From NCBI GenBank assembly GCA_026988155.1, contig JALSLW010000009.1, positions 1 to 64,000 of the forward strand: a stretch of DNA of 64,000 bases, read 5' to 3'. The notes under the pieces were generated by a model, which saw only the letters and a list, made by a program, of their open reading frames with translations, had not been told where the DNA came from and searched no databases. The position numbers and the translations under genes were made by a program. Positions 1 through 64,000 of the stretch are shown one piece after another. Each line of letters begins with the position of its first letter. Position 1 is the stretch's first letter. Source of the DNA: Methylomonas sp. Its GTDB lineage: Bacteria; Pseudomonadota; Gammaproteobacteria; Methylococcales; Methylomonadaceae.

Positions 1-43
1 TCGGGCTGTTCAGCAAAAAGCTATTTGCAATAGCGGAATTCAT
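1..43 (-). CDS. Possible start of the gene in the next integron cassette (partial)
   Basis: Past the attC core the leftward reading strand should enter a second cassette. An ATG at 43-41 opens 14 codons that stay open to the window edge. No convincing ribosome binding site sits at the usual distance, and 14 codons cannot be assigned to a family. It is listed only because its position, about 30 bases after the recombination point, is where cassette genes normally start. Confidence 0.2.
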   Translation of the reverse strand, partial: MNSAIANSFLLNSP

Positions 44-64
44 CTCAAAGGGTAAACCGGGCTT

Positions 65-127
65 GTCCAACAAACGGTTCAGATTGTGGCTCGCTTCGCG
101 ATCACAATCTAACCTTATTCGTTAGCT
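65..127 (-). other. attC: Integron attC recombination site
   Basis: Read on the minus strand the site runs from an R''-type box AGCTAAC (127-121) to an R' box GTTGGAC (71-65), which fits the core consensus GTTRRRY. Between them is a long imperfect palindrome: 76-88 (GGTT, then C80, then AGATTGTG) pairs with 103-114 (CACAATCT then AACC), leaving C80 as a single unpaired extrahelical base, the feature integrases use to choose the strand. The loop (91-101) forms a further small TCGC/GCGA hairpin. Recombination would fall between G71 and T70 of the minus strand. The site begins 31 bases after the stop codon of the last cassette gene, as expected. Confidence 0.88.
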
Positions 128-158
128 GTATTTACCTACATTAACAATATTTTTTTCA

Positions 159-1628
159 TTAGCCTCTTATTAACATCTCAATATATTTATCATCATTGAA
201 TTGCAAAGGGATATATGAACATTTCGTCATTATCAATGGTCCACCCTTTGAATACACTTGGATAGCATGCTCAATAGGTTGATACAAAGAAAGGTGTCGA
301 TACCAAAATGTACTAACGTCTGATGATGAATTGTGCCAATAGTTTGTTAAAGATTCTAACTTTCCAATTATTTCATTTTGCAATATCAATCGTTCATCTT
401 CTGTAATACAATCTAAATAGTAACCTACAACTGCAAAGTCTAGTTCTGAAAAAGCCAAATTAAAAAGACTGTTGTGAGTATCTTCTTCTCCAAAATTCCA
501 TTCAATCCATCGTTTGTACGCAACCTGCCAAAGCAGTTTTTTTCTATCCAAGCTAGCGTGTTTAGAAAAAGTTTCTAAACACTCAGATACAACCAACCGA
601 CTTCCATCAGGAGTAGAGCTAGTTAAAGAAATGGAGTCTATATAAATAGAAATAATTTTTTCATTTGTTGTGATTGCCAACATTTTCCCAAGGGCTTCCT
701 GAATATGAGGGTAACGTAAAGGGTATTTGTTAAAAATTTCCATCCAACTACTAAACCTACCTTCTTCATTACTGACATTTTTAAATATATCTAATAAGTA
801 ACTATTTTCTATTTTATTAAGTGCTTTACGCCCATTTAGATTAGTTAACGAAGTACATACAGCACAAAACTCTACATATTCATTTTTTGTTTTAGTACTT
901 ACATAAAATGAAGTCTCAGTTTTTAGAGTGAACATAAAATGTGTAAGAATAGGGATATCAATGCATTTCTGAAAAACCTTTACAAGAGCATTTTTATCTA
1001 AATGCATTAAGATAAGAAGCATTTGTATATATTTAACTTTTAACAGAGGTCTGGTATTAAAACGTCCCCATAGTTGCTCTATTTCCACCCAGTTTTTATT
1101 CTTTATGGCAGACAGAAACCTTTCCAAGCTTTCTTGCTCATGGATAGGAACATCGTCACCTTCATTAGCTGAAAATTCACTACCAATACAAGATAGCTCT
1201 TCCACTATGTGGTTCGATAGATACTCACTTAAGCTGTTCTCACTTTGAGACAACGATTTCCACAACCTTCCTTCATAATCTATGAAAAATGAAACATTCA
1301 ATATAATATCAAGATTTACTAAGCTCAAGTCACTAGTACTTTTCCAACTGCTCAGTTGAATTATAAGCCAATTAATAGCATGAATAACTTGAAAACACTT
1401 AGGTTGATTGAGTTCAGAAATTTTAATTATTGTATATTGAGAATTATCTAAAAATTGATAATTATCTTTTAGATTATTCCAAAGATCGTATGGATTTTCA
1501 TCATTATTTGATTTTTTTTTATCCTCTAGTATTTCGGTTATTTTAGTGACAATAATAGGTAATCCATCAAACTCCATAGTTGACGATTTCTCTATTAGAT
1601 AACTTATCACTTCATCATAGTTATTCAT
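159..1628 (-). CDS. Cassette gene 2: unrecognised 489-residue protein
   Basis: The product is 489 residues and I do not recognise its family. It has no signal peptide or transmembrane segment. By eye it is mostly helical with many short amphipathic stretches, an acidic middle region (about residues 150-165) and an aromatic C-terminal third. Its ATG overlaps the stop codon of the upstream cassette gene by one base (TAATG), so the two are very likely translationally coupled and act together. The gene is AT-rich, more so than the housekeeping genes in this window, consistent with acquisition. The stop lies 31 bases before the attC. No function is proposed from its own sequence; a role in defence is only a guess from context. 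Confidence 0.85.
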   Translation of the reverse strand: MNNYDEVISYLIEKSSTMEFDGLPIIVTKITEILEDKKKSNNDENPYDLWNNLKDNYQFLDNSQYTIIKISELNQPKCFQVIHAINWLIIQLSSWKSTSDLSLVNLDIILNVSFFIDYEGRLWKSLSQSENSLSEYLSNHIVEELSCIGSEFSANEGDDVPIHEQESLERFLSAIKNKNWVEIEQLWGRFNTRPLLKVKYIQMLLILMHLDKNALVKVFQKCIDIPILTHFMFTLKTETSFYVSTKTKNEYVEFCAVCTSLTNLNGRKALNKIENSYLLDIFKNVSNEEGRFSSWMEIFNKYPLRYPHIQEALGKMLAITTNEKIISIYIDSISLTSSTPDGSRLVVSECLETFSKHASLDRKKLLWQVAYKRWIEWNFGEEDTHNSLFNLAFSELDFAVVGYYLDCITEDERLILQNEIIGKLESLTNYWHNSSSDVSTFWYRHLSLYQPIEHAIQVYSKGGPLIMTKCSYIPLQFNDDKYIEMLIRG

Positions 1629-3208
1629 TAGGACTTACAAATTAAATGTTCAGGCTTATCTAGTTCATTCCATAACTCTAAAAATGAATCAGCTATTAAC
1701 TGTCCATCATCTACTTTTTGTAAGATGTGATGTTGTTTTCCTAGGCTATTAATTGAAGTACCAAGTGACCACGCTAGAGTGCCTTGCTGTGTATCTGGAA
1801 AGATTAAAAAACGATCATGAAAACTCCAGCCTGCATTTCCAATTCGTGCTCGAAACTCAAGATTCACCCCATACCAATTAGAATCAACATCTTGAAGAGC
1901 CGATATTTGGCTATTTAGTTGGGAAGTTTTTCCACTCACTTCACTCTGTGATTCACAAGAGTCAGTAGTATTACTTAAATTTGTTAATGCCTTTAACTGA
2001 GAACCAAAATAAGGACAGTAGAATAACGTTTCAAGTATGTCATTTGCTGACAGATAGGGGTCCCATAGCCAAACACCATTTTCACCATATTGCTCTATTA
2101 ATGCTCGAACATCTAAAATAGCTCTGAGATGTTCCTGTTCTTGTCTTCCTTGTTTTGGCTTATATTGCACAAACTTTCTTTGCTTAGATAGCTGTTCCTT
2201 TTCCTCTCTATATAATCTTTTTTGTATCCAACTGTCTTGGTTAGAGCTTGGTTTCCCAATACTACTATTACTCTTATGTTGAACGGAAATACTTACATAT
2301 TGATTGTTTACATTAAAAACACGAGGCTCAGATTCCACTATTCCCATTCCAAAAGATATAGATTTTACAAATGAGCTTGGTCTAGTTGCAGCTAATATTA
2401 GACGGTTCTCATCGTCCCACACAAGACCTTTATGTAGACCATAATCATAACTCATAGGGATAATGATACTTTCATCAGTTACTTCAAATGAGCCATAACC
2501 ATTAATATTTTTATCATATTCCATTTCACAACTTACACGTAATGGTCGCGGTGTAGCCAGTGGATGCCACACTGCGTCAAACCTTAAATCATTCCCTTCT
2601 TTTGAATGATTAAATCGAGCCTGCATGATGGTAACTGGAATTTGTAAAATAAAATTACCAAGCCTATCAGATACACTTGCTAATGCTATTGGACAATATT
2701 TATGAATCTCATTTGATAGAGCTTGAAGTAAAGGTGGAGAGCCTAATAAAGGAAGTAGCTTTTCTTTATGTGTATCATTCCACTCAATAACGTAAGAGCC
2801 ATTCCAGAAATTGTTTTTAAGAACTTTATTTAAAGATATGTTTTCAAATGAATCAGGAGGAATAAATCTTTTTGGCTGATATACCAGGTTACTAACACTT
2901 TGCTCTTTACCAGAAGCTTTCCATGCCCCTTTTTCTAAATTATTTAGATGTAAAGATATTTTATCCTTATTTAAGGTGTACCTTAAAACTCCAAAGCTCC
3001 AACTGTTTAAATTAGCAACCTTAATTCGCTCTTCACTAATGATTCTAGGTTTAATAAATTTATCGTCATCATTTCTATTTTCAGCAACAATAATTGTAAA
3101 AACATTTACAGTGGATTTATCTGGCAAAGTTGCAAATATTTCTGTCACCTCAACTTTGTCATAAAACCCTAAAACACCATCACATAATAATTTTTCAATA
3201 TCATCCAT
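1628..3208 (-). CDS. Cassette gene 1: 526-residue protein with degenerate PLD-like C-terminus
   Basis: First gene of the cassette, 526 residues, cytosolic by appearance. The N-terminal 330 residues are not recognised. A charged, Lys/Gln-rich linker lies near residues 330-355. The C-terminal part resembles a phospholipase D-type half: WLWDPYLS near 370, then HDRFLIFP with His464, then GTSINSLG at 483-490. In true PLD enzymes the motif is HxKxxxxD followed by GSxN; here Lys is replaced, so catalysis is uncertain. The HDRF...GxSxNxLG pattern occurs in several phage-defence-like proteins. From memory it may belong to the family named after Vibrio VPA1262, which I cannot verify. The gene is coupled to the 489-residue partner. 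Confidence 0.85.
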   Translation of the reverse strand: MDDIEKLLCDGVLGFYDKVEVTEIFATLPDKSTVNVFTIIVAENRNDDDKFIKPRIISEERIKVANLNSWSFGVLRYTLNKDKISLHLNNLEKGAWKASGKEQSVSNLVYQPKRFIPPDSFENISLNKVLKNNFWNGSYVIEWNDTHKEKLLPLLGSPPLLQALSNEIHKYCPIALASVSDRLGNFILQIPVTIMQARFNHSKEGNDLRFDAVWHPLATPRPLRVSCEMEYDKNINGYGSFEVTDESIIIPMSYDYGLHKGLVWDDENRLILAATRPSSFVKSISFGMGIVESEPRVFNVNNQYVSISVQHKSNSSIGKPSSNQDSWIQKRLYREEKEQLSKQRKFVQYKPKQGRQEQEHLRAILDVRALIEQYGENGVWLWDPYLSANDILETLFYCPYFGSQLKALTNLSNTTDSCESQSEVSGKTSQLNSQISALQDVDSNWYGVNLEFRARIGNAGWSFHDRFLIFPDTQQGTLAWSLGTSINSLGKQHHILQKVDDGQLIADSFLELWNELDKPEHLICKS

Positions 3209-3252
3209 TATATTTTTCTTAGTACTTCAAAGTGAAGATTCGGTTTCTTTAC

Positions 3253-3259
3253 AGCTAAC
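3253..3259 (-). other. attI: attI/cassette junction core (GTTAGCT)
   Basis: On the minus strand this reads GTTAGCT, matching the recombination core GTTRRRY except for one position, and is the boundary between the integrase-side attI region and the first cassette. It lies 45 bases before the first cassette gene and 131 bases from the integrase start codon. The same ten bases (GTTAGCTGTA) occur in opposite orientation at 121-130 within the attC, as expected for a cassette. Confidence 0.75.
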
Positions 3260-3389
3260 AAGTTATTGTCTAGATCAGGTTATCTTATACGCCAATTCAT
3301 GTAATTTGGCAAGAAATGGCATTTATACTTGTAATTCCTTTCTGGTTAACATACATTATTAAATAATAACCAGATCCGATTAACTCGCA
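3260..3389 (+). promoter_or_regulatory. attI region and divergent intI promoter
   Basis: The 130 bases between the cassette junction and intI hold two clear dyads: GCCAATT/AATTTGGC at 3291-3310 and CTGGTTA/TAACCAG at 3342-3373 with ATTATTAAATAAT inside it. They may be integrase binding sites of attI or operator sites for intI. I see no canonical LexA box (CTG-N10-CAG), so SOS control as in Vibrio and class 1 integrons is not supported. No strong Shine-Dalgarno precedes the intI ATG. Confidence 0.45.
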
Positions 3390-4817
3390 ATGCTTAAACT
3401 TCCCATAACTTTAGTTCATCAATTCGACAATCTTTTGCTTAATAAATCTCTATCTGACAAAGACAGGGCTTTGTTCAAAAAATGGCTGCACTTTTATTGG
3501 GACTTTTGCCATAAGTACCAGCATGATGTTTTTCATGTAAACAGTTTGCCTTTGTTTATTCAAAAACTACAGGATAAAAGACAATCTGTACAACAACAAA
3601 ATCAGGCTAAACAGGCTGTTTCTATTTTCTATGAATTACGCTCTTCCTCTAAGCAACCATTGACAAGAAATAATCGTTTTTCTAATCAGCCTGAGAAAAA
3701 CGTTATCCCTGACAAAATCGCTTCAAGTCATGGTAACTATGTTATTGATCAAAAACCTTTGGTGCAAACCGCTGTACAGCAAAGTTCTTCTGATCTGTCC
3801 AAGTCCATTCCATTTGGCGTTAATGATTCATTGACAGAAAATGGATCCAGCTGGGTGTTTATTTTTGATCAGTTGGTTAATGAAATTAAAATTCGCCATT
3901 ATTCGCCTAAGACTCTTAAAGCTTATCGGGGATATATTCGCCAGTTACAAACATTTACCAAAAGTAAAGATTACCAAAAGCTTACGCAACAGGATGTGGT
4001 CGATTTTTTAACTTTTCTGGCCGTTGAAAAACAAGTTTCTGCTTCTAGTCAAAACCTGGCGTTTAATGCATTGCTGTTTTTGTTTAAGCATGTGCTTAAA
4101 AAGGAGTTTGGTGAAATCAAAGGCGTTACACGGGCAAAACGCAAGCCCTATATCCCTGTGGTGTTATCTAGGGATGAGATTGATCTTATTTTTGATCATT
4201 TATACGATCCGGTCAATTTAGTTGCTAAATTACTCTATGGCTGTGGATTACGGCTCTTTGAATGTCTAAAGCTACGAGTCCAGGATTTTAATTTTGATGC
4301 GGGTATTGTTACTATTCATGATGGCAAGGGTAAAAAAGATAGAACGGTTCCGATACCACAAAGTATTGTTCCAGAATTACAAAAGCAGTTAGATCATGTG
4401 GCGAACGTTCATAAAGCTGATTTAAAAGCTAACTTCTCAGGTACTTTTTTGCCAGACCAATTAGATCGCAAGTATAAGAATGCGGCTAAAGAATTTATTT
4501 GGCAGTGGTTTTTTCCTGCCCATTCGTTGACTTTATTATCAGGAACGAAAGAATATAGACGTTATCATGTTCATGAATCAGTCGTACAAAAAGCCATGAA
4601 ACAGGCTGCAAATGATGCCCGAATTACTAAACGAGCAACGTCACATACCCTTAGACATTCATTTGCCAGTCATTTATTGCAAGCCAATTATGATATCAGG
4701 ACAATTCAAGAACTTTTAGGCCATAGTGATGTTAGAACGACTATGATTTACACCCATACTGTGCAAAGTAGAACACTTAAACAATCTAAGAGTCCGCTGG
4801 ACTTTGATCAGGATTGA
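3390..4817 (+). CDS. intI: Integron integrase IntI with N-terminal extension
   Basis: Tyrosine recombinase that inserts and excises gene cassettes at attI and attC. The catalytic set is visible: Arg288 (GCGLRLFE), His419 and Arg422 (HTLRH), His445 (LLGHSDV) and Tyr454 (MIYTHT). The block between about residues 355 and 395 (LPDQLDRKY ... WQWFFPA) is the extra helix insertion that separates IntI from XerC/D. IntI proteins are usually 320-340 residues; this one is 475 because of about 145 extra N-terminal residues. Residues about 1-85 are helical and resemble a second SAM-like core-binding domain, followed by a Ser/Gln-rich linker. It is divergent from the cassette, the normal integron layout. 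The reading frame is intact, so the integron may be active. Confidence 0.93.
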   Translation: MLKLPITLVHQFDNLLLNKSLSDKDRALFKKWLHFYWDFCHKYQHDVFHVNSLPLFIQKLQDKRQSVQQQNQAKQAVSIFYELRSSSKQPLTRNNRFSNQPEKNVIPDKIASSHGNYVIDQKPLVQTAVQQSSSDLSKSIPFGVNDSLTENGSSWVFIFDQLVNEIKIRHYSPKTLKAYRGYIRQLQTFTKSKDYQKLTQQDVVDFLTFLAVEKQVSASSQNLAFNALLFLFKHVLKKEFGEIKGVTRAKRKPYIPVVLSRDEIDLIFDHLYDPVNLVAKLLYGCGLRLFECLKLRVQDFNFDAGIVTIHDGKGKKDRTVPIPQSIVPELQKQLDHVANVHKADLKANFSGTFLPDQLDRKYKNAAKEFIWQWFFPAHSLTLLSGTKEYRRYHVHESVVQKAMKQAANDARITKRATSHTLRHSFASHLLQANYDIRTIQELLGHSDVRTTMIYTHTVQSRTLKQSKSPLDFDQD

Positions 4818-4900
4818 TAGATGGGATCATTAAGCAGCTATGCATAATTATTCTAGCAAAATCAAAAGTTATAATACCCTGCACTGCTTACTTTATACTT

Positions 4901-4926
4901 GCTGGGTCTGGTTTATTTACCCCAGC
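4901..4926 (+). terminator. Weak hairpin after intI
   Basis: GCTGGG (4901-4906) pairs with CCCAGC (4921-4926) across a 14-base loop, about 85 bases after the intI stop. Only three T residues follow, so termination is doubtful. Confidence 0.3.
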
Positions 4927-4969
4927 TTTAAAAGTACAATAATATGCAAAAGGGGTAAAAATCCGGCAG

Positions 4970-4999
4970 GCTGGGGTGAGGCGTTAGCTCAACCCCAGC
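4970..4999. repeat. REP-like palindrome
   Basis: GCTGGGGTGAG pairs with GCTCAACCCCAGC (one bulged base) around the loop GCGTTA. The GGGGT...ACCCC hairpin with a GTTAGC/GCTAAC loop looks like the short palindromes scattered by REP/RAYT-type systems. It lies between the 3' ends of intI and the beta-propeller gene, where it could also slow converging transcription. Confidence 0.55.
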
Positions 5000-5031
5000 A
5001 AAGTCAATATAGCAGGAAATATTGGGACATG

Positions 5032-5988
5032 CTATGGTTTAACCACAACACCCCAAGGATAGCGCCCAACAGCAACCGACTTAACCACCCTCATCTCTTC
5101 TAGATCAATAATGGAAATATCATTGCTTACTCCGTTAGTGGTGAATACCTTTTTTTGATCAGCTGAAAAAGCCAAATTCCAGACTCGCCGCCCTACTAAA
5201 AAATACTTCTCCACTTCTAGCGTTTTTGCGTTGATTAAGGCAACTCTATTTGCGGGCCCTAATGCCACCAAAGCCCACTGTCTGTTATTATCTATAATGA
5301 CACCGACCGGCTGTATCTTGTCATTAGTTACTCCCGTGACATTAAATTTAATGGACTTTATTTTTTTTCGGCTAGCAGCATCCAATACCGTTACTGTTCC
5401 GCCCAGTTCAGATGTTACCCATAATTGCTGACTGTCAGCAGTAAAACTCAACCCTCTTGGGCGGGTGTCAACTAAGGTATTGTCTTCAATAGTTAAGGTC
5501 TGCTGATTTATCCAGTGCACCATATTGTTTGCTTCTGATCCGCTGACCACCCATTTTTCATCAGGGCTTACCGTAATAGGCTCAGGTTCGGCTCCCACCG
5601 CAATCGTTTTAATTGCTTTACCCTGTTTAATATCAACGACTGTTACCAAACTGTCATCTTCATTAGAAACATAAAGGCGGTCTCCTGAAGGATTCATTGC
5701 GAAGGTTTCAGGATCTTCCCCAGAAGACAGGGTGCCGACTGGTTTTAGCGTATTAATATCAATTACCTGAATGGTATCATCGTCACTGGTTGCAATATAT
5801 AGCTGCTTTTGATCTTTGCTCAGTACAATGCCGCGCGGACGCAGACCTAGCGATACCGTTTTTATTAATTTACCTGCAACCGGGTCAACTACGGCCAGCG
5901 CATTATCCTTTTCTAACGTTACAAAGATAGTTTCAGAATAGGCTGTAAAAGTTATCAGCCATAAGGCTGTGCTTAATAAATATTTCAT
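5032..5988 (-). CDS. Periplasmic YVTN beta-propeller protein, PQQ-catabolism associated
   Basis: The 318-residue product begins with a Sec signal peptide (residues 1-18, ending TAYS) and then consists of repeating blades with the patterns LYVSNEDD, VVDI and PEPITVSPD typical of the YVTN/PQQ beta-propeller fold. It matches the family described as PQQ-dependent catabolism-associated beta-propeller, normally found with PQQ alcohol dehydrogenase regulators and an ABC transporter in methylotrophs and pseudomonads. Its precise role is unknown; it is probably a periplasmic binding or scaffold protein. It is divergent from the sensor kinase next door and shares its upstream region, supporting a common pathway. 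No PQQ enzyme is in the window. Confidence 0.85.
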   Translation of the reverse strand: MKYLLSTALWLITFTAYSETIFVTLEKDNALAVVDPVAGKLIKTVSLGLRPRGIVLSKDQKQLYIATSDDDTIQVIDINTLKPVGTLSSGEDPETFAMNPSGDRLYVSNEDDSLVTVVDIKQGKAIKTIAVGAEPEPITVSPDEKWVVSGSEANNMVHWINQQTLTIEDNTLVDTRPRGLSFTADSQQLWVTSELGGTVTVLDAASRKKIKSIKFNVTGVTNDKIQPVGVIIDNNRQWALVALGPANRVALINAKTLEVEKYFLVGRRVWNLAFSADQKKVFTTNGVSNDISIIDLEEMRVVKSVAVGRYPWGVVVKP

Positions 5989-6215
5989 AAAAATCAGACT
6001 AAAAACAAAGGATCATGCGGATAAATAAATAAAAAATATATAGGAAAAATTCCTGAACTTATACTAAGACAGGCTGTACGCACCTTGCATTCTCTGATAA
6101 ATACCTACTCTATAAGGGCCGTTAGCAAGAAGCATTAAAGCCAAATCTATCATTACTCTGCCGGAAACAAGAATAAACTGTATAAATAAAATTTTGTCAG
6201 TATGATAGAACCCTT

Positions 6216-6244
6216 TTGACAGGCTTTACAAGCCCCATATTATA
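6216..6244 (+). promoter_or_regulatory. Candidate promoter with operator for the sensor kinase
   Basis: A perfect -35 TTGACA (6216-6221) is followed after 16 bases by TATTAT (6238-6243). The dyad GGCTT-TAC-AAGCC (6222-6234) fills the spacer, a classic operator position. Transcription would start near 6250, only a few bases before the ATG at 6252, so the mRNA may be nearly leaderless; no Shine-Dalgarno is visible. A further dyad AGGAA-AAA-TTCCT lies at 6042-6054 on the beta-propeller side. Confidence 0.5.
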
Positions 6245-6251
6245 AAAAAAC

Positions 6252-7565
6252 ATGAGCTTACGCTACCAAATTAGCCTTCGCATTTTACTAAACTCGCTGG
6301 TTATCCTATTGCTGGGAGGCTCTATTGCCATTTGGCAGGCGCGAAATGCTGTAAGCAATGAAGTTGATTCATCAATCAAACTGGCCCTGCAGCTAATAAA
6401 AATAAGTGTCGGCACAACTCAGTCCAAAGAAACCGATTGGATTTATCGGTTAAGCACTTTAGAACAGACCCGGCATTTAAAAATTCAGCTTAAAAAGCCT
6501 TCTGGTGAAATCATTAATATCAGCCGGCACTCACTTGCAGTTGAGCAGCAAGATACCCCGCCAGATTGGTTTATTAATCTTGTTGTCAGCGATTACCCTG
6601 AAGCAGAATACCAGATAACCACCTTTGACAGCCACATATTAACTCTTCTTATCGAAGCAAACCCAATGGATGAAATGACTGAGGTCTGGCATGAATCCAT
6701 TGCATTTTTCAGTACAATATTAGCCTTGGTTTTTCTTACTTTTCTTTCTGTGCATCTGGTTTTCAATAAAACCATACAAACTATACAGCGCATAGTTGAA
6801 CACCTTAGAGTCATCGAAAAGGGAGAGTATCACCATAAACTACCTGACTTTTCAACGCTGGAATATGACAGTATCGCTAAAGCGATTAATCAGCTAAATG
6901 ATGCTCTCAATAATACACAAAAGCAAAATCAGGCTTTAACTCAGCATTCTCTGGAAATCCAGGAAGAAGAAAGACAGCGTCTGTCTCAAGAACTTCATGA
7001 TGAATTTGGACAGTCGCTTACCGCGATAAAAGTAATGGCTGTGACTGCTGGGCATGAAAAATCTGACACTAAAGCCATCACTCATTCCATGGTTGAAATA
7101 TGTGACCATTTAATGACTGTCGTGCGTTCTATGATGAAGGAACTGCACCCTTTAATATTGACTGAACTTGGGCTTAAAGCGACACTGGAAGACCTGGTCA
7201 GCCATTGGGAAGCCAGACTGCCCTCCAGTTCTTTTAGTCTACAGGTTGATGATGCAGTTGATAATTTGGATAAAACCGTTATCATTCAAGTTTTTCGCGT
7301 TATTCAGGAAAGCATAACCAATATTATCCGTCATGCAAATGCGACACATACAAGCATCAGCCTTAACTTCAACCCTGCATTCAATACGCTTACCCTGCTG
7401 ATTGAAGATAATGGGAACGGCTGTGATTTAACCAAAATATCAGCTGGATTTGGTTTGCAGGGAATGGCAGAAAGAATTAAACTGCTGGGAGGAGAATTTA
7501 ATATTCATTCGTACCCAGGTGAAGGTATGCAGATAAAAGCACAGATCCCAATGCCGTTAAATTAA
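6252..7565 (+). CDS. Membrane sensor histidine kinase (NarX/UhpB type)
   Basis: A 437-residue inner-membrane kinase. Transmembrane helices lie near residues 8-27 and 150-172 and bracket a periplasmic sensor of about 120 residues; a HAMP linker (about 172-225) and a short coiled coil follow. The HisKA_3 dimerisation domain carries the phospho-accepting His249 in QELHDEFGQSL. The C-terminal ATPase shows NGNGCDL and GFGLQGMAERI. The LuxR-type regulator 120 bases downstream is the obvious partner. Beside the PQQ-associated beta-propeller, the pair probably senses an alcohol or related substrate, as kinase-regulator pairs do near PQQ dehydrogenases in pseudomonads; that is inference from context. 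Confidence 0.9.
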   Translation: MSLRYQISLRILLNSLVILLLGGSIAIWQARNAVSNEVDSSIKLALQLIKISVGTTQSKETDWIYRLSTLEQTRHLKIQLKKPSGEIINISRHSLAVEQQDTPPDWFINLVVSDYPEAEYQITTFDSHILTLLIEANPMDEMTEVWHESIAFFSTILALVFLTFLSVHLVFNKTIQTIQRIVEHLRVIEKGEYHHKLPDFSTLEYDSIAKAINQLNDALNNTQKQNQALTQHSLEIQEEERQRLSQELHDEFGQSLTAIKVMAVTAGHEKSDTKAITHSMVEICDHLMTVVRSMMKELHPLILTELGLKATLEDLVSHWEARLPSSSFSLQVDDAVDNLDKTVIIQVFRVIQESITNIIRHANATHTSISLNFNPAFNTLTLLIEDNGNGCDLTKISAGFGLQGMAERIKLLGGEFNIHSYPGEGMQIKAQIPMPLN

Positions 7566-7577
7566 GCATAAAACATT

Positions 7578-7628
7578 CGGAGGTGGGATTTTAGTCCCTA
7601 CAAATACGGGGCTAAAGCCCCTCCTCCG
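7578..7628. repeat. REP-like palindrome (GGCTAAAGCCCC family)
   Basis: An imperfect inverted repeat: CGGAGGTGGGATTTTAG faces CTAAAGCCCCTCCTCCG around TACAAATACGG. Related elements with the same CTAAAGCcCCTCC arm occur at 50017-50068 and 51624-51678. The stem sits between kinase and response regulator, so it could lower expression of the latter. Confidence 0.7.
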
Positions 7629-7650
7629 AGCTTAATTAGCCCTATAAACC

Positions 7651-7671
7651 TCTTAACTTAATGACATTGGC
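7651..7671 (+). repeat. TTAACTTAATGGCATTGG-type interspersed motif, copy 1
   Basis: Reads CTTAACTTAATGACATTGGC. Similar copies occur at 15661-15680, 27411-27432 and 50078-50097, always in intergenic DNA upstream of a gene on the same strand. The function is unknown. Confidence 0.55.
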
Positions 7672-7686
7672 ACAGTTCCCTATTTT

Positions 7687-8328
7687 ATGATGATAAAAAT
7701 TATACTAGTTGATGACCATGCCGTAGTAAGAGCAGGATTTAGACTGCTATTGACTGAGGCCCTTCCTAACATAGAGATCGTTGCAGAAGCCGATCAAGGA
7801 GAGCAGGCCATTCAACTCTATCAGATTCATCAGCCAGATATTATTATCATGGATTTATCTATGCCGGGCATAGGGGGGCTTGAAGCAATTAAACGAATTA
7901 TACAGCGTGATGAGTCTGCTAAAATTTTGGTGTTTAGCGTACATGATGAACAGGTTTATGTACACCGGGCACTTAATGCTGGCGCTAAAGGCTATATTAC
8001 TAAAAATAGTGCACCAGAAATTATGCCCGAAGCAATTGATAATATTTTGCAGGGAAAAACCTATGTTGAACAGGGATTGTTCAAAAAAAATAGCGGCCAA
8101 ACATCAACACATGATTATCAAAAAATCATTAATGACTTTTCTGAGCGTGAGTTTGATATTTTTCGGTTGCTGGCTAAAGGGTTAACCGCACATAAAATAT
8201 CTGATGAATTATGTCTAGGCTATAAGACTGTGGCTAATTATGTTACTCAGGTAAAGAAAAAAATGTATGTTTCCAGTGTTGCTGAGCTGGCACATATTGC
8301 CATTATTCTTGGAGTAATGAAACATTAA
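7687..8328 (+). CDS. LuxR/NarL-family response regulator
   Basis: Cytosolic two-component regulator of 213 residues. The receiver (1-125) has the acidic pair Asp9-Asp10, phospho-acceptor Asp56 (IIIMDLSMPG) and a conserved Lys in AKGYITK. A GerE/LuxR helix-turn-helix occupies about 148-210 (LTAHKISDEL). Two ATGs are adjacent (7687 and 7690) and either could start translation. It follows the HisKA_3 kinase, the usual arrangement for NarX/NarL-like pairs, and probably controls the neighbouring beta-propeller and related genes elsewhere. Confidence 0.92.
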   Translation: MMIKIILVDDHAVVRAGFRLLLTEALPNIEIVAEADQGEQAIQLYQIHQPDIIIMDLSMPGIGGLEAIKRIIQRDESAKILVFSVHDEQVYVHRALNAGAKGYITKNSAPEIMPEAIDNILQGKTYVEQGLFKKNSGQTSTHDYQKIINDFSEREFDIFRLLAKGLTAHKISDELCLGYKTVANYVTQVKKKMYVSSVAELAHIAIILGVMKH

Positions 8329-8366
8329 AACTGAGTGACAATAATGATGCGCATGGCAATGATAGC

Positions 8367-9182
8367 CTATGCATCATCCAAAACGCGGAATAGCATTTCT
8401 TTTACTGTTTGCGGCTCAAACGGCTTATCGCAAATGCCTGACACACCTGCCTGCTGAATATTATTGAGCCGAACTTCATTTTCTTCACTGGTCACCATTA
8501 AAATGGGAATGAATGAATTATTCATTTCCGTTCTGATATATTGAATCAGTTCTCTGCCATCCATTTCTGGCATATTGTAATCCGTTACAATCAGGTCAAA
8601 CGCATCTTCCGACTGACTGAAAACTTCAACCCCTTGCCTGCCATCATTTGCCTGTGTTATTTTAGAAATCCCCATATTGTTTAGCACTTTAACAATATGC
8701 TTTCTTGCCATAGGACTGTCATCCACAACCAATACTCTAACGGATTCTATCTCATAATGATCCAGTTCAATTTCTTCTGGATCAATAAAATCAATGCTGG
8801 TACGCAATGCCCTTTTTAAATCCTCATGAGTAAAGGGTTTTGGCAATATTGCAACGACTCCTGCCTGGCGAATGGGGTCTAAGGCCGTAAACCGCGTCTC
8901 ACTTGAGATCAACATAAATGGAATATCTTTTAAGTTGTCTGTTGTTTTTATCTGCATCACCAGCTCTGTTGCCATCATGTCAGGCAAATAGAGGCTGCTT
9001 ATAACCAGGTCAGGCTGATATTGCTTTAAAGTTTCAATTGCCTCCGCACCAGAACCGGCACTTTCTATATTCAGTATGCCTTCAGCAGCCAGGTGATTAG
9101 CAATCACTTTTAATTGCATACTGGAAGGCTCAACCAATAATATTGACAACTCGGATATATCAAACTGACTGTTAAAACTCAT
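8367..9182 (-). CDS. Tandem-receiver response regulator with inactive first receiver
   Basis: The 271 residues form two CheY-like receivers and no output domain. Receiver 2 (about 148-270) looks functional: Asp154-Asp155, Asp201 (LIVTDYNMPEMDG) and a Lys in CDKPF. Receiver 1 (about 12-130) has lost key residues: the acidic pair reads Glu-Pro and the acceptor position is Ser63 (LVISSLYLPD), although KPF is kept. It is probably a phosphorelay or sequestering protein with one phosphorylatable site, such as those acting with hybrid kinases or chemotaxis-like systems. It converges on the LuxR regulator and has no adjacent kinase of its own. Confidence 0.88.
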   Translation of the reverse strand: MSFNSQFDISELSILLVEPSSMQLKVIANHLAAEGILNIESAGSGAEAIETLKQYQPDLVISSLYLPDMMATELVMQIKTTDNLKDIPFMLISSETRFTALDPIRQAGVVAILPKPFTHEDLKRALRTSIDFIDPEEIELDHYEIESVRVLVVDDSPMARKHIVKVLNNMGISKITQANDGRQGVEVFSQSEDAFDLIVTDYNMPEMDGRELIQYIRTEMNNSFIPILMVTSEENEVRLNNIQQAGVSGICDKPFEPQTVKEMLFRVLDDA

Positions 9183-9198
9183 GTATTTACCTAAATAA

Positions 9199-9762
9199 TT
9201 AATTGAACATTTGAACTAAGTTTATCCCAAGCTGTTCAGCCGCTTTCTGCTGATCTTTATCGACTAAAGAGCCATCCTCAGAAAATGCCTTAAATGCCTG
9301 AGGTATAGCGAGCTGTTCTGGCAATACCATCATTCCAATATTGGCAAGCAGCATCCTTAAAAACACCAACCCTCTTAGTCCGCCCAAAGCTCCGGGCGAA
9401 GCTGCCATAATAGATACGAACTTGCCTTTAAAAGCCTGCAGCGGCGGCTCATCTTTTGATTCTGCACGGGAGGCCCAGTCTATTGCATTCTTCAGCAATG
9501 GGCTAAAAGCACTATTGTATTCTGGCGATGCAATTAGAAAACCGTCATGTTCAATTAATAGCTGTTTAAAATCATGTGCCTTATCTGGCATACCCTGCTC
9601 AGTTTCTAAATCTTGATTATAAATCGGCATAGGGTAATCAGCCAGATCAATAACGGTTACTGCCGCTCCAGCATTTTTTGCTGCTTTAGCGGCAATTATG
9701 ACCAGTTTTTTATTCACAGAGTCTTTTCGGCTACTGCCTGCAAAAGCTAATATTTTTGTCAT
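9199..9762 (-). CDS. NADPH-dependent FMN reductase family protein
   Basis: A flavodoxin-like oxidoreductase of 187 residues. The N-terminal GSSRKDSVNKKL loop would bind FMN phosphate, and PEYNSAFSPLLKNAIDW is the family signature around the isoalloxazine site. Relatives (SsuE/ChrR/YieF group) reduce flavins, quinones, chromate or azo compounds with NAD(P)H. The substrate cannot be told from sequence. It lies 16 bases upstream of the tandem-receiver gene on the same strand and may be cotranscribed with it, though a functional link is not obvious. Confidence 0.88.
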   Translation of the reverse strand: MTKILAFAGSSRKDSVNKKLVIIAAKAAKNAGAAVTVIDLADYPMPIYNQDLETEQGMPDKAHDFKQLLIEHDGFLIASPEYNSAFSPLLKNAIDWASRAESKDEPPLQAFKGKFVSIMAASPGALGGLRGLVFLRMLLANIGMMVLPEQLAIPQAFKAFSEDGSLVDKDQQKAAEQLGINLVQMFN

Positions 9763-9888
9763 TCCTACCTTCCCTCGCTATCAATATAACTTAGGAATGG
9801 GAATCAAATAGCCTGTGCCATTCCTTAATCTTTAATTGTAGTTGAAATTTAACTATATATAAATTGAATTCAGTCACAAAATATATCA

Positions 9889-10203
9889 TTATTTCAGCTT
9901 AACTGCTGTTCCGTACGCCAGCATTTCAGACGCGTTGGCCATAATTGCACTGGTTGTAAACCGGATGTTTACAATCGCATCTGCATCACGTTTCTGGGCT
10001 TCGCTCACCATGCGTTCAATAGCTATATCTCGGGCTTCGGCAAGCATTTCGGTATAGCCAGAAATTTCACCGCCGATCATGCCTTTTAGCCCTGCCATAA
10101 AATCACGGCCTACATGTTTAGACTGCACAATATTGCCTGCAACAACACCCAGGTTTTCAGTTATTTCTTTTCCTGGGACATCAGGGGTAGTAGAAAAAAT
10201 CAT
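9889..10203 (-). CDS. YbjQ/UPF0145 family protein
   Basis: A 104-residue cytosolic protein of the YbjQ family: it opens with STTPDVPGKEI, has GVVAGNIVQSKHVGRD, and ends with the conserved DADAIVNIRFTTS region. Members form pentamers and are sometimes called putative heavy-metal-binding, but the biochemical role is unknown. Length matches the family. It lies 41 bases downstream of the LysR regulator on the same strand and may be part of its transcript. Confidence 0.88.
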   Translation of the reverse strand: MIFSTTPDVPGKEITENLGVVAGNIVQSKHVGRDFMAGLKGMIGGEISGYTEMLAEARDIAIERMVSEAQKRDADAIVNIRFTTSAIMANASEMLAYGTAVKLK

Positions 10204-10244
10204 TATGCTTCCTTTATATAGTTAATATTATTATCTGGATGATT

Positions 10245-11135
10245 TTATACCTTATTCTCAAAGAAATTACTTAAAAATTCAATAAATGTCTTGAGTTTAG
10301 CTGGATAGAAACGTCTCTGCAGATAAGTCGCATAAATAAACAGAGATGGTATTCGATATTCTGGCAATATCTCAATCAACTGCTTTTTATCTAAATACTG
10401 CACAACAGACAGTCTAGGTGCCTGGATTATCCCCATCCCCAGCGCTGCAGCTTCACATAATGCCCGTCCATTATTTGTAGCAAAAGCCCAATCATTTTTA
10501 ATTTTTACCTGGTTTCCATTACTATTAAAAATCCAATGCTCCCCATGAGGTGTATTCATATATTGCAAACAGCGGTGAGCAGATAATTCATCAATTGTCT
10601 GAGGGCACCCCTTCCCCTCTATATATTCAGGGGAAGCATAGGTACATAGCTCAGTCTGGGAAATCTTTCTTGCAACAACACCTAGATCCAATGTATCGGT
10701 CACAAGAATTGATATATCAAAAATGCCTTTGCGCAAATTAACGGGTTTATTGTCTAATGACATCTGTATCTTAACTTCCGGATAAAGCTTCTGATAGGCA
10801 TCTATTGCTGGGATCATATACAAACCGCCAAAATCTATGGGCGCATTTATCTTTAGCTCACCTTTTACAGTAGATCCTAATTGAGCGGTGGACTCTTCTA
10901 ACTCATAAAAATCTTCTAATAGCTGTTTACTTCTATTATAGTAAGACTCGCCTGCTTCAGTTAACGTCATGCTTCTTGTCGTTCTATTAAGCAATACTAC
11001 CCCTAAAGACTTTTCCAGCTGAGCAATGTATTTACTGATCATCATTGCAGATAAGTTCATTTCTCGGGCAACAGCAGCAAAAGTTCCCAAGTCTACAGTT
11101 CGGCAAAAAACCTGCATATTATTTAATTTATCCAC
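10245..11135 (-). CDS. LysR-family transcriptional regulator
   Basis: A 296-residue LTTR. Residues 4-62 form the winged helix-turn-helix (FAAVAREMNLSAMMISKYIA, then LNRTTRSMTLTEAG), and about 90-292 form the effector domain (INAPIDFGGLYMIPAI). It resembles the AaeR/DmlR group that regulates nearby transport or oxidoreductase genes. Two related dyads directly upstream (11150-11162 and 11190-11200) suggest autoregulation. The effector is unknown; the neighbouring FMN reductase is a plausible target only by proximity. Confidence 0.92.
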   Translation of the reverse strand: MDKLNNMQVFCRTVDLGTFAAVAREMNLSAMMISKYIAQLEKSLGVVLLNRTTRSMTLTEAGESYYNRSKQLLEDFYELEESTAQLGSTVKGELKINAPIDFGGLYMIPAIDAYQKLYPEVKIQMSLDNKPVNLRKGIFDISILVTDTLDLGVVARKISQTELCTYASPEYIEGKGCPQTIDELSAHRCLQYMNTPHGEHWIFNSNGNQVKIKNDWAFATNNGRALCEAAALGMGIIQAPRLSVVQYLDKKQLIEILPEYRIPSLFIYATYLQRRFYPAKLKTFIEFLSNFFENKV

Positions 11136-11149
11136 TGCCCCTCCTTTAT

Positions 11150-11200
11150 AAACTGTCAGTTTACATTTTATAAACCTTTTTGACTATTTAAACTGCCAGT
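11150..11200. promoter_or_regulatory. Two LysR-type dyads upstream of the LysR gene
   Basis: AAACTG-T-CAGTTT (11150-11162) is a perfect 13-base palindrome 15 bases upstream of the regulator start. A second related site, AAACTGCCAGT, lies at 11190-11200. Their centres are about 40 bases apart, four helical turns, which suits a tetrameric LTTR. Autoregulation is inferred from this arrangement. Confidence 0.45.
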
Positions 11201-11533
11201 AAGTCTATCTATAATTGATCTCGGAGATAGTTCTAAGCCGTTTGATTTTCCATAAAGCTGATACTCACTGACTTTTTCAATAAGTTAAATTCGTATTAGT
11301 CTGGATTATCAAGCGGTTTTTTTTTGATTATACCGTTGGAGTTCGCAGGGAATTTGGTATCAAATGAATTTTTACATGCAAATCGCAATTATGCAGTTTC
11401 TTTTATAAAACGGATTTACCGATAACTCCACTGGTTTTAGTACAATACCGGGTCAAAACAGCAAAATTCAGTTAAATCTAGCTTTTTGTTTTCTACACAA
11501 AAAAACACACTAGATTTTAAAAAAAAGATGCAG
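11201..11533. other. Intergenic region with no recognised gene
   Basis: AT-rich DNA between the LysR regulatory sites and the tRNA promoter. No open frame with codon-like composition, RNA gene or repeat was recognised on either strand. Confidence 0.6.
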
Positions 11534-11539
11534 TATAAT
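11534..11539 (+). promoter_or_regulatory. -10 box of tRNA-Ser promoter
   Basis: A perfect TATAAT lies 11 bases before the mature tRNA end, the usual position for a tRNA promoter. No good -35 hexamer is visible at 11511-11516. A GC-rich discriminator, typical of stringently controlled promoters, is not obvious (GCTCG). Confidence 0.6.
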
Positions 11540-11550
11540 GCTCGTCTTTA

Positions 11551-11640
11551 GGAGAGGTGGCTGAGTGGCCGAAAGCGGCGGTCTTGAAAACCGTTGAGGG
11601 TTTATCCCCTCCCAGGGTTCGAATCCCTGCTTCTCCGCCA
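11551..11640 (+). tRNA. tRNA-Ser (anticodon UGA)
   Basis: A 90-base tRNA with encoded CCA. The acceptor arm GGAGAGG pairs with CTTCTCC (one G-U), discriminator G. The anticodon loop CTTGAAA gives anticodon UGA, which reads UCA and related serine codons. The long variable arm (GAGGGTTTATCCCCTC region) is the class II signature of serine tRNA. The T loop is GGTTCGAATCC. It has its own promoter and terminator and stands alone. Confidence 0.97.
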
Positions 11641-11648
11641 TAGAATTT

Positions 11649-11677
11649 AAAAACCAGCATTTATTGCTGGTTTTTTT
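11649..11677 (+). terminator. Rho-independent terminator of tRNA-Ser
   Basis: AAACCAGCA (11651-11659) pairs with TGCTGGTTT (11665-11673) around TTTAT, extended by A-T pairs and followed directly by a run of T residues to 11677. Confidence 0.9.
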
Positions 11678-11793
11678 ATGCCTGTGATAAATAGCTACTT
11701 TTTTCCCAAAAAAAACTGTACTCTTTTTTTTATATATGTCTGATAGACATAGTAAAAATTCATTTTTAGTCACTGTTTAGCAAGGGTTATGGC

Positions 11794-12408
11794 ATGAACA
11801 AATTCCAGCATCGAAAGTTAGAATCACTTTTTAAAAGAAACAAGGCTTGGGCTGATAAAATGACCAGGCATGATCCTGATTTTTTTACCCACTTATCAAA
11901 ACAGCAAACGCCAGAATATTTATGGATTGGCTGTGCCGATAGCAGAGTTCCTGCCAATCAGGTGGTTGACCTGCTGCCTGGAGAGGTGTTTGTACACCGT
12001 AACATTGCCAACATTGTTGTTCATTCTGACTTAAATTGCCTGTCCGTCATTCAATTTGCCGTTAATGTGCTAGAAGTAAAGCACATTATCGTTTGCGGGC
12101 ATTACGGCTGCGGTGGCGTCAAAGCCGCTTTTGAAAATCAGAAGCTCGGATTAATTGATAATTGGCTGCACCATATCAAAGATGTCTATCGCTGGCATAA
12201 AGAAGAAGTGGATGCTCAGGCCAGTACGGAAGATAAAATCAATTTGCTATGCGAAAAAAATGTCATTGAACAAGTGGCTAATGTCTGCCATAGCACCATT
12301 GTGCAGCATGCCTGGAACAACAATAAAGACTTAACGGTACACGGCTGGATCTACTCTATAGATAACGGTATTTTAAAAGCACTGGAAACAGGTATCAACG
12401 GGAATTAA
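11794..12408 (+). CDS. can: Beta-class carbonic anhydrase
   Basis: Interconverts CO2 and bicarbonate in the cytosol. The zinc ligands are all present: Cys47 (GCADSR), Asp49/Arg51 dyad, His103 and Cys106 (CGHYGCGG). The protein is 204 residues, close to E. coli Can (220), with the C-terminal HGWIYSIDNG typical of the group. An AAGGG-type ribosome site lies about 10 bases upstream. It has its own promoter region after the tRNA terminator. In a one-carbon-using organism it would supply bicarbonate for carboxylases. Confidence 0.95.
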   Translation: MNKFQHRKLESLFKRNKAWADKMTRHDPDFFTHLSKQQTPEYLWIGCADSRVPANQVVDLLPGEVFVHRNIANIVVHSDLNCLSVIQFAVNVLEVKHIIVCGHYGCGGVKAAFENQKLGLIDNWLHHIKDVYRWHKEEVDAQASTEDKINLLCEKNVIEQVANVCHSTIVQHAWNNNKDLTVHGWIYSIDNGILKALETGINGN

Positions 12409-12436
12409 AGACCGCTAACCAGGCACCTAACTCATG

Positions 12437-12442
12437 TATAAT
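12437..12442 (+). promoter_or_regulatory. Candidate -10 box upstream of zeta-domain gene
   Basis: TATAAT preceded by TG, 27 bases before the first ATG of the downstream gene. No clear -35 was identified. Confidence 0.4.
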
Positions 12443-12468
12443 CGCTGTACTTAAAAACACCGCGATTA

Positions 12469-14652
12469 ATGTTTGAGTGCCAAATGAATAATAACTATCC
12501 AACACAAAATTCTGAACCTGTTCATCTCAGCAAATTGCGTATATCACTCGCCATTTTGCAAGGCATTAAATTGCTCGCCACTCTTCGAAAAGAATCAGAA
12601 GCTACGGTTTCTCACGACCAGACCAAACGTGTCACTTATCTAACAGAACTATTTTCCCGCATTCATCGTGAAATTTTCCATGACTGGAAAAAACAGGCTA
12701 CTGTTGATCACCGGCCCGGCGCAATGACCGATGGGAAAAAGCGTATTGAGTTTCGCCTAGCTATTGAAAAGCTAGTTTTAGATGCTAATTACAATGATGA
12801 TACCGCTATTTTTGACAACAATGGCTTTATTATCAATACTGATAATGTTGCTGAACGCCTAGCCAGCTTTTATCAAAAAATGCGTTTGATCAGGCCTTTT
12901 TCTTACGGCAATAGAATTACCTTAGATTTTTTTGTCACTGCATTAGGAAAATTGCCGGCATTTAAAAGTGTTTACGAGCAGGGGATAGATTTTAGACGGC
13001 TTAATGCGAAAGATACCGTTGCTTTACATGATTTAGACAGCAGTTTTCAATCCATCATAACAGCATTTGAACATGCATTAGACCCCACCTGCTGCAGAAG
13101 CTTACAGAACAAAGCTAATGGATATGGCACATGGCCAGAAAATAAAATCTTTATCCAGGGTGTACCTTTTCTTTCTCATACTACAGAACAGGGCATTCTT
13201 TGTTTTGTTCTGGTTAATGGAGGCCTAGTCCCAGTTGATACAATTAAAAACAAAATCTTTAAAGAAGGAAAACAGTTTGCAGATAACCCTGTCAACGCTT
13301 CTAAGCATATTATCGGCTATCTTCCTAAAACAGAAACCTTAAGAGTACCAGAGAAAACTGATATTGATGGCATAAACATTAGCCCGAATGAAACGCCCCC
13401 ACTGTTCTGCCTTGATATCAACATGCTAACCAGCCTACGCTCTCCCAGCCACACAGAACTATTAGAACTGCTAGTGCAATGCGAAAGCAATGATAAATAC
13501 GCTATTTTCACTCTTGCTAATAACGAAGCGCTTAAATCTAAATTATTAGAAGCGGCAAAAGGCGATGAGCGTTTAATAAGGTCCGTTGAAATTGCCTACA
13601 CCAGACTTAGTAAAATCAGCAAAAAACTGGACGAAGCCTTAGAACGTATTTTTGCTGGTAAAACGCCTGCTACTCACCCTCAATTATTTATGAGCATGGG
13701 TGGTGCAGGTGCTGGCAAAACAGCCGTTGAAGAAATTGCAGAAGCGCATTGCGGAGAAAATTATGTTATTGCCTCTTTAGATGAGTTCCGCAAAATCAGT
13801 GACCTATACAACGTACTTACGGCAGCCAACCACCATAGTGACGATTATGTCTATGTCGAACCGTTTGCTAACCGCCTCCGTCAGATGGTTGCTGATCATG
13901 CCAGAAAAACACGCATCAATATACTGTATGACGGCACATCAATTCCCTACTACCCCCGGTATTTTAATATTGTTGGGCAATTTAAAGCGTCAGGGTTTAA
14001 AACACAAGTTACCGCAGTTGATGCCTTTATCGTTAAACCTGAAGGCCGTGAAGATGAACTGCTGCGCTCAGCCGTTATTTGCAGCGTAAAGGCACGTTAT
14101 AAACAGACAGGCAGAGCATTGCCCTGGGTTGTAACCATCGATAAACATATCCGTGCACCACAAGAATTTCTTGAGGCCGTTGAACACCAGGACTTGAAAA
14201 AAATTTCTTTGTTTGCCAATGACGGAGACAAAGACCGTCACTATTTAGTTGCGGAAAGTTTTTATTTTACTGAATTTGATATTCAGAAACTTCATCAGCA
14301 TCAATTATCTGGTTCGTTAGCCTGCCATTTAACAGAGCTGATTAAAAACCACGATGACTCGGTGCTAAAAAAACTGGCCTCAAGCACAAAAACTGAAATT
14401 GACTTGTTAATTGAAAGAAATCCTGATTTTTCAGAACATAACGTTGCCTACCAAGTTTATAACAGTCGCTTTGGCAATCGTGTGCTAGTCATTTATAACA
14501 CACGGAGGCTGGTTGATTTTTTTGAAAAAAGACAATTAAACCCAAATGCATCAGGGGAGTCTGGCCTATTGCACAAACCTGATTCATTGGCGTTTGACGT
14601 AGACCCTCTTGCACAAAAGCCCTGGCTCAAAAGACTACAAGGCTCTGCGTAA
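12469..14652 (+). CDS. Large zeta-toxin-type P-loop protein with Fic-like N-terminal motif
   Basis: A 727-residue cytosolic protein. The C-terminal part (about 400-620) is a zeta-toxin-like kinase: Walker A GGAGAGKT at 411-418, SLDEFRK with Asp438, and ILYDGTSIPYYP. Zeta toxins phosphorylate UDP-sugars or related nucleotides. Near 142-149 the sequence RPFSYGNR, followed by a hydrophobic helix, closely resembles the Fic core HPFxxGNGR, but the catalytic His is Arg142 and one Gly is missing, so AMPylation is unlikely. Residues 200-400 are not recognised. No antitoxin gene is adjacent. The start may instead be the ATG at 12484, as neither has a strong ribosome site. Zeta assignment is good; the Fic relation is inference. 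Confidence 0.85.
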   Translation: MFECQMNNNYPTQNSEPVHLSKLRISLAILQGIKLLATLRKESEATVSHDQTKRVTYLTELFSRIHREIFHDWKKQATVDHRPGAMTDGKKRIEFRLAIEKLVLDANYNDDTAIFDNNGFIINTDNVAERLASFYQKMRLIRPFSYGNRITLDFFVTALGKLPAFKSVYEQGIDFRRLNAKDTVALHDLDSSFQSIITAFEHALDPTCCRSLQNKANGYGTWPENKIFIQGVPFLSHTTEQGILCFVLVNGGLVPVDTIKNKIFKEGKQFADNPVNASKHIIGYLPKTETLRVPEKTDIDGINISPNETPPLFCLDINMLTSLRSPSHTELLELLVQCESNDKYAIFTLANNEALKSKLLEAAKGDERLIRSVEIAYTRLSKISKKLDEALERIFAGKTPATHPQLFMSMGGAGAGKTAVEEIAEAHCGENYVIASLDEFRKISDLYNVLTAANHHSDDYVYVEPFANRLRQMVADHARKTRINILYDGTSIPYYPRYFNIVGQFKASGFKTQVTAVDAFIVKPEGREDELLRSAVICSVKARYKQTGRALPWVVTIDKHIRAPQEFLEAVEHQDLKKISLFANDGDKDRHYLVAESFYFTEFDIQKLHQHQLSGSLACHLTELIKNHDDSVLKKLASSTKTEIDLLIERNPDFSEHNVAYQVYNSRFGNRVLVIYNTRRLVDFFEKRQLNPNASGESGLLHKPDSLAFDVDPLAQKPWLKRLQGSA

Positions 14653-14704
14653 TCCATGCATCAGCAAATCAGCTTCTAGAAAAAATAGCTCCAGCATTAC
14701 TCTG

Positions 14705-14728
14705 CCTGAACATATTCATATGTTCAGG
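14705..14728. repeat. Perfect 24-base palindrome
   Basis: CCTGAACATAT and ATATGTTCAGG are exact inverted repeats separated by TC, 52 bases after the zeta-domain gene. There is no T run, so it is not a standard terminator. It has the form of a dimeric-regulator operator or a mobile-element relic. Confidence 0.6.
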
Positions 14729-14954
14729 ACACCTAACCTCGGAGATTAAAGTCTGACTCCATAAATTTCAATTTTTGAATCACCACCCAATTAATACATA
14801 CATTGGAATGCTTAAAAAGAAATTTATGATATCAGAGCAGAATCAAAGCTAAAATAGTAAGTAACTAACTAATTGATTGTATTTTAAATATCAAGTTATG
14901 AGATCAGGCATTCTGAGCCCGGTGACTAATAAAGCGGGCAGTGCAAATAATACA

Positions 14955-15390
14955 TCGCCTCTAGGTACAACCCTGTACTGCCTGAAAATCCAGTGCTACG
15001 GGGCATTCCCGTTTGCCAATGCCGGCGCGGCCAGCCGTGCTTCAGAATGCTGGGCTCCCATCCATATGGGGACGGCATTATCCTGCTCCCGCTCACTCCG
15101 TTCACTTTTACTTCTTAGCGTTGCCGACTCTTTTTTTACTATTTTTATACAGGTATCCAGCACGAACGGCTTTACTGAACGTATCACGCTTTATATTTAA
15201 TTGATCAGCTACATCACAGGGTTCCTGACCTTCACTTAATAGCTGCTAACTTCATAAGTCATAACAGCCGCTCCCCGACTGTTTTTTCGGTACATAAAAT
15301 CTTTGCACGCCCTGTTCTTTAGAGTGTTTAACGGCAAGGTCATGGGTTACTAAGACCGAACCTTCTGAAAAAGGCAGCAAATGCAGCATA
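14955..15390 (-). pseudogene. Decayed transposase remnant
   Basis: Fragments of one protein appear in three minus-strand frames. In order: VLVTHDLAVKHSKEQGVQ then FYVPKKQSGSGCYDL (15285-15375), LSEGQEPCDVADQLNIKRDT then FSKAVRAGYLYK (15130-15240), then KSERS and MGAQHSEARLAA in another frame (15015-15110), then PVALDFQAVQGC (14965-15005). The order and motifs match a transposase family common in proteobacteria with an FYVPRK...KRDTL.KAV helix-turn-helix and a KSERS...MG..R.E.R.AA block. Stops and frameshifts separate every piece, so the gene is dead. The apparent short open frames on both strands here are by-products. Confidence 0.65.
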
Positions 15391-15420
15391 AAAAATATTC
15401 GATAAGACGACGGCTCATCG

Positions 15421-15760
15421 CAAGTACGAGTACCAGGTTAATTTCGCACAGACAGTTTCCAAAATGAAAAACACCTTGGGTGAATTAATGTTGTTTTCAG
15501 CTTAAGGACTGTAGAACAGGGTCGAAACGTTAATTGATTACATGGCCTGTACAATAGAACCTATACGTAGAGAAAGAAGTTATCGAAGATCAGAATCAAA
15601 ATCGAAAAACAGAATTTTTTTATTGTATCTACAAAAGAGCTGGATAAATCAATGCCTTATTTCTTAACTTAATGGAATAGAATTGCGTCCCCTTTATCCC
15701 TTTTAGGGTTGTGTTTTTATTAGGTGGGAAGACAGATACAGTAAAAGAAAAATAAAAATC
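15421..15760. other. Intergenic region, no gene recognised
   Basis: Between the transposase relic and the next promoter there is no convincing open frame. It contains one copy of the TTAACTTAATGG motif at 15661-15680 and an AGGG-type hairpin-like stretch near 15695-15710; nothing else was identified. Confidence 0.55.
15661..15680 (+). repeat. TTAACTTAATGGCATTGG-type interspersed motif, copy 2
   Basis: Reads TTCTTAACTTAATGGAATAG, matching the other copies over its first 15 bases and then diverging. It lies about 220 bases upstream of the four-gene operon. Confidence 0.45.
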
Positions 15761-15797
15761 TATAATGATAAATATGTGGTAAAATTTCACACATATT
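15761..15797 (+). promoter_or_regulatory. Promoter and operator of the 15.9-21.2 kb operon
   Basis: A perfect TATAAT (15761-15766) is followed directly by an inverted repeat, AATATGTG (15771-15778) with CACACATATT (15788-15797). The repeat would overlap the transcription start, so a bound regulator would block initiation. The leader to the ATG at 15884 is about 110 bases and ends with the ribosome site AGAGGA. Confidence 0.5.
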
Positions 15798-15883
15798 AGG
15801 GGAGTAAGAATAGTTCTTCTCTATTTGTGTATCAGGTTCAATTCTATTATTAATTTCTTCAGTACTTAAATAAAGAGGAACAG

Positions 15884-17011
15884 ATGAAAAATTCAACAGT
15901 TAGTGCTAACAATAACAACTTCGATAGTAAGCAAGTAAACTCTCAAATGCAGACGTTAACTAAAGAACGTATAAATAGAGCTAAAGCCTCTTATAACGTT
16001 CGCAATATTCCGGTAATAAATATAGCAACTTATTTATTGACGGGTGATATACAACCTCAAGCGGGTGATTTAGTTTTAGCTAAGGTGACAGCTATTGGTC
16101 AGCATCAACGCATAGAGCTTGGGACTGGTCGCCGTGCGGGTCTTCACGTAGGTGACGAAATTATAGTTTGCTACGGTTCGCGTTATGCTCCTGATCAATT
16201 TGAGGCTTATGTACCTGAATCTCTAGAAGCCTGTCACTTGGTAGCTGCCGGAGGAATTGCAGCAAAAAGCATTAATTGTCATAGCAAAATGAAACCCGCT
16301 ACGCAAATACTTCCCTTAGGCTTGCTTGCTAATGCACAAGGTGAACGAATGAATCTAAATGGTTGGGCAATTAAACCGTCTATTAGCAAACAGTCGAAAC
16401 CTTTTACCACTGTTGTGTTAGGAACCTCTATGAATGCTGGTAAAACCACAACAGCAGCAGGTATTATTTTAGCGTTAAAAAAACAAGGATTAAAAGTAGC
16501 AGCGGCAAAAGTAACGGGGACCGGTGCTGGAGGAGACCGCTGGAAAATGGTTGATGCAGGGGCAGACTTGGTTTTAGATTTTACTGATGCTGGGCTGACA
16601 TCTACTTTTGGAATTTCTCAACAGCAATTGGAATATACTTTTTCCTGTTTGATGGATAATGCATCTGCGATTACGCCTGATGTGATTGTTTTGGAAGTGG
16701 CAGATGGACTTTACCAGAAAGAGACAGCAGCATTGATTTCTAGTGAAATTTTTAAATCAGCAGTTGATGAGGTTGTTTTTGCTTCAGGTGAAGCACTGGG
16801 GGCCAAAAAAGGGGTCATGATTTTGAACCGTGAAGGCTATTCAGTATGTGCTGTGAGTGGTGCTATTAATGCATCTCCATTGGCAAAAAGAGAGGCTGAA
16901 GAAGTACTTGATTTACCTATATTACAACCCGAACTTGTGGGTGAACTGATTTATGATTCACTACAACAAAGTCAATCAATACCATTCCATTCAAATATTA
17001 AGGTTGCTTAA
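15884..17011 (+). CDS. Two-domain P-loop NTPase, DUF1611/MobB-like
   Basis: A 375-residue cytosolic protein with a strong ribosome site. Residues about 45-165 form a beta-rich domain (AGDLVLAKV, GDEIIVCYGSRYAPDQFEAYVP). Residues about 170-375 form a P-loop domain: Walker A GTSMNAGKTTT, a KVTGTGAGGDRW segment, and VIVLEVADGLYQKET. The layout resembles DUF1611 and MobB-type proteins that act on small substrates using ATP or GTP. The reaction is unknown. As first gene of an operon with an exporter, a hydrolase and a porin, it may make or modify the exported compound. Its N-terminal 25 residues are Asn/Ser/Gln-rich and probably disordered. Confidence 0.75.
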   Translation: MKNSTVSANNNNFDSKQVNSQMQTLTKERINRAKASYNVRNIPVINIATYLLTGDIQPQAGDLVLAKVTAIGQHQRIELGTGRRAGLHVGDEIIVCYGSRYAPDQFEAYVPESLEACHLVAAGGIAAKSINCHSKMKPATQILPLGLLANAQGERMNLNGWAIKPSISKQSKPFTTVVLGTSMNAGKTTTAAGIILALKKQGLKVAAAKVTGTGAGGDRWKMVDAGADLVLDFTDAGLTSTFGISQQQLEYTFSCLMDNASAITPDVIVLEVADGLYQKETAALISSEIFKSAVDEVVFASGEALGAKKGVMILNREGYSVCAVSGAINASPLAKREAEEVLDLPILQPELVGELIYDSLQQSQSIPFHSNIKVA

Positions 17012-17074
17012 AAATGATAGTCCGCTTTACAATTTTATATTTACAGCCATGAATATCTATTGAACGTATAAAGT

Positions 17075-18781
17075 ATGAGCATACCAAAAATATTAACAGC
17101 TAAACGAAAAAAACTTTTTTTTAAGTTAATCGTTATAGGATTTACTCAAGCGGCACTTGCTGTGATGACTGCATTACTTATTCGGTTTGTATTTGATCAC
17201 TGGGTTACACAACAACACAATGAATTTGGCCAGCTTGTATTTTTTATTATCGCTATCTTGGTCTTATTAGCTAGCATAACGGCACTAATGCGGTATGGCG
17301 AGCGAGTAACCGCAGAAAGGTTAGGGCAGCAGTATACTTATGATGTACGGTTAGCACTTTTTGATCAATTGGTTGCCATTGCTCCCTGGACACTTCAGAA
17401 ACGAAGTCGAGGAGGGCATTTATTACGTTTTATAGGTGATTTAACTTCTTTACGACAATGGGTTAGTCAAGGCTTGGCTATTTTAACAGTAGCATTAGTA
17501 ACAGCGGTCTCGGCACTTATTGCATTGAGTTTTATTAATGTAATTTTAGCTGCAACAGTTGCTACTGTATTACTACTTGGTGCGGCAGTATCACTGGCAT
17601 CAGGTCAGAAAATTCATGACCGGGTAAAAGATACACGTAAATTCAGAGCTCGTATTGCTGCCAATGTTAACGAAAAAATTGCTTATTTACCCGTGGTACA
17701 GGTATTTAATCAAGTACGTCGGGAGCGGTCACGGTTATCTAGACAAAGTCTTAGGTTAAAAACAGCGATGATTAATCGCGCTAAAATTATTGGGCGCCTT
17801 AGAGGCGTTACTGAGGCAAGTAATGGTTTTGCAACTATATGTGTATTATTTGTAGGTTCATTTGAAGTTTCTCAAGGTCGTTCAACACCTGGAATGGTCG
17901 TAGCATCCATGAGTATCTTAGGTATGCTGCTGCCTTCTTTTCGTAATCTTGGGCGTATTTATGAATACTGGCATAGTTATCAAGTGGCACTGGAACGTAT
18001 TAATGTTTTTATGGATACGCCAGAACTTATTATTGATAAAACAGGGGCAACTAAGTTAAATGTCACTCAAGGTAAAATTGATTTTCATAATATCAATATC
18101 AATGATATTTTTAACCAGCTTAATGGTACTGTAGCCGGCCAGACTAAGCTTGCTATTGTTGGCCCTAACGGAACCGGAAAGTCAACCTTGATGAATATGG
18201 TTTTACGCCTAGTAGACCCTGATTCCGGTGATATTTTTATTGATGATCAGAATATCAAACATTGTACTTTATCCTCTATTCGCCAAGCAATTGGTGTTGT
18301 TAGTCCCGATTTACCTTTGTTAAGGGGTAGCCTAGAACGCAATTTACGTTATCGGTATCGTAAAGCCTCAGCTGATGAACTAGCAGAGGTTTGTAAATTA
18401 TGTGGCGTTGATAAAGTTATTGCAGACTTACCTAATGGTATTAATACCCGCATTATTGACGGGGGTATGAATCTTTCTTTTGGTCAACGGCAACGCATTT
18501 CTTTAGCTAGAGCAATATTAGGAAAACCTAAAATCCTGTTATTAGATGAAGCAGATGCCAATCTTGATCATAACTCAAAAAAATTACTTGACCAAATTTT
18601 AGCCAGCTATACAGGTACAGTGGTTATGATTACTCATAACTATGATCGCGTATCTAAGGCTGATTATATATGGCATTTGGCGGATGGTCACATTGTTGAA
18701 AAAGGGACACCGAATGAATTACTGAAACACACCAGTGCCACCTCATCATTATTTAATTTTCATTTAAAAGCAGTCGTGTAA
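17075..18781 (+). CDS. Half-size ABC exporter (transmembrane plus ATPase)
   Basis: A 568-residue type IV (MsbA-like) half-transporter that should work as a homodimer in the inner membrane. Five to six helices lie in residues 15-300; the ATPase follows with Walker A GPNGTGKST (363-371), Walker B ILLLDEA and H-loop MITHNYD. Two motifs are atypical: the signature is LSFGQ (467-471) instead of LSGGQ, and the Q-loop region reads VVSPDLPLL near 410 with no Gln. Such changes occur in some exporters and may slow ATP turnover. It follows the P-loop gene by 63 bases and precedes the hydrolase by 5. The substrate is unknown. Confidence 0.88.
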   Translation: MSIPKILTAKRKKLFFKLIVIGFTQAALAVMTALLIRFVFDHWVTQQHNEFGQLVFFIIAILVLLASITALMRYGERVTAERLGQQYTYDVRLALFDQLVAIAPWTLQKRSRGGHLLRFIGDLTSLRQWVSQGLAILTVALVTAVSALIALSFINVILAATVATVLLLGAAVSLASGQKIHDRVKDTRKFRARIAANVNEKIAYLPVVQVFNQVRRERSRLSRQSLRLKTAMINRAKIIGRLRGVTEASNGFATICVLFVGSFEVSQGRSTPGMVVASMSILGMLLPSFRNLGRIYEYWHSYQVALERINVFMDTPELIIDKTGATKLNVTQGKIDFHNININDIFNQLNGTVAGQTKLAIVGPNGTGKSTLMNMVLRLVDPDSGDIFIDDQNIKHCTLSSIRQAIGVVSPDLPLLRGSLERNLRYRYRKASADELAEVCKLCGVDKVIADLPNGINTRIIDGGMNLSFGQRQRISLARAILGKPKILLLDEADANLDHNSKKLLDQILASYTGTVVMITHNYDRVSKADYIWHLADGHIVEKGTPNELLKHTSATSSLFNFHLKAVV

Positions 18782-18786
18782 ACATC

Positions 18787-19749
18787 ATGGAACAGCATCT
18801 ATTTTTGAATAATAGTAAAATAAATAGAGTCATGCCTAGAGCTGAAGAGGGTATAAGAAGTTACCGAACACATAGCATAAAAACTTGTTTATCAAGAGAA
18901 TTCCCTGGATTTAAGTATCATATTTATAGCCCTAGCTACGGAGGGGAAGGCTTACCCGTTTTAGTGGCTGTACATGGTATATCTCATCGAGCCAAAGAAC
19001 AGGCGCGTGCATTTAAAGAGTATGCAGAATGCTATGGTTTTGTGATTATTGCCCCCTTGTTTTGTAGAAGAAATTTTCCGGCTTATCAGCGCTTAGGGAT
19101 AACTAAGCAAGAAGTCCCTTACTATTCAGATATTGCACTTAATTCGATACTTAAGGAAGTAGCAGAGCAAACGGGCGCACTGACTGAAAAAGTCTATCTA
19201 TTTGGGTATTCAGCTGGCGGTCAATTTGTACACCGTTATGCAATGGCTTATCCCGAGAAAGTTTATGCAGTGGCTGTGGGGGCAGCAGGTTGGTATACCT
19301 TTCCTGATTTAAAAGTTTCTTTTCCAAGAGGATTAGCTAAACAATCATTATCTCGTACGATGGAGTTTAGTTGTTCCAAGTTCCTTAAGATACCTATGGC
19401 AACCTTTGTTGGTGAAAATGATAACCAGAGCGATAGTGCTCTTAAACGTTCCAGGCGCCTTGATTTACAACAAGGCGTTACCCGCATAGAAAGAGCTAAA
19501 AACTGGATTGAAGCCATGCGTTATGCTGCTGAGGCTGTGGGGTTTGATACCCCGTATCAATGTCATATTATGAAGTCCTGCGGTCATTCATTTACTGATT
19601 GTGTTCAGTCTGGGCAATTGGCTTTTAAAACAATAAATTTTTTATTAGAAGCGACTCAGCACAAGTCTTTATTATTTAAAGTATCAAATCAGACTGAAAA
19701 CTATCATGTAGCGTTGCTACCCAGTGGCTATACCTTAACCAATTGTTAA
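18787..19749 (+). CDS. Alpha/beta hydrolase (esterase/depolymerase type)
   Basis: A 320-residue hydrolase with no signal peptide, hence cytosolic. The oxyanion motif VAVHGISH is near residue 60; the nucleophile is Ser142 in GYSAGGQ; the acid is probably an Asp in ENDNQSD near 218; the base is His267 (CGHSF). The fold resembles PHB-depolymerase-like and Dienelactone-type esterases. Starting 5 bases after the ABC gene, it must be cotranscribed with it. It might cleave an ester or release a protecting group during production of whatever the exporter carries; this is inference. Confidence 0.85.
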   Translation: MEQHLFLNNSKINRVMPRAEEGIRSYRTHSIKTCLSREFPGFKYHIYSPSYGGEGLPVLVAVHGISHRAKEQARAFKEYAECYGFVIIAPLFCRRNFPAYQRLGITKQEVPYYSDIALNSILKEVAEQTGALTEKVYLFGYSAGGQFVHRYAMAYPEKVYAVAVGAAGWYTFPDLKVSFPRGLAKQSLSRTMEFSCSKFLKIPMATFVGENDNQSDSALKRSRRLDLQQGVTRIERAKNWIEAMRYAAEAVGFDTPYQCHIMKSCGHSFTDCVQSGQLAFKTINFLLEATQHKSLLFKVSNQTENYHVALLPSGYTLTNC

Positions 19750-19752
19750 TAA

Positions 19753-21195
19753 ATGAAACTATCTATTCTTAACTTAGACAACAAGACCAAAGACAAACAA
19801 AAATTCTGTCCAATAATTGACGATTATTTATTTCTAGCCGCCTTATCTCAACGCAATAAAATAAAAACCTGGTTTTTAGTGACGGTTTTATTTTTACCCA
19901 GTGTAGGGTATTGTGAAGGCGGCTTAAATAAGGGAAGTGTATATGAGCTGATTAAACAGCAACAAAAAACATTATTACAACAACAAAAACAAATTGAAGA
20001 ATTACGAAAGCTGGTATTAGAACAGCAAAAAATAGTTTCACAACGGTTTGATAAAGCAGAGCATAAAGTTAAAACAATAGCGAGGTCTTCTGCTAAGGTC
20101 AGTGTTAGTAAAAAAGGGTTGCGGATTAAATCAAGGGGGGGCAACTTTTCTTTTCAGGCGGGTGGTAGAATTCATGCGGATTATGCCCATTATAATAATG
20201 ATATAAGCAAGATGGGAAACGGCGCAGCTTTACGCCGAGCTCGCGTATATTTTAAGGGTAAGGTGTCTAAGAATTGGCGGTATAAGGCAGAGATTGATTT
20301 TTCAGAAAATGGCAAAGTCGGGCCTCGTGGGGTCTGGCTTGGCTACAATGGGTGGAAACCCATCTCACTTAAACTGGGTAACTTTCAAGAATCCTTTAGC
20401 CTTGAAGAAATGAATAGTTCTAATGCTATTACCTTTATGGAACGCTCTTTGGCAAACACATTTGCTCCCAGTTATCGACTAGGATTTGGAGCGAGTGGTC
20501 ATGGTGATTTCTGGGGCCTATCAACAGGCCTGTTTGCTGATACTTTAAGCTCTTCAAAAGTCAGTGATAATGGTAATGGATGGGCTGTTGCTAGCAGAGC
20601 AACCCTTGCCCCATTGTTATTTGAAAATAAACTTCTTCATTTAGGGGTTTCTAGTGAATATAGACAAACAGGGGCAAGAAACCGAATCAGACTCCGTGCC
20701 CGACCAGAATCAGGGGTAACAAAAAGCTATCTAGTTAACACTAATTATATTAACAATGTAGATCATACTTGGCTAATAGGTACTGAGCTGGCTGCTGTCT
20801 ACGGCCCCATCTCATTACAGGGTGAATATATTCATAACAAGGTATTGCGTACAGTAGGCACAAATCTTGATTTTTATGGTGCTTATGTACAGGGAAGCTG
20901 GTTTTTAACGGGAGAGTCTCGACCCTATAATGCAAAACAAGGTGTTTTTACAAAATTAACACCGCTACACAGCTATGGTGCATGGGAGCTTGCTTTAAGG
21001 TATAGCACTTTAAACCTTGATAACAATGATATTACTGGCGGAAAAGAAGATAATTATACGCTGGGGCTTAATTGGTATGCCAATTACAATGTCCGCTTTA
21101 TGCTAAATTATATTTTTGTTAATGCTCACCCTAATCGTGATGGTATTGATGAAAGCTCAAATATATTGCAAATGAGAGGACAACTGGTTTTTTAA
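19753..21195 (+). CDS. OprO/OprP-like outer-membrane porin
   Basis: A 480-residue Porin_O_P family protein. A hydrophobic signal segment (about residues 37-53, ending VGYC) is preceded by an unusually long 36-residue N-region, so the true start may be internal; the first ATG is only 3 bases after the hydrolase stop. A Gln-rich coiled coil (about 62-100) precedes the beta-barrel, as in OprP-family proteins that form trimers. The barrel ends with Phe (QLVF), the outer-membrane assembly signal. OprP relatives pass phosphate or other anions. In this operon it could complete an export or uptake route with the ABC protein. Confidence 0.85.
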   Translation: MKLSILNLDNKTKDKQKFCPIIDDYLFLAALSQRNKIKTWFLVTVLFLPSVGYCEGGLNKGSVYELIKQQQKTLLQQQKQIEELRKLVLEQQKIVSQRFDKAEHKVKTIARSSAKVSVSKKGLRIKSRGGNFSFQAGGRIHADYAHYNNDISKMGNGAALRRARVYFKGKVSKNWRYKAEIDFSENGKVGPRGVWLGYNGWKPISLKLGNFQESFSLEEMNSSNAITFMERSLANTFAPSYRLGFGASGHGDFWGLSTGLFADTLSSSKVSDNGNGWAVASRATLAPLLFENKLLHLGVSSEYRQTGARNRIRLRARPESGVTKSYLVNTNYINNVDHTWLIGTELAAVYGPISLQGEYIHNKVLRTVGTNLDFYGAYVQGSWFLTGESRPYNAKQGVFTKLTPLHSYGAWELALRYSTLNLDNNDITGGKEDNYTLGLNWYANYNVRFMLNYIFVNAHPNRDGIDESSNILQMRGQLVF

Positions 21196-21289
21196 TACAC
21201 CCAAGTAAAAATTGAGCATAACTAGTCGAAATGGCCTAGCTCCTCTTTTAATAGGTTACTTTCGTTCATTTCACTTTTTTTCTCTCTTT

Positions 21290-21934
21290 GTATTGGCCTT
21301 TCTCCAATCTTGCACGTCCGGTTCGTTCACTGTTTACGACGCGAATAATCGGGTCGTTCCTGTTCGGTTGATCTCAGACTATCAGTTCATAATCAGCGGC
21401 CATGGCCGCTAACTTGTTCCGCCCTTCACCTCCAACATCCTGTTGCTGATTCATTATTTTATCTTCATCCACGTCACCACGAATTCAGCGGCATCAAATT
21501 TTACGATTACTATAGCTTCATTTGAGACCCCACTGTTCATAACGTCTGCATTATTTCAGCGCGTAGGGCTTAAGGAGTCGCAGTTACTCCGACTCAAATC
21601 CGATGGCTCATCACTGGGTACGATAGTCAACTATCTCTCAATCTACATACCTTCAATACAACAACTCGTTACAATGAGAATATTGGGCTTCGGTAGTCGC
21701 GGGCACCTTATCTCCTTGCAGCTCCCTTACGAAGGTTCACTTTCATTTAGGTTATCGATTTAGCTAGAGCTTCCTTCAAATTCCGCATTGGCTCCCAATA
21801 ACAGTGTTTCCCCTCGCCAGGTAAGCTTCTAAAAGTTTCTTTAGACAACCCCTTGCTTTCGTCTACTTTTCCCTTCTCACAGGGCAAAGCCTGGACTTTC
21901 ACCAGCTAGCTGACTATTATGCTAGTCATCACAC
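21290..21934 (-). mobile_element. Group II intron fragment without reverse transcriptase
   Basis: Read leftward the element starts with GTGTGATGAC at 21934, fitting the GUGYG 5' end of group II introns. The conserved 5' elements follow in order: GGTGAAAGTCC, GAAAGCAAGG, GGAATTTGAAGGAAGCTC, and GATAAGGTGCCC. These match the domain I layout of bacterial group II introns. No intron-encoded protein is present. Near 21309-21324 GAACCGGACGTGCAAG resembles half of domain V, but the other half is missing, so the 3' end is truncated or altered. Short open frames on the plus strand here are artefacts. No gene lies between 21196 and 22059 apart from this relic. Confidence 0.65.
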
Positions 21935-22059
21935 CACTGTTACAGGCAAAAAATGCTTCTGTCAACCTATAAAAATTAGATCAGGGACTAAAAAACAGGG
22001 GAAAAGGGGATTTTTAGGCTGTTTCATGGAACATAATCACAAAGCTACTATTTATTAGA

Positions 22060-23114
22060 TCAGTCACTTACATCATCCCACAGCATCGGGAATGCATTTC
22101 GAACACGGTCAATATTTTCCTGGTCCACATTTTTCCCCTGCAATGTAATGAGCAGGGCGTAAACATCCTCGGTGCTGACTTTGAAAGTGCGTTTGGGGTT
22201 TGTATCCAGAGATTTTGACAGACGTTTGATAGTCTTTTGCATGGGCAACGGTTTCGCGACCGTTTTTATGGGGCGGGACAGTTCATTCTCAATAATTGTT
22301 TTTTCATTTCCGGCCGGTGCTTTTAAAGCTTTACTAGGCGCGCCATCGCGCGCCTCATGATAGATTTTGGGACTCCATGTCACAAAAATCGATTCGCCAC
22401 GCGGCGAATCATTAGGCTCCAGACGCCCTGCGTCCGCCTCGACTTCGTACAAAAGCCACTACGTCAAGGCTACCTCAAATGGCTCGACGGCTATTCGGGA
22501 TAAAATTTTTGCCACGTTCGCTAACGCGAACATTGGCAAATTTCCCTGCGCCTTCTGGAGACTATCAGCCCATCCGGGGCTGACAGCGGTAGTATTTCCT
22601 TTGAACGGCTCCAGGAAAGCTCTCCGTTAGCTAACTTCGCCCGCATCAATTCTGTTGTCATCGGTGCATAGCGGATAATATCTTCAATCTAGCGGACACT
22701 TTTGTCGAAAAAATCGGCTATACGGACTTTGGACCAATTAGCATTATTCAGATAAATAACGGTCTGAAAAAAATCCGTTATCTTTGTTTCTACACGGTCT
22801 GAATTCAGCTTAAGATTGAGCGCTCTGATCTCGTCGGGGTCTCCTGTGACAACACGTACATCGACACGGTCAAAATATCCGGGATTTGATTTTCGGATAC
22901 CTTGAATTGCATTCATTCGATGAAAACCGCCTACCAGGTAGTATTCATTGTTATTGCGCTCCCATATTACCAGCGGTTCAAACAGCCCATTGGCAATAAT
23001 ATCCCGCTCAAGGTGAGCAACCTTGGCCATATCCAGCTTTCGATGGTTAGTTAAAGTATGGTGAAATTCAATTTTTTCGATAGGTAAATATTCGTAGCGT
23101 TTAGTAGCCAGCAT
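22060..23114 (-). pseudogene. Disrupted ParB-like nuclease-domain gene
   Basis: The first 141 codons (23114-22692) encode a ParB/Spo0J N-terminal domain: EYLPIEKIEFHHTLTNHRK, NGLFEPLVI, YYLVGGFHRMNAI. An amber TAG at 22691-22689 stops it, but the same frame continues beyond with IEDIIRYAPMTTELMRAKLA and GELSWSRSKEILPLSAPDG, plainly the missing helix-turn-helix half, so one mutation (Trp TGG or Gln CAG to TAG) broke the gene. Frameshifts follow, and the tail (22452-22060, 130 codons, ending LWDDVSD) is a separate open frame. Genes of this type belong to plasmids and integrative elements. The GC content is higher than that of the surroundings, fitting foreign origin. Confidence 0.75.
22337..22543. 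repeat. Cluster of three GC-rich hairpins
   Basis: Three short perfect or near-perfect palindromes: GGCGCG-CCATCG-CGCGCC (22337-22354), GATTCGCC-ACGC-GGCGAATC (22391-22410), and a 17-base-arm hairpin around GTTCGC-TAAC-GCGAAC (22505-22543). They sit within the disrupted ParB-like gene and may be inserted palindromic elements that added the frameshifts. Confidence 0.6.
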
Positions 23115-23262
23115 TATTCGTTCTCTTAACGGGAGAGGAGCTTCAAGATAAAAAACAGGAACCTGAGATTTGTGCCCTGCTTACAGTTAATTATAAACTA
23201 ATTTTGTCTTGAATTTGCCTAATCCTAGAAACTCTGAACCAACCGGTTTTCCACGGTTAAAA

Positions 23263-24891
23263 TCAGCCCATTTTCTTAAAATGATTGATCAGCCCATTAG
23301 TTGAACTATCAAAACGCTTTACCTGGTGGCTATGCTGCAGTTCTGGATAGATAACGCCAGCTAACACCTTACCAAGCTCAACCCCCATCTGGTCAAATGA
23401 ATTGATATCCCAAATGACGCCTTGAACAAACACTTTATGTTCATAAAAAGCAATTAATGAACCTAGTGTTTCTGGTGCAAGCTTTTTAAACAGGAATGAA
23501 TTTGTCGGAATATTGCCGGGAAAAACTTTGGAATTAACCACTACATCATTCAGTTCTGACTGTTTAAATTCACTCAGCACTTGCTGTCTAGTTTTGCCTT
23601 GCATTAAGGCTTGGGGCTGAGCCAGGAAATTTGAGATAAGCATATTGTGGTGATCTGGCAAATCATGATAGCTTGTCGCCGGTACTAAAAAATCACAGGG
23701 AACCAGCTTAGTACCTTGGTGAATTAGCTGATAAAAGGCATGCTGGCCATTGGTACCGGTTTGTCCCCAGATAATCGGTCCTGTCTGATAATCAACGGGG
23801 TTTCCCTGAAAATCAACACTTTTTCCATTACTTTCCATACCTCCTTGCTGCATAAAAGCGGGAAAATAACGCAGGTAATGTCCATAAGGCAATATTGCCT
23901 GTGATTCAGCTTTAAAGAAATTGTTATACCAAATCCCAAGCAGAGCCATCACTACTGGAATATTCTGTTCAAAAGGTGTCTGTCTGAAATGCTCATCAAC
24001 TTGATGGGCTCCTTTTAATAACAGTTCAAAATTATCCATGCCAATGGCTAAGGGAATCGATAAACCGATGGCCGACCAAAGTGAGAACCTACCTCCGACC
24101 CAGTCCCAGAACTCAAAAATATTATCCGGATCAATGCCAAACTCAACAGCTTTTTCACAGTTAGTTGAAATAGCAACAAAGTGTCTGTTAACAGCTCGCC
24201 TATCTACTAAAAAATTAAGTAGCCAGGTGCGTGCCGATAATGCGTTGGTCATGGTTTCCTGAGTAGTAAAAGTTTTTGAGGCGATTAAAAACAGGGTAGT
24301 TTCAGGGTTTAGCTTGCCTAGCGTGTTAAGTAAGTCTGCTTGAGCCACATTGGAAACAAAATGCGTCTGCAACTTGCCTATCGCGTAAGGCTGCAATGCT
24401 CTAACCACCATTTTTGGTCCTAAATCGGAACCGCCTATGCCGATATTAACCACGTCAGTGATAACTTTTCCAGTAAATCCGCGCCAGCTTCCAGAGTGTA
24501 TAGCATCACAAAAAACACGCATTTTTGCTAATACCCTGTTGACGTCAGCATTAACATCATGACCGTTAACCATAATAGGGCGATTGTTTCGGTTTCGTAA
24601 AGCAATATGCAAAACGGCTCTATTTTCAGTCTGGTTGATGTTCTTACCTGCAAACATGGCCTCAATTTTTTCAGCCAGTTTTCTTTCCCTAGCCAACTTG
24701 AACAGCAAAGGCAGAGTTTGATCTGTAATTCTATTTTTTGAATAGTCGAACAGAATGTCGTTAAAGTGTAAAGAGAGCTTATCAAAACGGCGTGAGTCTT
24801 CATCGAACATATCTCGCATCTGTAACCCAGCGACTTCTGTAAAATGGTTTTGCAGATTATGCCAAATAATTGAATCAGTTAATGAAGACAT
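23263..24891 (-). CDS. pgi: Glucose-6-phosphate isomerase
   Basis: Interconverts glucose-6-phosphate and fructose-6-phosphate in the cytosol. The signatures [18 protein letters not shown] and GGMESNGKS are present, with [11 protein letters not shown] near the C-terminus. An in-frame ATG exists 15 codons further upstream (24936), but the start chosen here has a GGAG ribosome site 8 bases ahead and begins with the usual MSSLTDS-like N-terminus. The resulting 542 residues match the E. coli enzyme (549). It is monocistronic, with a long palindrome upstream. In methylotrophs it serves the ribulose monophosphate and gluconeogenic routes. Confidence 0.96.
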
Positions 24892-24944
24892 TACTGTCGC
24901 TCCGTATTCTAGGTGAAGTTTTATGTAGTAAGGCAACTCGCAAT

Positions 24945-25076
24945 AAATAACCCACCAATCTTGCTTGTCTTTTTATCCGTCTTCAGCGTTGCAACTTCGG
25001 TCACATAGCTAGCTATGCTCCTTTCGTTGCGCCTTGAAGACGGATAAAAATCCTGCGCAATCTGGGTAGGTTATTT
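24945..25076. repeat. 132-base imperfect palindrome (MITE-like)
   Basis: The arms AAATAACCcACC...TTTTTATCCGTCTTCA and its complement (TGAAGACGGATAAAAA...GGTaGGTTATTT) mirror each other about 25010.5, where the exact 14-base palindrome CATAGCTAGCTATG sits. The symmetry is nearly complete across 132 bases. It lies between the 5' end of pgi and the 3' end of the cinA-like gene. It has the size and form of a small non-autonomous insertion element; as RNA it would fold into one long hairpin. Confidence 0.75.
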
Positions 25077-25124
25077 AATGCGCGTTACCTAAGTTTAGTG
25101 AATATGGCTATATTAGCAATGCGA

Positions 25125-26324
25125 CTACTTGTAAATTGTAACTTTTTTATTGGCACACCTGTTCTGCAAATATCTTCGCAGCAAGTCAAGCGCCTTGATA
25201 GCCGCCTGATTCTGTTTTCGACTGATGGTTCCGGTTACCCTGACTGTTTCCTGGAACATCCCCGATGGCGTTAACAGCGTATTAGATAAATCAATGCTTT
25301 CTTCTTTATGATCCATTTGCTTTTTTAACTGAACCAGCACTATATCTGAACCATAACGCTGCCTTAATGCATTTGCAACAGACTCAGCCTCACTTGCCAG
25401 TTCCATTGACTGCGAATAGCTCGAGGCCTGCAGCCAGTCACACCCAATACACTTTGCTGCAATCAGACCCTGACTAATAGTTTCTAAAATGGACAGCGTA
25501 TAGTTATTATCCTGCATTAGCTGATTAATAACAGAAATAAGGTCTGATGATGATCTATTCAAATCATCAATGGCATAAACAGAATCTCCAATCATCTTGG
25601 CCACTTGCTCAACACAGACATTAATTTCGCTTTCCGGAGTGCTGGCATCAAACAGCAGTTTCGTCTGCACTTCGTCAGCCGTTGCTCTAAACCCTAGCTC
25701 CGCGGTGCTGGGCAGTGAATAGTCATTAAGCTTTTGCTGTAAATCTGATTCACCTATGCCTATTGATTTAATGGCAATTAGCTTGCTTCTCTGTAGCACA
25801 AATTGATTGTTCAACTGGTGTTTAACCAGTTCATTAAATATATGGCGCATTTCTGAAGGCACACCCGGTAAAAAAATAAACCAGCACCGTTTATTTCTTA
25901 TGGCAAACCCTGGTGCAGAACCAACTGCATTATCAAGCCGAACCGAACCTTTTGGAAAATAGGCCTGTTTGCGATTTGAATCAGCCATCATTCTATTTCG
26001 TTTAGTAAAGTAGCTTTCTATTTGTTCTAATGCAATGAGATCCAATTGCAACGGACTTTTAAATGCCCGAGCAACGGCTTCTGCGGTTAAATCATCAACA
26101 GTTGGCCCTAACCCACCCGTACAAATGCATAAATCTGCACGTAAAGAAATTTCATCCAATAAATCAGCCAGATCCTGCAATTTATCACCGACAGCCGTAT
26201 GTCTGCTAATGCTAAATCCCATTTGTGCTAACTGCTGGGACAGCCAGGCTGCATTGGTATCGGCAACCTGCCCGGAAATAACCTCTTCTCCCTGGGAGAA
26301 TATTTCAGCTATCGGGGTATTCAT
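25125..26324 (-). CDS. cinA: CinA-family protein with degenerate amidase domain
   Basis: The N-terminal half (about 1-170) is a MoCF/COG1058 domain with TGGLGPTVDDLT, which in CinA carries ADP-ribose pyrophosphatase activity. The C-terminal part (about 255-399) aligns with the nicotinamide-nucleotide amidase PncC, but the nucleophile motif ESCTGG reads ETISQG, so deamidation of NMN is unlikely. The length (399) is near normal CinA (about 415). The start overlaps the stop of the upstream transporter by 4 bases. It may work in NAD salvage with only the first activity retained, or PncC may be encoded elsewhere. Confidence 0.85.
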   Translation of the reverse strand: MNTPIAEIFSQGEEVISGQVADTNAAWLSQQLAQMGFSISRHTAVGDKLQDLADLLDEISLRADLCICTGGLGPTVDDLTAEAVARAFKSPLQLDLIALEQIESYFTKRNRMMADSNRKQAYFPKGSVRLDNAVGSAPGFAIRNKRCWFIFLPGVPSEMRHIFNELVKHQLNNQFVLQRSKLIAIKSIGIGESDLQQKLNDYSLPSTAELGFRATADEVQTKLLFDASTPESEINVCVEQVAKMIGDSVYAIDDLNRSSSDLISVINQLMQDNNYTLSILETISQGLIAAKCIGCDWLQASSYSQSMELASEAESVANALRQRYGSDIVLVQLKKQMDHKEESIDLSNTLLTPSGMFQETVRVTGTISRKQNQAAIKALDLLRRYLQNRCANKKVTIYK

Positions 26325-27232
26325 AAAGTGCTAAACCAAAAAGGCAGAGTAATCATACTAAACAAAGTGGTGACGATAACGGCCATGGCATATAACCCGC
26401 TATCCAGTTTATAGCGATCACAAAAAACAATGCCTAAAACCATGCTGGGCATAGCCAGATCAATAATAGCCGCGGCTTTATACTCATCACTCATTGTTAA
26501 AAAGGGTAGAATTTTCATCACTAGGAAAGGCGTCAATAGCAATTTAATTGCGATAACAGGGACCATATAAGGTATATTTTGCATCTTTATACTGCTCCAG
26601 CTTAATGCCAGACCTAAAGAAAACAGCATTAAAGGAACTGCGGCCGCTGACATTTTCTTCAGTGTGCCATCGAGCCATTCAGGGGTGGCAACATGATTGA
26701 TATTTAAAATTACTGCAATTATCGCAGCCCAAAAAGGCGGGGTATTTAAAAAGGCAAGCATAGCCCTATGCCTGCCTTTATCTTCCCCATAATGCCTGGC
26801 AATCATGATCCCAACAGTATAAACCAGTGGAGAGAATGCAAATAGATCTATCTGTATCGCAACCGACCGTGCCCATTGGCCAAAAGCTTGCTCTAAAACT
26901 GGCAAGCCTAAAGCCGTTACATTTGGAAAGGCAGTCACTAACAGAAGAGCACCTATCTGCGGACGCTTCAGTTTAAACAGCGACAGACTGCTCCCTATCA
27001 GCAATAGACCAAGCATAATTGTTACAATGCCTAAGAAGCTAAATTCCAGAGACTGCACACCTAGCTTTGCCGACCATAGAACATCAAGGATTAGCGTAGG
27101 AAGCAGCAGATAATAAACAACTGATGTTAAAACCAGCCGAGTCGGATCTGCAGTCAGCCCCGCAGGTTTGATAATTCGCCAGCCGACCCCACTAAAGATG
27201 ATTATAATCATTTGTACAAGTGTAACAGTCAT
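26321..27232 (-). CDS. AEC-family transporter (auxin efflux carrier type)
   Basis: A 303-residue inner-membrane protein with about ten hydrophobic helices in two similar halves, as in the AEC/PIN-like family. The conserved crossing motifs TAFPNVTALGLPVLE and AMPSMVLGIVFC are present. Bacterial AEC proteins move malate, malonate or other small carboxylates, or act as efflux pumps. The substrate is not predictable here. It overlaps the cinA-like gene by 4 bases and is cotranscribed with it, an association without an obvious functional reason. Confidence 0.9.
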   Translation of the reverse strand: MTVTLVQMIIIIFSGVGWRIIKPAGLTADPTRLVLTSVVYYLLLPTLILDVLWSAKLGVQSLEFSFLGIVTIMLGLLLIGSSLSLFKLKRPQIGALLLVTAFPNVTALGLPVLEQAFGQWARSVAIQIDLFAFSPLVYTVGIMIARHYGEDKGRHRAMLAFLNTPPFWAAIIAVILNINHVATPEWLDGTLKKMSAAAVPLMLFSLGLALSWSSIKMQNIPYMVPVIAIKLLLTPFLVMKILPFLTMSDEYKAAAIIDLAMPSMVLGIVFCDRYKLDSGLYAMAVIVTTLFSMITLPFWFSTL

Positions 27233-27410
27233 AGCTTTTTTCTATAGGCAACGGGCTATTTTAGCATTTTCATCTTTAGGGGTTCTGGTAAAATAGGCGG
27301 TTAAATCCTCAGTGTCACTAAGCTAAGGGCAAAAATCTGGAAGCGGGGGCTTTAACTTTGCTCATGCAAACCAGACTGGCAATAGTCTTACTTGCTTATC
27401 GGATAAATAT

Positions 27411-27432
27411 TTCTTAACTTAATGGCATTGGC
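27411..27432 (+). repeat. TTAACTTAATGGCATTGG-type interspersed motif, copy 3
   Basis: Contains the fullest form, TTAACTTAATGGCATTGGC, 28 bases upstream of pyrF. The same words occur at 7651-7671, 15661-15680 and 50078-50097. Confidence 0.6.
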
Positions 27433-27459
27433 TAAACTCTTCATTTTGACAACAACTCT

Positions 27460-28182
27460 ATGACCAAATCATTTATTTCAAAAAAACCTATTCCTGTCCG
27501 AGAAAGACTTATTATGGCATTGGATGTACCTAGCATTCCAGAAGCTCAAGCACTGGTTGAAGAATTAGGTGATTCCGTTATTTTCTACAAGGTCGGTATG
27601 GAGCTGTTTATGTCCGGAGATTATTTTGGCTTTATAGAATGGTTAAAACAGCGTGATAAAAAAGTCTTTGTCGATTTAAAGTTTTTTGATATTTCTGCCA
27701 CTGTTGGGCGTGCAATTAAAGCATTAAGCGGCAAAGGCGTAGATTTGGCTACTATTCATGGTAACGATGCCATTATGGAAGCGGCTGCTGCCAACAAGGG
27801 TGATTTAAAAGTATTGGCTGTGACCGCATTAACCAGTCTTGACCGTGGAGATCTTGACGACCTAGGCTTCAAATGCGACGTCCGTGATTTGGTGTTATCC
27901 CGTGCCAAACGTGCCTTGCAGATTGGCTGTGATGGCATTGTTTCTTCAGGGCTAGAAGTGTCAATGCTTCGTGAAGAACTGGATCACCGTCTTTTGGTAA
28001 TTACACCGGGCATTAGACCTGTTGATAATCGTGCTGATGATGATCAGAAACGAGTGGTTAGCGTCGAGCAGGCTTTTCAGAACGGAGCAGATTATATCGT
28101 TGTCGGTCGCCCTATCCGTGATGCTGAAAACCGCAAAGCAATGGCAGATAAAATTCAGAAGCAGATTTTATCGCAGTTTTAA
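27460..28182 (+). CDS. pyrF: Orotidine 5'-phosphate decarboxylase
   Basis: Last step of UMP synthesis: decarboxylates OMP to UMP in the cytosol. The catalytic Asp-Lys-Asp array is present in VDLKFFDI, where most gammaproteobacteria have DLKFHD. ITPGIRP and VVGRPI bind the phosphate. The 240-residue length matches. It ends 54 bases before a strong bidirectional terminator shared with the convergent TonB receptor. Confidence 0.96.
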   Translation: MTKSFISKKPIPVRERLIMALDVPSIPEAQALVEELGDSVIFYKVGMELFMSGDYFGFIEWLKQRDKKVFVDLKFFDISATVGRAIKALSGKGVDLATIHGNDAIMEAAAANKGDLKVLAVTALTSLDRGDLDDLGFKCDVRDLVLSRAKRALQIGCDGIVSSGLEVSMLREELDHRLLVITPGIRPVDNRADDDQKRVVSVEQAFQNGADYIVVGRPIRDAENRKAMADKIQKQILSQF

Positions 28183-28235
28183 CGTCGCCTTAAAGTAAAC
28201 AAAACTTTTAACTGGCGAATAGAATATCTTTCATT

Positions 28236-28266
28236 AAAAAAAGCGCGGTTTTATCCGCGCTTTTTT
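28236..28266. terminator. Bidirectional terminator between pyrF and TonB receptor
   Basis: AAAAAAAGCGCGG pairs with CCGCGCTTTTTT around a 6-base loop. A run of A on one side and of T on the other gives a U tract in both directions, suiting the two converging genes. Confidence 0.92.
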
Positions 28267-28285
28267 ATGTGCTATAGGTTATAAA

Positions 28286-30433
28286 TTACCAGTTATAACT
28301 TAAAGTGGCATAGATGTTACGGCCCGGCATTGCAACACGGCCATTAGCTCTATTATGATTTACATATCCGCCTAAATGATCGAAGTGCTTTGAATCAAGA
28401 ACATTTTCAATCCCTGTACCAATAACAACCCCATGATAAGGTTCATATTTTCCTCGTAAATTAAGCAGCATATAGCCTTTGGTTTTCTGTTCGCCATTGT
28501 ACCCGGCAACATCCCCCTGATCAGCATAGAAAACGCCCTCTACCGCACCCATCCATCCGGACTGCTCATAAGTTACCTGAGCTCTTCCATTTAATGGGGC
28601 AATGCGATACAAGTCTCTATCGCCAGTAGGAGCGTTTACACGCTTGCCACGAACATAATTTAGACCGGCATCCAGTCTTAGATTATCAGTAAAGGTGTAG
28701 CCAGCTTCTAAATCTATGCCAAATAATTGTGCATCAATATTGCTCCATTGCAGATCGGCGCCTGAGGCGATGCCCATCATATTTATAGATGTACTGGCAT
28801 CTGAAGCGGCTGTATCAATGCCTTGAATATAATCTTCAACATAGTGATAAAAAAAGCGTGGCGCTACATATGCATTATCTGTATGCCAGTCAAGGCCAAA
28901 TTCAAATTGGTAGGCTGTTTCAAGTTTGAGATCCAAATTTCCAAGATATGTATTTCCATCAGCAAAACCGCCAACGGCTTTATTTTTTGTCCATAAATAT
29001 AACTCTTGGTATGTAGGCGCTCTATTTTTTCTGCCAAAACCAACTTCCACATCCAAATTGGAAGAAACTGAATAGCGCAGAACGGCAGCCAAATCCACTT
29101 CATTAAAGGTACGGATTCTATCGGCTGCATTAAAGTTATTTCTATCTGTCATGCCTGTCGTAAAATTGCCATTGCGGTCACGCATATTCATCCCGCCGGA
29201 TACCATTCCTGCATTTGACCAGGTATGGACATAACGGGCACCCAAATCTAGAGACAAGTTTTCTGCTACTTCTCCAGTCCATTCAGTAAAAAAACTATAT
29301 CTGTCCCGTTCCACATCATTGAAAAAATTCATTTTCATGGTGTTTCCTGAGGCGGCCATCTGCATACCGTTCATCATAAACATATTATTTCTGGAGCTAG
29401 TGTCTGTCATTTCAGCATGAGCATCATGATTTGACTGGTCTCCATTAATGCCAAGAGTTAAAACGCCATCAAACAAAGGCATATCAATAGCCAGGTCAAC
29501 GCCCCCTGCTTCAACTAGCGTACGGTTGTTCATCGCATCCATCATTGCCGTACCGCCTGCACGCATAATGCTATTACTCATCAAATGACGCATTTTTTGG
29601 TAGAAAATATTGGTTTTAAGCTTATATCCATTACCTATGTCCCAACTGTAATTGGCATCATATAAACCGCCTCTTACATATTCAATATCCATTGGCAATG
29701 CTGGAGTACCTGTATTCCCTGTATTGTTATTGCTGTAATTTATACCAAATTCATGGCCTTCACGCTGGTAGCCATAGCCTGTTGTGAAGGCTTCACGGTC
29801 ATACCGAGTATTTTTCTGTTTCTGGTTATTTCTGATTTTGTAATCACGGCCCTGTTCTTTACTGCCACTTAAATAGAGCTTGTGGTTTTTATTGGCTACC
29901 GCACCCAACAGTGCACCGTAATGGCCATCTTCAACAGAGCCGTAGCCCATAGATGCTGTGCCACTGGTTTCTATGCCATCACCTTCAGCGAAACGGCCTT
30001 TTTTAGATTCAGCATGCATTGAGCCGCCAAATGTCTCAATCCCACTGCTAACAGGGGCAATGCCTCTGTAAACAGTTAATTTTCCAGTTAAAGGAGCTGG
30101 AATATGACTTAATGGCGGATCCATACTGTTTGGCCCAACTTCTTTCATGTTTGCACCATCAATAGAAATATTGATGCGGTTTCCAAACATTCCTCTATAC
30201 GAGGCAATACCAGTCAAAGGACCATTTCGATTTACATTTGCCCCTGGCACACGCTTTAATAAAGAAGCAGTATCCTTTAATCCTGATGAATCTGGTGCTG
30301 TTCCAAAAGTACCGGCACGCATGGCACTGCCCTCAACAACAATCGTAGGCAGCTGCTCATGCTCTGCTGACGCCTGGATTGGTAATGCCAATACACTTGC
30401 TATCGTCAGGCTAAGTTTTGTTTTCAATTTCAT
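28286..30433 (-). CDS. TonB-dependent receptor, methionine-rich, probably copper (OprC-like)
   Basis: A 715-residue outer-membrane receptor. A signal peptide (1-23) precedes a TonB box (LPTIVVEG) and a plug domain (about 45-150); the 22-strand barrel ends with the aromatic W (LSYNW). Three predicted extracellular loops are rich in methionine: about 279-304 (MRHLMSNSIM, MMDAM), 347-370 (NMFMMNGMQM) and 407-432 (GMVSGGMNM). Met clusters are characteristic of OprC-like copper receptors. Copper uptake is central for methanotrophs. It is divergent from a DsbD/TauE-like membrane protein. The copper substrate is inferred from methionine content and family likeness. Confidence 0.88.
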   Translation of the reverse strand: MKLKTKLSLTIASVLALPIQASAEHEQLPTIVVEGSAMRAGTFGTAPDSSGLKDTASLLKRVPGANVNRNGPLTGIASYRGMFGNRINISIDGANMKEVGPNSMDPPLSHIPAPLTGKLTVYRGIAPVSSGIETFGGSMHAESKKGRFAEGDGIETSGTASMGYGSVEDGHYGALLGAVANKNHKLYLSGSKEQGRDYKIRNNQKQKNTRYDREAFTTGYGYQREGHEFGINYSNNNTGNTGTPALPMDIEYVRGGLYDANYSWDIGNGYKLKTNIFYQKMRHLMSNSIMRAGGTAMMDAMNNRTLVEAGGVDLAIDMPLFDGVLTLGINGDQSNHDAHAEMTDTSSRNNMFMMNGMQMAASGNTMKMNFFNDVERDRYSFFTEWTGEVAENLSLDLGARYVHTWSNAGMVSGGMNMRDRNGNFTTGMTDRNNFNAADRIRTFNEVDLAAVLRYSVSSNLDVEVGFGRKNRAPTYQELYLWTKNKAVGGFADGNTYLGNLDLKLETAYQFEFGLDWHTDNAYVAPRFFYHYVEDYIQGIDTAASDASTSINMMGIASGADLQWSNIDAQLFGIDLEAGYTFTDNLRLDAGLNYVRGKRVNAPTGDRDLYRIAPLNGRAQVTYEQSGWMGAVEGVFYADQGDVAGYNGEQKTKGYMLLNLRGKYEPYHGVVIGTGIENVLDSKHFDHLGGYVNHNRANGRVAMPGRNIYATLSYNW

Positions 30434-30664
30434 CCCCTAATGCTTAAAATTACATAACTTAAAGGTATTAATATATGCAGATTTTATTCCAGTATATTTT
30501 TGTACAAAAGCAACAATAGCTTACAATTAAACAACAGACCTCATTCAATTAAACTATGTTATATAACACACATTAATGTGTCATATGCCCTGAAATAATT
30601 TTTTTATTCTGCACCGCTTTATTTCCCCCCATCCAACCTTCTAATATGCTATTGTTCTCGTCCT

Positions 30665-31381
30665 ATGGAATTTCATCTTGCTTTTACCTCATCTTATTTC
30701 GTCGCTTTTGTTATGGGCCTGTTCAGCAGTCTTCATTGCATAGGCATGTGCGGCTCTATTATCGGCACGTTAACATTAAGCCTAAAACCCGAAATCAGAA
30801 ATAACAGGCGAAGCCTGCTTCCTTACGTCCTTAACTATAATTTTGGCCGTATTACCAGCTATATGCTTGCAGGGTTGTTAGCGGGCTTCCTGCAGGCTGT
30901 TTTAATATTTCCTTTTGGCCAGGAATACGGATTCCGAATATTACAATACCTTTCCGCCGCGGTTATGGCTGGAGCAGGTCTTTATCTGGCAGGCTGGTTT
31001 CCTCGGTTCGCCTATATTGAAAAAGCCGGATCAAGATTATGGAAGCTTATAGAACCCTATGGACGCAAGCTCATTCCAGTTAGCACACACACCCAAGCCT
31101 ACCTATTTGGCATGGTATGGGGCTGGCTGCCTTGCGGTCTTGTCTATGCTGCGCTTGCCTTAGCCGCCACCACTGGCAACTCGGTAACTGCTGGCATTAC
31201 CATGCTTGCATTTGGTCTAGGCACTTTACCATCGGTACTTGGGGTGGGTATAATGACTAATGTTTTAACCAAGCTATCTCAAATGCACCGCTTTAAGCAA
31301 GTGACTGGATTGCTGTTAATTCTTATCGCATTAATTGCCCTATTCCCCGAGCTTTATCCTTTGCGTTTACAGCACCTTTAA
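30665..31381 (+). CDS. Sulfite exporter TauE/SafE or DsbD_2-like membrane protein
   Basis: A 238-residue inner-membrane protein with about six helices. Cysteines at 25 and 29 (LHCIGMCG) and WLPCGLVY mirror the CcdA/DsbD-like fold. Members of this group occur beside cbb3 oxidase and copper genes and are implicated in copper or thiol handling. Divergence from the OprC-like receptor and the conserved Cys residues support a copper role; a transported ion has not been established for the family. The start codon follows a weak ribosome site; the length is typical. Confidence 0.82.
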   Translation: MEFHLAFTSSYFVAFVMGLFSSLHCIGMCGSIIGTLTLSLKPEIRNNRRSLLPYVLNYNFGRITSYMLAGLLAGFLQAVLIFPFGQEYGFRILQYLSAAVMAGAGLYLAGWFPRFAYIEKAGSRLWKLIEPYGRKLIPVSTHTQAYLFGMVWGWLPCGLVYAALALAATTGNSVTAGITMLAFGLGTLPSVLGVGIMTNVLTKLSQMHRFKQVTGLLLILIALIALFPELYPLRLQHL

Positions 31382-31409
31382 CCCTAACAACAATTAACTT
31401 AAGTTATTT

Positions 31410-32366
31410 ATGGATTACTTTAATTCAAATATTGGTCAATCCCCTATTTTTGAATCCCTTCTCCGCAGCGCTAAAATGGTTGCCGCGACTGATGTAACCA
31501 TTTTAATTAAGGGTGAGACTGGCACGGGAAAAGAAGTGCTGGCTACAGCTATCCAGCAAGACAGTCCCCGGGCAGACAAACCGTTTATAACCTTAAACTG
31601 TGCAGCATTGCCCGAAGGACTTGTTGAGTCGGAATTATTTGGACATAAAAAAGGCGCTTTCACAGGAGCTATTGCCAATAAACAGGGCCTATTTCATGCT
31701 GCCGACGGAGGCACTCTATTTTTAGACGAAATAAATTCCCTGCCCTTAGCCATTCAGACTAAGCTTTTACGATTTTTAGAGTCAGGTGAATGTCTAGCCG
31801 TTGGCGAAACAAAACCATATGTATCCGATGTCCGCATTATTGCCGCAACCAATGCTGACCTCACTAGGCAGATTTCAGATGGAGCGTTTCGTCAGGATTT
31901 ATACTTCCGGCTAAATGTGGTACCCATAGAACTCCCCCCATTAAATCAGCGTACTGAAGATATTGAAACACTGATAAATCACTTTTTATCTCTATTTTCA
32001 AGCAATTATTCTCTTGTAGCGCCAAAATTCAGCAAACAGACGATTAAAGTTTTACGTGAATATAGCTGGCCGGGAAATATACGCGAATTGCGAAACCTGT
32101 GTGAACGCATGTGCATTCTGCTATCAGGACAGTCAATTGAACCAGAAAACCTGCCCCATGAGTTTACTGCCTGTCAACCAGCACCAAGCGAATCGGTGTT
32201 TATTCTGCCCGAAAGAGGCATAGATTTAGATGAACTGGAAGCTGACATGATTCATCAGGCCTTAGCAAGAACAGACGGCAACCGCAGCAAATCTGCACGG
32301 CTATTAGGATTATCGCGCGATACTTTATTATACCGCATTAAAAAGCACGGTATTGCTACCCAGTAA
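31410..32366 (+). CDS. Sigma-54-dependent activator lacking a sensory domain
   Basis: A 318-residue bacterial enhancer-binding protein. The AAA+ core fills most of it: Walker A GETGTGKE, the sigma-54 contact loop GAFTGA, Walker B GGTLFLDEI, and the arginine-finger region. A Fis-type helix-turn-helix ends the protein (NRSKSARLLGLSRDTLLYRI). There is no receiver, GAF or PAS domain, as in PspF, so activity must be set by a separate partner protein or by expression level. It starts 28 bases after the membrane protein and is probably cotranscribed with it. Confidence 0.92.
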   Translation: MDYFNSNIGQSPIFESLLRSAKMVAATDVTILIKGETGTGKEVLATAIQQDSPRADKPFITLNCAALPEGLVESELFGHKKGAFTGAIANKQGLFHAADGGTLFLDEINSLPLAIQTKLLRFLESGECLAVGETKPYVSDVRIIAATNADLTRQISDGAFRQDLYFRLNVVPIELPPLNQRTEDIETLINHFLSLFSSNYSLVAPKFSKQTIKVLREYSWPGNIRELRNLCERMCILLSGQSIEPENLPHEFTACQPAPSESVFILPERGIDLDELEADMIHQALARTDGNRSKSARLLGLSRDTLLYRIKKHGIATQ

Positions 32367-32377
32367 CGGATCGCTTC

Positions 32378-33127
32378 TCATAACCTAATCCACTGCGCAG
32401 TAAGATTATCGCCTTTACCATTCGCCCTCAGATGCATCATTTTCGCTACTTTTCTTAGCTCATCTCTACCACTGCTCAAATCGGCAAGCAACTGCAAATC
32501 CTTTTCTTTAATAAACTCCCAGAAACCATCGGTGCATAGCACAAAAGTCTCCCCTTTCTGAATGGGAGGATAAATATTAACCTCTGCCTGATTTATTTTC
32601 AGAATATTAATTGTTCGCAATACTTGGTTTTGTTCAGGATGCAACCCCATCTCCTGCTCTGAGATATTGCCATCGGTCAGTTGCTGCTGAATAAGTGAAT
32701 GATCCTTTGTTCTCCATAACACCTCTTTTTCATTCAGACGATAAATACGGGAATCGCCACAATGGGCTGTGACAGAAAAATTATCATCAAGATATAAGAT
32801 TACACAGGTAGTATGGGCATTGACCCCTTCTTCATATCCTGAAAATAGCAATTTCATCTCAGCAATCGCAGCATCGACCCAGGCGGTCATAATATCTTTT
32901 GTCCGTTCTCGCGGCTCTTGCTGCAGCAATTTTTGATATTTTGGCGCCTGCCTGAATATGCCCTGACAAAAAAAGTGAGAGGCTTTTTCTCCTGCTTCAT
33001 GTCCGCCAAGACCATCAGCAACAACAAACAGACCATATTCACTGCAAACTGTATAAGCCATACAATCCTGATTTACAGCCCTGTCACCGGCAGAGGTTAA
33101 TTGATAAACCTCTAAATTATCAAACAA
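32378..33127 (-). CDS. PP2C-type serine/threonine phosphatase
   Basis: A 249-residue soluble PPM phosphatase with the metal-binding motifs in order: [33 protein letters not shown] and GKGDNLTA. Such enzymes oppose Hanks-type kinases, often in type VI secretion or stress control; no kinase is near. Its start overlaps the pdxJ end by 8 bases, so expression is coupled to the conserved recO-pdxJ block although it is not a usual member. Confidence 0.9.
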
Positions 33128-33863
33128 TAGCCCTAGCCTCTCTCATAACTCGCTTTAAATCAATGACTGTTTGCTGTAAACCAGAAAATACGGCTTGAGC
33201 AATAATCGAATGCCCAATATTTAATTCAACTATTTCTGGAATATGGCAAATAGCCTCTACATTATGAAATGTTAAACCATGCCCGGCATTAACCTGCAAA
33301 CCGGCACTATATGCATATTCAGCGGCTTGCTGAACTCTTACTAATTCGGCTTTTAGTATCTGACTATTTCCTGCATCCGCATAGCACCCGGTATGCAGCT
33401 CAATAACAGGAGCACCTGCACTAACTGCCGCATCAATTTGCCTATAATCAGGATCAATAAATAAAGACACCTCAATACCCGCATCCGCCAAGGTTTGACA
33501 GGATTTTTTCATTCTATCAGGGTTTGACGCCACATCCAGCCCACCTTCTGTGGTTAATTCTTCCCGCTTTTCAGGCACTAGACAGCAGGCAGCAGGCCTG
33601 ACCTTTTCTGCAATGGCTATCATTTCATCAGTCACTGCCATTTCCAGATTTAATCGCGTATGCAGCAATTCCTGCAATAAGGCAATATCCCTATCCTGAA
33701 TATGGCGACGATCCTCTCTTAAATGTGCTGTTATGCCATCTGCCCCTGCCTGCTCTGCTATCAACGCCGCCTGAATGGGATCGGGATAACGGGTGCCTCT
33801 TGCCTGTCGCAAGGTCGCAACATGATCTATATTAACGCCCAATAAAATATTTTGTTTATTCAA
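33120..33863 (-). CDS. pdxJ: Pyridoxine 5'-phosphate synthase
   Basis: Condenses 1-deoxyxylulose-5-phosphate with 3-hydroxy-1-aminoacetone phosphate to form pyridoxine 5'-phosphate. The family signature [16 protein letters not shown] is at the N-terminus, with HLREDRRHI and NAGHGLT following. An ATG 27 codons upstream lies inside recO, so I choose the TTG at 33863, ten bases after the recO stop; it gives 247 residues, normal for PdxJ, and starts just before NKQNILLGV. It is the last conserved member of the era-recO-pdxJ cluster. Confidence 0.94.
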
Positions 33864-33873
33864 CCTTATTAAC

Positions 33874-34581
33874 TCACATTTGTTTAATAATTTTTGCCAG
33901 GACTGCTCTGCTTTTAAGATGTCTACCCTGCAAGTGAAAATCAATAATGCAGCGCATCAATCGCTTTGCTTCATATAATTCTTTTTTATCAAGAGGCTTT
34001 CTTGCTTCCAATGCCAGTAGAGTCTTCCCGCTGACATAACCCTTTGCACTGGATAACATTCCCGATTCACAGTCACAAAAATATTTTCCGGCAGACTGCA
34101 CAATGGACTCCGTTTTTACATCTAGAGATAACTGAAAACCATAGCCTATATATTCAATTAAGTTTAGTTCAAAAAATCTTAATATCTGCTCTGTATCCTG
34201 TGTTTGTGCCATTAAAGCCAGACACTGCTGATATTCTGCAAAGACCTCGGGGTGAGGATCATTTTTATGCAGAAAATAGCCAACTAATTCATTAATATAA
34301 AATCCGCAATACAAGGAAATTCCAGTTAATTTAACTGCATTCTCATCTATTTCTACATGAGTCAGTATTTTTAGCTCATGCTTTCCAATATAAGACATTT
34401 TTAAAGCAGTAAAAGCAAGAAGCACCCCAGCCGTTTTTGATTTAGACTTTCTCACGCCTCTAGCAAGAATGGATACAATTCCAAAATCTCTGGTTAAAAC
34501 ATCGAGAATCAGACTGCTTTCTCTATACTTCCTGTGCCGCAAGATAAAAGCAGGCTGCAACTGAACTAGCGAATCATTCAT
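33874..34581 (-). CDS. recO: DNA repair protein RecO
   Basis: Recombination mediator that helps load RecA in the RecFOR pathway. The N-terminal OB fold ([19 protein letters not shown] ... ILARGVRK) and the helical C-terminal domain are visible. An ATG 15 codons upstream (34626) would add a low-complexity KPPPFFFQ segment caused by a homopolymer, so I prefer the ATG at 34581, which gives MNDSLVQLQ and 235 residues, typical of RecO. The sequence between the two candidates contains nine A and nine G residues in succession. Confidence 0.92.
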
Positions 34582-34596
34582 ATTTCGGGGCTTTTG

Positions 34597-34614
34597 AAAA
34601 AAAAAGGGGGGGGG
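34597..34614. repeat. A9G9 homopolymer pair upstream of recO
   Basis: On the plus strand nine A residues are followed by nine G residues, so recO mRNA carries C9 then U9 about 15 to 33 bases before its likely start. Long G/C tracts are prone to slipped-strand length change. Confidence 0.85.
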
Positions 34615-34690
34615 CTTTAGCTTCATATAACTCTGGCGAGGCTAAATGCCTTACACCCTAAACATTTCCTCCTTAAGCTATAGCGACCTG

Positions 34691-35575
34691 TTACTCATCC
34701 ATAAAACCTAAACTGTGCAAAGCCCGTTCATTATTCGCCCACCCTTTCTTTACCTTCACCCATATTTGCAAGTAAACTTTCTTATCAATCAGTTTCTCAA
34801 TATCGATTCTAGCATCCGTTCCGACCTTCTTAAGCATTTCTCCCTGCTTTCCTATCACAATATTCTTCTGGGAGTCTCTTTCAACCCAGACTATCGCATA
34901 AATTTTTGTAATTTTCTTCTGCTCTTCAAAGCGCTCAATTTCTACTGTCATTGAATATGGCAGCTCATCCCCCAGCCTTCTAGTTAGTTTTTCCCTAACA
35001 ATTTCTGCCGCCAAAAAACGCTCAGGACGATCGGTTATCTGATCTTCAGGATAAATCAATTCGCTTTCAGGCAATTGTTTTAACAATACAGCTTCAAGCG
35101 ATTCTAAATTAGTGCCTTTTAATGCCGAAATGGGCAGCATTTCTGTAAACGGATATCTCTTTTGAGCTTTGGCAAAAAAAGCTAAAATGCTATCTTTATC
35201 CTTAACTTTATCAACTTTATTGACAGCCAATATAACTGGAAGCCCTGCCCTTTCAAGCTTATTAAAAATAACCTCGTCATAATCATGCCAAGACAAGCCA
35301 TCAATCAGCCAAACAACCAGGTCTACCCCTAACAAGGTCGTATCAGCCGTCTTATTTAAATATCTATTAAGTGCTTTTTTCTCCACTCTATGCATACCAG
35401 GCGTGTCCATATAAATAATTTGGCCGGCTTCAGTGGTATTTATACCTAAAATTCTATGCCTGGTTGTCTGTGGCTTTCTTGAAGTAATGCTTATTTTTTG
35501 TCCCAGCATATGATTCATTAATGTTGATTTTCCAACATTGGGACGGCCTATTAACGCGACATAACCACAATTCAT
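34691..35575 (-). CDS. era: GTPase Era
   Basis: Ras-like GTPase that binds 16S rRNA and is needed for 30S assembly. G1 is GRPNVGKST (10-18), G3 is DTPG, G4 is NKVD, and a C-terminal KH domain follows (IVIGKQGEMLKKVGTDARIDIE). The 294-residue length is typical. Its ATG overlaps the rnc stop by 4 bases, the usual arrangement. Confidence 0.97.
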   Translation of the reverse strand: MNCGYVALIGRPNVGKSTLMNHMLGQKISITSRKPQTTRHRILGINTTEAGQIIYMDTPGMHRVEKKALNRYLNKTADTTLLGVDLVVWLIDGLSWHDYDEVIFNKLERAGLPVILAVNKVDKVKDKDSILAFFAKAQKRYPFTEMLPISALKGTNLESLEAVLLKQLPESELIYPEDQITDRPERFLAAEIVREKLTRRLGDELPYSMTVEIERFEEQKKITKIYAIVWVERDSQKNIVIGKQGEMLKKVGTDARIDIEKLIDKKVYLQIWVKVKKGWANNERALHSLGFMDE

Positions 35576-36258
35576 TTAATTTGCTTCTTAATTAATTTTA
35601 ACATCTTTTCTGCTGCATCCTGCTCAGCCCTTTTTATAGAAACGCCTGAACCGATACAAGACTCATTATTCTTAATATTTGTCATACATTTGACACTAAA
35701 TATTTGTGCATGTGCAGCCCCTGTCATTTGAATCAGCTCATACGTTGGCAATTCAGATTTTCTTGACTGCATTAATTCCTGCAATTGAGTTTTAGGATCT
35801 TTTTGAGATTTTTTTAAATCCAGGCCACCTAGTTTTTTAGCGAATAATTTTAATACCCACTCTTTACATACAGAAGTACCCTGGTCTTTCAATAAAGCTC
35901 CCATGATAGCCTCTAACGCATCGGACAAAATAGAGTCCCGCCTATACCCGCCACTTTTCAGTTCACCGGAACCAAGAATCAAATAATCTCCTAAACTATG
36001 CTCCCTAGCTATTTCAGCCAAAGCTCCCTGATTGACAAGGCTTGCTCTCAGCCGGCTCAGATCACCTTCGCTAGCGGCCGGAAACATTTCATATAGCTTT
36101 TCTGCAATCACAAAACCTAAAACGGCATCACCCAGATATTCCAGCCGTTCGTTATTCCCTGCCCCCATGCTACGGTGAGTTAAAGCCATAATAAAAAGTT
36201 CGGAATGATTAAACGACAGACCTAATTTTTTTTCGAGAATATCAGGCTTTTTTATCAC
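35572..36258 (-). CDS. rnc: Ribonuclease III
   Basis: Double-strand-specific RNase that processes rRNA precursors. The catalytic helix signature NERLEYLGDAVLGFVIAE gives the acidic metal ligands, with a second set at DALEAIMGAL, and a C-terminal dsRNA-binding domain (about 155-226) ends in KRAEQDAAEKML. The length is 228, as in E. coli. It overlaps DUF4845 upstream and era downstream by 4 bases each. A long hairpin at 36672-36719 upstream of the DUF4845 gene may let the enzyme control its own message. Confidence 0.97.
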   Translation of the reverse strand: MIKKPDILEKKLGLSFNHSELFIMALTHRSMGAGNNERLEYLGDAVLGFVIAEKLYEMFPAASEGDLSRLRASLVNQGALAEIAREHSLGDYLILGSGELKSGGYRRDSILSDALEAIMGALLKDQGTSVCKEWVLKLFAKKLGGLDLKKSQKDPKTQLQELMQSRKSELPTYELIQMTGAAHAQIFSVKCMTNIKNNESCIGSGVSIKRAEQDAAEKMLKLIKKQIK

Positions 36259-36641
36259 TCGGGTTCACCTGCCTCAAAAAAATCGTAAAACTGCACTAAT
36301 ACGCTCAAATTTCCCAATATTTTTTCTACCCGTTCATACTCAATCTCTACTTTGACATAATTGCCCTGTTTTAGAATAGAAACATCATTGGCATCTACTT
36401 TTGTAACGTAATTCATATTAAAGCGTTTTTTAAGGCTTTTCATGATTTCATTCTTACTCATGGTTTTAACTTCATCCATATTTTCCACTGCAGAAAGCGC
36501 ATTCACCACTTTACTGTGATTCATATAGATAGGTGCAATTTTAAGAGTCAACAACACGAAAAAAGCCAGAATTGACAAAATAAAAAAAAGTGAGATAAAG
36601 GTTAACCCACGCTGTTTTTTAGCTGAAAAAGTCATTAGCAC
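36255..36641 (-). CDS. DUF4845 family membrane protein
   Basis: A 128-residue protein with one N-terminal transmembrane helix (about 12-33, LTFISLFFILSILAFFVLL) and a small periplasmic domain. DUF4845 proteins lie between lepB and rnc in many gammaproteobacteria and have no known function; the helix looks like a pilin-type anchor. Overlap with rnc indicates translational coupling. Confidence 0.9.
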   Translation of the reverse strand: MLMTFSAKKQRGLTFISLFFILSILAFFVLLTLKIAPIYMNHSKVVNALSAVENMDEVKTMSKNEIMKSLKKRFNMNYVTKVDANDVSILKQGNYVKVEIEYERVEKILGNLSVLVQFYDFFEAGEPE

Positions 36642-36671
36642 TCCAAATTAAAATTTACTGACAGTATCCTT

Positions 36672-36719
36672 AGGAGCAAGAATTTAACATTTTCCGGAAG
36701 TTATTAAACCCTTGCTCCT
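36672..36719 (-). promoter_or_regulatory. Long stem-loop upstream of DUF4845-rnc-era
   Basis: On the transcribed strand AGGAGCAAG pairs perfectly with CTTGCTCCT, then GG/TT gives two G-U pairs, then TTTAA pairs with TTAAA and two more pairs follow; an inner TTCCGGAA closes the loop. The result is about 18 nearly continuous pairs. RNase III of E. coli cuts a similar leader hairpin to repress its own operon, so this may be the equivalent site. It could also act as an attenuator after lepB; there is no T run. Confidence 0.55.
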
Positions 36720-36730
36720 TATAGTCTAGT

Positions 36731-37507
36731 CTATTTTAAAATTGTTCCAATTCTATCGAAACCGATACCTTTATGCTGCCAATCCCAGCTCATCCAGATA
36801 AAAAAAGCTTTACCCACTAAATTCGCTTCAGGCACGGTCCCCCAATATCGGCTGTCATTGCTATTGTCCCGATTATCGCCCATCACAAAATACTGTCCTT
36901 CAGGAACAACAAAAACGCCCTGTACTGAAGGATACCCATGCTTAATTAATATGCTATGTTCAACCCCTGTCAGATCTTCAATAAAGTGTTCAGCACCCGT
37001 CATGTTTTTTCCTTGCCCTACACCTATATAGGTGCCTAATGATACCTGCTTAGCAGCCTTACCATTAACAGTTACCGTTTTGTTATAGTAAGCAATTCTA
37101 TCTCCAGGCAGGCCAACCACTCTTTTTATATAATCTACCTCTGGGTTCTTGGGGAAACGAAAGACCACAATATCTCCGCGTTCCGGCTCGTTAAGTTCAA
37201 CAATTTTGGTATTTACAACAGGCAGGCGAATTCCGTAGGTAAATTTGTTGACCAAAATAAAATCACCGACCAGCAAAGTTGGCATCATTGATCCTGAAGG
37301 AATCCGGAACGGTTCAGCTATAAAAGACCTTAAAATTAAAACAATAAAGACAATGGGGAAAAAAGAGTGGGCATACTCAACAAGCAGAGGCTCTTCTCTT
37401 GTTGCCGGATCTATTTTTGAAAGCTTTAAAAATAATAAATAGCCACCCCAGATAATGCCAGTAACTAAACTTGCAAGAACAAGAAAAAAAGAAAAATCGT
37501 AATCCAT
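36731..37507 (-). CDS. lepB: Signal peptidase I
   Basis: Cleaves Sec and Tat signal peptides at the outer face of the inner membrane. Two transmembrane helices lie at about 5-27 and 48-64. The serine-lysine dyad is Ser73 (PSGSMMPT) and Lys128 (VDYIKRVVGLPGD), followed by GDNRDNSNDSRYWG. The length of 258 is in the range for gammaproteobacteria (E. coli has 324 with extra loops). It lies directly downstream of lepA, as usual. Confidence 0.97.
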   Translation of the reverse strand: MDYDFSFFLVLASLVTGIIWGGYLLFLKLSKIDPATREEPLLVEYAHSFFPIVFIVLILRSFIAEPFRIPSGSMMPTLLVGDFILVNKFTYGIRLPVVNTKIVELNEPERGDIVVFRFPKNPEVDYIKRVVGLPGDRIAYYNKTVTVNGKAAKQVSLGTYIGVGQGKNMTGAEHFIEDLTGVEHSILIKHGYPSVQGVFVVPEGQYFVMGDNRDNSNDSRYWGTVPEANLVGKAFFIWMSWDWQHKGIGFDRIGTILK

Positions 37508-37595
37508 AAGTTATATATCGTTATAGTTAAAAAGGAAATAGACTGCTATTGCTATATTTAAGAAGTTTTTATGCATATCTTTAGCGAAATGCATT

Positions 37596-39395
37596 TTATT
37601 CTTTATTAACCTGCAAAACAGCCAAAAACGCTTCCTGCGGAATTTCCACACTTCCCACTTGCTTCATCCGCTTTTTACCTGCTTTCTGTTTCTCCAACAG
37701 TTTTTTCTTACGAGAAATGTCACCGCCATAGCATTTAGCCGTTACATTTTTTCTCATTGCCTTAACTGTCGATCTGGCTATTACTTTAGAACCGATGGCC
37801 GCCTGTATTGCAACTTCGTACATTTGCCTAGGAATTAAATCCTTCATCACTTCAACCAAGCCACGGCCACGAGTCTGACTTAAATCTTTATGTACAATAA
37901 CTGACAATGAATCTACTTTGTCACCATTAATCAATACATCCAATTTAACCAGGGGAGCCGGTTCAAACCGTAAAAATTCGTAGTCAAATGAAGCATACCC
38001 TCTGCTAACTGATTTTAGGCGATCAAAGAAATCTAATACCACTTCACTCATCGGCAGTTCGTAGCTCAATGAAACCTGGTTTCCCGCATACTGCATATTT
38101 TTTTGTACACCGCGCTTTTCAACACATAAACCAATTACATTACCCAGATAGTCTTGAGGCACTAATATATTTGCTAAAATAATGGGCTCTCTTACTTCTT
38201 CAATTGACCCTGAATCTGGCAAATTAGCCGGATTATCAACCATTAACACTTCGCCTGCATGCGTTTCGACTTCATAAATAACAGTCGGTGCCGTGGTGAT
38301 TAAGTCTATATTGTATTCGCGTTCCAGACGTTCCTGCACAATTTCCATATGCAGCATGCCTAAAAACCCGCAACGAAAACCAAAACCTAAAGCCTGAGAA
38401 CTTTCTGGTTCAAAATTAAGTGCGGCATCATTAAGGCGCAATTTATCCAGCGCTTCACGCATATTGTTAAAATCATCAGAACTGACAGGATATAGACCTG
38501 CAAAAACACGCGGCTGTACTTTTTCAAAACCAGCAAGCATTTCTGTCGCCGGATTATCTGCCAAAGTGATGGTATCACCTACTGGAGCACCGTATATATC
38601 CTTGATGCCAGCTACAATAAAGCCAACTTCCCCCGTGTTTAGCACATCAGTGTCTTTTTGTTTTGGCGTATAAATGCCAACTTTCTCTGCCAGATAGGCT
38701 TTTCCCGTCGACATCACCTTTAGCTTTTGTTTTTTGCGTACACTGCCGTTAACAATCTTAACCAGTGAAACTACGCCAAGGTAATTATCAAACCAGGAAT
38801 CAATAATCAGGGCCTGCAGCGGTGCATCTGCATCACCCTCTGGCGCAGGAATTAGCTCCACCACCTGCTCCAAAACACCTTCTACGCCAATCCCTGTTTT
38901 TGCACTGATTTTAAGTGCATCGCTGGCATCAATTCCTATAACATTTTCAATTTCAGTGATGACGCGCTCAGGCTCGGCCGAGGGCAAATCAATTTTATTT
39001 AATACAGGAACCACTTCCAGTCCCTGTTCAATTGCCGTATAACAGTTTGCTACACTCTGCGCTTCAACACCTTGAGCGGCATCGACAATCAATAAGGCAC
39101 CTTCGCAGGCAGCTAAAGAACGGGAAACTTCATATGAAAAATCAACATGGCCTGGCGTATCAATAAAATTCAGCTGATAGGTTATACCATCATTCCCTTT
39201 ATAGTTTAAAGTAACACTTTGCGCCTTAATGGTAATGCCACGCTCTCTCTCAATATCCATAGAATCAAGAACCTGCGCCTCCATTTCCCTGCTACTCAGT
39301 CCTCCGCAAATTTGGATAAAACGGTCGGCCAGCGTTGATTTTCCGTGATCTATATGGGCGATAATGGAGAAATTTCTTATGTTTTTTTGATCCAC
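37596..39395 (-). CDS. lepA: Elongation factor 4
   Basis: Ribosome-associated GTPase that aids translation under stress and 30S maturation. The G domain has [17 protein letters not shown] and [11 protein letters not shown]-like domains follow and the unique C-terminal domain ends in [10 protein letters not shown]. The length is 599, nearly the same as E. coli (599). It is 3 bases from mucD, so the stress and translation genes share a transcript. Confidence 0.97.
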
Positions 39396-39398
39396 AGT

Positions 39399-40796
39399 TT
39401 ATTTATCTAATTTTAATGCCAGAAAAACCGGGCTGCCTCTGCGCTGAATTAAAACAGCAATTGACCGGCCAGTTGGGAGTTTTTTGACCATTTTATCAAA
39501 CTCAGCCACTCCCCGAACAACATTATTCTGAATTCTTAAAATAACATCGCCTGTTTGAATGCCAGCATCCAGAGCTGCTCCCGTTTTAGCTTCCTGAACA
39601 ATGACGCCATTTTTAGCTATTTCCAAGCGATCCCGTAACTCTTCAGATAGTTCAGTCACTATCAGCCCCATACGGTTAACCTGTTTTTCTGGCTCACTTT
39701 TTTGCGCTACTACTGTTTTACCATTCTGTAACAGACCAACAATAACGGCTATAGATTTCTTTTTTCCATCCCTAAATATTTTAACCTTGACCTTTTCATC
39801 AATTGCAGTTAATCCTACCACTGGCGGCAGTGCTCCGGACGTCGCAATTTCGTGCCCATCAAATTCGACAATTACATCACCAACTTTCAAACCGGCCTTT
39901 TCTGCCGGACTATCAGCTACAACCTTAGCGACTAGAGCGCCATAAGGCTTATCCATGCCAAAAGACTCGGCCAATTCTCGGGTTATATCCTGAATCTGTA
40001 CTCCCAGCCAACCTCGTGAAACAGATCCTTTGTTCTTAATCTGATTCACAACATTCATTGCCACGTCAATAGGAATAGCAAAGGACAATCCCATATAGCC
40101 ACCTGAACGGCTATAAATCTGCGAATTCACGCCAATCACTTCACCTTTCATATTAAAAAGCGGCCCACCAGAGTTTCCCGGGTTGATTGCAACATCTGTC
40201 TGAATAAAAGGTACGTAATTGCCACCGGGCAGACTACGTCTTTTTGCACTGACGATGCCAGCAGTCGCAGATTGCTCAAAGCCAAAGGGGGTTCCTATGG
40301 CTAACACCCATTCCCCTACCTTTAATTGTGCTGAAGAACCTTTCTTAACAATAGGCAAATGTTTTGCTTCAATTTGCAGCAGAGCAATATCACTATTTTC
40401 ATCAGACCCAATCAGTTTCGCAACAAACTGGCGTCTATCCTTCAATTTGACAATAATTTCAGTGGCGTTATTGACTACATGGTGGTTAGTTAAAATATAG
40501 CCATCTGCTGAAATTATAAAACCAGAGCCTAACGAACTGGTTTCTCTGGGTTCATATCCACCGCCAGGCTGTTTAAAAAAATGTTTGAACAGCTCCTCCA
40601 TTTCAGGCGGCATATTGTTTGGCAGCTGCTGTCCGTTTAGCTGTTTGTTGATTTCCGGTTTTTTTTGTGTAGTACTGATATTAACAACCGCAGCGCCACT
40701 CTCTTTAACCATATCGGTAAAATCAGGCAACTGAGCATTTACAGGTAAATTAATCAGCATTAAAAGAAAAAAAGACCACGTTATATTTTTAAGCAT
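39399..40796 (-). CDS. mucD: Periplasmic serine protease MucD/DegP
   Basis: A 465-residue HtrA protease that degrades misfolded envelope proteins. A signal peptide ends near residue 21 (NAQL). The trypsin-like triad is His (TNHHVVNNA), Asp (SDIALLQI) and Ser209 (NPGNSGGPL). Two PDZ domains follow (about 265-350 and 375-460). It sits below mucB and above lepA, the usual position of MucD in Pseudomonas-type sigma-E operons. Confidence 0.94.
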   Translation of the reverse strand: MLKNITWSFFLLMLINLPVNAQLPDFTDMVKESGAAVVNISTTQKKPEINKQLNGQQLPNNMPPEMEELFKHFFKQPGGGYEPRETSSLGSGFIISADGYILTNHHVVNNATEIIVKLKDRRQFVAKLIGSDENSDIALLQIEAKHLPIVKKGSSAQLKVGEWVLAIGTPFGFEQSATAGIVSAKRRSLPGGNYVPFIQTDVAINPGNSGGPLFNMKGEVIGVNSQIYSRSGGYMGLSFAIPIDVAMNVVNQIKNKGSVSRGWLGVQIQDITRELAESFGMDKPYGALVAKVVADSPAEKAGLKVGDVIVEFDGHEIATSGALPPVVGLTAIDEKVKVKIFRDGKKKSIAVIVGLLQNGKTVVAQKSEPEKQVNRMGLIVTELSEELRDRLEIAKNGVIVQEAKTGAALDAGIQTGDVILRIQNNVVRGVAEFDKMVKKLPTGRSIAVLIQRRGSPVFLALKLDK

Positions 40797-40847
40797 GAGC
40801 TCCCCAAAGGAGAAAAAGAAAAAAGAGATTATTGGAAGTACGATGGC

Positions 40848-41792
40848 TTATTTCAGTTTAACGCCTTGCGCGATAAACTCGACCGTTCTTACAGGCACTT
40901 CACCCAGCACAGTTATCTGAAAGCTATCAATAACCCGGGTAAATGATTTAACTGAACCTAAGGTTTGCAGCCCTTCTTGGATATCTTTAGTTTTAGCCTC
41001 ACCATACACAGAGACCAATGAAAAACCATCACTTAACAATGCATGCTCAACCGTATGTCCAGAGTCATCATTTTTAATTCGAGTGAAAAATACAACTTGG
41101 AAGTTTAGCGGCAATTGCTGTAAAACAAAACCGGCCTGATTAATAGGCAGTAATTCAGCCTGATGAAGATGCTTCACCTTAGCATCTTTTATCTCATCGT
41201 CTGCATAAATAAGGCTCTGCTTTTTTCCCACCTGTATATCAGTAAACAGCACCTGTTCGACTGTTGCCCCCGAAAGGTCGTAAACTTCCATTTTCAAGGG
41301 TAATAAATACTGCTTATCTATCCAGATTTTTCTTCTATATCGGTATTGATCTTTTGGTTCGATAGAGACAACGTATGTAGAACGCATGGCAACAGATTCA
41401 TCATCTAGCACCACCATTCGATAAATAGATTTTATCGCAGAAAAGTCATCAGGTAAGTCAATAATAAAAGAATCACTTACTGGGCGATGATTAAGTACAA
41501 TTTCTTTGGTTTTCTTAAACAGACATCGAACTTTTCCTGCTTCCCGAATCACCTCGCGCATGGGCGAATTTAATGATATTAAACGTTCTTGCTCATAGCC
41601 ATTATTAATTGCATGACTATATTTCATGGTGTCAAGCCGGCCATTTTTTAAAAAGACAATCGTTCCCTGATAATCTAGCATTTTCATTGCCTGGCTCATA
41701 TTTTGCAGCCATTGCAGAGCTTTATCTTCAGGTTGATCAGCTAGCGAAACTGTTGTAGATAGGCAAAAAACCAGTAATACTCGAAATAGCAT
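40848..41792 (-). CDS. mucB: Sigma-E regulatory protein MucB/RseB
   Basis: A 314-residue periplasmic protein with a signal peptide (1-18, TVSLA) and the two-domain MucB/RseB lipid-binding fold (ALQWLQNMSQAMKMLDYQG, later VYGEAKTKDIQEG). It binds the anti-sigma factor MucA/RseA and shields it from proteolysis until envelope stress displaces it. It starts 5 bases after mucA. Confidence 0.93.
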   Translation of the reverse strand: MLFRVLLVFCLSTTVSLADQPEDKALQWLQNMSQAMKMLDYQGTIVFLKNGRLDTMKYSHAINNGYEQERLISLNSPMREVIREAGKVRCLFKKTKEIVLNHRPVSDSFIIDLPDDFSAIKSIYRMVVLDDESVAMRSTYVVSIEPKDQYRYRRKIWIDKQYLLPLKMEVYDLSGATVEQVLFTDIQVGKKQSLIYADDEIKDAKVKHLHQAELLPINQAGFVLQQLPLNFQVVFFTRIKNDDSGHTVEHALLSDGFSLVSVYGEAKTKDIQEGLQTLGSVKSFTRVIDSFQITVLGEVPVRTVEFIAQGVKLK

Positions 41793-41797
41793 ATTAA

Positions 41798-42343
41798 CTA
41801 TTCCTGACCATAACTTGCTACCTGAGCAAAAGGATAAGCATTTAACGAGCCATGGGTGTATAAATCATCATTATGTGCCTGCAAATATGCTTTAAAGCGT
41901 TCATGCTGCGAATCCTGCCTTTTCTTTACCATCTGAACAGGCGGAACCTCTATAGCTTCTTCCAATGAAGCAACTGTTTGCAGAGACTGCTCATTTGGTT
42001 GCATTACACTTTTCTGAGACATTATCACAGCAATGCAGGCAATAGATGCAGCGACGGCAAGAGAAGTTTTTTGCCAAAACTGTTTCTGTTTTTCTCTCTC
42101 TTTCTGAACTGGCAGCAAATAATTCGGCTCCCGTTCAAGCTGTAAATTAATGTTATCTAAAAAACCCACATTAGCCATAACGGCATGATCCATTTTCATA
42201 ACCTGCGTCATAACCTGGTACCGATTCATTTTATTTTTCAAATCAGGTTGCTTTTTAATTTTAACTAATAACTCATCCAGTTCTGCAACGGTTAATTCAT
42301 CATCTAAAAACTGTGAAATTTTTTGATTTATTTCTGTATTCAT
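41798..42343 (-). CDS. mucA: Anti-sigma-E factor MucA/RseA
   Basis: A 181-residue inner-membrane anti-sigma factor. The N-terminal RseA domain (about 1-75, ISQFLDDELTVAELDELL) holds the sigma factor, a single transmembrane helix lies at about 93-110 (LAVAASIACIAVIM), and a periplasmic tail of about 70 residues would bind MucB. It is 12 bases after algU. Its tail sequence is divergent, as is normal for this family. Confidence 0.9.
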   Translation of the reverse strand: MNTEINQKISQFLDDELTVAELDELLVKIKKQPDLKNKMNRYQVMTQVMKMDHAVMANVGFLDNINLQLEREPNYLLPVQKEREKQKQFWQKTSLAVAASIACIAVIMSQKSVMQPNEQSLQTVASLEEAIEVPPVQMVKKRQDSQHERFKAYLQAHNDDLYTHGSLNAYPFAQVASYGQE

Positions 42344-42355
42344 TTATATCAGCCC

Positions 42356-42946
42356 CTAATTGAGCAATGGAGATAATTTTTCATCAATAGCTTCCCGCGC
42401 CCTAAAAATACGAGAACGTACAGTACCCACTGGACATTCCATTGCTTCAGCTATTTCTTCATAGCTCAAGCCTTCAAATTCTCTTAACATAATCGCCGTT
42501 TTCATTTCTTCCGGCAGCTTATCAATTGCATCCTTAACAACCTCGACAATCTCATCATTCATTAACAAATGTTCAGGTGTATCCAGTCCCTTCAGTTCAG
42601 GTGCATTTCCTACCTGTTCTGCATCCTGAATATCAACCTGATAATCAGAATATCGCCTGCTTCGAGAAACCAGATAGTTTTTAGCCGTATTAATGGCTAT
42701 CCTATACAGCCAGGTATAGAAAGCACTGTCACCACGAAAATTGGGTAAAGCCCGATATGCTTTAATAAAAGCTTCCTGAGCCACATCCTGCGCTTCGCTA
42801 GGGTCTTTCACATAGCGATTAACTAGCTGAATAATTCGATGCTGATACTTAATTACCAGCAAATCGAAGGCAGATTTATCACCTTGCTGCACTTTCAGCA
42901 CTAATTCTTTATCCAGCTCCGCATTATTCCCTTTTTGTTCTTTCAC
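42356..42946 (-). CDS. algU: Sigma-E factor AlgU/RpoE
   Basis: A 196-residue ECF sigma factor for envelope stress. Region 2 (about 28-95: SAFDLLVIKYQHRI, VAQEAFIKAYRAL, YTWLYRIAINTAKNYL) and region 4 (about 130-190: LPEEMKTAIMLREFEGLSYEEIAE) are both present. It heads the algU-mucA-mucB-mucD operon and is divergent from nadB, the same arrangement as E. coli rpoE. Confidence 0.96.
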   Translation of the reverse strand: MKEQKGNNAELDKELVLKVQQGDKSAFDLLVIKYQHRIIQLVNRYVKDPSEAQDVAQEAFIKAYRALPNFRGDSAFYTWLYRIAINTAKNYLVSRSRRYSDYQVDIQDAEQVGNAPELKGLDTPEHLLMNDEIVEVVKDAIDKLPEEMKTAIMLREFEGLSYEEIAEAMECPVGTVRSRIFRAREAIDEKLSPLLN

Positions 42947-43068
42947 GCTTTTTATCTGTTGTTTGTGTGGACAGGATTTAACTCTATTAGTTCTATTATC
43001 ACAAAAAAAATTAACATCGTGTTAATATTCATTAAATATAGCAATCTTTTCACAATCTTATTTTTTAA

Positions 43069-44670
43069 ATGTCTAATACAAATGCATGCGATGTCCTCAT
43101 TATCGGAAGTGGTGGCGCTGGTTTAAGTTTAGCTCTAAGGCTCGCTGACAATGCAAAAATATTAGTTTTATCAAAAGTCGGACTTAACTCTGGCAGCACA
43201 TCTCATGCTCAAGGAGGTATTTCTGCAGTATTTGATAAAAATGATTCAATTGAATCACATATTAAAGATACTCTGGCGGCCGGAGCAGGTTTATGCAATA
43301 TAGATGCTGTACGGGTCACTGTTGAACAGGGAAAAAGAAATATAGAATGGTTAAAGGAACAGGGCGTTCAATTTACCGAGAAACAGTCAAAAAACGGGGA
43401 AACATCTTTCCATTTAAACAGAGAAGGCGGGCATTCCCATCGTCGTATTGTGCATACAGCAGATGCAACCGGAAAGGCCGTTTCAAAAACCCTTATTGAA
43501 CGTACTCAAGCTCACCCCAACATCACTTTGTTAGAAAATCACAACGTGGTCGACTTAATTACCAATAAAAAGCAAGGAACCGAGCTCAGAATCCAAGGCG
43601 CCTATGTACTTGATACTGCAATAGACAAAGTTAAACCTATTGCAGCCAAAATAGTTATTTTAGCAACCGGCGGTGCAAGCAAAGTATACCTATACTCTAC
43701 CAACCCTCAGATTTCTACCGGCGACGGCATTGCTTTGGCCTGGCGGGCAGGCTGCAGAGTCGGCAATATGGAGTTTATGCAATTCCACCCGACCTGCCTT
43801 TATCACCCTAAAGAACGCTCCTTTCTCATCAGTGAAGCCGTTCGGGGCGAAGGGGGGAAACTTATTCTTCCTGATGGCTCTACCTTTATGCAGGATTATG
43901 ATGCCCAGCTTGAACTTGCTCCACGAGACATTGTTGCCCGAGCCATAGACAATGAAATGAAAAAACACGGAATTGACTGCGTCTATTTAGACATCAGCCA
44001 CAAACCGTCAGACTTTATTATTGAGCATTTCCCCACTATCTATAGGCATTGTCTTTCTTTAGATATAGACATTACCAAAGAGCCTATTCCAGTAGTCCCA
44101 GCGGCCCACTACACTTGCGGGGGTGTGGTAACTGACCTAAATGCCCACACTGATATCCAAGGCCTATACGCAGTTGGCGAAGTTGCCTATACGGGTTTAC
44201 ATGGTGCTAACAGAATGGCAAGCAACTCCCTGCTTGAATGCCTAGTTTTTGCAGAAAGAGCCACGGCTGATATCCTTGATATACTTCCCCAAATGTCTCT
44301 TCCCCTGGCTTTGCCCGAGTGGGATGATTCACAGGTCAGCGATTCTGATGAAGAAATTGTGGTCTCTCATAACTGGGATGAGATACGTCATTTTATGTGG
44401 GATTATGTTGGTATCGTACGTACCGACAAACGCCTGAGCAGAGCCATGCGAAGAGTTGAGCTGCTAAAAGAGGAGATTGCTGAATACTACGGAACTTTTA
44501 AAGTTACCAGTGATTTATTGGAACTGCGCAATCTGGTGATTGTTGCCGAATTGATTATTCGCAGCGCCCAATCACGTAAAGAAAGCAGAGGTTTGCACTA
44601 TACTCAGGATTATCCGGAAACTGACGATAGCAAACCGGCGAAAAATACTATTTTGACCCCAAAGCAATAA
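43069..44670 (+). CDS. nadB: L-aspartate oxidase
   Basis: Oxidises L-aspartate to iminoaspartate, the first step of NAD synthesis. The FAD-binding [11 protein letters not shown] (11-21) and [13 protein letters not shown] are present, with active-site HTADATGKA and [12 protein letters not shown]. The length is 533, typical (E. coli 540). There is no visible Shine-Dalgarno before the ATG. The divergent nadB/algU arrangement is conserved in gammaproteobacteria. Confidence 0.97.
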
Positions 44671-44677
44671 ATGGTTT

Positions 44678-44712
44678 GTGAAATATTTACCACAGAAGTG
44701 TGAATATTTCAC
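44678..44712. repeat. Inverted repeat between nadB and a small gene
   Basis: GTGAAATATT (44678-44687) and AATATTTCAC (44703-44712) are exact 10-base inverted repeats. There is no T run, so it is either a weak processing hairpin or an operator for the 57-residue gene downstream. Confidence 0.5.
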
Positions 44713-44775
44713 AGCTAAAAGCGATCAAAACAGACACAATGAACTCAACTTACCAAATCACCAGAGGTTGGGGTC

Positions 44776-44949
44776 ATGCATACAATTAATGAAACAAATG
44801 ACTTATTCGAACAGATAGACCAGGAACTTATAGACCAGGACTATTCTGAAATGCGATGTGTTCTTGATGACCTGGCGCCTAACTATACCGTTCAATCAAA
44901 TGAGAATTTGCCCATTGACTGGTTTGGGTTTTCAGATTTAATTATATAA
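44776..44949 (+). CDS. Small acidic protein, 57 residues
   Basis: An ATG at 44776 with an AGAGG ribosome site 9 bases upstream opens 57 codons ending in TAA at 44949. The product has about 14 Asp/Glu residues and few basic ones, and ends FGFSDLII. It has no recognised family. It lies between nadB and the convergent arsS, with a 10-base inverted repeat ahead of it. Good start context and clean acidic composition make it more than a chance frame. Confidence 0.55.
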   Translation: MHTINETNDLFEQIDQELIDQDYSEMRCVLDDLAPNYTVQSNENLPIDWFGFSDLII

Positions 44950-44959
44950 CTGATAGCAA

Positions 44960-45913
44960 TTAGCTCAAGGTACCAGTACAGCTAGATCCTTGTCCGGCAG
45001 TACAGCCATAGCAATGGTCTGCAACTGCGATAGGCAGACCTTCGGGCATATACTCTAATAATTGACTCAGGTGCGTGGCTTTTCCTGTTATGGGCAGCTC
45101 CAGCATTTGATTGAAATCACAGTCATAGACATAGCCCTGCCAATCAACGCTTAACAGACTTTTGCACATAACTTGATCAAGATTCTCTGCCTGATAGGAC
45201 TGTTTCAACAAATTCATATAATCTTCAAATTGACCTTTGGCTAGCAATACAGCGCCGAATCGCTGAATAGGCATATTGGTAATGGTAAACAGCTGATTAA
45301 AATGCAGATCAAAATGTTCATCTAAAAACTGTCGATAAGACGCTTCCAGCTGTATTTGAGGCGCAGGCAGAGACATGCCTTGAGGATTAAAAACTAAATT
45401 TAAAGTCAGGCCGCCTTCCTTATCGCCATAGCCCAAATCATTAAGCATTTTTAAGGATTTAATTGAGGCAGTAAAAACGCCTTTTCCACGCTGTGCATCA
45501 ACATTATCTTCCATGTAGCAAGGCAATGAAGCTATCACTTCAACTTGCTGTTCAGCTAAAAATTCAGCAATATCCTCATAGCCCGGCTCTACTAAAATGG
45601 TTGGATTACAGCGATCCATTACATGCAGCCCCTGCCTTCTAGCCTGCTTTACCAGCCAGCGAAAATTCGGGTTCATTTCAGGAGACCCGCCGGTTAAATC
45701 CAGGTTTTCAATTTTATGCTTTTCCGCAAACAGCAGTGCTGTTTCCATAGTTTTACGGCTCATCAACTCGGTTCGATTGGGTCCTGCATTGACATGGCAA
45801 TGGGTACAGCTCAAATTGCACAAATATCCCAGATTCATTTGCAGGGTATTCAAAAGACCATGGCTAATTTTAGGAAAATCGCTGTCGAGCAGCAAAGGTT
45901 TAGCATCACGCAT
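44960..45913 (-). CDS. arsS: Arsenosugar biosynthesis radical SAM protein ArsS
   Basis: A 317-residue radical SAM enzyme with the cluster motif CNLSCTHC (Cys32, Cys36, Cys39). The C-terminal part (about 190-317) is the DUF3641 extension, ending in CYGCTAGQGSSC with extra cysteines that may hold a second cluster. ArsS acts on methylated arsenic with SAM to build the dimethylarsinoyl-ribose of arsenosugars. Some homologs are selenoproteins; here the motif uses ordinary Cys. It is 3 bases from the glycosyltransferase gene and shares the arsM transcript. Confidence 0.92.
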   Translation of the reverse strand: MRDAKPLLLDSDFPKISHGLLNTLQMNLGYLCNLSCTHCHVNAGPNRTELMSRKTMETALLFAEKHKIENLDLTGGSPEMNPNFRWLVKQARRQGLHVMDRCNPTILVEPGYEDIAEFLAEQQVEVIASLPCYMEDNVDAQRGKGVFTASIKSLKMLNDLGYGDKEGGLTLNLVFNPQGMSLPAPQIQLEASYRQFLDEHFDLHFNQLFTITNMPIQRFGAVLLAKGQFEDYMNLLKQSYQAENLDQVMCKSLLSVDWQGYVYDCDFNQMLELPITGKATHLSQLLEYMPEGLPIAVADHCYGCTAGQGSSCTGTLS

Positions 45914-45916
45914 TTT

Positions 45917-46603
45917 TCATCCTTTTAACCATAAGGGTAATGTATCTAAAAACTGCAGAAGATCACGCTGGGCCATAAGCGGTTCAGATAAATCCAACAA
46001 GGCTTTCCGCAATGGAATCAGATCTTGCACTTCATCAATATCACGTAAACAGGATAATATTTTAATATTACCCAATGGCTTAATTTTATTGAAGAATTGA
46101 GTACCTGTTTTAGCTTTGCTGTAGATAACATCAGTCCAAATGTTTTGCGGTATTTTGCAATTACCGCCAATTAACCAGAAACCGCCATCAAAACTAGGAG
46201 CAAATGCCAACCGCACAGGTTCAGTATCTGCCAGCCATGTCGATGCATTCAACAACTCAGAAGAATTCATTTGCGGAATATCTGCACCCACGAGTATCAC
46301 AAATTCATGCTGGCTTAATAGCCTTTGATAAATACTGGCCATTCGTTCGCCAAGTCCACCTTCACCTTGCCATAGACAGGGCAAGTCTTCCCAATTGCTA
46401 TGATTTATTGCTGACTGTTCTGCAACTGCATAATAACAATGCACATCAGCCAATTTGCTAAGCTTTTGAACTACCGAAGATACAGCGCGGGCCGAAGTCA
46501 GATGGAATTCTTCCGCTTTTTGCTGTCCCAAAGTAGCTGCTAGCCGTGTTTTTACAGGAGAAAGCCCTGGCGTTTTAACAAAAATTGCAATTGCTCCGCT
46601 CAT
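45917..46603 (-). CDS. Arsenosugar-associated glycosyltransferase (TIGR04282/DUF2064)
   Basis: A 228-residue nucleotide-diphospho-sugar transferase-like protein. The N-terminal FVKTPGLSPVKTRLA and VGADIPQM (a DxD-like metal site in the DUF2064 group) are diagnostic, as is SFDGGFWLIGG. The family, TIGR04282, is named for arsenosugar clusters. It lies between arsM and arsS with spacings of 7 and 3 bases, so all three form one operon. The donor sugar has not been established. Confidence 0.88.
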   Translation of the reverse strand: MSGAIAIFVKTPGLSPVKTRLAATLGQQKAEEFHLTSARAVSSVVQKLSKLADVHCYYAVAEQSAINHSNWEDLPCLWQGEGGLGERMASIYQRLLSQHEFVILVGADIPQMNSSELLNASTWLADTEPVRLAFAPSFDGGFWLIGGNCKIPQNIWTDVIYSKAKTGTQFFNKIKPLGNIKILSCLRDIDEVQDLIPLRKALLDLSEPLMAQRDLLQFLDTLPLWLKG

Positions 46604-46610
46604 ACCTTAA

Positions 46611-47657
46611 TTAACAGCAAGCTATGCCAGACTCAAGCGATAAACTGGCATTAGGTGGTGCACAGTCAAACAGTCCAAAATGGGTAGATTTATCTCCTAA
46701 AAGCTCAAAATGCTGGGCAAAACGCCCAGAAGCCAGCATATCAAAGGTATTGCCGCACACTCGCAAAGGCTTAGCAGTTTCAAAATGATGATGGTCATCT
46801 AAATCAAAAGCATGCGGCTGATCAGAAATTGTACCCTTATAAATGGCAAGCTGGCCAAAATCTTCACAGCGGTCTTCTAACGGAATTTTGAATGCCCTGA
46901 TAGTAATCGACTGAAACTCAACCATACCGATTTTAGCTTCTACTTCCGGGTCTTCCAGAGCTATGGGGCTATGTTTAATCATCCGCACATCAGGACAGCC
47001 CAACGCCTGCATTATGCGCCGAAAATCCTCCCAATACAAAGCACCGCCCAAACATTCTCCCAATAGCAGAGGCTCCGTTTTAAGTGTTTTCGGTATGCGC
47101 CTATCGGCATAAACATCTGAAAAATAAATTTCTCCGCCTGGCTTTAGCACACGCAATATTTCTGACAAAACCTGTTTTTTATCAGGAGACAGATTAATTA
47201 CACAGTTTGAAACCACAATATCAATGGAATTATCAGCAATCCCTGCTGTCGCCAAATCTTCAATATAGCCTTGTTTAAATTCAACATTAGATTGCTCATA
47301 ACCATATCGCTCAGCATGCCAGTCACGATATTTATTGGCGATAGCCAGCTGTTCTTCAGTCATATCGATGCCAATAACTTTCCCCGACTCACCCACTAAA
47401 CGGGATAGCAAAAAGCAGTCACGGCCCGTTCCACAGCCTAAATCCAACACTGTACAGCCCTCCAAAGCAGGTGGCAAAGGTGTACCGCAGCCGTAATAGC
47501 GGGCAATCACTTCGGGATGCAAATCAGCAAGTAGCGGGCGCAAATACAGAGGCATTGCATCTAGCGTGCAGCAAGCGCTAGTTTTCAAATCCTCGCTGGA
47601 CTTTAGCACCTGCCCATAATAGTTTTGTACCGATTCATTTATCGCCGTGTTACTCAT
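46611..47657 (-). CDS. arsM: Arsenite methyltransferase ArsM-like
   Basis: A 348-residue SAM methyltransferase. The SAM site is LDLGCGTGRDCFLL, with IGIDMTEEQ and VVSNCVINLSPDK after it. Cysteines characteristic of ArsM are present: a pair near residues 29-30 (SACC), one in SNCVINL and one in GECLGG; the protein ends with a vicinal pair (IACC). ArsM methylates arsenite. In the arsenosugar version it feeds ArsS with dimethylarsenic. It is first of the arsM-GT-arsS operon. Confidence 0.92.
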   Translation of the reverse strand: MSNTAINESVQNYYGQVLKSSEDLKTSACCTLDAMPLYLRPLLADLHPEVIARYYGCGTPLPPALEGCTVLDLGCGTGRDCFLLSRLVGESGKVIGIDMTEEQLAIANKYRDWHAERYGYEQSNVEFKQGYIEDLATAGIADNSIDIVVSNCVINLSPDKKQVLSEILRVLKPGGEIYFSDVYADRRIPKTLKTEPLLLGECLGGALYWEDFRRIMQALGCPDVRMIKHSPIALEDPEVEAKIGMVEFQSITIRAFKIPLEDRCEDFGQLAIYKGTISDQPHAFDLDDHHHFETAKPLRVCGNTFDMLASGRFAQHFELLGDKSTHFGLFDCAPPNASLSLESGIACC

Positions 47658-47723
47658 TATTCCCCCGCAAATATATTTATAGTCCCTACACAGAACATCA
47701 TTACCATTATGTTAAGGTGCGAG

Positions 47724-47765
47724 GATTTAGTCACGATTTCTCTCGATCCTATCTCATTCGTGACT
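47724..47765. promoter_or_regulatory. Inverted repeat upstream of arsM
   Basis: AGTCACGA (47729-47736) and TCGTGACT (47758-47765) are exact 8-base inverted repeats, about 70 bases upstream of the arsM ATG, with GAGGATTTAG before it. It may be a REP-type relic, as related GGATTTTAGTC words occur at 7578-7628, or a regulator site for the arsenic operon. No ArsR-type site is obvious. Confidence 0.4.
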
Positions 47766-47794
47766 GCCCCCCCTCCTGCCAAACTAGTGTCGCA

Positions 47795-49942
47795 TTAGCT
47801 ACGACGCCAGGCATGATAGTGCCCCAGCCATTTTAACACGCCCTTCGGGGTATGTTTCTTCTTCCAGACACCGGCAACATACTTATTAGCTTCTGCCATA
47901 GTAGGGTAGATATGGATAGTCCCCAATATCTTATTTAATCCCAAACCATGTTTCATCGCCAAAACAAACTCAGCAAGCAAATCTCCTGCATGCTCCCCGA
48001 CAATGGTCACGCCTAAAATTTTATCTTTACCCGGCCGGGTCAATACCTTTACAAATCCATGTGCTTCACTGTCTGAAATTGCCCGATCAAGGTCATCAAT
48101 GTCATAACGCACAACCTCATAGGCAATACCCTGCTCCTTGGCATCCTGTTCATTTAGTCCTACTCTGGCCACTTCAGGGTCTGTAAAAGTCGACCATGGA
48201 ATAACCGAATAGTCGGTACGAAACCTTTTAAACTGACCAAATAAAGCATTTACAGTCGCATACCATGCCTGATGCGCCGCTGTATGAGTAAACTGATAAG
48301 GCCCTGCCACATCGCCACAGGCATATATATTTGGATAATTGGTTTCCTGAAAGGCGTTGGTTTCAATGGTTTTTCTCGGTGACAGTGCAATGCCCAGCTC
48401 ATCGACACCATAACCGCTTACATTGGCAGTCCGGCCAATAGCCACCAGCACCTGATCAAATGGAATTTTGATTGACTGCCCTTCATGTTCAGCAACCATT
48501 ATTTTTTCACCCTTTTCAATGATAAATTCTTTAGCTGTATGTCCTACCCTTACATCTATGTTTTCCAGCTTAAACTTTGCCATCACAGCTTCCGACACCT
48601 CAGAATCTTCACGCATCATAATCCGTGGAAGCATTTCTATCTGTATTACCTGACTGCCTAAACGGGCAAAACTTTGCGCCAACTCGCAGCCGATAGGGCC
48701 GCCGCCAAGAACCAACAAGCGTCTTGGAAGCTCTTTAAGGTTCCAGATATTATCCGAAGTCAATGGCTCAACTTGATCAAGACCCGGAATTGGCGGTACA
48801 AAGGGTCGTGCACCGGCTGCAATTACAATTGAACGTGTAGTTAGAGTTTTAACACCATCCGCTGTCTTTACCTGCACTTCCCAAGGGGAAGTGATTTTAG
48901 CTTCGCCTTCGACAATGTCAACACCCAATTCAGTGTAACGTGCAATCGAATCATGCGGTTCTATGGTTTTAATAACCTTATGCACCCGTTCCATAACATC
49001 AGAAAAATCAAACTCTACTTTAGCCATCTTGATGCCAAATTCTTTACAGCGTTTTATCTGAGACAAATACCTAGCTGACCGAATCAAAGCTTTTGATGGC
49101 ACACATCCTGTATTTAGACAGTCTCCTCCCATTTTATGCTTTTCAATCAAGGTTACCTTCGCCTTAACTGCTGAGGCTATATAAGAAGTAACCAGCCCGC
49201 CAGAACCGCCGCCAATAACAATTAAGTTATTGTCAAATTTATCAGGTTTATTCCAAGGCTTATACACTTTCCTCTCCTGTATAGAATCAATGATTTTTTT
49301 GGCTATCAGCGGAAACACTCCCAATAAAGCGAATGAACCCAGCAAAGCAGGAGAAAAAATACCCGCAAGCGAATCCAGCTTTGCCAGCTGCGTCCCTGCA
49401 TTTACATACACCACTGTGCCAGCAAGCATCCCTAGCTGGCTAATCCAATAAAAAGTCCATATTTTAAGTTTAGTCAATCCCATAATTAGATTGATCATAA
49501 AGAATGGGAATACAGGAACCAGGCGTAAAGTAAATAGGTAAAATGCACCGTCCCTGTCAATGCCTTCATTAACTGATTTTAAACGTGCTCCAAAACGTGC
49601 ATTCACCGCATCACGGAACAAAAACCGAGCAGCAAGAAAAGCTAATGTGGCACCTATGGTAGATGCAAAAGAGACAATGACGGTACCCCAAACTACGCCA
49701 AAAACACCGCCGCCAGCCAATGTCAATATAGTCGCTCCGGGCAAAGATAAAGCCGTAACAGCTATATATATTGCTGTATAAATAGCAATCGTTAAGACAG
49801 GGTATTCACTGCGATATGCTTCAATTTTCGTCTGCTGCTGCTTTAAAAAGTCTAAGGATAAATATTGATTCAAATCAAAGATAAAAAAACTGGCTATCAA
49901 TACTATAATTAATAACAATAATAAAACTTTTGACACTTTCAT
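47795..49942 (-). CDS. TVP38/DedA-like domain fused to pyridine-nucleotide disulfide reductase
   Basis: A fusion of 715 residues from the ATG at 49942, which has an AGAGAAAG ribosome site; an ATG 31 codons upstream is less likely. Residues about 5-225 form a TVP38/TMEM64 membrane domain (GATILTLAGGGVFG, LRLVPVFPFFMINLIMG). From about 240 onward is a MerA/lipoamide-dehydrogenase-like flavoprotein: GGGSGGLVTS, disulfide Cys275-Cys280 (GGDCLNTGCVPSK), NADPH site GGGPIGCE and a C-terminal dimer domain. Such proteins are common beside arsS clusters. It lies upstream of arsM and may reduce a thiol or arsenic species at the membrane. Confidence 0.9.
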   Translation of the reverse strand: MKVSKVLLLLLIIVLIASFFIFDLNQYLSLDFLKQQQTKIEAYRSEYPVLTIAIYTAIYIAVTALSLPGATILTLAGGGVFGVVWGTVIVSFASTIGATLAFLAARFLFRDAVNARFGARLKSVNEGIDRDGAFYLFTLRLVPVFPFFMINLIMGLTKLKIWTFYWISQLGMLAGTVVYVNAGTQLAKLDSLAGIFSPALLGSFALLGVFPLIAKKIIDSIQERKVYKPWNKPDKFDNNLIVIGGGSGGLVTSYIASAVKAKVTLIEKHKMGGDCLNTGCVPSKALIRSARYLSQIKRCKEFGIKMAKVEFDFSDVMERVHKVIKTIEPHDSIARYTELGVDIVEGEAKITSPWEVQVKTADGVKTLTTRSIVIAAGARPFVPPIPGLDQVEPLTSDNIWNLKELPRRLLVLGGGPIGCELAQSFARLGSQVIQIEMLPRIMMREDSEVSEAVMAKFKLENIDVRVGHTAKEFIIEKGEKIMVAEHEGQSIKIPFDQVLVAIGRTANVSGYGVDELGIALSPRKTIETNAFQETNYPNIYACGDVAGPYQFTHTAAHQAWYATVNALFGQFKRFRTDYSVIPWSTFTDPEVARVGLNEQDAKEQGIAYEVVRYDIDDLDRAISDSEAHGFVKVLTRPGKDKILGVTIVGEHAGDLLAEFVLAMKHGLGLNKILGTIHIYPTMAEANKYVAGVWKKKHTPKGVLKWLGHYHAWRRS

Positions 49943-50016
49943 AAAACTTTCTCTGTGTGTTAGATAATATCCATGTCCAGCATCACGGCCATATAAGTTA
50001 AGTATTTGGTAAAAAT

Positions 50017-50068
50017 GGCTTTCAGCTGCGACCATAACCAGATCAAGAGAAATCGCGGCTAAAGCTCC
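50017..50068. repeat. REP-like palindrome (GGCTAAAGC family)
   Basis: GGCTTTCAGCTGCGA faces TCGCGGCTAAAGCTCC across a 22-base loop. It shares the CTAAAGC arm with the elements at 7578-7628 and 51624-51678. Confidence 0.6.
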
Positions 50069-50077
50069 ACCAAAGAA

Positions 50078-50097
50078 TTTAACTTAATGGCAGTGAT
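50078..50097 (+). repeat. TTAACTTAATGGCATTGG-type interspersed motif, copy 4
   Basis: Reads ATTTAACTTAATGGCAGTGAT, just after a REP-like palindrome and 80 bases upstream of the sugar-phosphate transferase gene. Confidence 0.5.
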
Positions 50098-50176
50098 GCT
50101 AAGCATAGAAACAATGAATGCCAGTTAGTCGAATGATAAAGCAATTACTTACAAACTAAAAAAACACCTACTCTCC

Positions 50177-51568
50177 ATGACCCCTTCAATGAAAGAAAAT
50201 GCCAGTGCGTTAGTTCTGTGCATAAAATTGGTTGATAGCCTTATTATTGTTGCCAGCGGCATGATCTGTTTTTTTGCTTTAGAACCTATCAAGCACTTCC
50301 CTGCTTATGACAGCTACATGCCAGAAAACTATTTAACCCTTATTGTATTGGGCTTTATTTTTAGTGCCTGGTGGTTTCCAAAATTTAATGTCTACCAAAG
50401 CTGGAGGGAAGCCAGCATTGCAGTAGAAATACGCGCATTATTATTCAGCTGGAGCTGCTCCCTTCTTGGCCTGTTAGCCTTTATATTCTTCACAAAGACT
50501 GCGACAGAGTTTTCTAGGCATTGGTTCATTTTATGGTACATAAGTACTTTTATAACTTTAGTAGCCATGCGCTTAACTTTACGTAGTGTCTTACATAAAA
50601 TGCGCTCCAAGGGCTATAACTTACGCTATATCGTTCTAGTTGGCAGTGGCGATTTAAGCAAAGAAGTGACAAAAAAAATTCAGTCGGCTCCCTGGATGGG
50701 ACTAAAAATAAGCGGCTATTTTTTTGACATTGCCATGAGAAATGAAATGCACCTGCCCTGTTTAGGAGAAATAAAAGATCTTATTCCCTATGTAAAAGAA
50801 AATAAAATAGATCAGGTCTGGATCACTCTGCCCCTTAAAGAAATAGAACAGATAGAAAACCTGTGCAGCCAGCTGCACTCTGTTTTGGTTGAAGTAAAGC
50901 TGGTTCCCAACATCGCCAGTTTGCGCCTACTTAACCACTCTACGGCAGATATTAACGGCATGACTATTCTTAATTTATCCCGTCCTTATATGAGCAGTGC
51001 CAACCGGCTGATAAAATGGCTGGAAGATAAAGTCTTGGCCAGTCTAATTTTGATTATTATCAGCCCGCTGCTATTGATAATCGCAACTGCCATTAAATTG
51101 ACCTCCCCTGGCCCTATTTTCTATAAGCAGGAACGTGTTGGCAGCAATGGCAAAGTTTTTCAAATGCTAAAATTCAGATCAATGCCTGTCAATATCGATA
51201 AAGATAATATATGGGGCAACGCTAAAAGCAAGCAAAAAACTAAAATTGGACAATTCCTCCGTAAAACCAGCTTTGATGAATTACCTCAATTTATCAATGT
51301 ATTAAAAGGCGATATGTCAATAGTAGGGCCACGCCCAGAACGCACTATTTTTGTCGATCAATTCAAGCATGAAATAGACAGCTATATGCAGAAGCATATC
51401 GTCCAGGCTGGCATTACCGGTTGGGCACAGGTAAATGGCTGGCGCGGGGATACCTGTTTAAGAACCCGGCTAGAGTATGATTTGTTCTATATAGAAAACT
51501 GGTCTCTGTGGTTTGACCTTAAAATCATTTGGATGACTTTATATAAAGGGTTTAATAATGGCCAATAA
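50177..51568 (+). CDS. Undecaprenyl-phosphate sugar-1-phosphate transferase (WcaJ family)
   Basis: A 463-residue inner-membrane enzyme that loads the first sugar phosphate onto undecaprenyl phosphate for exopolysaccharide synthesis. Four N-terminal helices (about 10-120), a CoA_binding_3-like domain (about 150-260), and a C-terminal bacterial sugar transferase domain: SPGPIFYKQERVG, LKFRSM, DELPQFINVLKGDMSIVGPRPE. Its sugar, usually glucose or galactose, is unknown. No other exopolysaccharide assembly genes are adjacent. Confidence 0.92.
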   Translation: MTPSMKENASALVLCIKLVDSLIIVASGMICFFALEPIKHFPAYDSYMPENYLTLIVLGFIFSAWWFPKFNVYQSWREASIAVEIRALLFSWSCSLLGLLAFIFFTKTATEFSRHWFILWYISTFITLVAMRLTLRSVLHKMRSKGYNLRYIVLVGSGDLSKEVTKKIQSAPWMGLKISGYFFDIAMRNEMHLPCLGEIKDLIPYVKENKIDQVWITLPLKEIEQIENLCSQLHSVLVEVKLVPNIASLRLLNHSTADINGMTILNLSRPYMSSANRLIKWLEDKVLASLILIIISPLLLIIATAIKLTSPGPIFYKQERVGSNGKVFQMLKFRSMPVNIDKDNIWGNAKSKQKTKIGQFLRKTSFDELPQFINVLKGDMSIVGPRPERTIFVDQFKHEIDSYMQKHIVQAGITGWAQVNGWRGDTCLRTRLEYDLFYIENWSLWFDLKIIWMTLYKGFNNGQ

Positions 51569-51623
51569 TTACTTTAGTTAATACAGCAACAACACATCAA
51601 AGTAAACATTTTATTTTTAAAAC

Positions 51624-51678
51624 AGGGAGGGCTTTAGTCGCAATTGAACCATTTTTAGCGGCAGCTAAAGCCCCTCCT
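51624..51678. repeat. REP-like palindrome (GGCTTTAG/CTAAAGCC family)
   Basis: AGGGAGGGCTTTAG faces CTAAAGCCCCTCCT with an inner GTCGC/GCGGC match. It lies between the 3' ends of convergent genes and belongs with the elements at 7578-7628 and 50017-50068. Confidence 0.7.
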
Positions 51679-51740
51679 ATAGAAAGTTAAATGAAATATG
51701 CTCCGCTACTTAGGATGGCGAAGTTCCTGAAACGATAAAG

Positions 51741-53150
51741 TTAATAAAATCCGGAAAGACCTTTTGGAACAGATATTACTCCGGCCAATTCTAAACTCCT
51801 AATATACTCTATTGTCATATCCCAGTTTGATTGGTACATTGTGGAATAAGAACCCGTGCTTCCGGTACCATCGCCTGGGTCACCCTGTGTAATCAGCTTA
51901 TGCCAAAATAGGTGAAGAGTGTCTTCATAAGCGACAATAATATCAATATTCTTTTTGATCTTTTCAAAAGTCTGAGCGTAATTAATATCCTCCATCCCTA
52001 GAGAACCCATATGGTGGGGATTATCTATTCCAAACTGGGTCACAGAAGTATTCCATTTTCTGAAATGCCTTTGAGCTTCGATTCCCGAAGCTTTTATAGT
52101 TGCTTCAGATAGACGGGAAGTTGACCCTTGCGGAGATGCAAAAAACTTTAAACCTTGAGTCGGTATCTTTAAAGAACGCAACCAGGTATCTTGTGCATAA
52201 ATTTCATATTGTATCTCCGAAGCACTGGTTAAATCCCCCATTCTCAGGTGATTGACCGTATGATTGATTATATCCCAGCCTGCATCAGCCATGGCAGTGA
52301 GCATAGGCGCCGTCTGATTCCAGTCCGTAACCTCTTTTGGTCCTGATTCCCATACACGGTAAGGTGCCGCAACATAGCCTCGCCACCCATAGCTCTGAAA
52401 TTTAGGCAGACAATGATTTAACAGGTCAGAACCATAATCGTCACAGCCAAGCACTATTTGGGGCGTCGTCTCAAAATCGGTCCAAAGCGAATCAAAATAC
52501 CATGTCAATCCTATATCTTGATGTTCTGAATAGATTAGAATTTCATAAACCGGATTATTGACAATATCTCCATCAGATCCATCACCCCAATAATTCTTAT
52601 CAATTCCCATAGGATGGCCAACTGAGTTTTCTACAAATTTTAGAAAATTCCACCCTTCTCTTATCTGATTGGAATTAAATCCAATGTCAATTGCATTAGA
52701 AAAATCTCCCCCCGGATCAGTTGTCAAAACAATATCCAGTACGCTGTCAGTTGTTTCTCCCGGCCCATAGCCTGGCTGAGCTTCACAGTACACCCATATG
52801 CCAAACCGCCCATTTAAAACAAGAGGAGTTTGACCCGGCAGGTCTGTATACCTGATATGTATGTCTTCATAGCTATCTGATATTGGTCCCCAGCGAAGCA
52901 TTGTTCTTGCCCCGGTACGTGAGTGAACACCTTGGGTAACATTGTAGTCTCTTTCAAGAGCAGGATTGCTGCTCCACAGGGGACTCCACTTTGTACCTGA
53001 AAAATCAGCAATTCTTACCCCATTTTTTATAACGGCGGGCTGGCATTCTAAAGAATCTGCATTGGCTGTCTGAATAGCGCCCTGTGGGCTAACCAATAAC
53101 GACCCTGCACCCAAGGCTCCAAATTTTAAAACTTCCCGTCTACTAACCAT
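51741..53150 (-). CDS. Tat-exported polysaccharide deacetylase family protein
   Basis: A 469-residue protein from the ATG at 53150, which has a GAGGG ribosome site; an ATG 28 codons upstream would hide the signal. The N-terminus SRREVLKFGALGAGS is a twin-arginine signal. A beta-rich domain (about 60-215) of unknown role precedes a NodB-like catalytic domain: CDDYGSDLL supplies the acidic pair and INHTVNH supplies the zinc histidines. NodB enzymes remove acetyl groups from polysaccharide GlcNAc. It may modify the polysaccharide begun by the neighbouring WcaJ-like enzyme, but it converges with that gene and has its own transcript. Confidence 0.87.
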   Translation of the reverse strand: MVSRREVLKFGALGAGSLLVSPQGAIQTANADSLECQPAVIKNGVRIADFSGTKWSPLWSSNPALERDYNVTQGVHSRTGARTMLRWGPISDSYEDIHIRYTDLPGQTPLVLNGRFGIWVYCEAQPGYGPGETTDSVLDIVLTTDPGGDFSNAIDIGFNSNQIREGWNFLKFVENSVGHPMGIDKNYWGDGSDGDIVNNPVYEILIYSEHQDIGLTWYFDSLWTDFETTPQIVLGCDDYGSDLLNHCLPKFQSYGWRGYVAAPYRVWESGPKEVTDWNQTAPMLTAMADAGWDIINHTVNHLRMGDLTSASEIQYEIYAQDTWLRSLKIPTQGLKFFASPQGSTSRLSEATIKASGIEAQRHFRKWNTSVTQFGIDNPHHMGSLGMEDINYAQTFEKIKKNIDIIVAYEDTLHLFWHKLITQGDPGDGTGSTGSYSTMYQSNWDMTIEYIRSLELAGVISVPKGLSGFY

Positions 53151-53524
53151 AAAATTACCCTCTAAACTTTCAAAAACGTCGCTAAAAAGCGACAAATTAT
53201 CGCAGTTCTGAGTTAATTTGTCTACTCTCATCAAGAAATCAGCAGAATAGATTTAGTAAATCTACAAATTTAGCCAAGCTAAGGGAGAGAAACAGCTGAA
53301 CATAAGTTCACCCCAAATGAGGTAAATACAAAAACTTTATCGTAAATATGATAAAAAAAATATTATGTTTTAGCCTGGCACTGATCTAGGGGAAATTAGC
53401 AGATTGGCATAATCTAAAGCTATCAACTGATTTTTTAGAATGATGGTTACTGATGGGCTTTGGGTTCCCAAGAAATGAATATGAAGTAGGATTTAGATAA
53501 GTAATTTTATTATTGTTCAGGACT

Positions 53525-54673
53525 TCAGCTTTCTAGCATCTGAAAAGCCAAATCTGCCATATTTTTAGAACCGCCTCCCACTCCCAGTTTTTCTTTAACA
53601 ATCGCAAGTTGTTCCAGCATTTCTTCTCTATAGTAATTATCCTGTAAAATTCGGCTAATTTCTCCAACCAATTTTTTAACAGTAACATCATGCTGTATCA
53701 GCTCTTTTACAATGCCTTTACCCGCGATAATATTAGGCAACCCGATAAATTTTGTATTGACCAAATATTTAGCAAAAAAATAGGTGATCGCTGATAAGCG
53801 GTAGGCAATCACCATCGGTATTTGCAATAGAGCAATTTCTAGCGAAGCCGTTCCGGATGTTGTCATAATCGCATCACAGCATTGAATAGCATCGTATGGC
53901 TGATTTTTAATCACTGTTATACTTGCTGTCGATGCCTGCAGATAGCTTTGTAACAGCTCGTCAGTAATTGAATCAGCCTGAGGCAATACAAATTGAATAT
54001 TTTTATGTATTTTCATTAGCTCTTCAGCACTCGCCAGCATAATTGGCAGCATCCGCTTAATTTCATTTACCCTGCTGCCAGGGAGTATCCCTACCACAGG
54101 ATATTCTGCCTGCAAAGAAAACTCAGATAAATCTTCCATTTTGCTGCGTAGGGGGTGCACTTTGTCAACAGAGGGATGACCTACATAAGTAACAGGAACA
54201 TTTTCAGCTTCATAATAGGCTGTTTCAAAGGGAAAAATAACAGCCATCATATCAATGGCTTTACCATAAGTAATCACTCGGCCCGGTCGCCAGGCCCAGA
54301 CTTGAGGGCTTACATAAAATAAAACTTTAATTCCCTGCTGTTTAGCAAAGTACGCCAGTTTTAAATTAAACTCTTTGTAATCCACACAAACCAGTAAATC
54401 AGGCTTTTCAGATAACAGCAATTTTTTCATCAATTTTAAGGCGGCTCTAATTTCAGCATAATGCTTTAGCACCTCGACTAAACCAATAACAGCAATGCCT
54501 GAAGAGTCAAAACGAATATTAATACCCGCCTGTCGCATTTTTGCTCCGCCCATGCCTACCCCCTCAATACCAGGCATCAGCTTTTGCAGTTCTTTAAACA
54601 TATTGGCTGCATGTTGGTCACCAGATGATTCTCCAGCACTGAATATTATTTTAGAAGTATGATTTTTATTCAA
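53525..54673 (-). CDS. lpxB: Lipid-A-disaccharide synthase
   Basis: Joins lipid X and UDP-diacylglucosamine to form the lipid A disaccharide at the inner-membrane surface. The N-terminal SAGESSGDQHAA and GIEGVGMGGAKM, then YVSPQVWAWRPGR and GILPGSRVNEI, are family signatures. The length is 382, as in E. coli. It lies near the gnnA/gnnB pair with a small gene between, which suits a lipid A with diamino sugars. Confidence 0.96.
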   Translation of the reverse strand: MNKNHTSKIIFSAGESSGDQHAANMFKELQKLMPGIEGVGMGGAKMRQAGINIRFDSSGIAVIGLVEVLKHYAEIRAALKLMKKLLLSEKPDLLVCVDYKEFNLKLAYFAKQQGIKVLFYVSPQVWAWRPGRVITYGKAIDMMAVIFPFETAYYEAENVPVTYVGHPSVDKVHPLRSKMEDLSEFSLQAEYPVVGILPGSRVNEIKRMLPIMLASAEELMKIHKNIQFVLPQADSITDELLQSYLQASTASITVIKNQPYDAIQCCDAIMTTSGTASLEIALLQIPMVIAYRLSAITYFFAKYLVNTKFIGLPNIIAGKGIVKELIQHDVTVKKLVGEISRILQDNYYREEMLEQLAIVKEKLGVGGGSKNMADLAFQMLES

Positions 54674-54847
54674 AAGAAATAAATTCCTTTAAGGGTTGAA
54701 ACAACCTGATAAGTGAGACTCAGTTCACATAATTATGATAAGAACGTGATATAGTTCATTTTTATAAAAAAACAAGTGAGCTAATTCACATATTATTCAT
54801 GTTTTTTTAAGTAGAATATAAGATAAAAATAATATACATACAAACTC

Positions 54848-55015
54848 ATGAAACTGTCATCTGATAAAATAATCTCGCTAAGCCAATGGTTAGATCAAAT
54901 AAAAACTGCCAAGATTAATCAACAGCACTCACTGAATAGCTCATATCAGCTAGAACAAGAGACTGCTGATAGCATTGATGATGACATTGTTCTTTCCGGC
55001 ATGCTTATCTGGTGA
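54848..55015 (+). CDS. Small acidic protein, 55 residues
   Basis: The ATG at 54848 opens 55 codons to a TGA at 55015. The product starts MKLSSDKIISLSQWLDQIK and is acidic toward its end (DSIDDDIVL). It lies opposite in direction to lpxB and the gnnB-like gene, in a 400-base gap. The ribosome site is weak. No family is recognised. It could be real or a chance frame. Confidence 0.35.
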   Translation: MKLSSDKIISLSQWLDQIKTAKINQQHSLNSSYQLEQETADSIDDDIVLSGMLIW

Positions 55016-55081
55016 AAAAACGGTCTATACAGATACGCCTAATCCGACAAACCTTGGGCTAATAATCAACAGTCCCCTTCC

Positions 55082-56179
55082 TTAGGCTGCTAACACTCCA
55101 CGGATAACCATAACAATTTCTTTAACCGTCTCATCAGTTAAAGCAGGGCAAATAGGCAAAGAAAAACAGTTCGCCGCCACCGACTCTGTTATAGGCAAAG
55201 ACAACCCTGCACACGCCTCCTTAAAAACATTCTGCTGGTGCAGCGGAACCGGATAATAAACAGCACAGCCAATCTGTCTGTCCTGCAATACCTGCATCAC
55301 TTCATCACGCCGGTCAGACAATAATGTGTATTGATGATAGACATGCTCTCCTACTCCATCTTCAAAAGGTGTAGTTAATGACAAGTCAGCCATTAATTCT
55401 GAGTACAAATGTGCCGCATGCCGACGTGCCCGGTTATATTGATCAATACGTTTTAATTTAGCACGTAAAACCACTGCCTGCATATCATCCAATCGGCTAT
55501 TGTAGCCAATCACATCATGATAATAGCGTACATCAGAACCATGATTACGCAGCATTTTAAGCATTTTTGCCGTTTCATCAGAATTGGTTACGACTAAACC
55601 GCCATCACCAAATGCACCTAAGTTTTTACTGGGAAAAAAACTGTAGCCAGATGCATGCCCTATAGCCCCCGTCTGCTGCCCATCAACTCTTGCACCAAAT
55701 GACTGGGCACAGTCTTCAATCAATTTTAGATTATGCTTATCGCACAACGCCTTAATTTTGATTATATCTACAGGCTGGCCAAATAAATGTACTGGCATGA
55801 CAGCTTTAGTTTTGGGTGTAATGGCTTTCTCAATATTTTCTGCAGTAATATTGAATGTTTTATCATCAATATCAACAAAAACGGGGGTTGCCCCCACATA
55901 TTTAATGGCTTCAGCTGTTGCAATAAAAGTAAATGCGCTGGTAATGACTTCATCGCCGTCAGCAATGCCTTCTGCCCGTAAAGCCAGATGCAAGGCATCC
56001 GTGCCAGAGGCACAGCCTATAGCATGATTTACACCTAGATACTGCGCAGCCTCCTTTTCAAACGCCTGTACATTTGGCCCCATGATAAAAGAGCAATTCT
56101 CTATTGTTTCTGCAAGCCCCCGCTCAATCTCATCTTTAATCTCAACATATTGAGCTTTTAAATCAACCATTGGTATCAT
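55082..56179 (-). CDS. gnnB: DegT/DnrJ-type sugar aminotransferase, probable GnnB
   Basis: A 365-residue PLP enzyme. The lysine that holds PLP is Lys185 (FFPSKNLGAFGDGG), with GCASGTDALHLAL at the phosphate site. It resembles WbpE and GnnB. It overlaps the Gfo/Idh/MocA oxidoreductase by 4 bases, and the pair stands beside lpxB: in Acidithiobacillus and Methylococcus such pairs (GnnA oxidises UDP-GlcNAc at C3, GnnB transaminates) make UDP-GlcNAc3N for amide-linked lipid A. An alternative is a WbpB/WbpE-like O-antigen role. The enzyme family is sure; the GnnB name is inference from context. Confidence 0.85.
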   Translation of the reverse strand: MIPMVDLKAQYVEIKDEIERGLAETIENCSFIMGPNVQAFEKEAAQYLGVNHAIGCASGTDALHLALRAEGIADGDEVITSAFTFIATAEAIKYVGATPVFVDIDDKTFNITAENIEKAITPKTKAVMPVHLFGQPVDIIKIKALCDKHNLKLIEDCAQSFGARVDGQQTGAIGHASGYSFFPSKNLGAFGDGGLVVTNSDETAKMLKMLRNHGSDVRYYHDVIGYNSRLDDMQAVVLRAKLKRIDQYNRARRHAAHLYSELMADLSLTTPFEDGVGEHVYHQYTLLSDRRDEVMQVLQDRQIGCAVYYPVPLHQQNVFKEACAGLSLPITESVAANCFSLPICPALTDETVKEIVMVIRGVLAA

Positions 56180-57159
56180 GCTTTCTCCTCCATTAAGCCT
56201 GCACCCAGCAAACTCGGATCAATTAAGTTCTTATCTAACAAATCTGTAATCTGGATAGCAGTTTGCAAAGCACGTCGGCCCGCTTCACCTGAAACCAGTG
56301 GGTTTTTCCCTGTTTTTATGCAGTCTGCAAAGTGCCTGATCTCTTCCAGCAAAGCATCACCTCCATCAAAGGTGGATTCTTCACTGACTATTTCAGGCAC
56401 ACCGGGGAACATCTCTTTATCCCCAGTTTTATATTTGGTCAATACTTTATTCTGAAAATCAACGGAAATATAGGAACAAGGTCTAAACATTCTCATTTTC
56501 CGCTCCATCTTCATACTGATTCGGCTAGCAGTTACATTGGCGACACAGCCATTTTTAAAAGTAAGCCTTGCATTTACAATATCATCTCCCTGCGTCAATA
56601 CGGCAGTTCCGCTGGCATCAATACGTTCTATATCAGAATCGATCAGTGCTAAAATAATATCAATATCATGAATCATTAAGTCCAGAACTACACTGACATC
56701 ATTGGCCCGGGGATTAAATGGAGCAAGGCGGTGTGCTTCTATAAATAAGGGTTTTGCTTCCCTTTCCAAGCCCATCACAGCCGGATTAAACCGTTCCAAA
56801 TGCCCTACCTGCAAAATGACATTTTTTTCTTTGGCAATCGCAATGAGCTCATCAGCTTCTTCAACAGTTACAGTAATGGGTTTTTCAACTAAAACGTGTA
56901 TCCCTGCATTTAAAAAATCACAGGAAACTTTATGATGCAGACTGGTTGGAACAACAATACTGACGGCATCCACTTTACCTAACAAAGAACTGTATTCGGT
57001 TAGCGCTTCTGCACCGTGCTTATCAGCAACCTCTTTAGCTGCCTGCTCATTAATATCAACAACAGCAACTAATTCACAGCCTTCTAAAGAAGCATACTTT
57101 TCAGCATGAAATTTGCCTAAATAGCCAGTACCAATAACCGCACATTTCAGTTTACTCAT
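56176..57159 (-). CDS. gnnA: Gfo/Idh/MocA-type oxidoreductase, probable GnnA
   Basis: A 327-residue NAD(P)-dependent sugar dehydrogenase. The nucleotide site is GTGYLGKFHAEKY, the catalytic EKP motif is VEKPITV, and a C-terminal sugar-binding half follows with MIHDIDII. The partner aminotransferase overlaps it by 4 bases, so the ketone made here would be aminated next. With lpxB nearby the likely substrate is UDP-GlcNAc; WbpB-like use of UDP-GlcNAcA is the alternative. Confidence 0.85.
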   Translation of the reverse strand: MSKLKCAVIGTGYLGKFHAEKYASLEGCELVAVVDINEQAAKEVADKHGAEALTEYSSLLGKVDAVSIVVPTSLHHKVSCDFLNAGIHVLVEKPITVTVEEADELIAIAKEKNVILQVGHLERFNPAVMGLEREAKPLFIEAHRLAPFNPRANDVSVVLDLMIHDIDIILALIDSDIERIDASGTAVLTQGDDIVNARLTFKNGCVANVTASRISMKMERKMRMFRPCSYISVDFQNKVLTKYKTGDKEMFPGVPEIVSEESTFDGGDALLEEIRHFADCIKTGKNPLVSGEAGRRALQTAIQITDLLDKNLIDPSLLGAGLMEEKA

Positions 57160-57251
57160 AGTTCATTTATACTCAATTCAAAGATGATTTTTTCAATTTG
57201 GGCTATACAGCTATATCACCGGCGACTAGACGGGCATGTTCCTGCATTATT

Positions 57252-59498
57252 CTAACTCAACTTAACCCAACGCAGCCGATTGGCATTGGTTACCACAGTA
57301 AGCGATGACATGGCCATTGCAGCTCCCGCAATCATTGGGCTCAGCAAAACCCCAAACAGCGGGTAAAGCAGACCTGCCGCAACAGGAATACCGATTGTAT
57401 TGTAAAAGAATGCGCCCAATAGATTCTGTTTGATATTACTAACAGTTGCTTTGGATAAAGCCATAGCTTCCGGTACTTTTAACAAAGAGCCTTGCAGTAT
57501 TACAATGTCTGCACTCTCAATCGCTACATCTGTACCCGTACCAATTGCAAACCCAACGTTGGCCTGAGCCAAGGCAGGCGCATCATTAATCCCGTCACCC
57601 ACCATCCCGACCGTTTCTCCAGCAAGCTGCAACTGTTTAACAACAGCAGCTTTATCATCTGGCAATACTTGCGCTTTAACATCTGTTATCCCAGCCTGCA
57701 TGGCAATCGCTTTAGCAGTAATTTCATTATCTCCTGTCACCATAATAACGCGGACACCCTGGTCTTTTAATTTCTGTATGGCTTTGGCAGAATCCTTCTT
57801 AATCGGATCAGAGACCGCAATGATACCGGCTATTTTTTTATTAACAGCCAACATCATTGCCGTTTGACCTAAGGCAGATAATTGCTCAATTTTTTCTATA
57901 TATTGAGTATATTCAACACCTTTTTCTGCCATTAAGGCTTCATTGCCAAAAAGTACTTGCTGGTCTGAAATAACGGCCGCAATTCCATGTCCGGCAATGG
58001 CTTCAAAAGCTGCAGTTTTTTCCAGTTTGATTTGCTTTTCTTCGGCGGCCGCTAAAATGGCTGCAGCCAATGGATGTTCAGAACCTGATTCTATGCTAGC
58101 CGCTAAACGCAATACAGATTCTTCCTCATACTCTCCCATTGCTTCAATAGTTGATACAGTTGGCTTGCCTTCTGTTACAGTGCCTGTTTTATCCAAAATA
58201 AGGCTGGTAATTTTTCCTGCACTTTGCAGAGCATCCCCATTGCGAATTAAAACGCCCATTTGCGCAGCTCTCCCCACCGACACCATAACAGATATAGGTG
58301 TTGCCAAACCTAAAGCGCAAGGACATGCAATCACTAGCACTGTCATCGAAGTAACAAAGGCATAGCCCATGGAAGGCTCAGGTCCAAATAGATACCATAC
58401 ACAAAAAGTAAACAGCGCAATGCAGACAACCACAGGCACAAAAATACTGGATATTTTATCCGCCAGCTTGGCAATTGCCGGTTTGCTGCCTTGGGCATTA
58501 CGCACACTTTTAATAATTTGGGCCAGTGCAGTATCTCGGCCGATACGGGTTGCTTTAAATAAGAAGCTGCCTTTTAGGTTCATGGTACCAGCTACCACTT
58601 CCGAACCTTCTACTTTTTCTATCGGAATCGGCTCACCCGTCAGCATGGATTCATCAACTGAGGAATGGCCTTCGATCAAGACACCATCAACCGGAATTTT
58701 TTCACCGGGTCTGACTCTTACCGTTTCCTCCAGTCCCACCTCTTCAATGGCAATATCCTGCTCTACTCCATCACGAACCACTCTGGCTGTCCGTGGCTGC
58801 AGACCAATAAGCTCTCTAATTGCCGAAGACGTTCTGCCCCGGGCTTTAGTCTCCAATGCAGAACCAAAATTAATAAAGGCAAGAATCATAACCGAGGCCT
58901 CAAAATATGCGTGTGGCGCAAATTTTGTTAAATGGCTTGAATAGTCAATGATGACACAGGAATATATCCAGGCAGACCCTGTTCCCAATGCAATTAAAGT
59001 ATCCATGTTTGCCTGGCCATGCATCAGCAGCTTTACTGCACTTGAATAAAAATGCCCGCCGGAATACCTTAATATCCCCAGAGTGATTAATGCAACGATA
59101 GGCCAAAACCAGCTGCCGGCAGGTGAACTTATTTCAGGCAGCCACCCTAAATGGGCAAAAACCATTAAAGGAATGCCAAAAATAGCTGCCACCTTGGCTT
59201 TTTGCATTAATTTCTCATAACGCAGCAATTCCATTTCTTCCTGTTCACTAGGGTCTTCAAGACCTTCCATAACAGCGGCATCATATCCCGCTTCCTGTAC
59301 CGACTTTTTTAGCAGCTCAGGATCTGCATTGCCTTTTACCAATGCAGTATGGTCAGCAAAGTTAACACTGACAAAATCAACACCATCAACTGACGCCAAT
59401 GCTGTCTCAACACCTTCCACACAGCCGGCACAGCTCATACCTAATATGGATAGTCTTAAGCCCTCATCAGCTGGACTTTCTTGTTTTGCTTCACTCAT
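57252..59498 (-). CDS. copA: Copper-translocating P-type ATPase
   Basis: A 748-residue P1B-1 ATPase that exports Cu(I) to the periplasm. One N-terminal HMA domain has GMSCAGC (Cys23, Cys26). The membrane copper site is CPC in [13 protein letters not shown] (near 390), the phosphorylated Asp is in DKTGTVTEG (near 435), and [10 protein letters not shown] follows. Eight helices are expected. It is downstream of copZ, separated by a structured 196-base gap. Confidence 0.95.
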
Positions 59499-59590
59499 GG
59501 ATTACCCCCGGGGAAAATTTCAGCCTGATCTTACTTAGGCAATTGGAAAGAAATAACCTACCTATTCTAAAAAAACTTTTGTTAGCCTTG

Positions 59591-59695
59591 GGTCTTGTTT
59601 CATAGGATACATGGCTGGCTATAAAACCAAAGCAACAAGACCGAAGACAGATAAAAAAAGTACACTGGCAGATGGCTATTTGCTTCCAGCCATCT
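59591..59695 (-). promoter_or_regulatory. Structured copZ-copA intergenic hairpins
   Basis: Two exact inverted repeats: AGATGGCT with AGCCATCT (59670-59695), directly at the copZ stop, and GGTCTTGTT with AACAAGACC (59591-59642). They may partly terminate transcription after copZ or stabilise its message, giving more chaperone than pump. No CueR-type box was found by eye. Confidence 0.5.
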
Positions 59696-59904
59696 TATTC
59701 AACTTTAAAACCAGCTTCTGTAATTGCTGCTGAAATAGCCTCTACATTGGTTTTATCTGAATCAAATTCGACATCTACTTTATTTTCTTTATTCATCGCT
59801 TCAACTGAAATAACGCCTTCCATCGCATTCAATTTCTTCTTAACAGTAGTTTCGCAACCGCCGCATTTCATTCCTGTTACTTCTAATGATACTGATTCTG
59901 ACAT
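59695..59904 (-). CDS. copZ: Copper chaperone, HMA domain
   Basis: A 69-residue CopZ/Atx1-type protein with GMKCGGC (Cys14, Cys17) binding Cu(I). It would deliver copper to CopA, whose gene lies just downstream on the same strand. The fold is a single ferredoxin-like HMA domain, and the length is normal. Confidence 0.93.
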   Translation of the reverse strand: MSESVSLEVTGMKCGGCETTVKKKLNAMEGVISVEAMNKENKVDVEFDSDKTNVEAISAAITEAGFKVE

Positions 59905-60005
59905 TTCTCTCTCCCATTCAATTTAAAAAAAATAAAACTAGCTTTTGGTGCATAATGGTTTGATTATACACTTATTGCTTTAGACAAAATAACCAAATAA
60001 ATCCT

Positions 60006-60446
60006 ATGAAAATAAAATTCGCTTTTTTTCTACTCATCTCATTTTTCTCAACACTTATTTCTGCCGAGGAGCTCGTCAATTTATCAGCAGAACAGCTTAT
60101 TTCGCAGCAAAAAGATCATAATGCTTTAGTCATAGATATCCGTACGGAAAAAGAATGGATGGCCACAGGAACTATTCCAAATAGCTATAAACTGCAATTC
60201 TTTTCAGCAGATGGAAAATATGACGCTGAGAAATGGCTATCTGAATTGAATCGGTTAAAAAGCTCAGCAGACCAGCCCATCATCCTTGTTTGCAGATCAG
60301 GCGGCAGAAGTGGTAAGGTTGGATCCATGTTAACTAAGCAGTTAGGCATGAAAAATATTCACCATCTAGCCGGCGGCATGCAATTATGGATTAAGGGCGG
60401 GAATAAAGTAAACACAGAATGTCCAACGCAATTTGCCTGCAAATAA
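60006..60446 (+). CDS. Periplasmic rhodanese-like protein
   Basis: A 146-residue protein with a signal peptide (1-20, LISAEEL) and one rhodanese domain. The active-site loop CRSGGRS contains Cys96, the persulfide carrier; VIDIRTEKEW and HHLAGGMQLW are family signatures. It may move sulfane sulfur in the periplasm. It is divergent from copZ, suggesting a sulfur-copper link, and its end lies 5 bases before hflD. Confidence 0.88.
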   Translation: MKIKFAFFLLISFFSTLISAEELVNLSAEQLISQQKDHNALVIDIRTEKEWMATGTIPNSYKLQFFSADGKYDAEKWLSELNRLKSSADQPIILVCRSGGRSGKVGSMLTKQLGMKNIHHLAGGMQLWIKGGNKVNTECPTQFACK

Positions 60447-60451
60447 CACTC

Positions 60452-61078
60452 ATGTCTTTAAACACCATTACCAATCAGACTATTGCCCTTGCAGGCTTAT
60501 CACAGGCCTGCCTACTGGTTCAGCAGCTGGCAACCGCTGGAAAGGCAGACAGTGTCGCCATAGAAACATCTATTAACAGCATTTTAAAGATTGACTCTGA
60601 TAGCGTACTTGATATCTATGGCAAGCTTTCTGACCTTAAGCCTGGACTGGAACAGCTAGAAAAACAGCTAATAAGCAAGACCATTGCAGATCCTGAACAG
60701 GCACGCTACGCAGCTTCTCTGGTTTTTCTGGAAAAGCAATTGTCTAATCGTCCAGAAATGCTGACAAAAATAAGTACAGGCATTTCTATAGCGCAGGCCC
60801 AGTCAGAAAATTTTGGCATACTGCATGAGAATGTTTTAGCCAATCTAGGTGACCTTTACCATAGTACGATCAGTACACTGCAGCCTCGGATTATGGTCAA
60901 TGGAGAGCAGGAATATCTAGCTCAGCCTAATACCGTCAATAAAATCAGAGCATTATTGCTGGCTGGCATTCGCGCCACAATGTTATGGCGACAATGTGGC
61001 GGCGCACGCTGGAAATTTTTATTTTTTCGCAAAAAGCTTCAGAATGAAATAAAATTTCTGCTGACCCAAATTGGTTAA
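60452..61078 (+). CDS. hflD: HflD homolog (high-frequency lysogenisation protein)
   Basis: A 208-residue all-helical protein of the HflD/UPF0274 family (TIALAGLSQACLLVQQLA; NFGILHENVLANLGDLYHSTIS; IRALLLAGIRATMLWRQ). In E. coli HflD is a peripheral membrane protein affecting lambda CII stability, encoded between mnmA and purB. Here it follows a rhodanese instead. An ATG 11 codons upstream overlaps that gene; the start chosen gives the usual MSLNTITNQ N-terminus. Confidence 0.9.
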   Translation: MSLNTITNQTIALAGLSQACLLVQQLATAGKADSVAIETSINSILKIDSDSVLDIYGKLSDLKPGLEQLEKQLISKTIADPEQARYAASLVFLEKQLSNRPEMLTKISTGISIAQAQSENFGILHENVLANLGDLYHSTISTLQPRIMVNGEQEYLAQPNTVNKIRALLLAGIRATMLWRQCGGARWKFLFFRKKLQNEIKFLLTQIG

Positions 61079-61148
61079 AGGCCTGAACGGATAACAAGGG
61101 AATACAGGCTAAAGCAACTCTCCACAGAACAATAGCACCTTTAATGAT

Positions 61149-62087
61149 ATGACAGCATTATTAATAGAAGCCAAAAACCTTAGCCGTTATTATGATAATC
61201 ATTGCGCAGTAGATGATGTTAGCTTTTCTCTAGCTAAAGGGGAAGTGCTCGGCTTTCTGGGGCCAAATGGAGCTGGCAAAACGACTACAATGCAAATGCT
61301 CTGCGGTAATCTTGCACCCAGTACAGGAGAAATCCATATCAATGGCTTTGACCTGCTAGACCAGCCTAAACAGGCAAAAAAATGTCTAGGATATTTACCA
61401 GATACGCCGCCATTATATAAAGAACTGACAGTTGATGAGTTTTTAGAATACTGCGGCCGACTGCATGGACTTGGTTTTAGAGAGATAAGCCAGGCCATAA
61501 ATCTGGCAAAATCACGTTGCGGACTTGATGAAATCGCCACACGGCTAATCACTAATCTATCCAAAGGCTTTCAACAGCGCGTTGGCATTGCACAGGCCAT
61601 TTTGCATAATCCTGAAATCATTATTCTTGATGAACCCACCGTTGGACTTGACCCTATTCAGATTAAAGAAATACGGTCCTTAATCAAAGAACTGGGCAAT
61701 GAGCATGGCATTATTCTATCTACCCATATTTTATCAGAAGTGCAGGAATCCTGTTCTCATGTACAAATTATTAACCAAGGCAAATTGATTTTAAAAGAAA
61801 CCATTAGCGGCTTAAATCAGCGCATGAACACGAACACTATTAAAGTTGTTACCCGGTCATCCATTAATTTGAACTATTTTTCAGAAATCAGCAGTATCAG
61901 CAGTATCGAAAACCCTACAGACACTCATTATTTTATCCATCACGACAGCAATAGCAACCCAACAGAACTTATTGTCGAAATCATCGTTAATGCAGGGTGG
62001 GGGTTAATGGAACTATCACCCATCCAACAATCTATAGAAGACATATTTATTAGCCTGACGACTAAAAATGCGGAGCAATCGAAATGA
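61149..62087 (+). CDS. ABC transporter ATP-binding protein (GldA-like)
   Basis: A 312-residue cytosolic ATPase. Walker A is GPNGAGKTT, the signature is LSKGFQQRVGIAQA, Walker B is IIILDEPTVGLD and the H-loop is LSTHILSE. An extra C-terminal 80 residues follow, as in GldA/NatA-type subunits. It overlaps the permease gene by 4 bases. In most proteobacteria such gldA-F-G sets occur without gliding; the substrate is unknown. Confidence 0.92.
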   Translation: MTALLIEAKNLSRYYDNHCAVDDVSFSLAKGEVLGFLGPNGAGKTTTMQMLCGNLAPSTGEIHINGFDLLDQPKQAKKCLGYLPDTPPLYKELTVDEFLEYCGRLHGLGFREISQAINLAKSRCGLDEIATRLITNLSKGFQQRVGIAQAILHNPEIIILDEPTVGLDPIQIKEIRSLIKELGNEHGIILSTHILSEVQESCSHVQIINQGKLILKETISGLNQRMNTNTIKVVTRSSINLNYFSEISSISSIENPTDTHYFIHHDSNSNPTELIVEIIVNAGWGLMELSPIQQSIEDIFISLTTKNAEQSK

Positions 62088-62836
62088 TATTTGCCATCGC
62101 CTCCAGAGAACTGAAAACACTGTTTATCTCTCCTTTAGCCTGGTCAATTTTAGCTGTTTTACAATTAATTCTTGCCTATCTTTTTTTAACCCAGATTGAA
62201 ACATTCACCTCCATTCAGGCACAGCTAGCCAATATTGACAATGCACCTGGCCTTACAGATATTATCGTATTGCCACTATTTGGCAATGCCTCGATTATGT
62301 TATTGCTGATCACTCCCATTCTTACCATGCGGCTAGTCAGTGAAGAAAGACGCAATAAAACCTTATCACTTTTGCTCTCTGCCCCACTATCTAGCACCGA
62401 AATTATTATGGGCAAATTTTTTGGCATTTTAGGCATGCTAACAATTATTGTGCTGCTTATCAGCTTAATGCCTTTATCTTTACTGATTGGAGGCGAACTT
62501 GATTTAGGCAAGTTCGCCTGCAATATTCTGGCTCTGTCCTTATTGGTATCAGCCTTTGCCTCCATTGGTCTTTACATGTCATGCATTGCCAGCCACCCAA
62601 CCATTGCAGCCATCAGCAGCTTTGGCTTATTGCTTCTTTTATGGGTACTGGACTGGACAGCAGGACTGGAAAACCAGCAAGATAGCCTTTTTAACTATTT
62701 ATCAATACTCAAACATTTTCAAAACATCCAAAGTGGCTTGCTAAACTCGGTGGACATCAGTTACTTCCTGCTATTTACCGCGACTTTTCTGATTTTAAGT
62801 ATTCGCAGACTTGATAACGATAGGTTGCAAAAATGA
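62084..62836 (+). CDS. ABC transporter permease (GldF/ABC-2 type)
   Basis: A 250-residue inner-membrane permease with six helices (residues 15-40, 60-85, 100-125, 135-160, 170-185, 225-240 by eye). LVSEERRNKTLSLLLSAPLSSTEIIMGKF is the ABC-2 cytoplasmic coupling region. It overlaps both neighbours by 4 bases, so the three genes are translated as one unit. Confidence 0.88.
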   Translation: MIFAIASRELKTLFISPLAWSILAVLQLILAYLFLTQIETFTSIQAQLANIDNAPGLTDIIVLPLFGNASIMLLLITPILTMRLVSEERRNKTLSLLLSAPLSSTEIIMGKFFGILGMLTIIVLLISLMPLSLLIGGELDLGKFACNILALSLLVSAFASIGLYMSCIASHPTIAAISSFGLLLLLWVLDWTAGLENQQDSLFNYLSILKHFQNIQSGLLNSVDISYFLLFTATFLILSIRRLDNDRLQK

Positions 62837-64000
62837 ACATAAACCAGCATATTCATCAGCGTATCCGCATTAAAAACTGGCTGCTTACCCTAATCATTCT
62901 TACAGCTTTAGTATCTCTGGCCTGGCTTAGCCGCTTATATACTGCAGAAGTAGATTTAACGGCTAACAGCAGTAATACACTGACGAAAGCTTCTCAAGAA
63001 ATACTGGCCTCCCTACCTGAGCCCATCAGCATTACAGCCTATATTAAAGAAAAAAAATTGCAAAGGCAGATTGCTCAATTACTTAATAAATACAGCCGTT
63101 TTAAAAATGATATTGCCGTCAGTTTTGTTGACCCGACCACGGTTCCAGAGAAAACCCGTGAACTTAATATAGGACCGCAAGGTGCAATTATTATTGAATA
63201 CCTGGGACGCACAGAAAAACTAACCTACCTGGATGAACCCACCTTATCCAATGCCTTGCTGCAGCTGGCTCACACTAAGGAACGCTGGATTACCTTTTTA
63301 GCTGGCCATGGAGAACGCTCACCTGTAGGTCGAGCCAACTTTGACTTAGGACTATTTGGAAAAGAACTGGAACAGCATAAAATAAAAGTCCAAACCATTA
63401 ATTTAGCAAAATTTTCGACTATTCCAGACAATTCATCCCTTTTAATACTGGCCTCTCCAGCCGTTGCCCTATTGCCAGGCGAACTGAATATTATTAAAGC
63501 CTACATTGGCAAAGGCGGCAACTTATTGCTAATGACTGATCCAGGCAATCAGCATTTAAATACCATAGAACAGCAGATAGGCATTGCTAAACTTCCCGGC
63601 ACCATAGTCGATAAAAGTTCCAGTCTTTATGGTGTTGATGATCCGTCGTTTGTTTTAGTCAGTGAATATACACATCACCCTATCGCCACAAACTTTAATA
63701 GCATTACTGTTTTCCCTAAAAGTGCAGCTTTTACGATTGATGGAGAAAGCGAATTTAAAGCGGAAGCCCTGCTTGCCAGTGTACCGCAATCATGGACAGA
63801 AACAGGAGAAATAGCAGGTAATGTCCGCTTTGATGTAGACAGCGACGAACAGCAAGGTCCTTTAACTATTGCCTACGCGTTAACCCGAAATTTTACAGAT
63901 AAAAACCAGCAGCGCATTGTTGCTATAGGTGATACTGATTTTTTATCCAATACATATCTAGGCAATGTTGGCAATTCTGAGCTGGGTTTCAGAATTATCA
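62833..64000 (+). CDS. GldG-like ABC auxiliary protein (partial, runs off the window)
   Basis: The ATG at 62833 overlaps the permease stop (ATGA). Open for 389 codons to the window edge. An N-terminal transmembrane helix (about 15-33, LLTLIILTALVSLAWL) leads to an extracytoplasmic domain of the GldG/ABC_transp_aux type: LTANSSNTLTKASQEIL, FLAGHGERSPVGR, and MTDPGNQHLN. It completes the GldA/F/G set, and the C-terminal end is not in the window. Confidence 0.88.
   Translation, partial: MNINQHIHQRIRIKNWLLTLIILTALVSLAWLSRLYTAEVDLTANSSNTLTKASQEILASLPEPISITAYIKEKKLQRQIAQLLNKYSRFKNDIAVSFVDPTTVPEKTRELNIGPQGAIIIEYLGRTEKLTYLDEPTLSNALLQLAHTKERWITFLAGHGERSPVGRANFDLGLFGKELEQHKIKVQTINLAKFSTIPDNSSLLILASPAVALLPGELNIIKAYIGKGGNLLLMTDPGNQHLNTIEQQIGIAKLPGTIVDKSSSLYGVDDPSFVLVSEYTHHPIATNFNSITVFPKSAAFTIDGESEFKAEALLASVPQSWTETGEIAGNVRFDVDSDEQQGPLTIAYALTRNFTDKNQQRIVAIGDTDFLSNTYLGNVGNSELGFRII

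Follow-up and report, generated by a model that had tools for sequence, protein, structure and literature searches.

A coupled two-gene module captured by an integron in a probable Methylococcales methanotroph, in a cassette whose attC was most likely split by an IS91-family transposon

The window, the whole 64,000-nucleotide stretch analysed here, begins with base 1 of contig C9 from a genome of 3.40 Mb in 107 contigs, most likely that of a Methylococcales methanotroph. Next to an integron integrase gene it carries two overlapping genes, A and B, which form a mobile chromosomal or plasmid module captured by the integron. Very probably, the integron took up the A/B operon as its first cassette, and a multicopy IS91-family transposon later inserted itself into the R'' box of that cassette's attC. 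The chances that the module serves in defence against phages or plasmids are about even. For the complete explanation, comprising the capture, the IS91-family hit and an A/B defence complex, we give a probability of roughly 0.5. The features are:

1-120, + strand: IS91-family transposon, right (oriIS-like) end, truncated where the contig begins, with a hairpin at ~76-110 (found at 8 contig ends; 3' of IS91 transposases in relatives)
121-124, + strand: GTTA, transposon target, inside the remaining R'' box
121-127, - strand: AGCTAAC, probable R'' box left over from the cassette's own attC (complementary to TTAGCT at the cassette start)
121-3258, - strand: surviving part of the cassette, from the attI crossover to R'' (attI comparison)
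159-1628, - strand: gene B, 489-aa alpha-solenoid protein (open reading frame; structure model)
1628-3208, - strand: gene A, 526-aa VPA1262-family protein (NF040700, 304 bits; model pLDDT 93)
1631-2176, - strand: PLD-superfamily domain of gene A, residues 345-526 (structural matches, conservation)
1811-1819, - strand: HDR motif of gene A, residues 464-466 (conservation)
3259-3350, - strand: attI site (recurs twice elsewhere in the genome and three times in genus-mates, each time with different sequence after it)
3390-4817, + strand: intI, integron integrase, 475 aa (TIGR02249, Phage_integrase)

The gene layout given by the sequence-only reading held: two genes of 526 and 489 amino acids, both on the minus strand, overlap at a TAATG junction. 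With 3.1 kb for genes A and B, the cargo is indeed unusually large. An Rfam search of window positions 1-6000 gave no match.

The start of the cassette was fixed by comparing attI copies. The integrase at 3390-4817 (+) matched TIGR02249 with 384 bits; it has ~155 extra N-terminal amino acids without a Pfam match. Within this genome the stretch 3254-3400 recurred on contigs C88 and C102, and three genus-mates had it too. On the minus strand, each of the six attI copies, half of them from this genome and half from genus-mates, had ...AACAATAACTTG, then TTA, two of them with small differences. They were near-identical up to ...CTTG|TTA and then each entered a different sequence, the divergence lying exactly at G|TT. 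This looks like attI with different first cassettes, and it sets the cassette boundary at G3259|T3258. The earlier placement of the cassette start, G3259|TTAGCT, was thereby confirmed, and the cassette begins at the attI crossover.

The two other attI copies of this genome, on C88 (3632-3727 of locus L023) and C102 (9486-9631 of locus L022), have no integrase gene. The C88 copy is followed by two attCs of the lineage type (541-643 and 3045-3109 of L023), while the C102 copy carries the first bases of intI and is followed by a 255-aa orphan gene. A second, canonical integron integrase was found at C1:73396-74346 (434 bits). An attC of 99 bp lies 1.3 kb from it, and 302-aa and 255-aa genes of no assigned family are its neighbours.

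The other end of the cassette had been misread. The cassette had been called intact (71-3258), with its own attC at 65-127, and this rival has points in its favour: the 63-bp hairpin folds well (z -4.9), it has one extra-helical base and R-box-like ends (RYYYAAC/GTTRRRY), and AGCTAAC is complementary to the cassette start. However, the hairpin and its adjoining bases were found at 8 contig ends of the genome, with 121-127 bp in common. The copies diverge right after CTTATTC|GTTA (7 of 8) or GGTA (1 of 8), so that a nearly constant target tetramer adjoins the end. At three contig ends, open frames of 627 aa (C102 start), 385 aa (C100 end) and 300 aa (C12 start) are broken by it; these are probably broken genes. 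The same end was present in 25 of the 61 genomes in the relatives set, the window's own genome counted. In all five relatives' contigs that had both (G302:C200, G310:C13, G356:C1, G357:C78 and G338:C194), it lay 200-370 bp downstream of an IS91 transposase, on the same strand. Pfam searches found Zn_Tnp_IS91 and Y2_Tnp in G356 and G357, and in the window's genome contig C93 ends within an IS91-type transposase. The contig-end copies, the broken frames and the transposase association together identify 1-120 as the terminal hairpin end of a multicopy IS91-family transposon.

This element resembles known IS91-family transposons in that its end follows Y2/IS91 transposases in relatives and its insertions adjoin a GTT-containing tetramer. 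It differs in its target, GTTA here versus the GTTC/GAAC given for IS91 (PMC7758954), and in a tyrosine recombinase gene upstream of the transposase in G356, also seen on C93.

Scoring the 63-base site against an attC covariance model, the check that had been proposed for it, went against it as well. The model was built from 18 sites of the lineage, whose attCs are ~100 bp long, and gave 68, 55 and 53 bits for three held-out true attCs. Positions 65-127 scored 6.5 bits (+), with a partial 5.7 bits for 107-127 (-), like chance hits nearby; 6.5 bits is chance level in 400 bp. Since a lineage-specific model could underscore a foreign attC, the IS91 evidence decides here, and not the model score. 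By the usual rule, the side of the extra-helical base sets the orientation of an attC. In 65-127 it is the left arm of the plus strand that holds this base, so an attC there would have the opposite orientation and be part of something to the left of the contig end. The paired stem with one extra-helical base is thus real, but the earlier choice of the minus strand misfits the arm of that base. Overall, an attC at 65-127 belonging to this cassette is extremely improbable. Scarcely more credible is the reading that the hairpin is a genuine attC belonging to a mobile cassette, which IntI would have placed at many GTT sites of the genome. The G|TT junctions in 7 of 8 copies and the attC-like left-arm extra base on the plus strand would agree with it; the element's association with IS91 transposases, at much the same spacing in different genera and families, and the missing match to the lineage attC model, would not.

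The real attC of the cassette was most likely split by the IS91-family transposon at R''. The second integron on C1 and the C88 copy both have attC hairpins of ~100 bp (-57 and -52 kcal/mol with RNA parameters), and further genuine examples were found in relatives. Lineage attCs begin NNCTAACAA or NNATAACAA, and the R'' box GGCTAAC on C88 is complementary to the TTAGCC start after the attI copy there. In the window, AGCTAAC (121-127, -) stands in the corresponding relation to the cassette start, abuts the IS end and lies 31 bp past the gene B stop, after the last gene. Together with the cassette start it extends to a 10-bp inverted repeat, and the six matches beyond the GTTA target would occur by chance in ~1 of 4096 cases. 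That this box abuts the IS end and complements the start points to a real attC split by the transposon. The cassette thus has no complete attC of its own: the site is interrupted at R'', and the remainder lies beyond the contig end. A search of the genome for the missing half returned only the C1 and C88 attCs and one chance-level match on C83. IntI could probably no longer excise the cassette on that side.

An IS91 end with RYYYAAC/GTTRRRY-like boxes and an extra-helical base, as at 65-127, can pass for an attC. The Methylococcales element inserts adjoining GTTA, the core of attC R boxes. Its end may be mistaken for an attC, and searches for attCs in Methylococcales could return false cassettes.

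Beyond this integron, gene A loci were collected from scans of genomes and viral contigs (85 loci) and from plasmid records (8); a few of these loci duplicate a single genome, and A or B is broken in a few copies. Gene B lay directly downstream of A, on the same strand and usually overlapping, in 89 of 90 loci with room for it, the two distant VPA1262-type loci and three loci whose sequence ends directly after A being left out of the count. In Bradyrhizobium, an IS630 was inserted between A and B. The gene A tree had 11 phylum-level labels and 12 label changes, compared with a minimum of 10; labels of single bins are soft, as bins can hold foreign contigs. The window protein grouped with a Flavobacteriaceae bin and Crenothrix, and within the relatives set of 61 genomes gene A was found in two, the window genome and Crenothrix D3. 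At none of the other A/B loci did the flanking DNA examined contain an integron integrase or a convincing attC. Because the pair is widespread and the other loci lack an integron integrase, it is a chromosomal or plasmid module that was captured here. The tight coupling stood. Wide spread outside integrons was the other outcome that the sequence-only reading had named as refuting it, and it did occur; it is no evidence against a defence role.

Gene A belongs to NCBIfam family NF040700 (VPA1262), as revealed by a match of 304 bits (E 1e-90, 455 residues; curated cut-off 80 bits). The name-giving VPA1262 is cargo of the mobile genomic island VPaI-6 of Vibrio parahaemolyticus (PMC1464126), a likeness to the mobile setting found here. 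Literature naming VPA1262 held nothing on function. Other family members (Klebsiella plasmid pML9ba2 and G279) are ~18-22% identical to gene A and are followed by other genes, not by B.

The structure model of gene A (pLDDT 93) has a beta-rich N-terminal part with an Ig/Fn3-like beta-sandwich and, at residues 345-526, a PLD-superfamily domain. This domain matched NucT, Nuc, SauUSI and Zucchini with Z 10-12 over 130-163 residues, and FAM83A/B and TrmB were also among the best structural matches. The nuclease-like fold claimed earlier for the module is therefore there, as a PLD fold in the gene A product. PDB sequence profiles showed no relative of gene A. The motif FHDRF(L/I)(I/L)F was present in 73 of 73 homologues, and D383, S485, N487 and H493 were kept in 72-73 of them. 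As in PLD nucleases (Nuc, NucT, Zucchini; the restriction enzymes SauUSI and NgoAVII), a G-x-S-x-N follows the His motif. In contrast to these enzymes, gene A has HDR in place of HxK: the HKD lysine is arginine in 73/73 and the aspartate in its usual place is P in 72/73, so the catalytic HxKxxxxD motif is absent. With these two residues changed, the domain may bind instead of cut; catalysis is possible. Gene A also differs from these enzymes in having a solenoid partner and no helicase or methylase partner.

Gene B was modelled as helices only, in an alpha-solenoid-like arrangement (pLDDT 93), and it evolves fast. Among the listed Foldseek and VIA-align matches, its structural hits were generic HEAT/ARM-like, with Z of 8.0 or less. 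These, like the generic Ig/Fn3-like hits of the gene A N-terminus, were left out of functional inference. PDB sequence profiles gave only chance-level matches for gene B. A match to Pfam RPAP3_C was rejected, being below the cut-off and absent in relatives.

Defence genes were found near several copies of the pair, in a sample of loci surveyed without a background rate. In R. etli the pair sits beside a CBASS cyclase and S-4TM effector; Agrobacterium has two restriction endonucleases nearby, Aliarcobacter HsdS/DUF4297/RT, and Gluconobacter a type II antitoxin. The neighbours in Rhizobium R634 include EruA, an antiphage NACHT protein (869 bits, which is under the model cut-off of 1000), and the Flavobacteriaceae contig gave a weak EruA match. 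Some copies adjoin core genes, e.g. metH and oxaloacetate decarboxylase. When 150 flanking genes were scanned with PADLOC and Pfam, no single defence family dominated, and the picture was too diffuse to prove enrichment.

Neither gene is named as defence in PADLOC or NCBIfam, and the two do not both match models of a catalogued anti-phage system. PADLOC returned a weak match of gene A to PDC-S05, a candidate single-gene defence system, and none for the window's gene B. Of the 73 homologues, 22 show the PDC-S05 match, which covers the His-motif region and reaches E 1e-5 at best; the window's gene A matches only the profile end (251-297 of 306), and PDC-S05 has no partner gene B. No fitting literature was found on a two-gene PLD and HEAT defence system.

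The obligate, patchy and mobile nature of this two-protein module, together with its PLD-fold part, makes defence the best single reading. The operon would be expressed from the integron promoter adjoining attI. Overlap and co-occurrence suggest that the products of A and B form a complex, in which solenoid B may bind a trigger derived from a phage or element, or hold A off. The PLD-fold domain of A, with its invariant H-D-R...S-x-N...H set, would be the effector; it would cut or bind a phosphodiester substrate, most likely nucleic acid, and thereby give protection against phages or plasmids. That this domain carries out a nuclease step is less likely than not. We put an undescribed two-gene anti-phage system across many phyla, with an H-D-R variant of PLD gated by an alpha-solenoid partner, at slightly less than even odds.

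Two other functions were weighed against defence. In one, A/B would be a sensor or scaffold in regulation or nucleic-acid handling, and its PLD-like domain would bind without catalysis, like that of FAM83 or TrmB-type proteins; HxR for HxK, the lost HKD aspartate and the FAM83A/B and TrmB matches speak for it. We consider this unlikely, as across 73 proteins H, D, R, S, N and H vary little or not at all, which is more than binding alone usually needs, and a housekeeping role fits poorly with the mobile contexts and patchy spread. Somewhat less likely still is a toxin-antitoxin or addiction-like module, kept for stability, in which A is toxic and B restrains it. Integrons often carry toxin-antitoxin cassettes, the pair is obligate, overlapping and found on plasmids and in an integron, and the invariant polar set in A suggests activity. 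Yet both proteins, at ~500 aa, are large for a toxin-antitoxin pair, the effector-like gene precedes its partner, and defence systems are among the neighbours.

Defence thus remains the preferred function. The earlier proposal of an undescribed defence candidate is upheld as plausible by the patchy, mobile distribution, the PLD fold and the defence genes nearby; we judge A/B a probable undescribed defence module, and the gene A family already has a name (VPA1262, NCBIfam). The coupled pair occurs in many distant bacteria, on plasmids, on viral contigs and here in an integron, often near defence genes, and no described function was found for it.

Two observations were made at other loci. A second, distant VPA1262 subfamily occurs in Klebsiella and on a gammaproteobacterial chromosome; on the Klebsiella plasmid, 213-aa and 639-aa genes lie downstream, not B. 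In one Vibrio, a tyrosine-recombinase-like protein and two large proteins of no assigned family are encoded in one operon upstream of the pair (859-5974 of locus L057), resembling a mobile recombinase trio.
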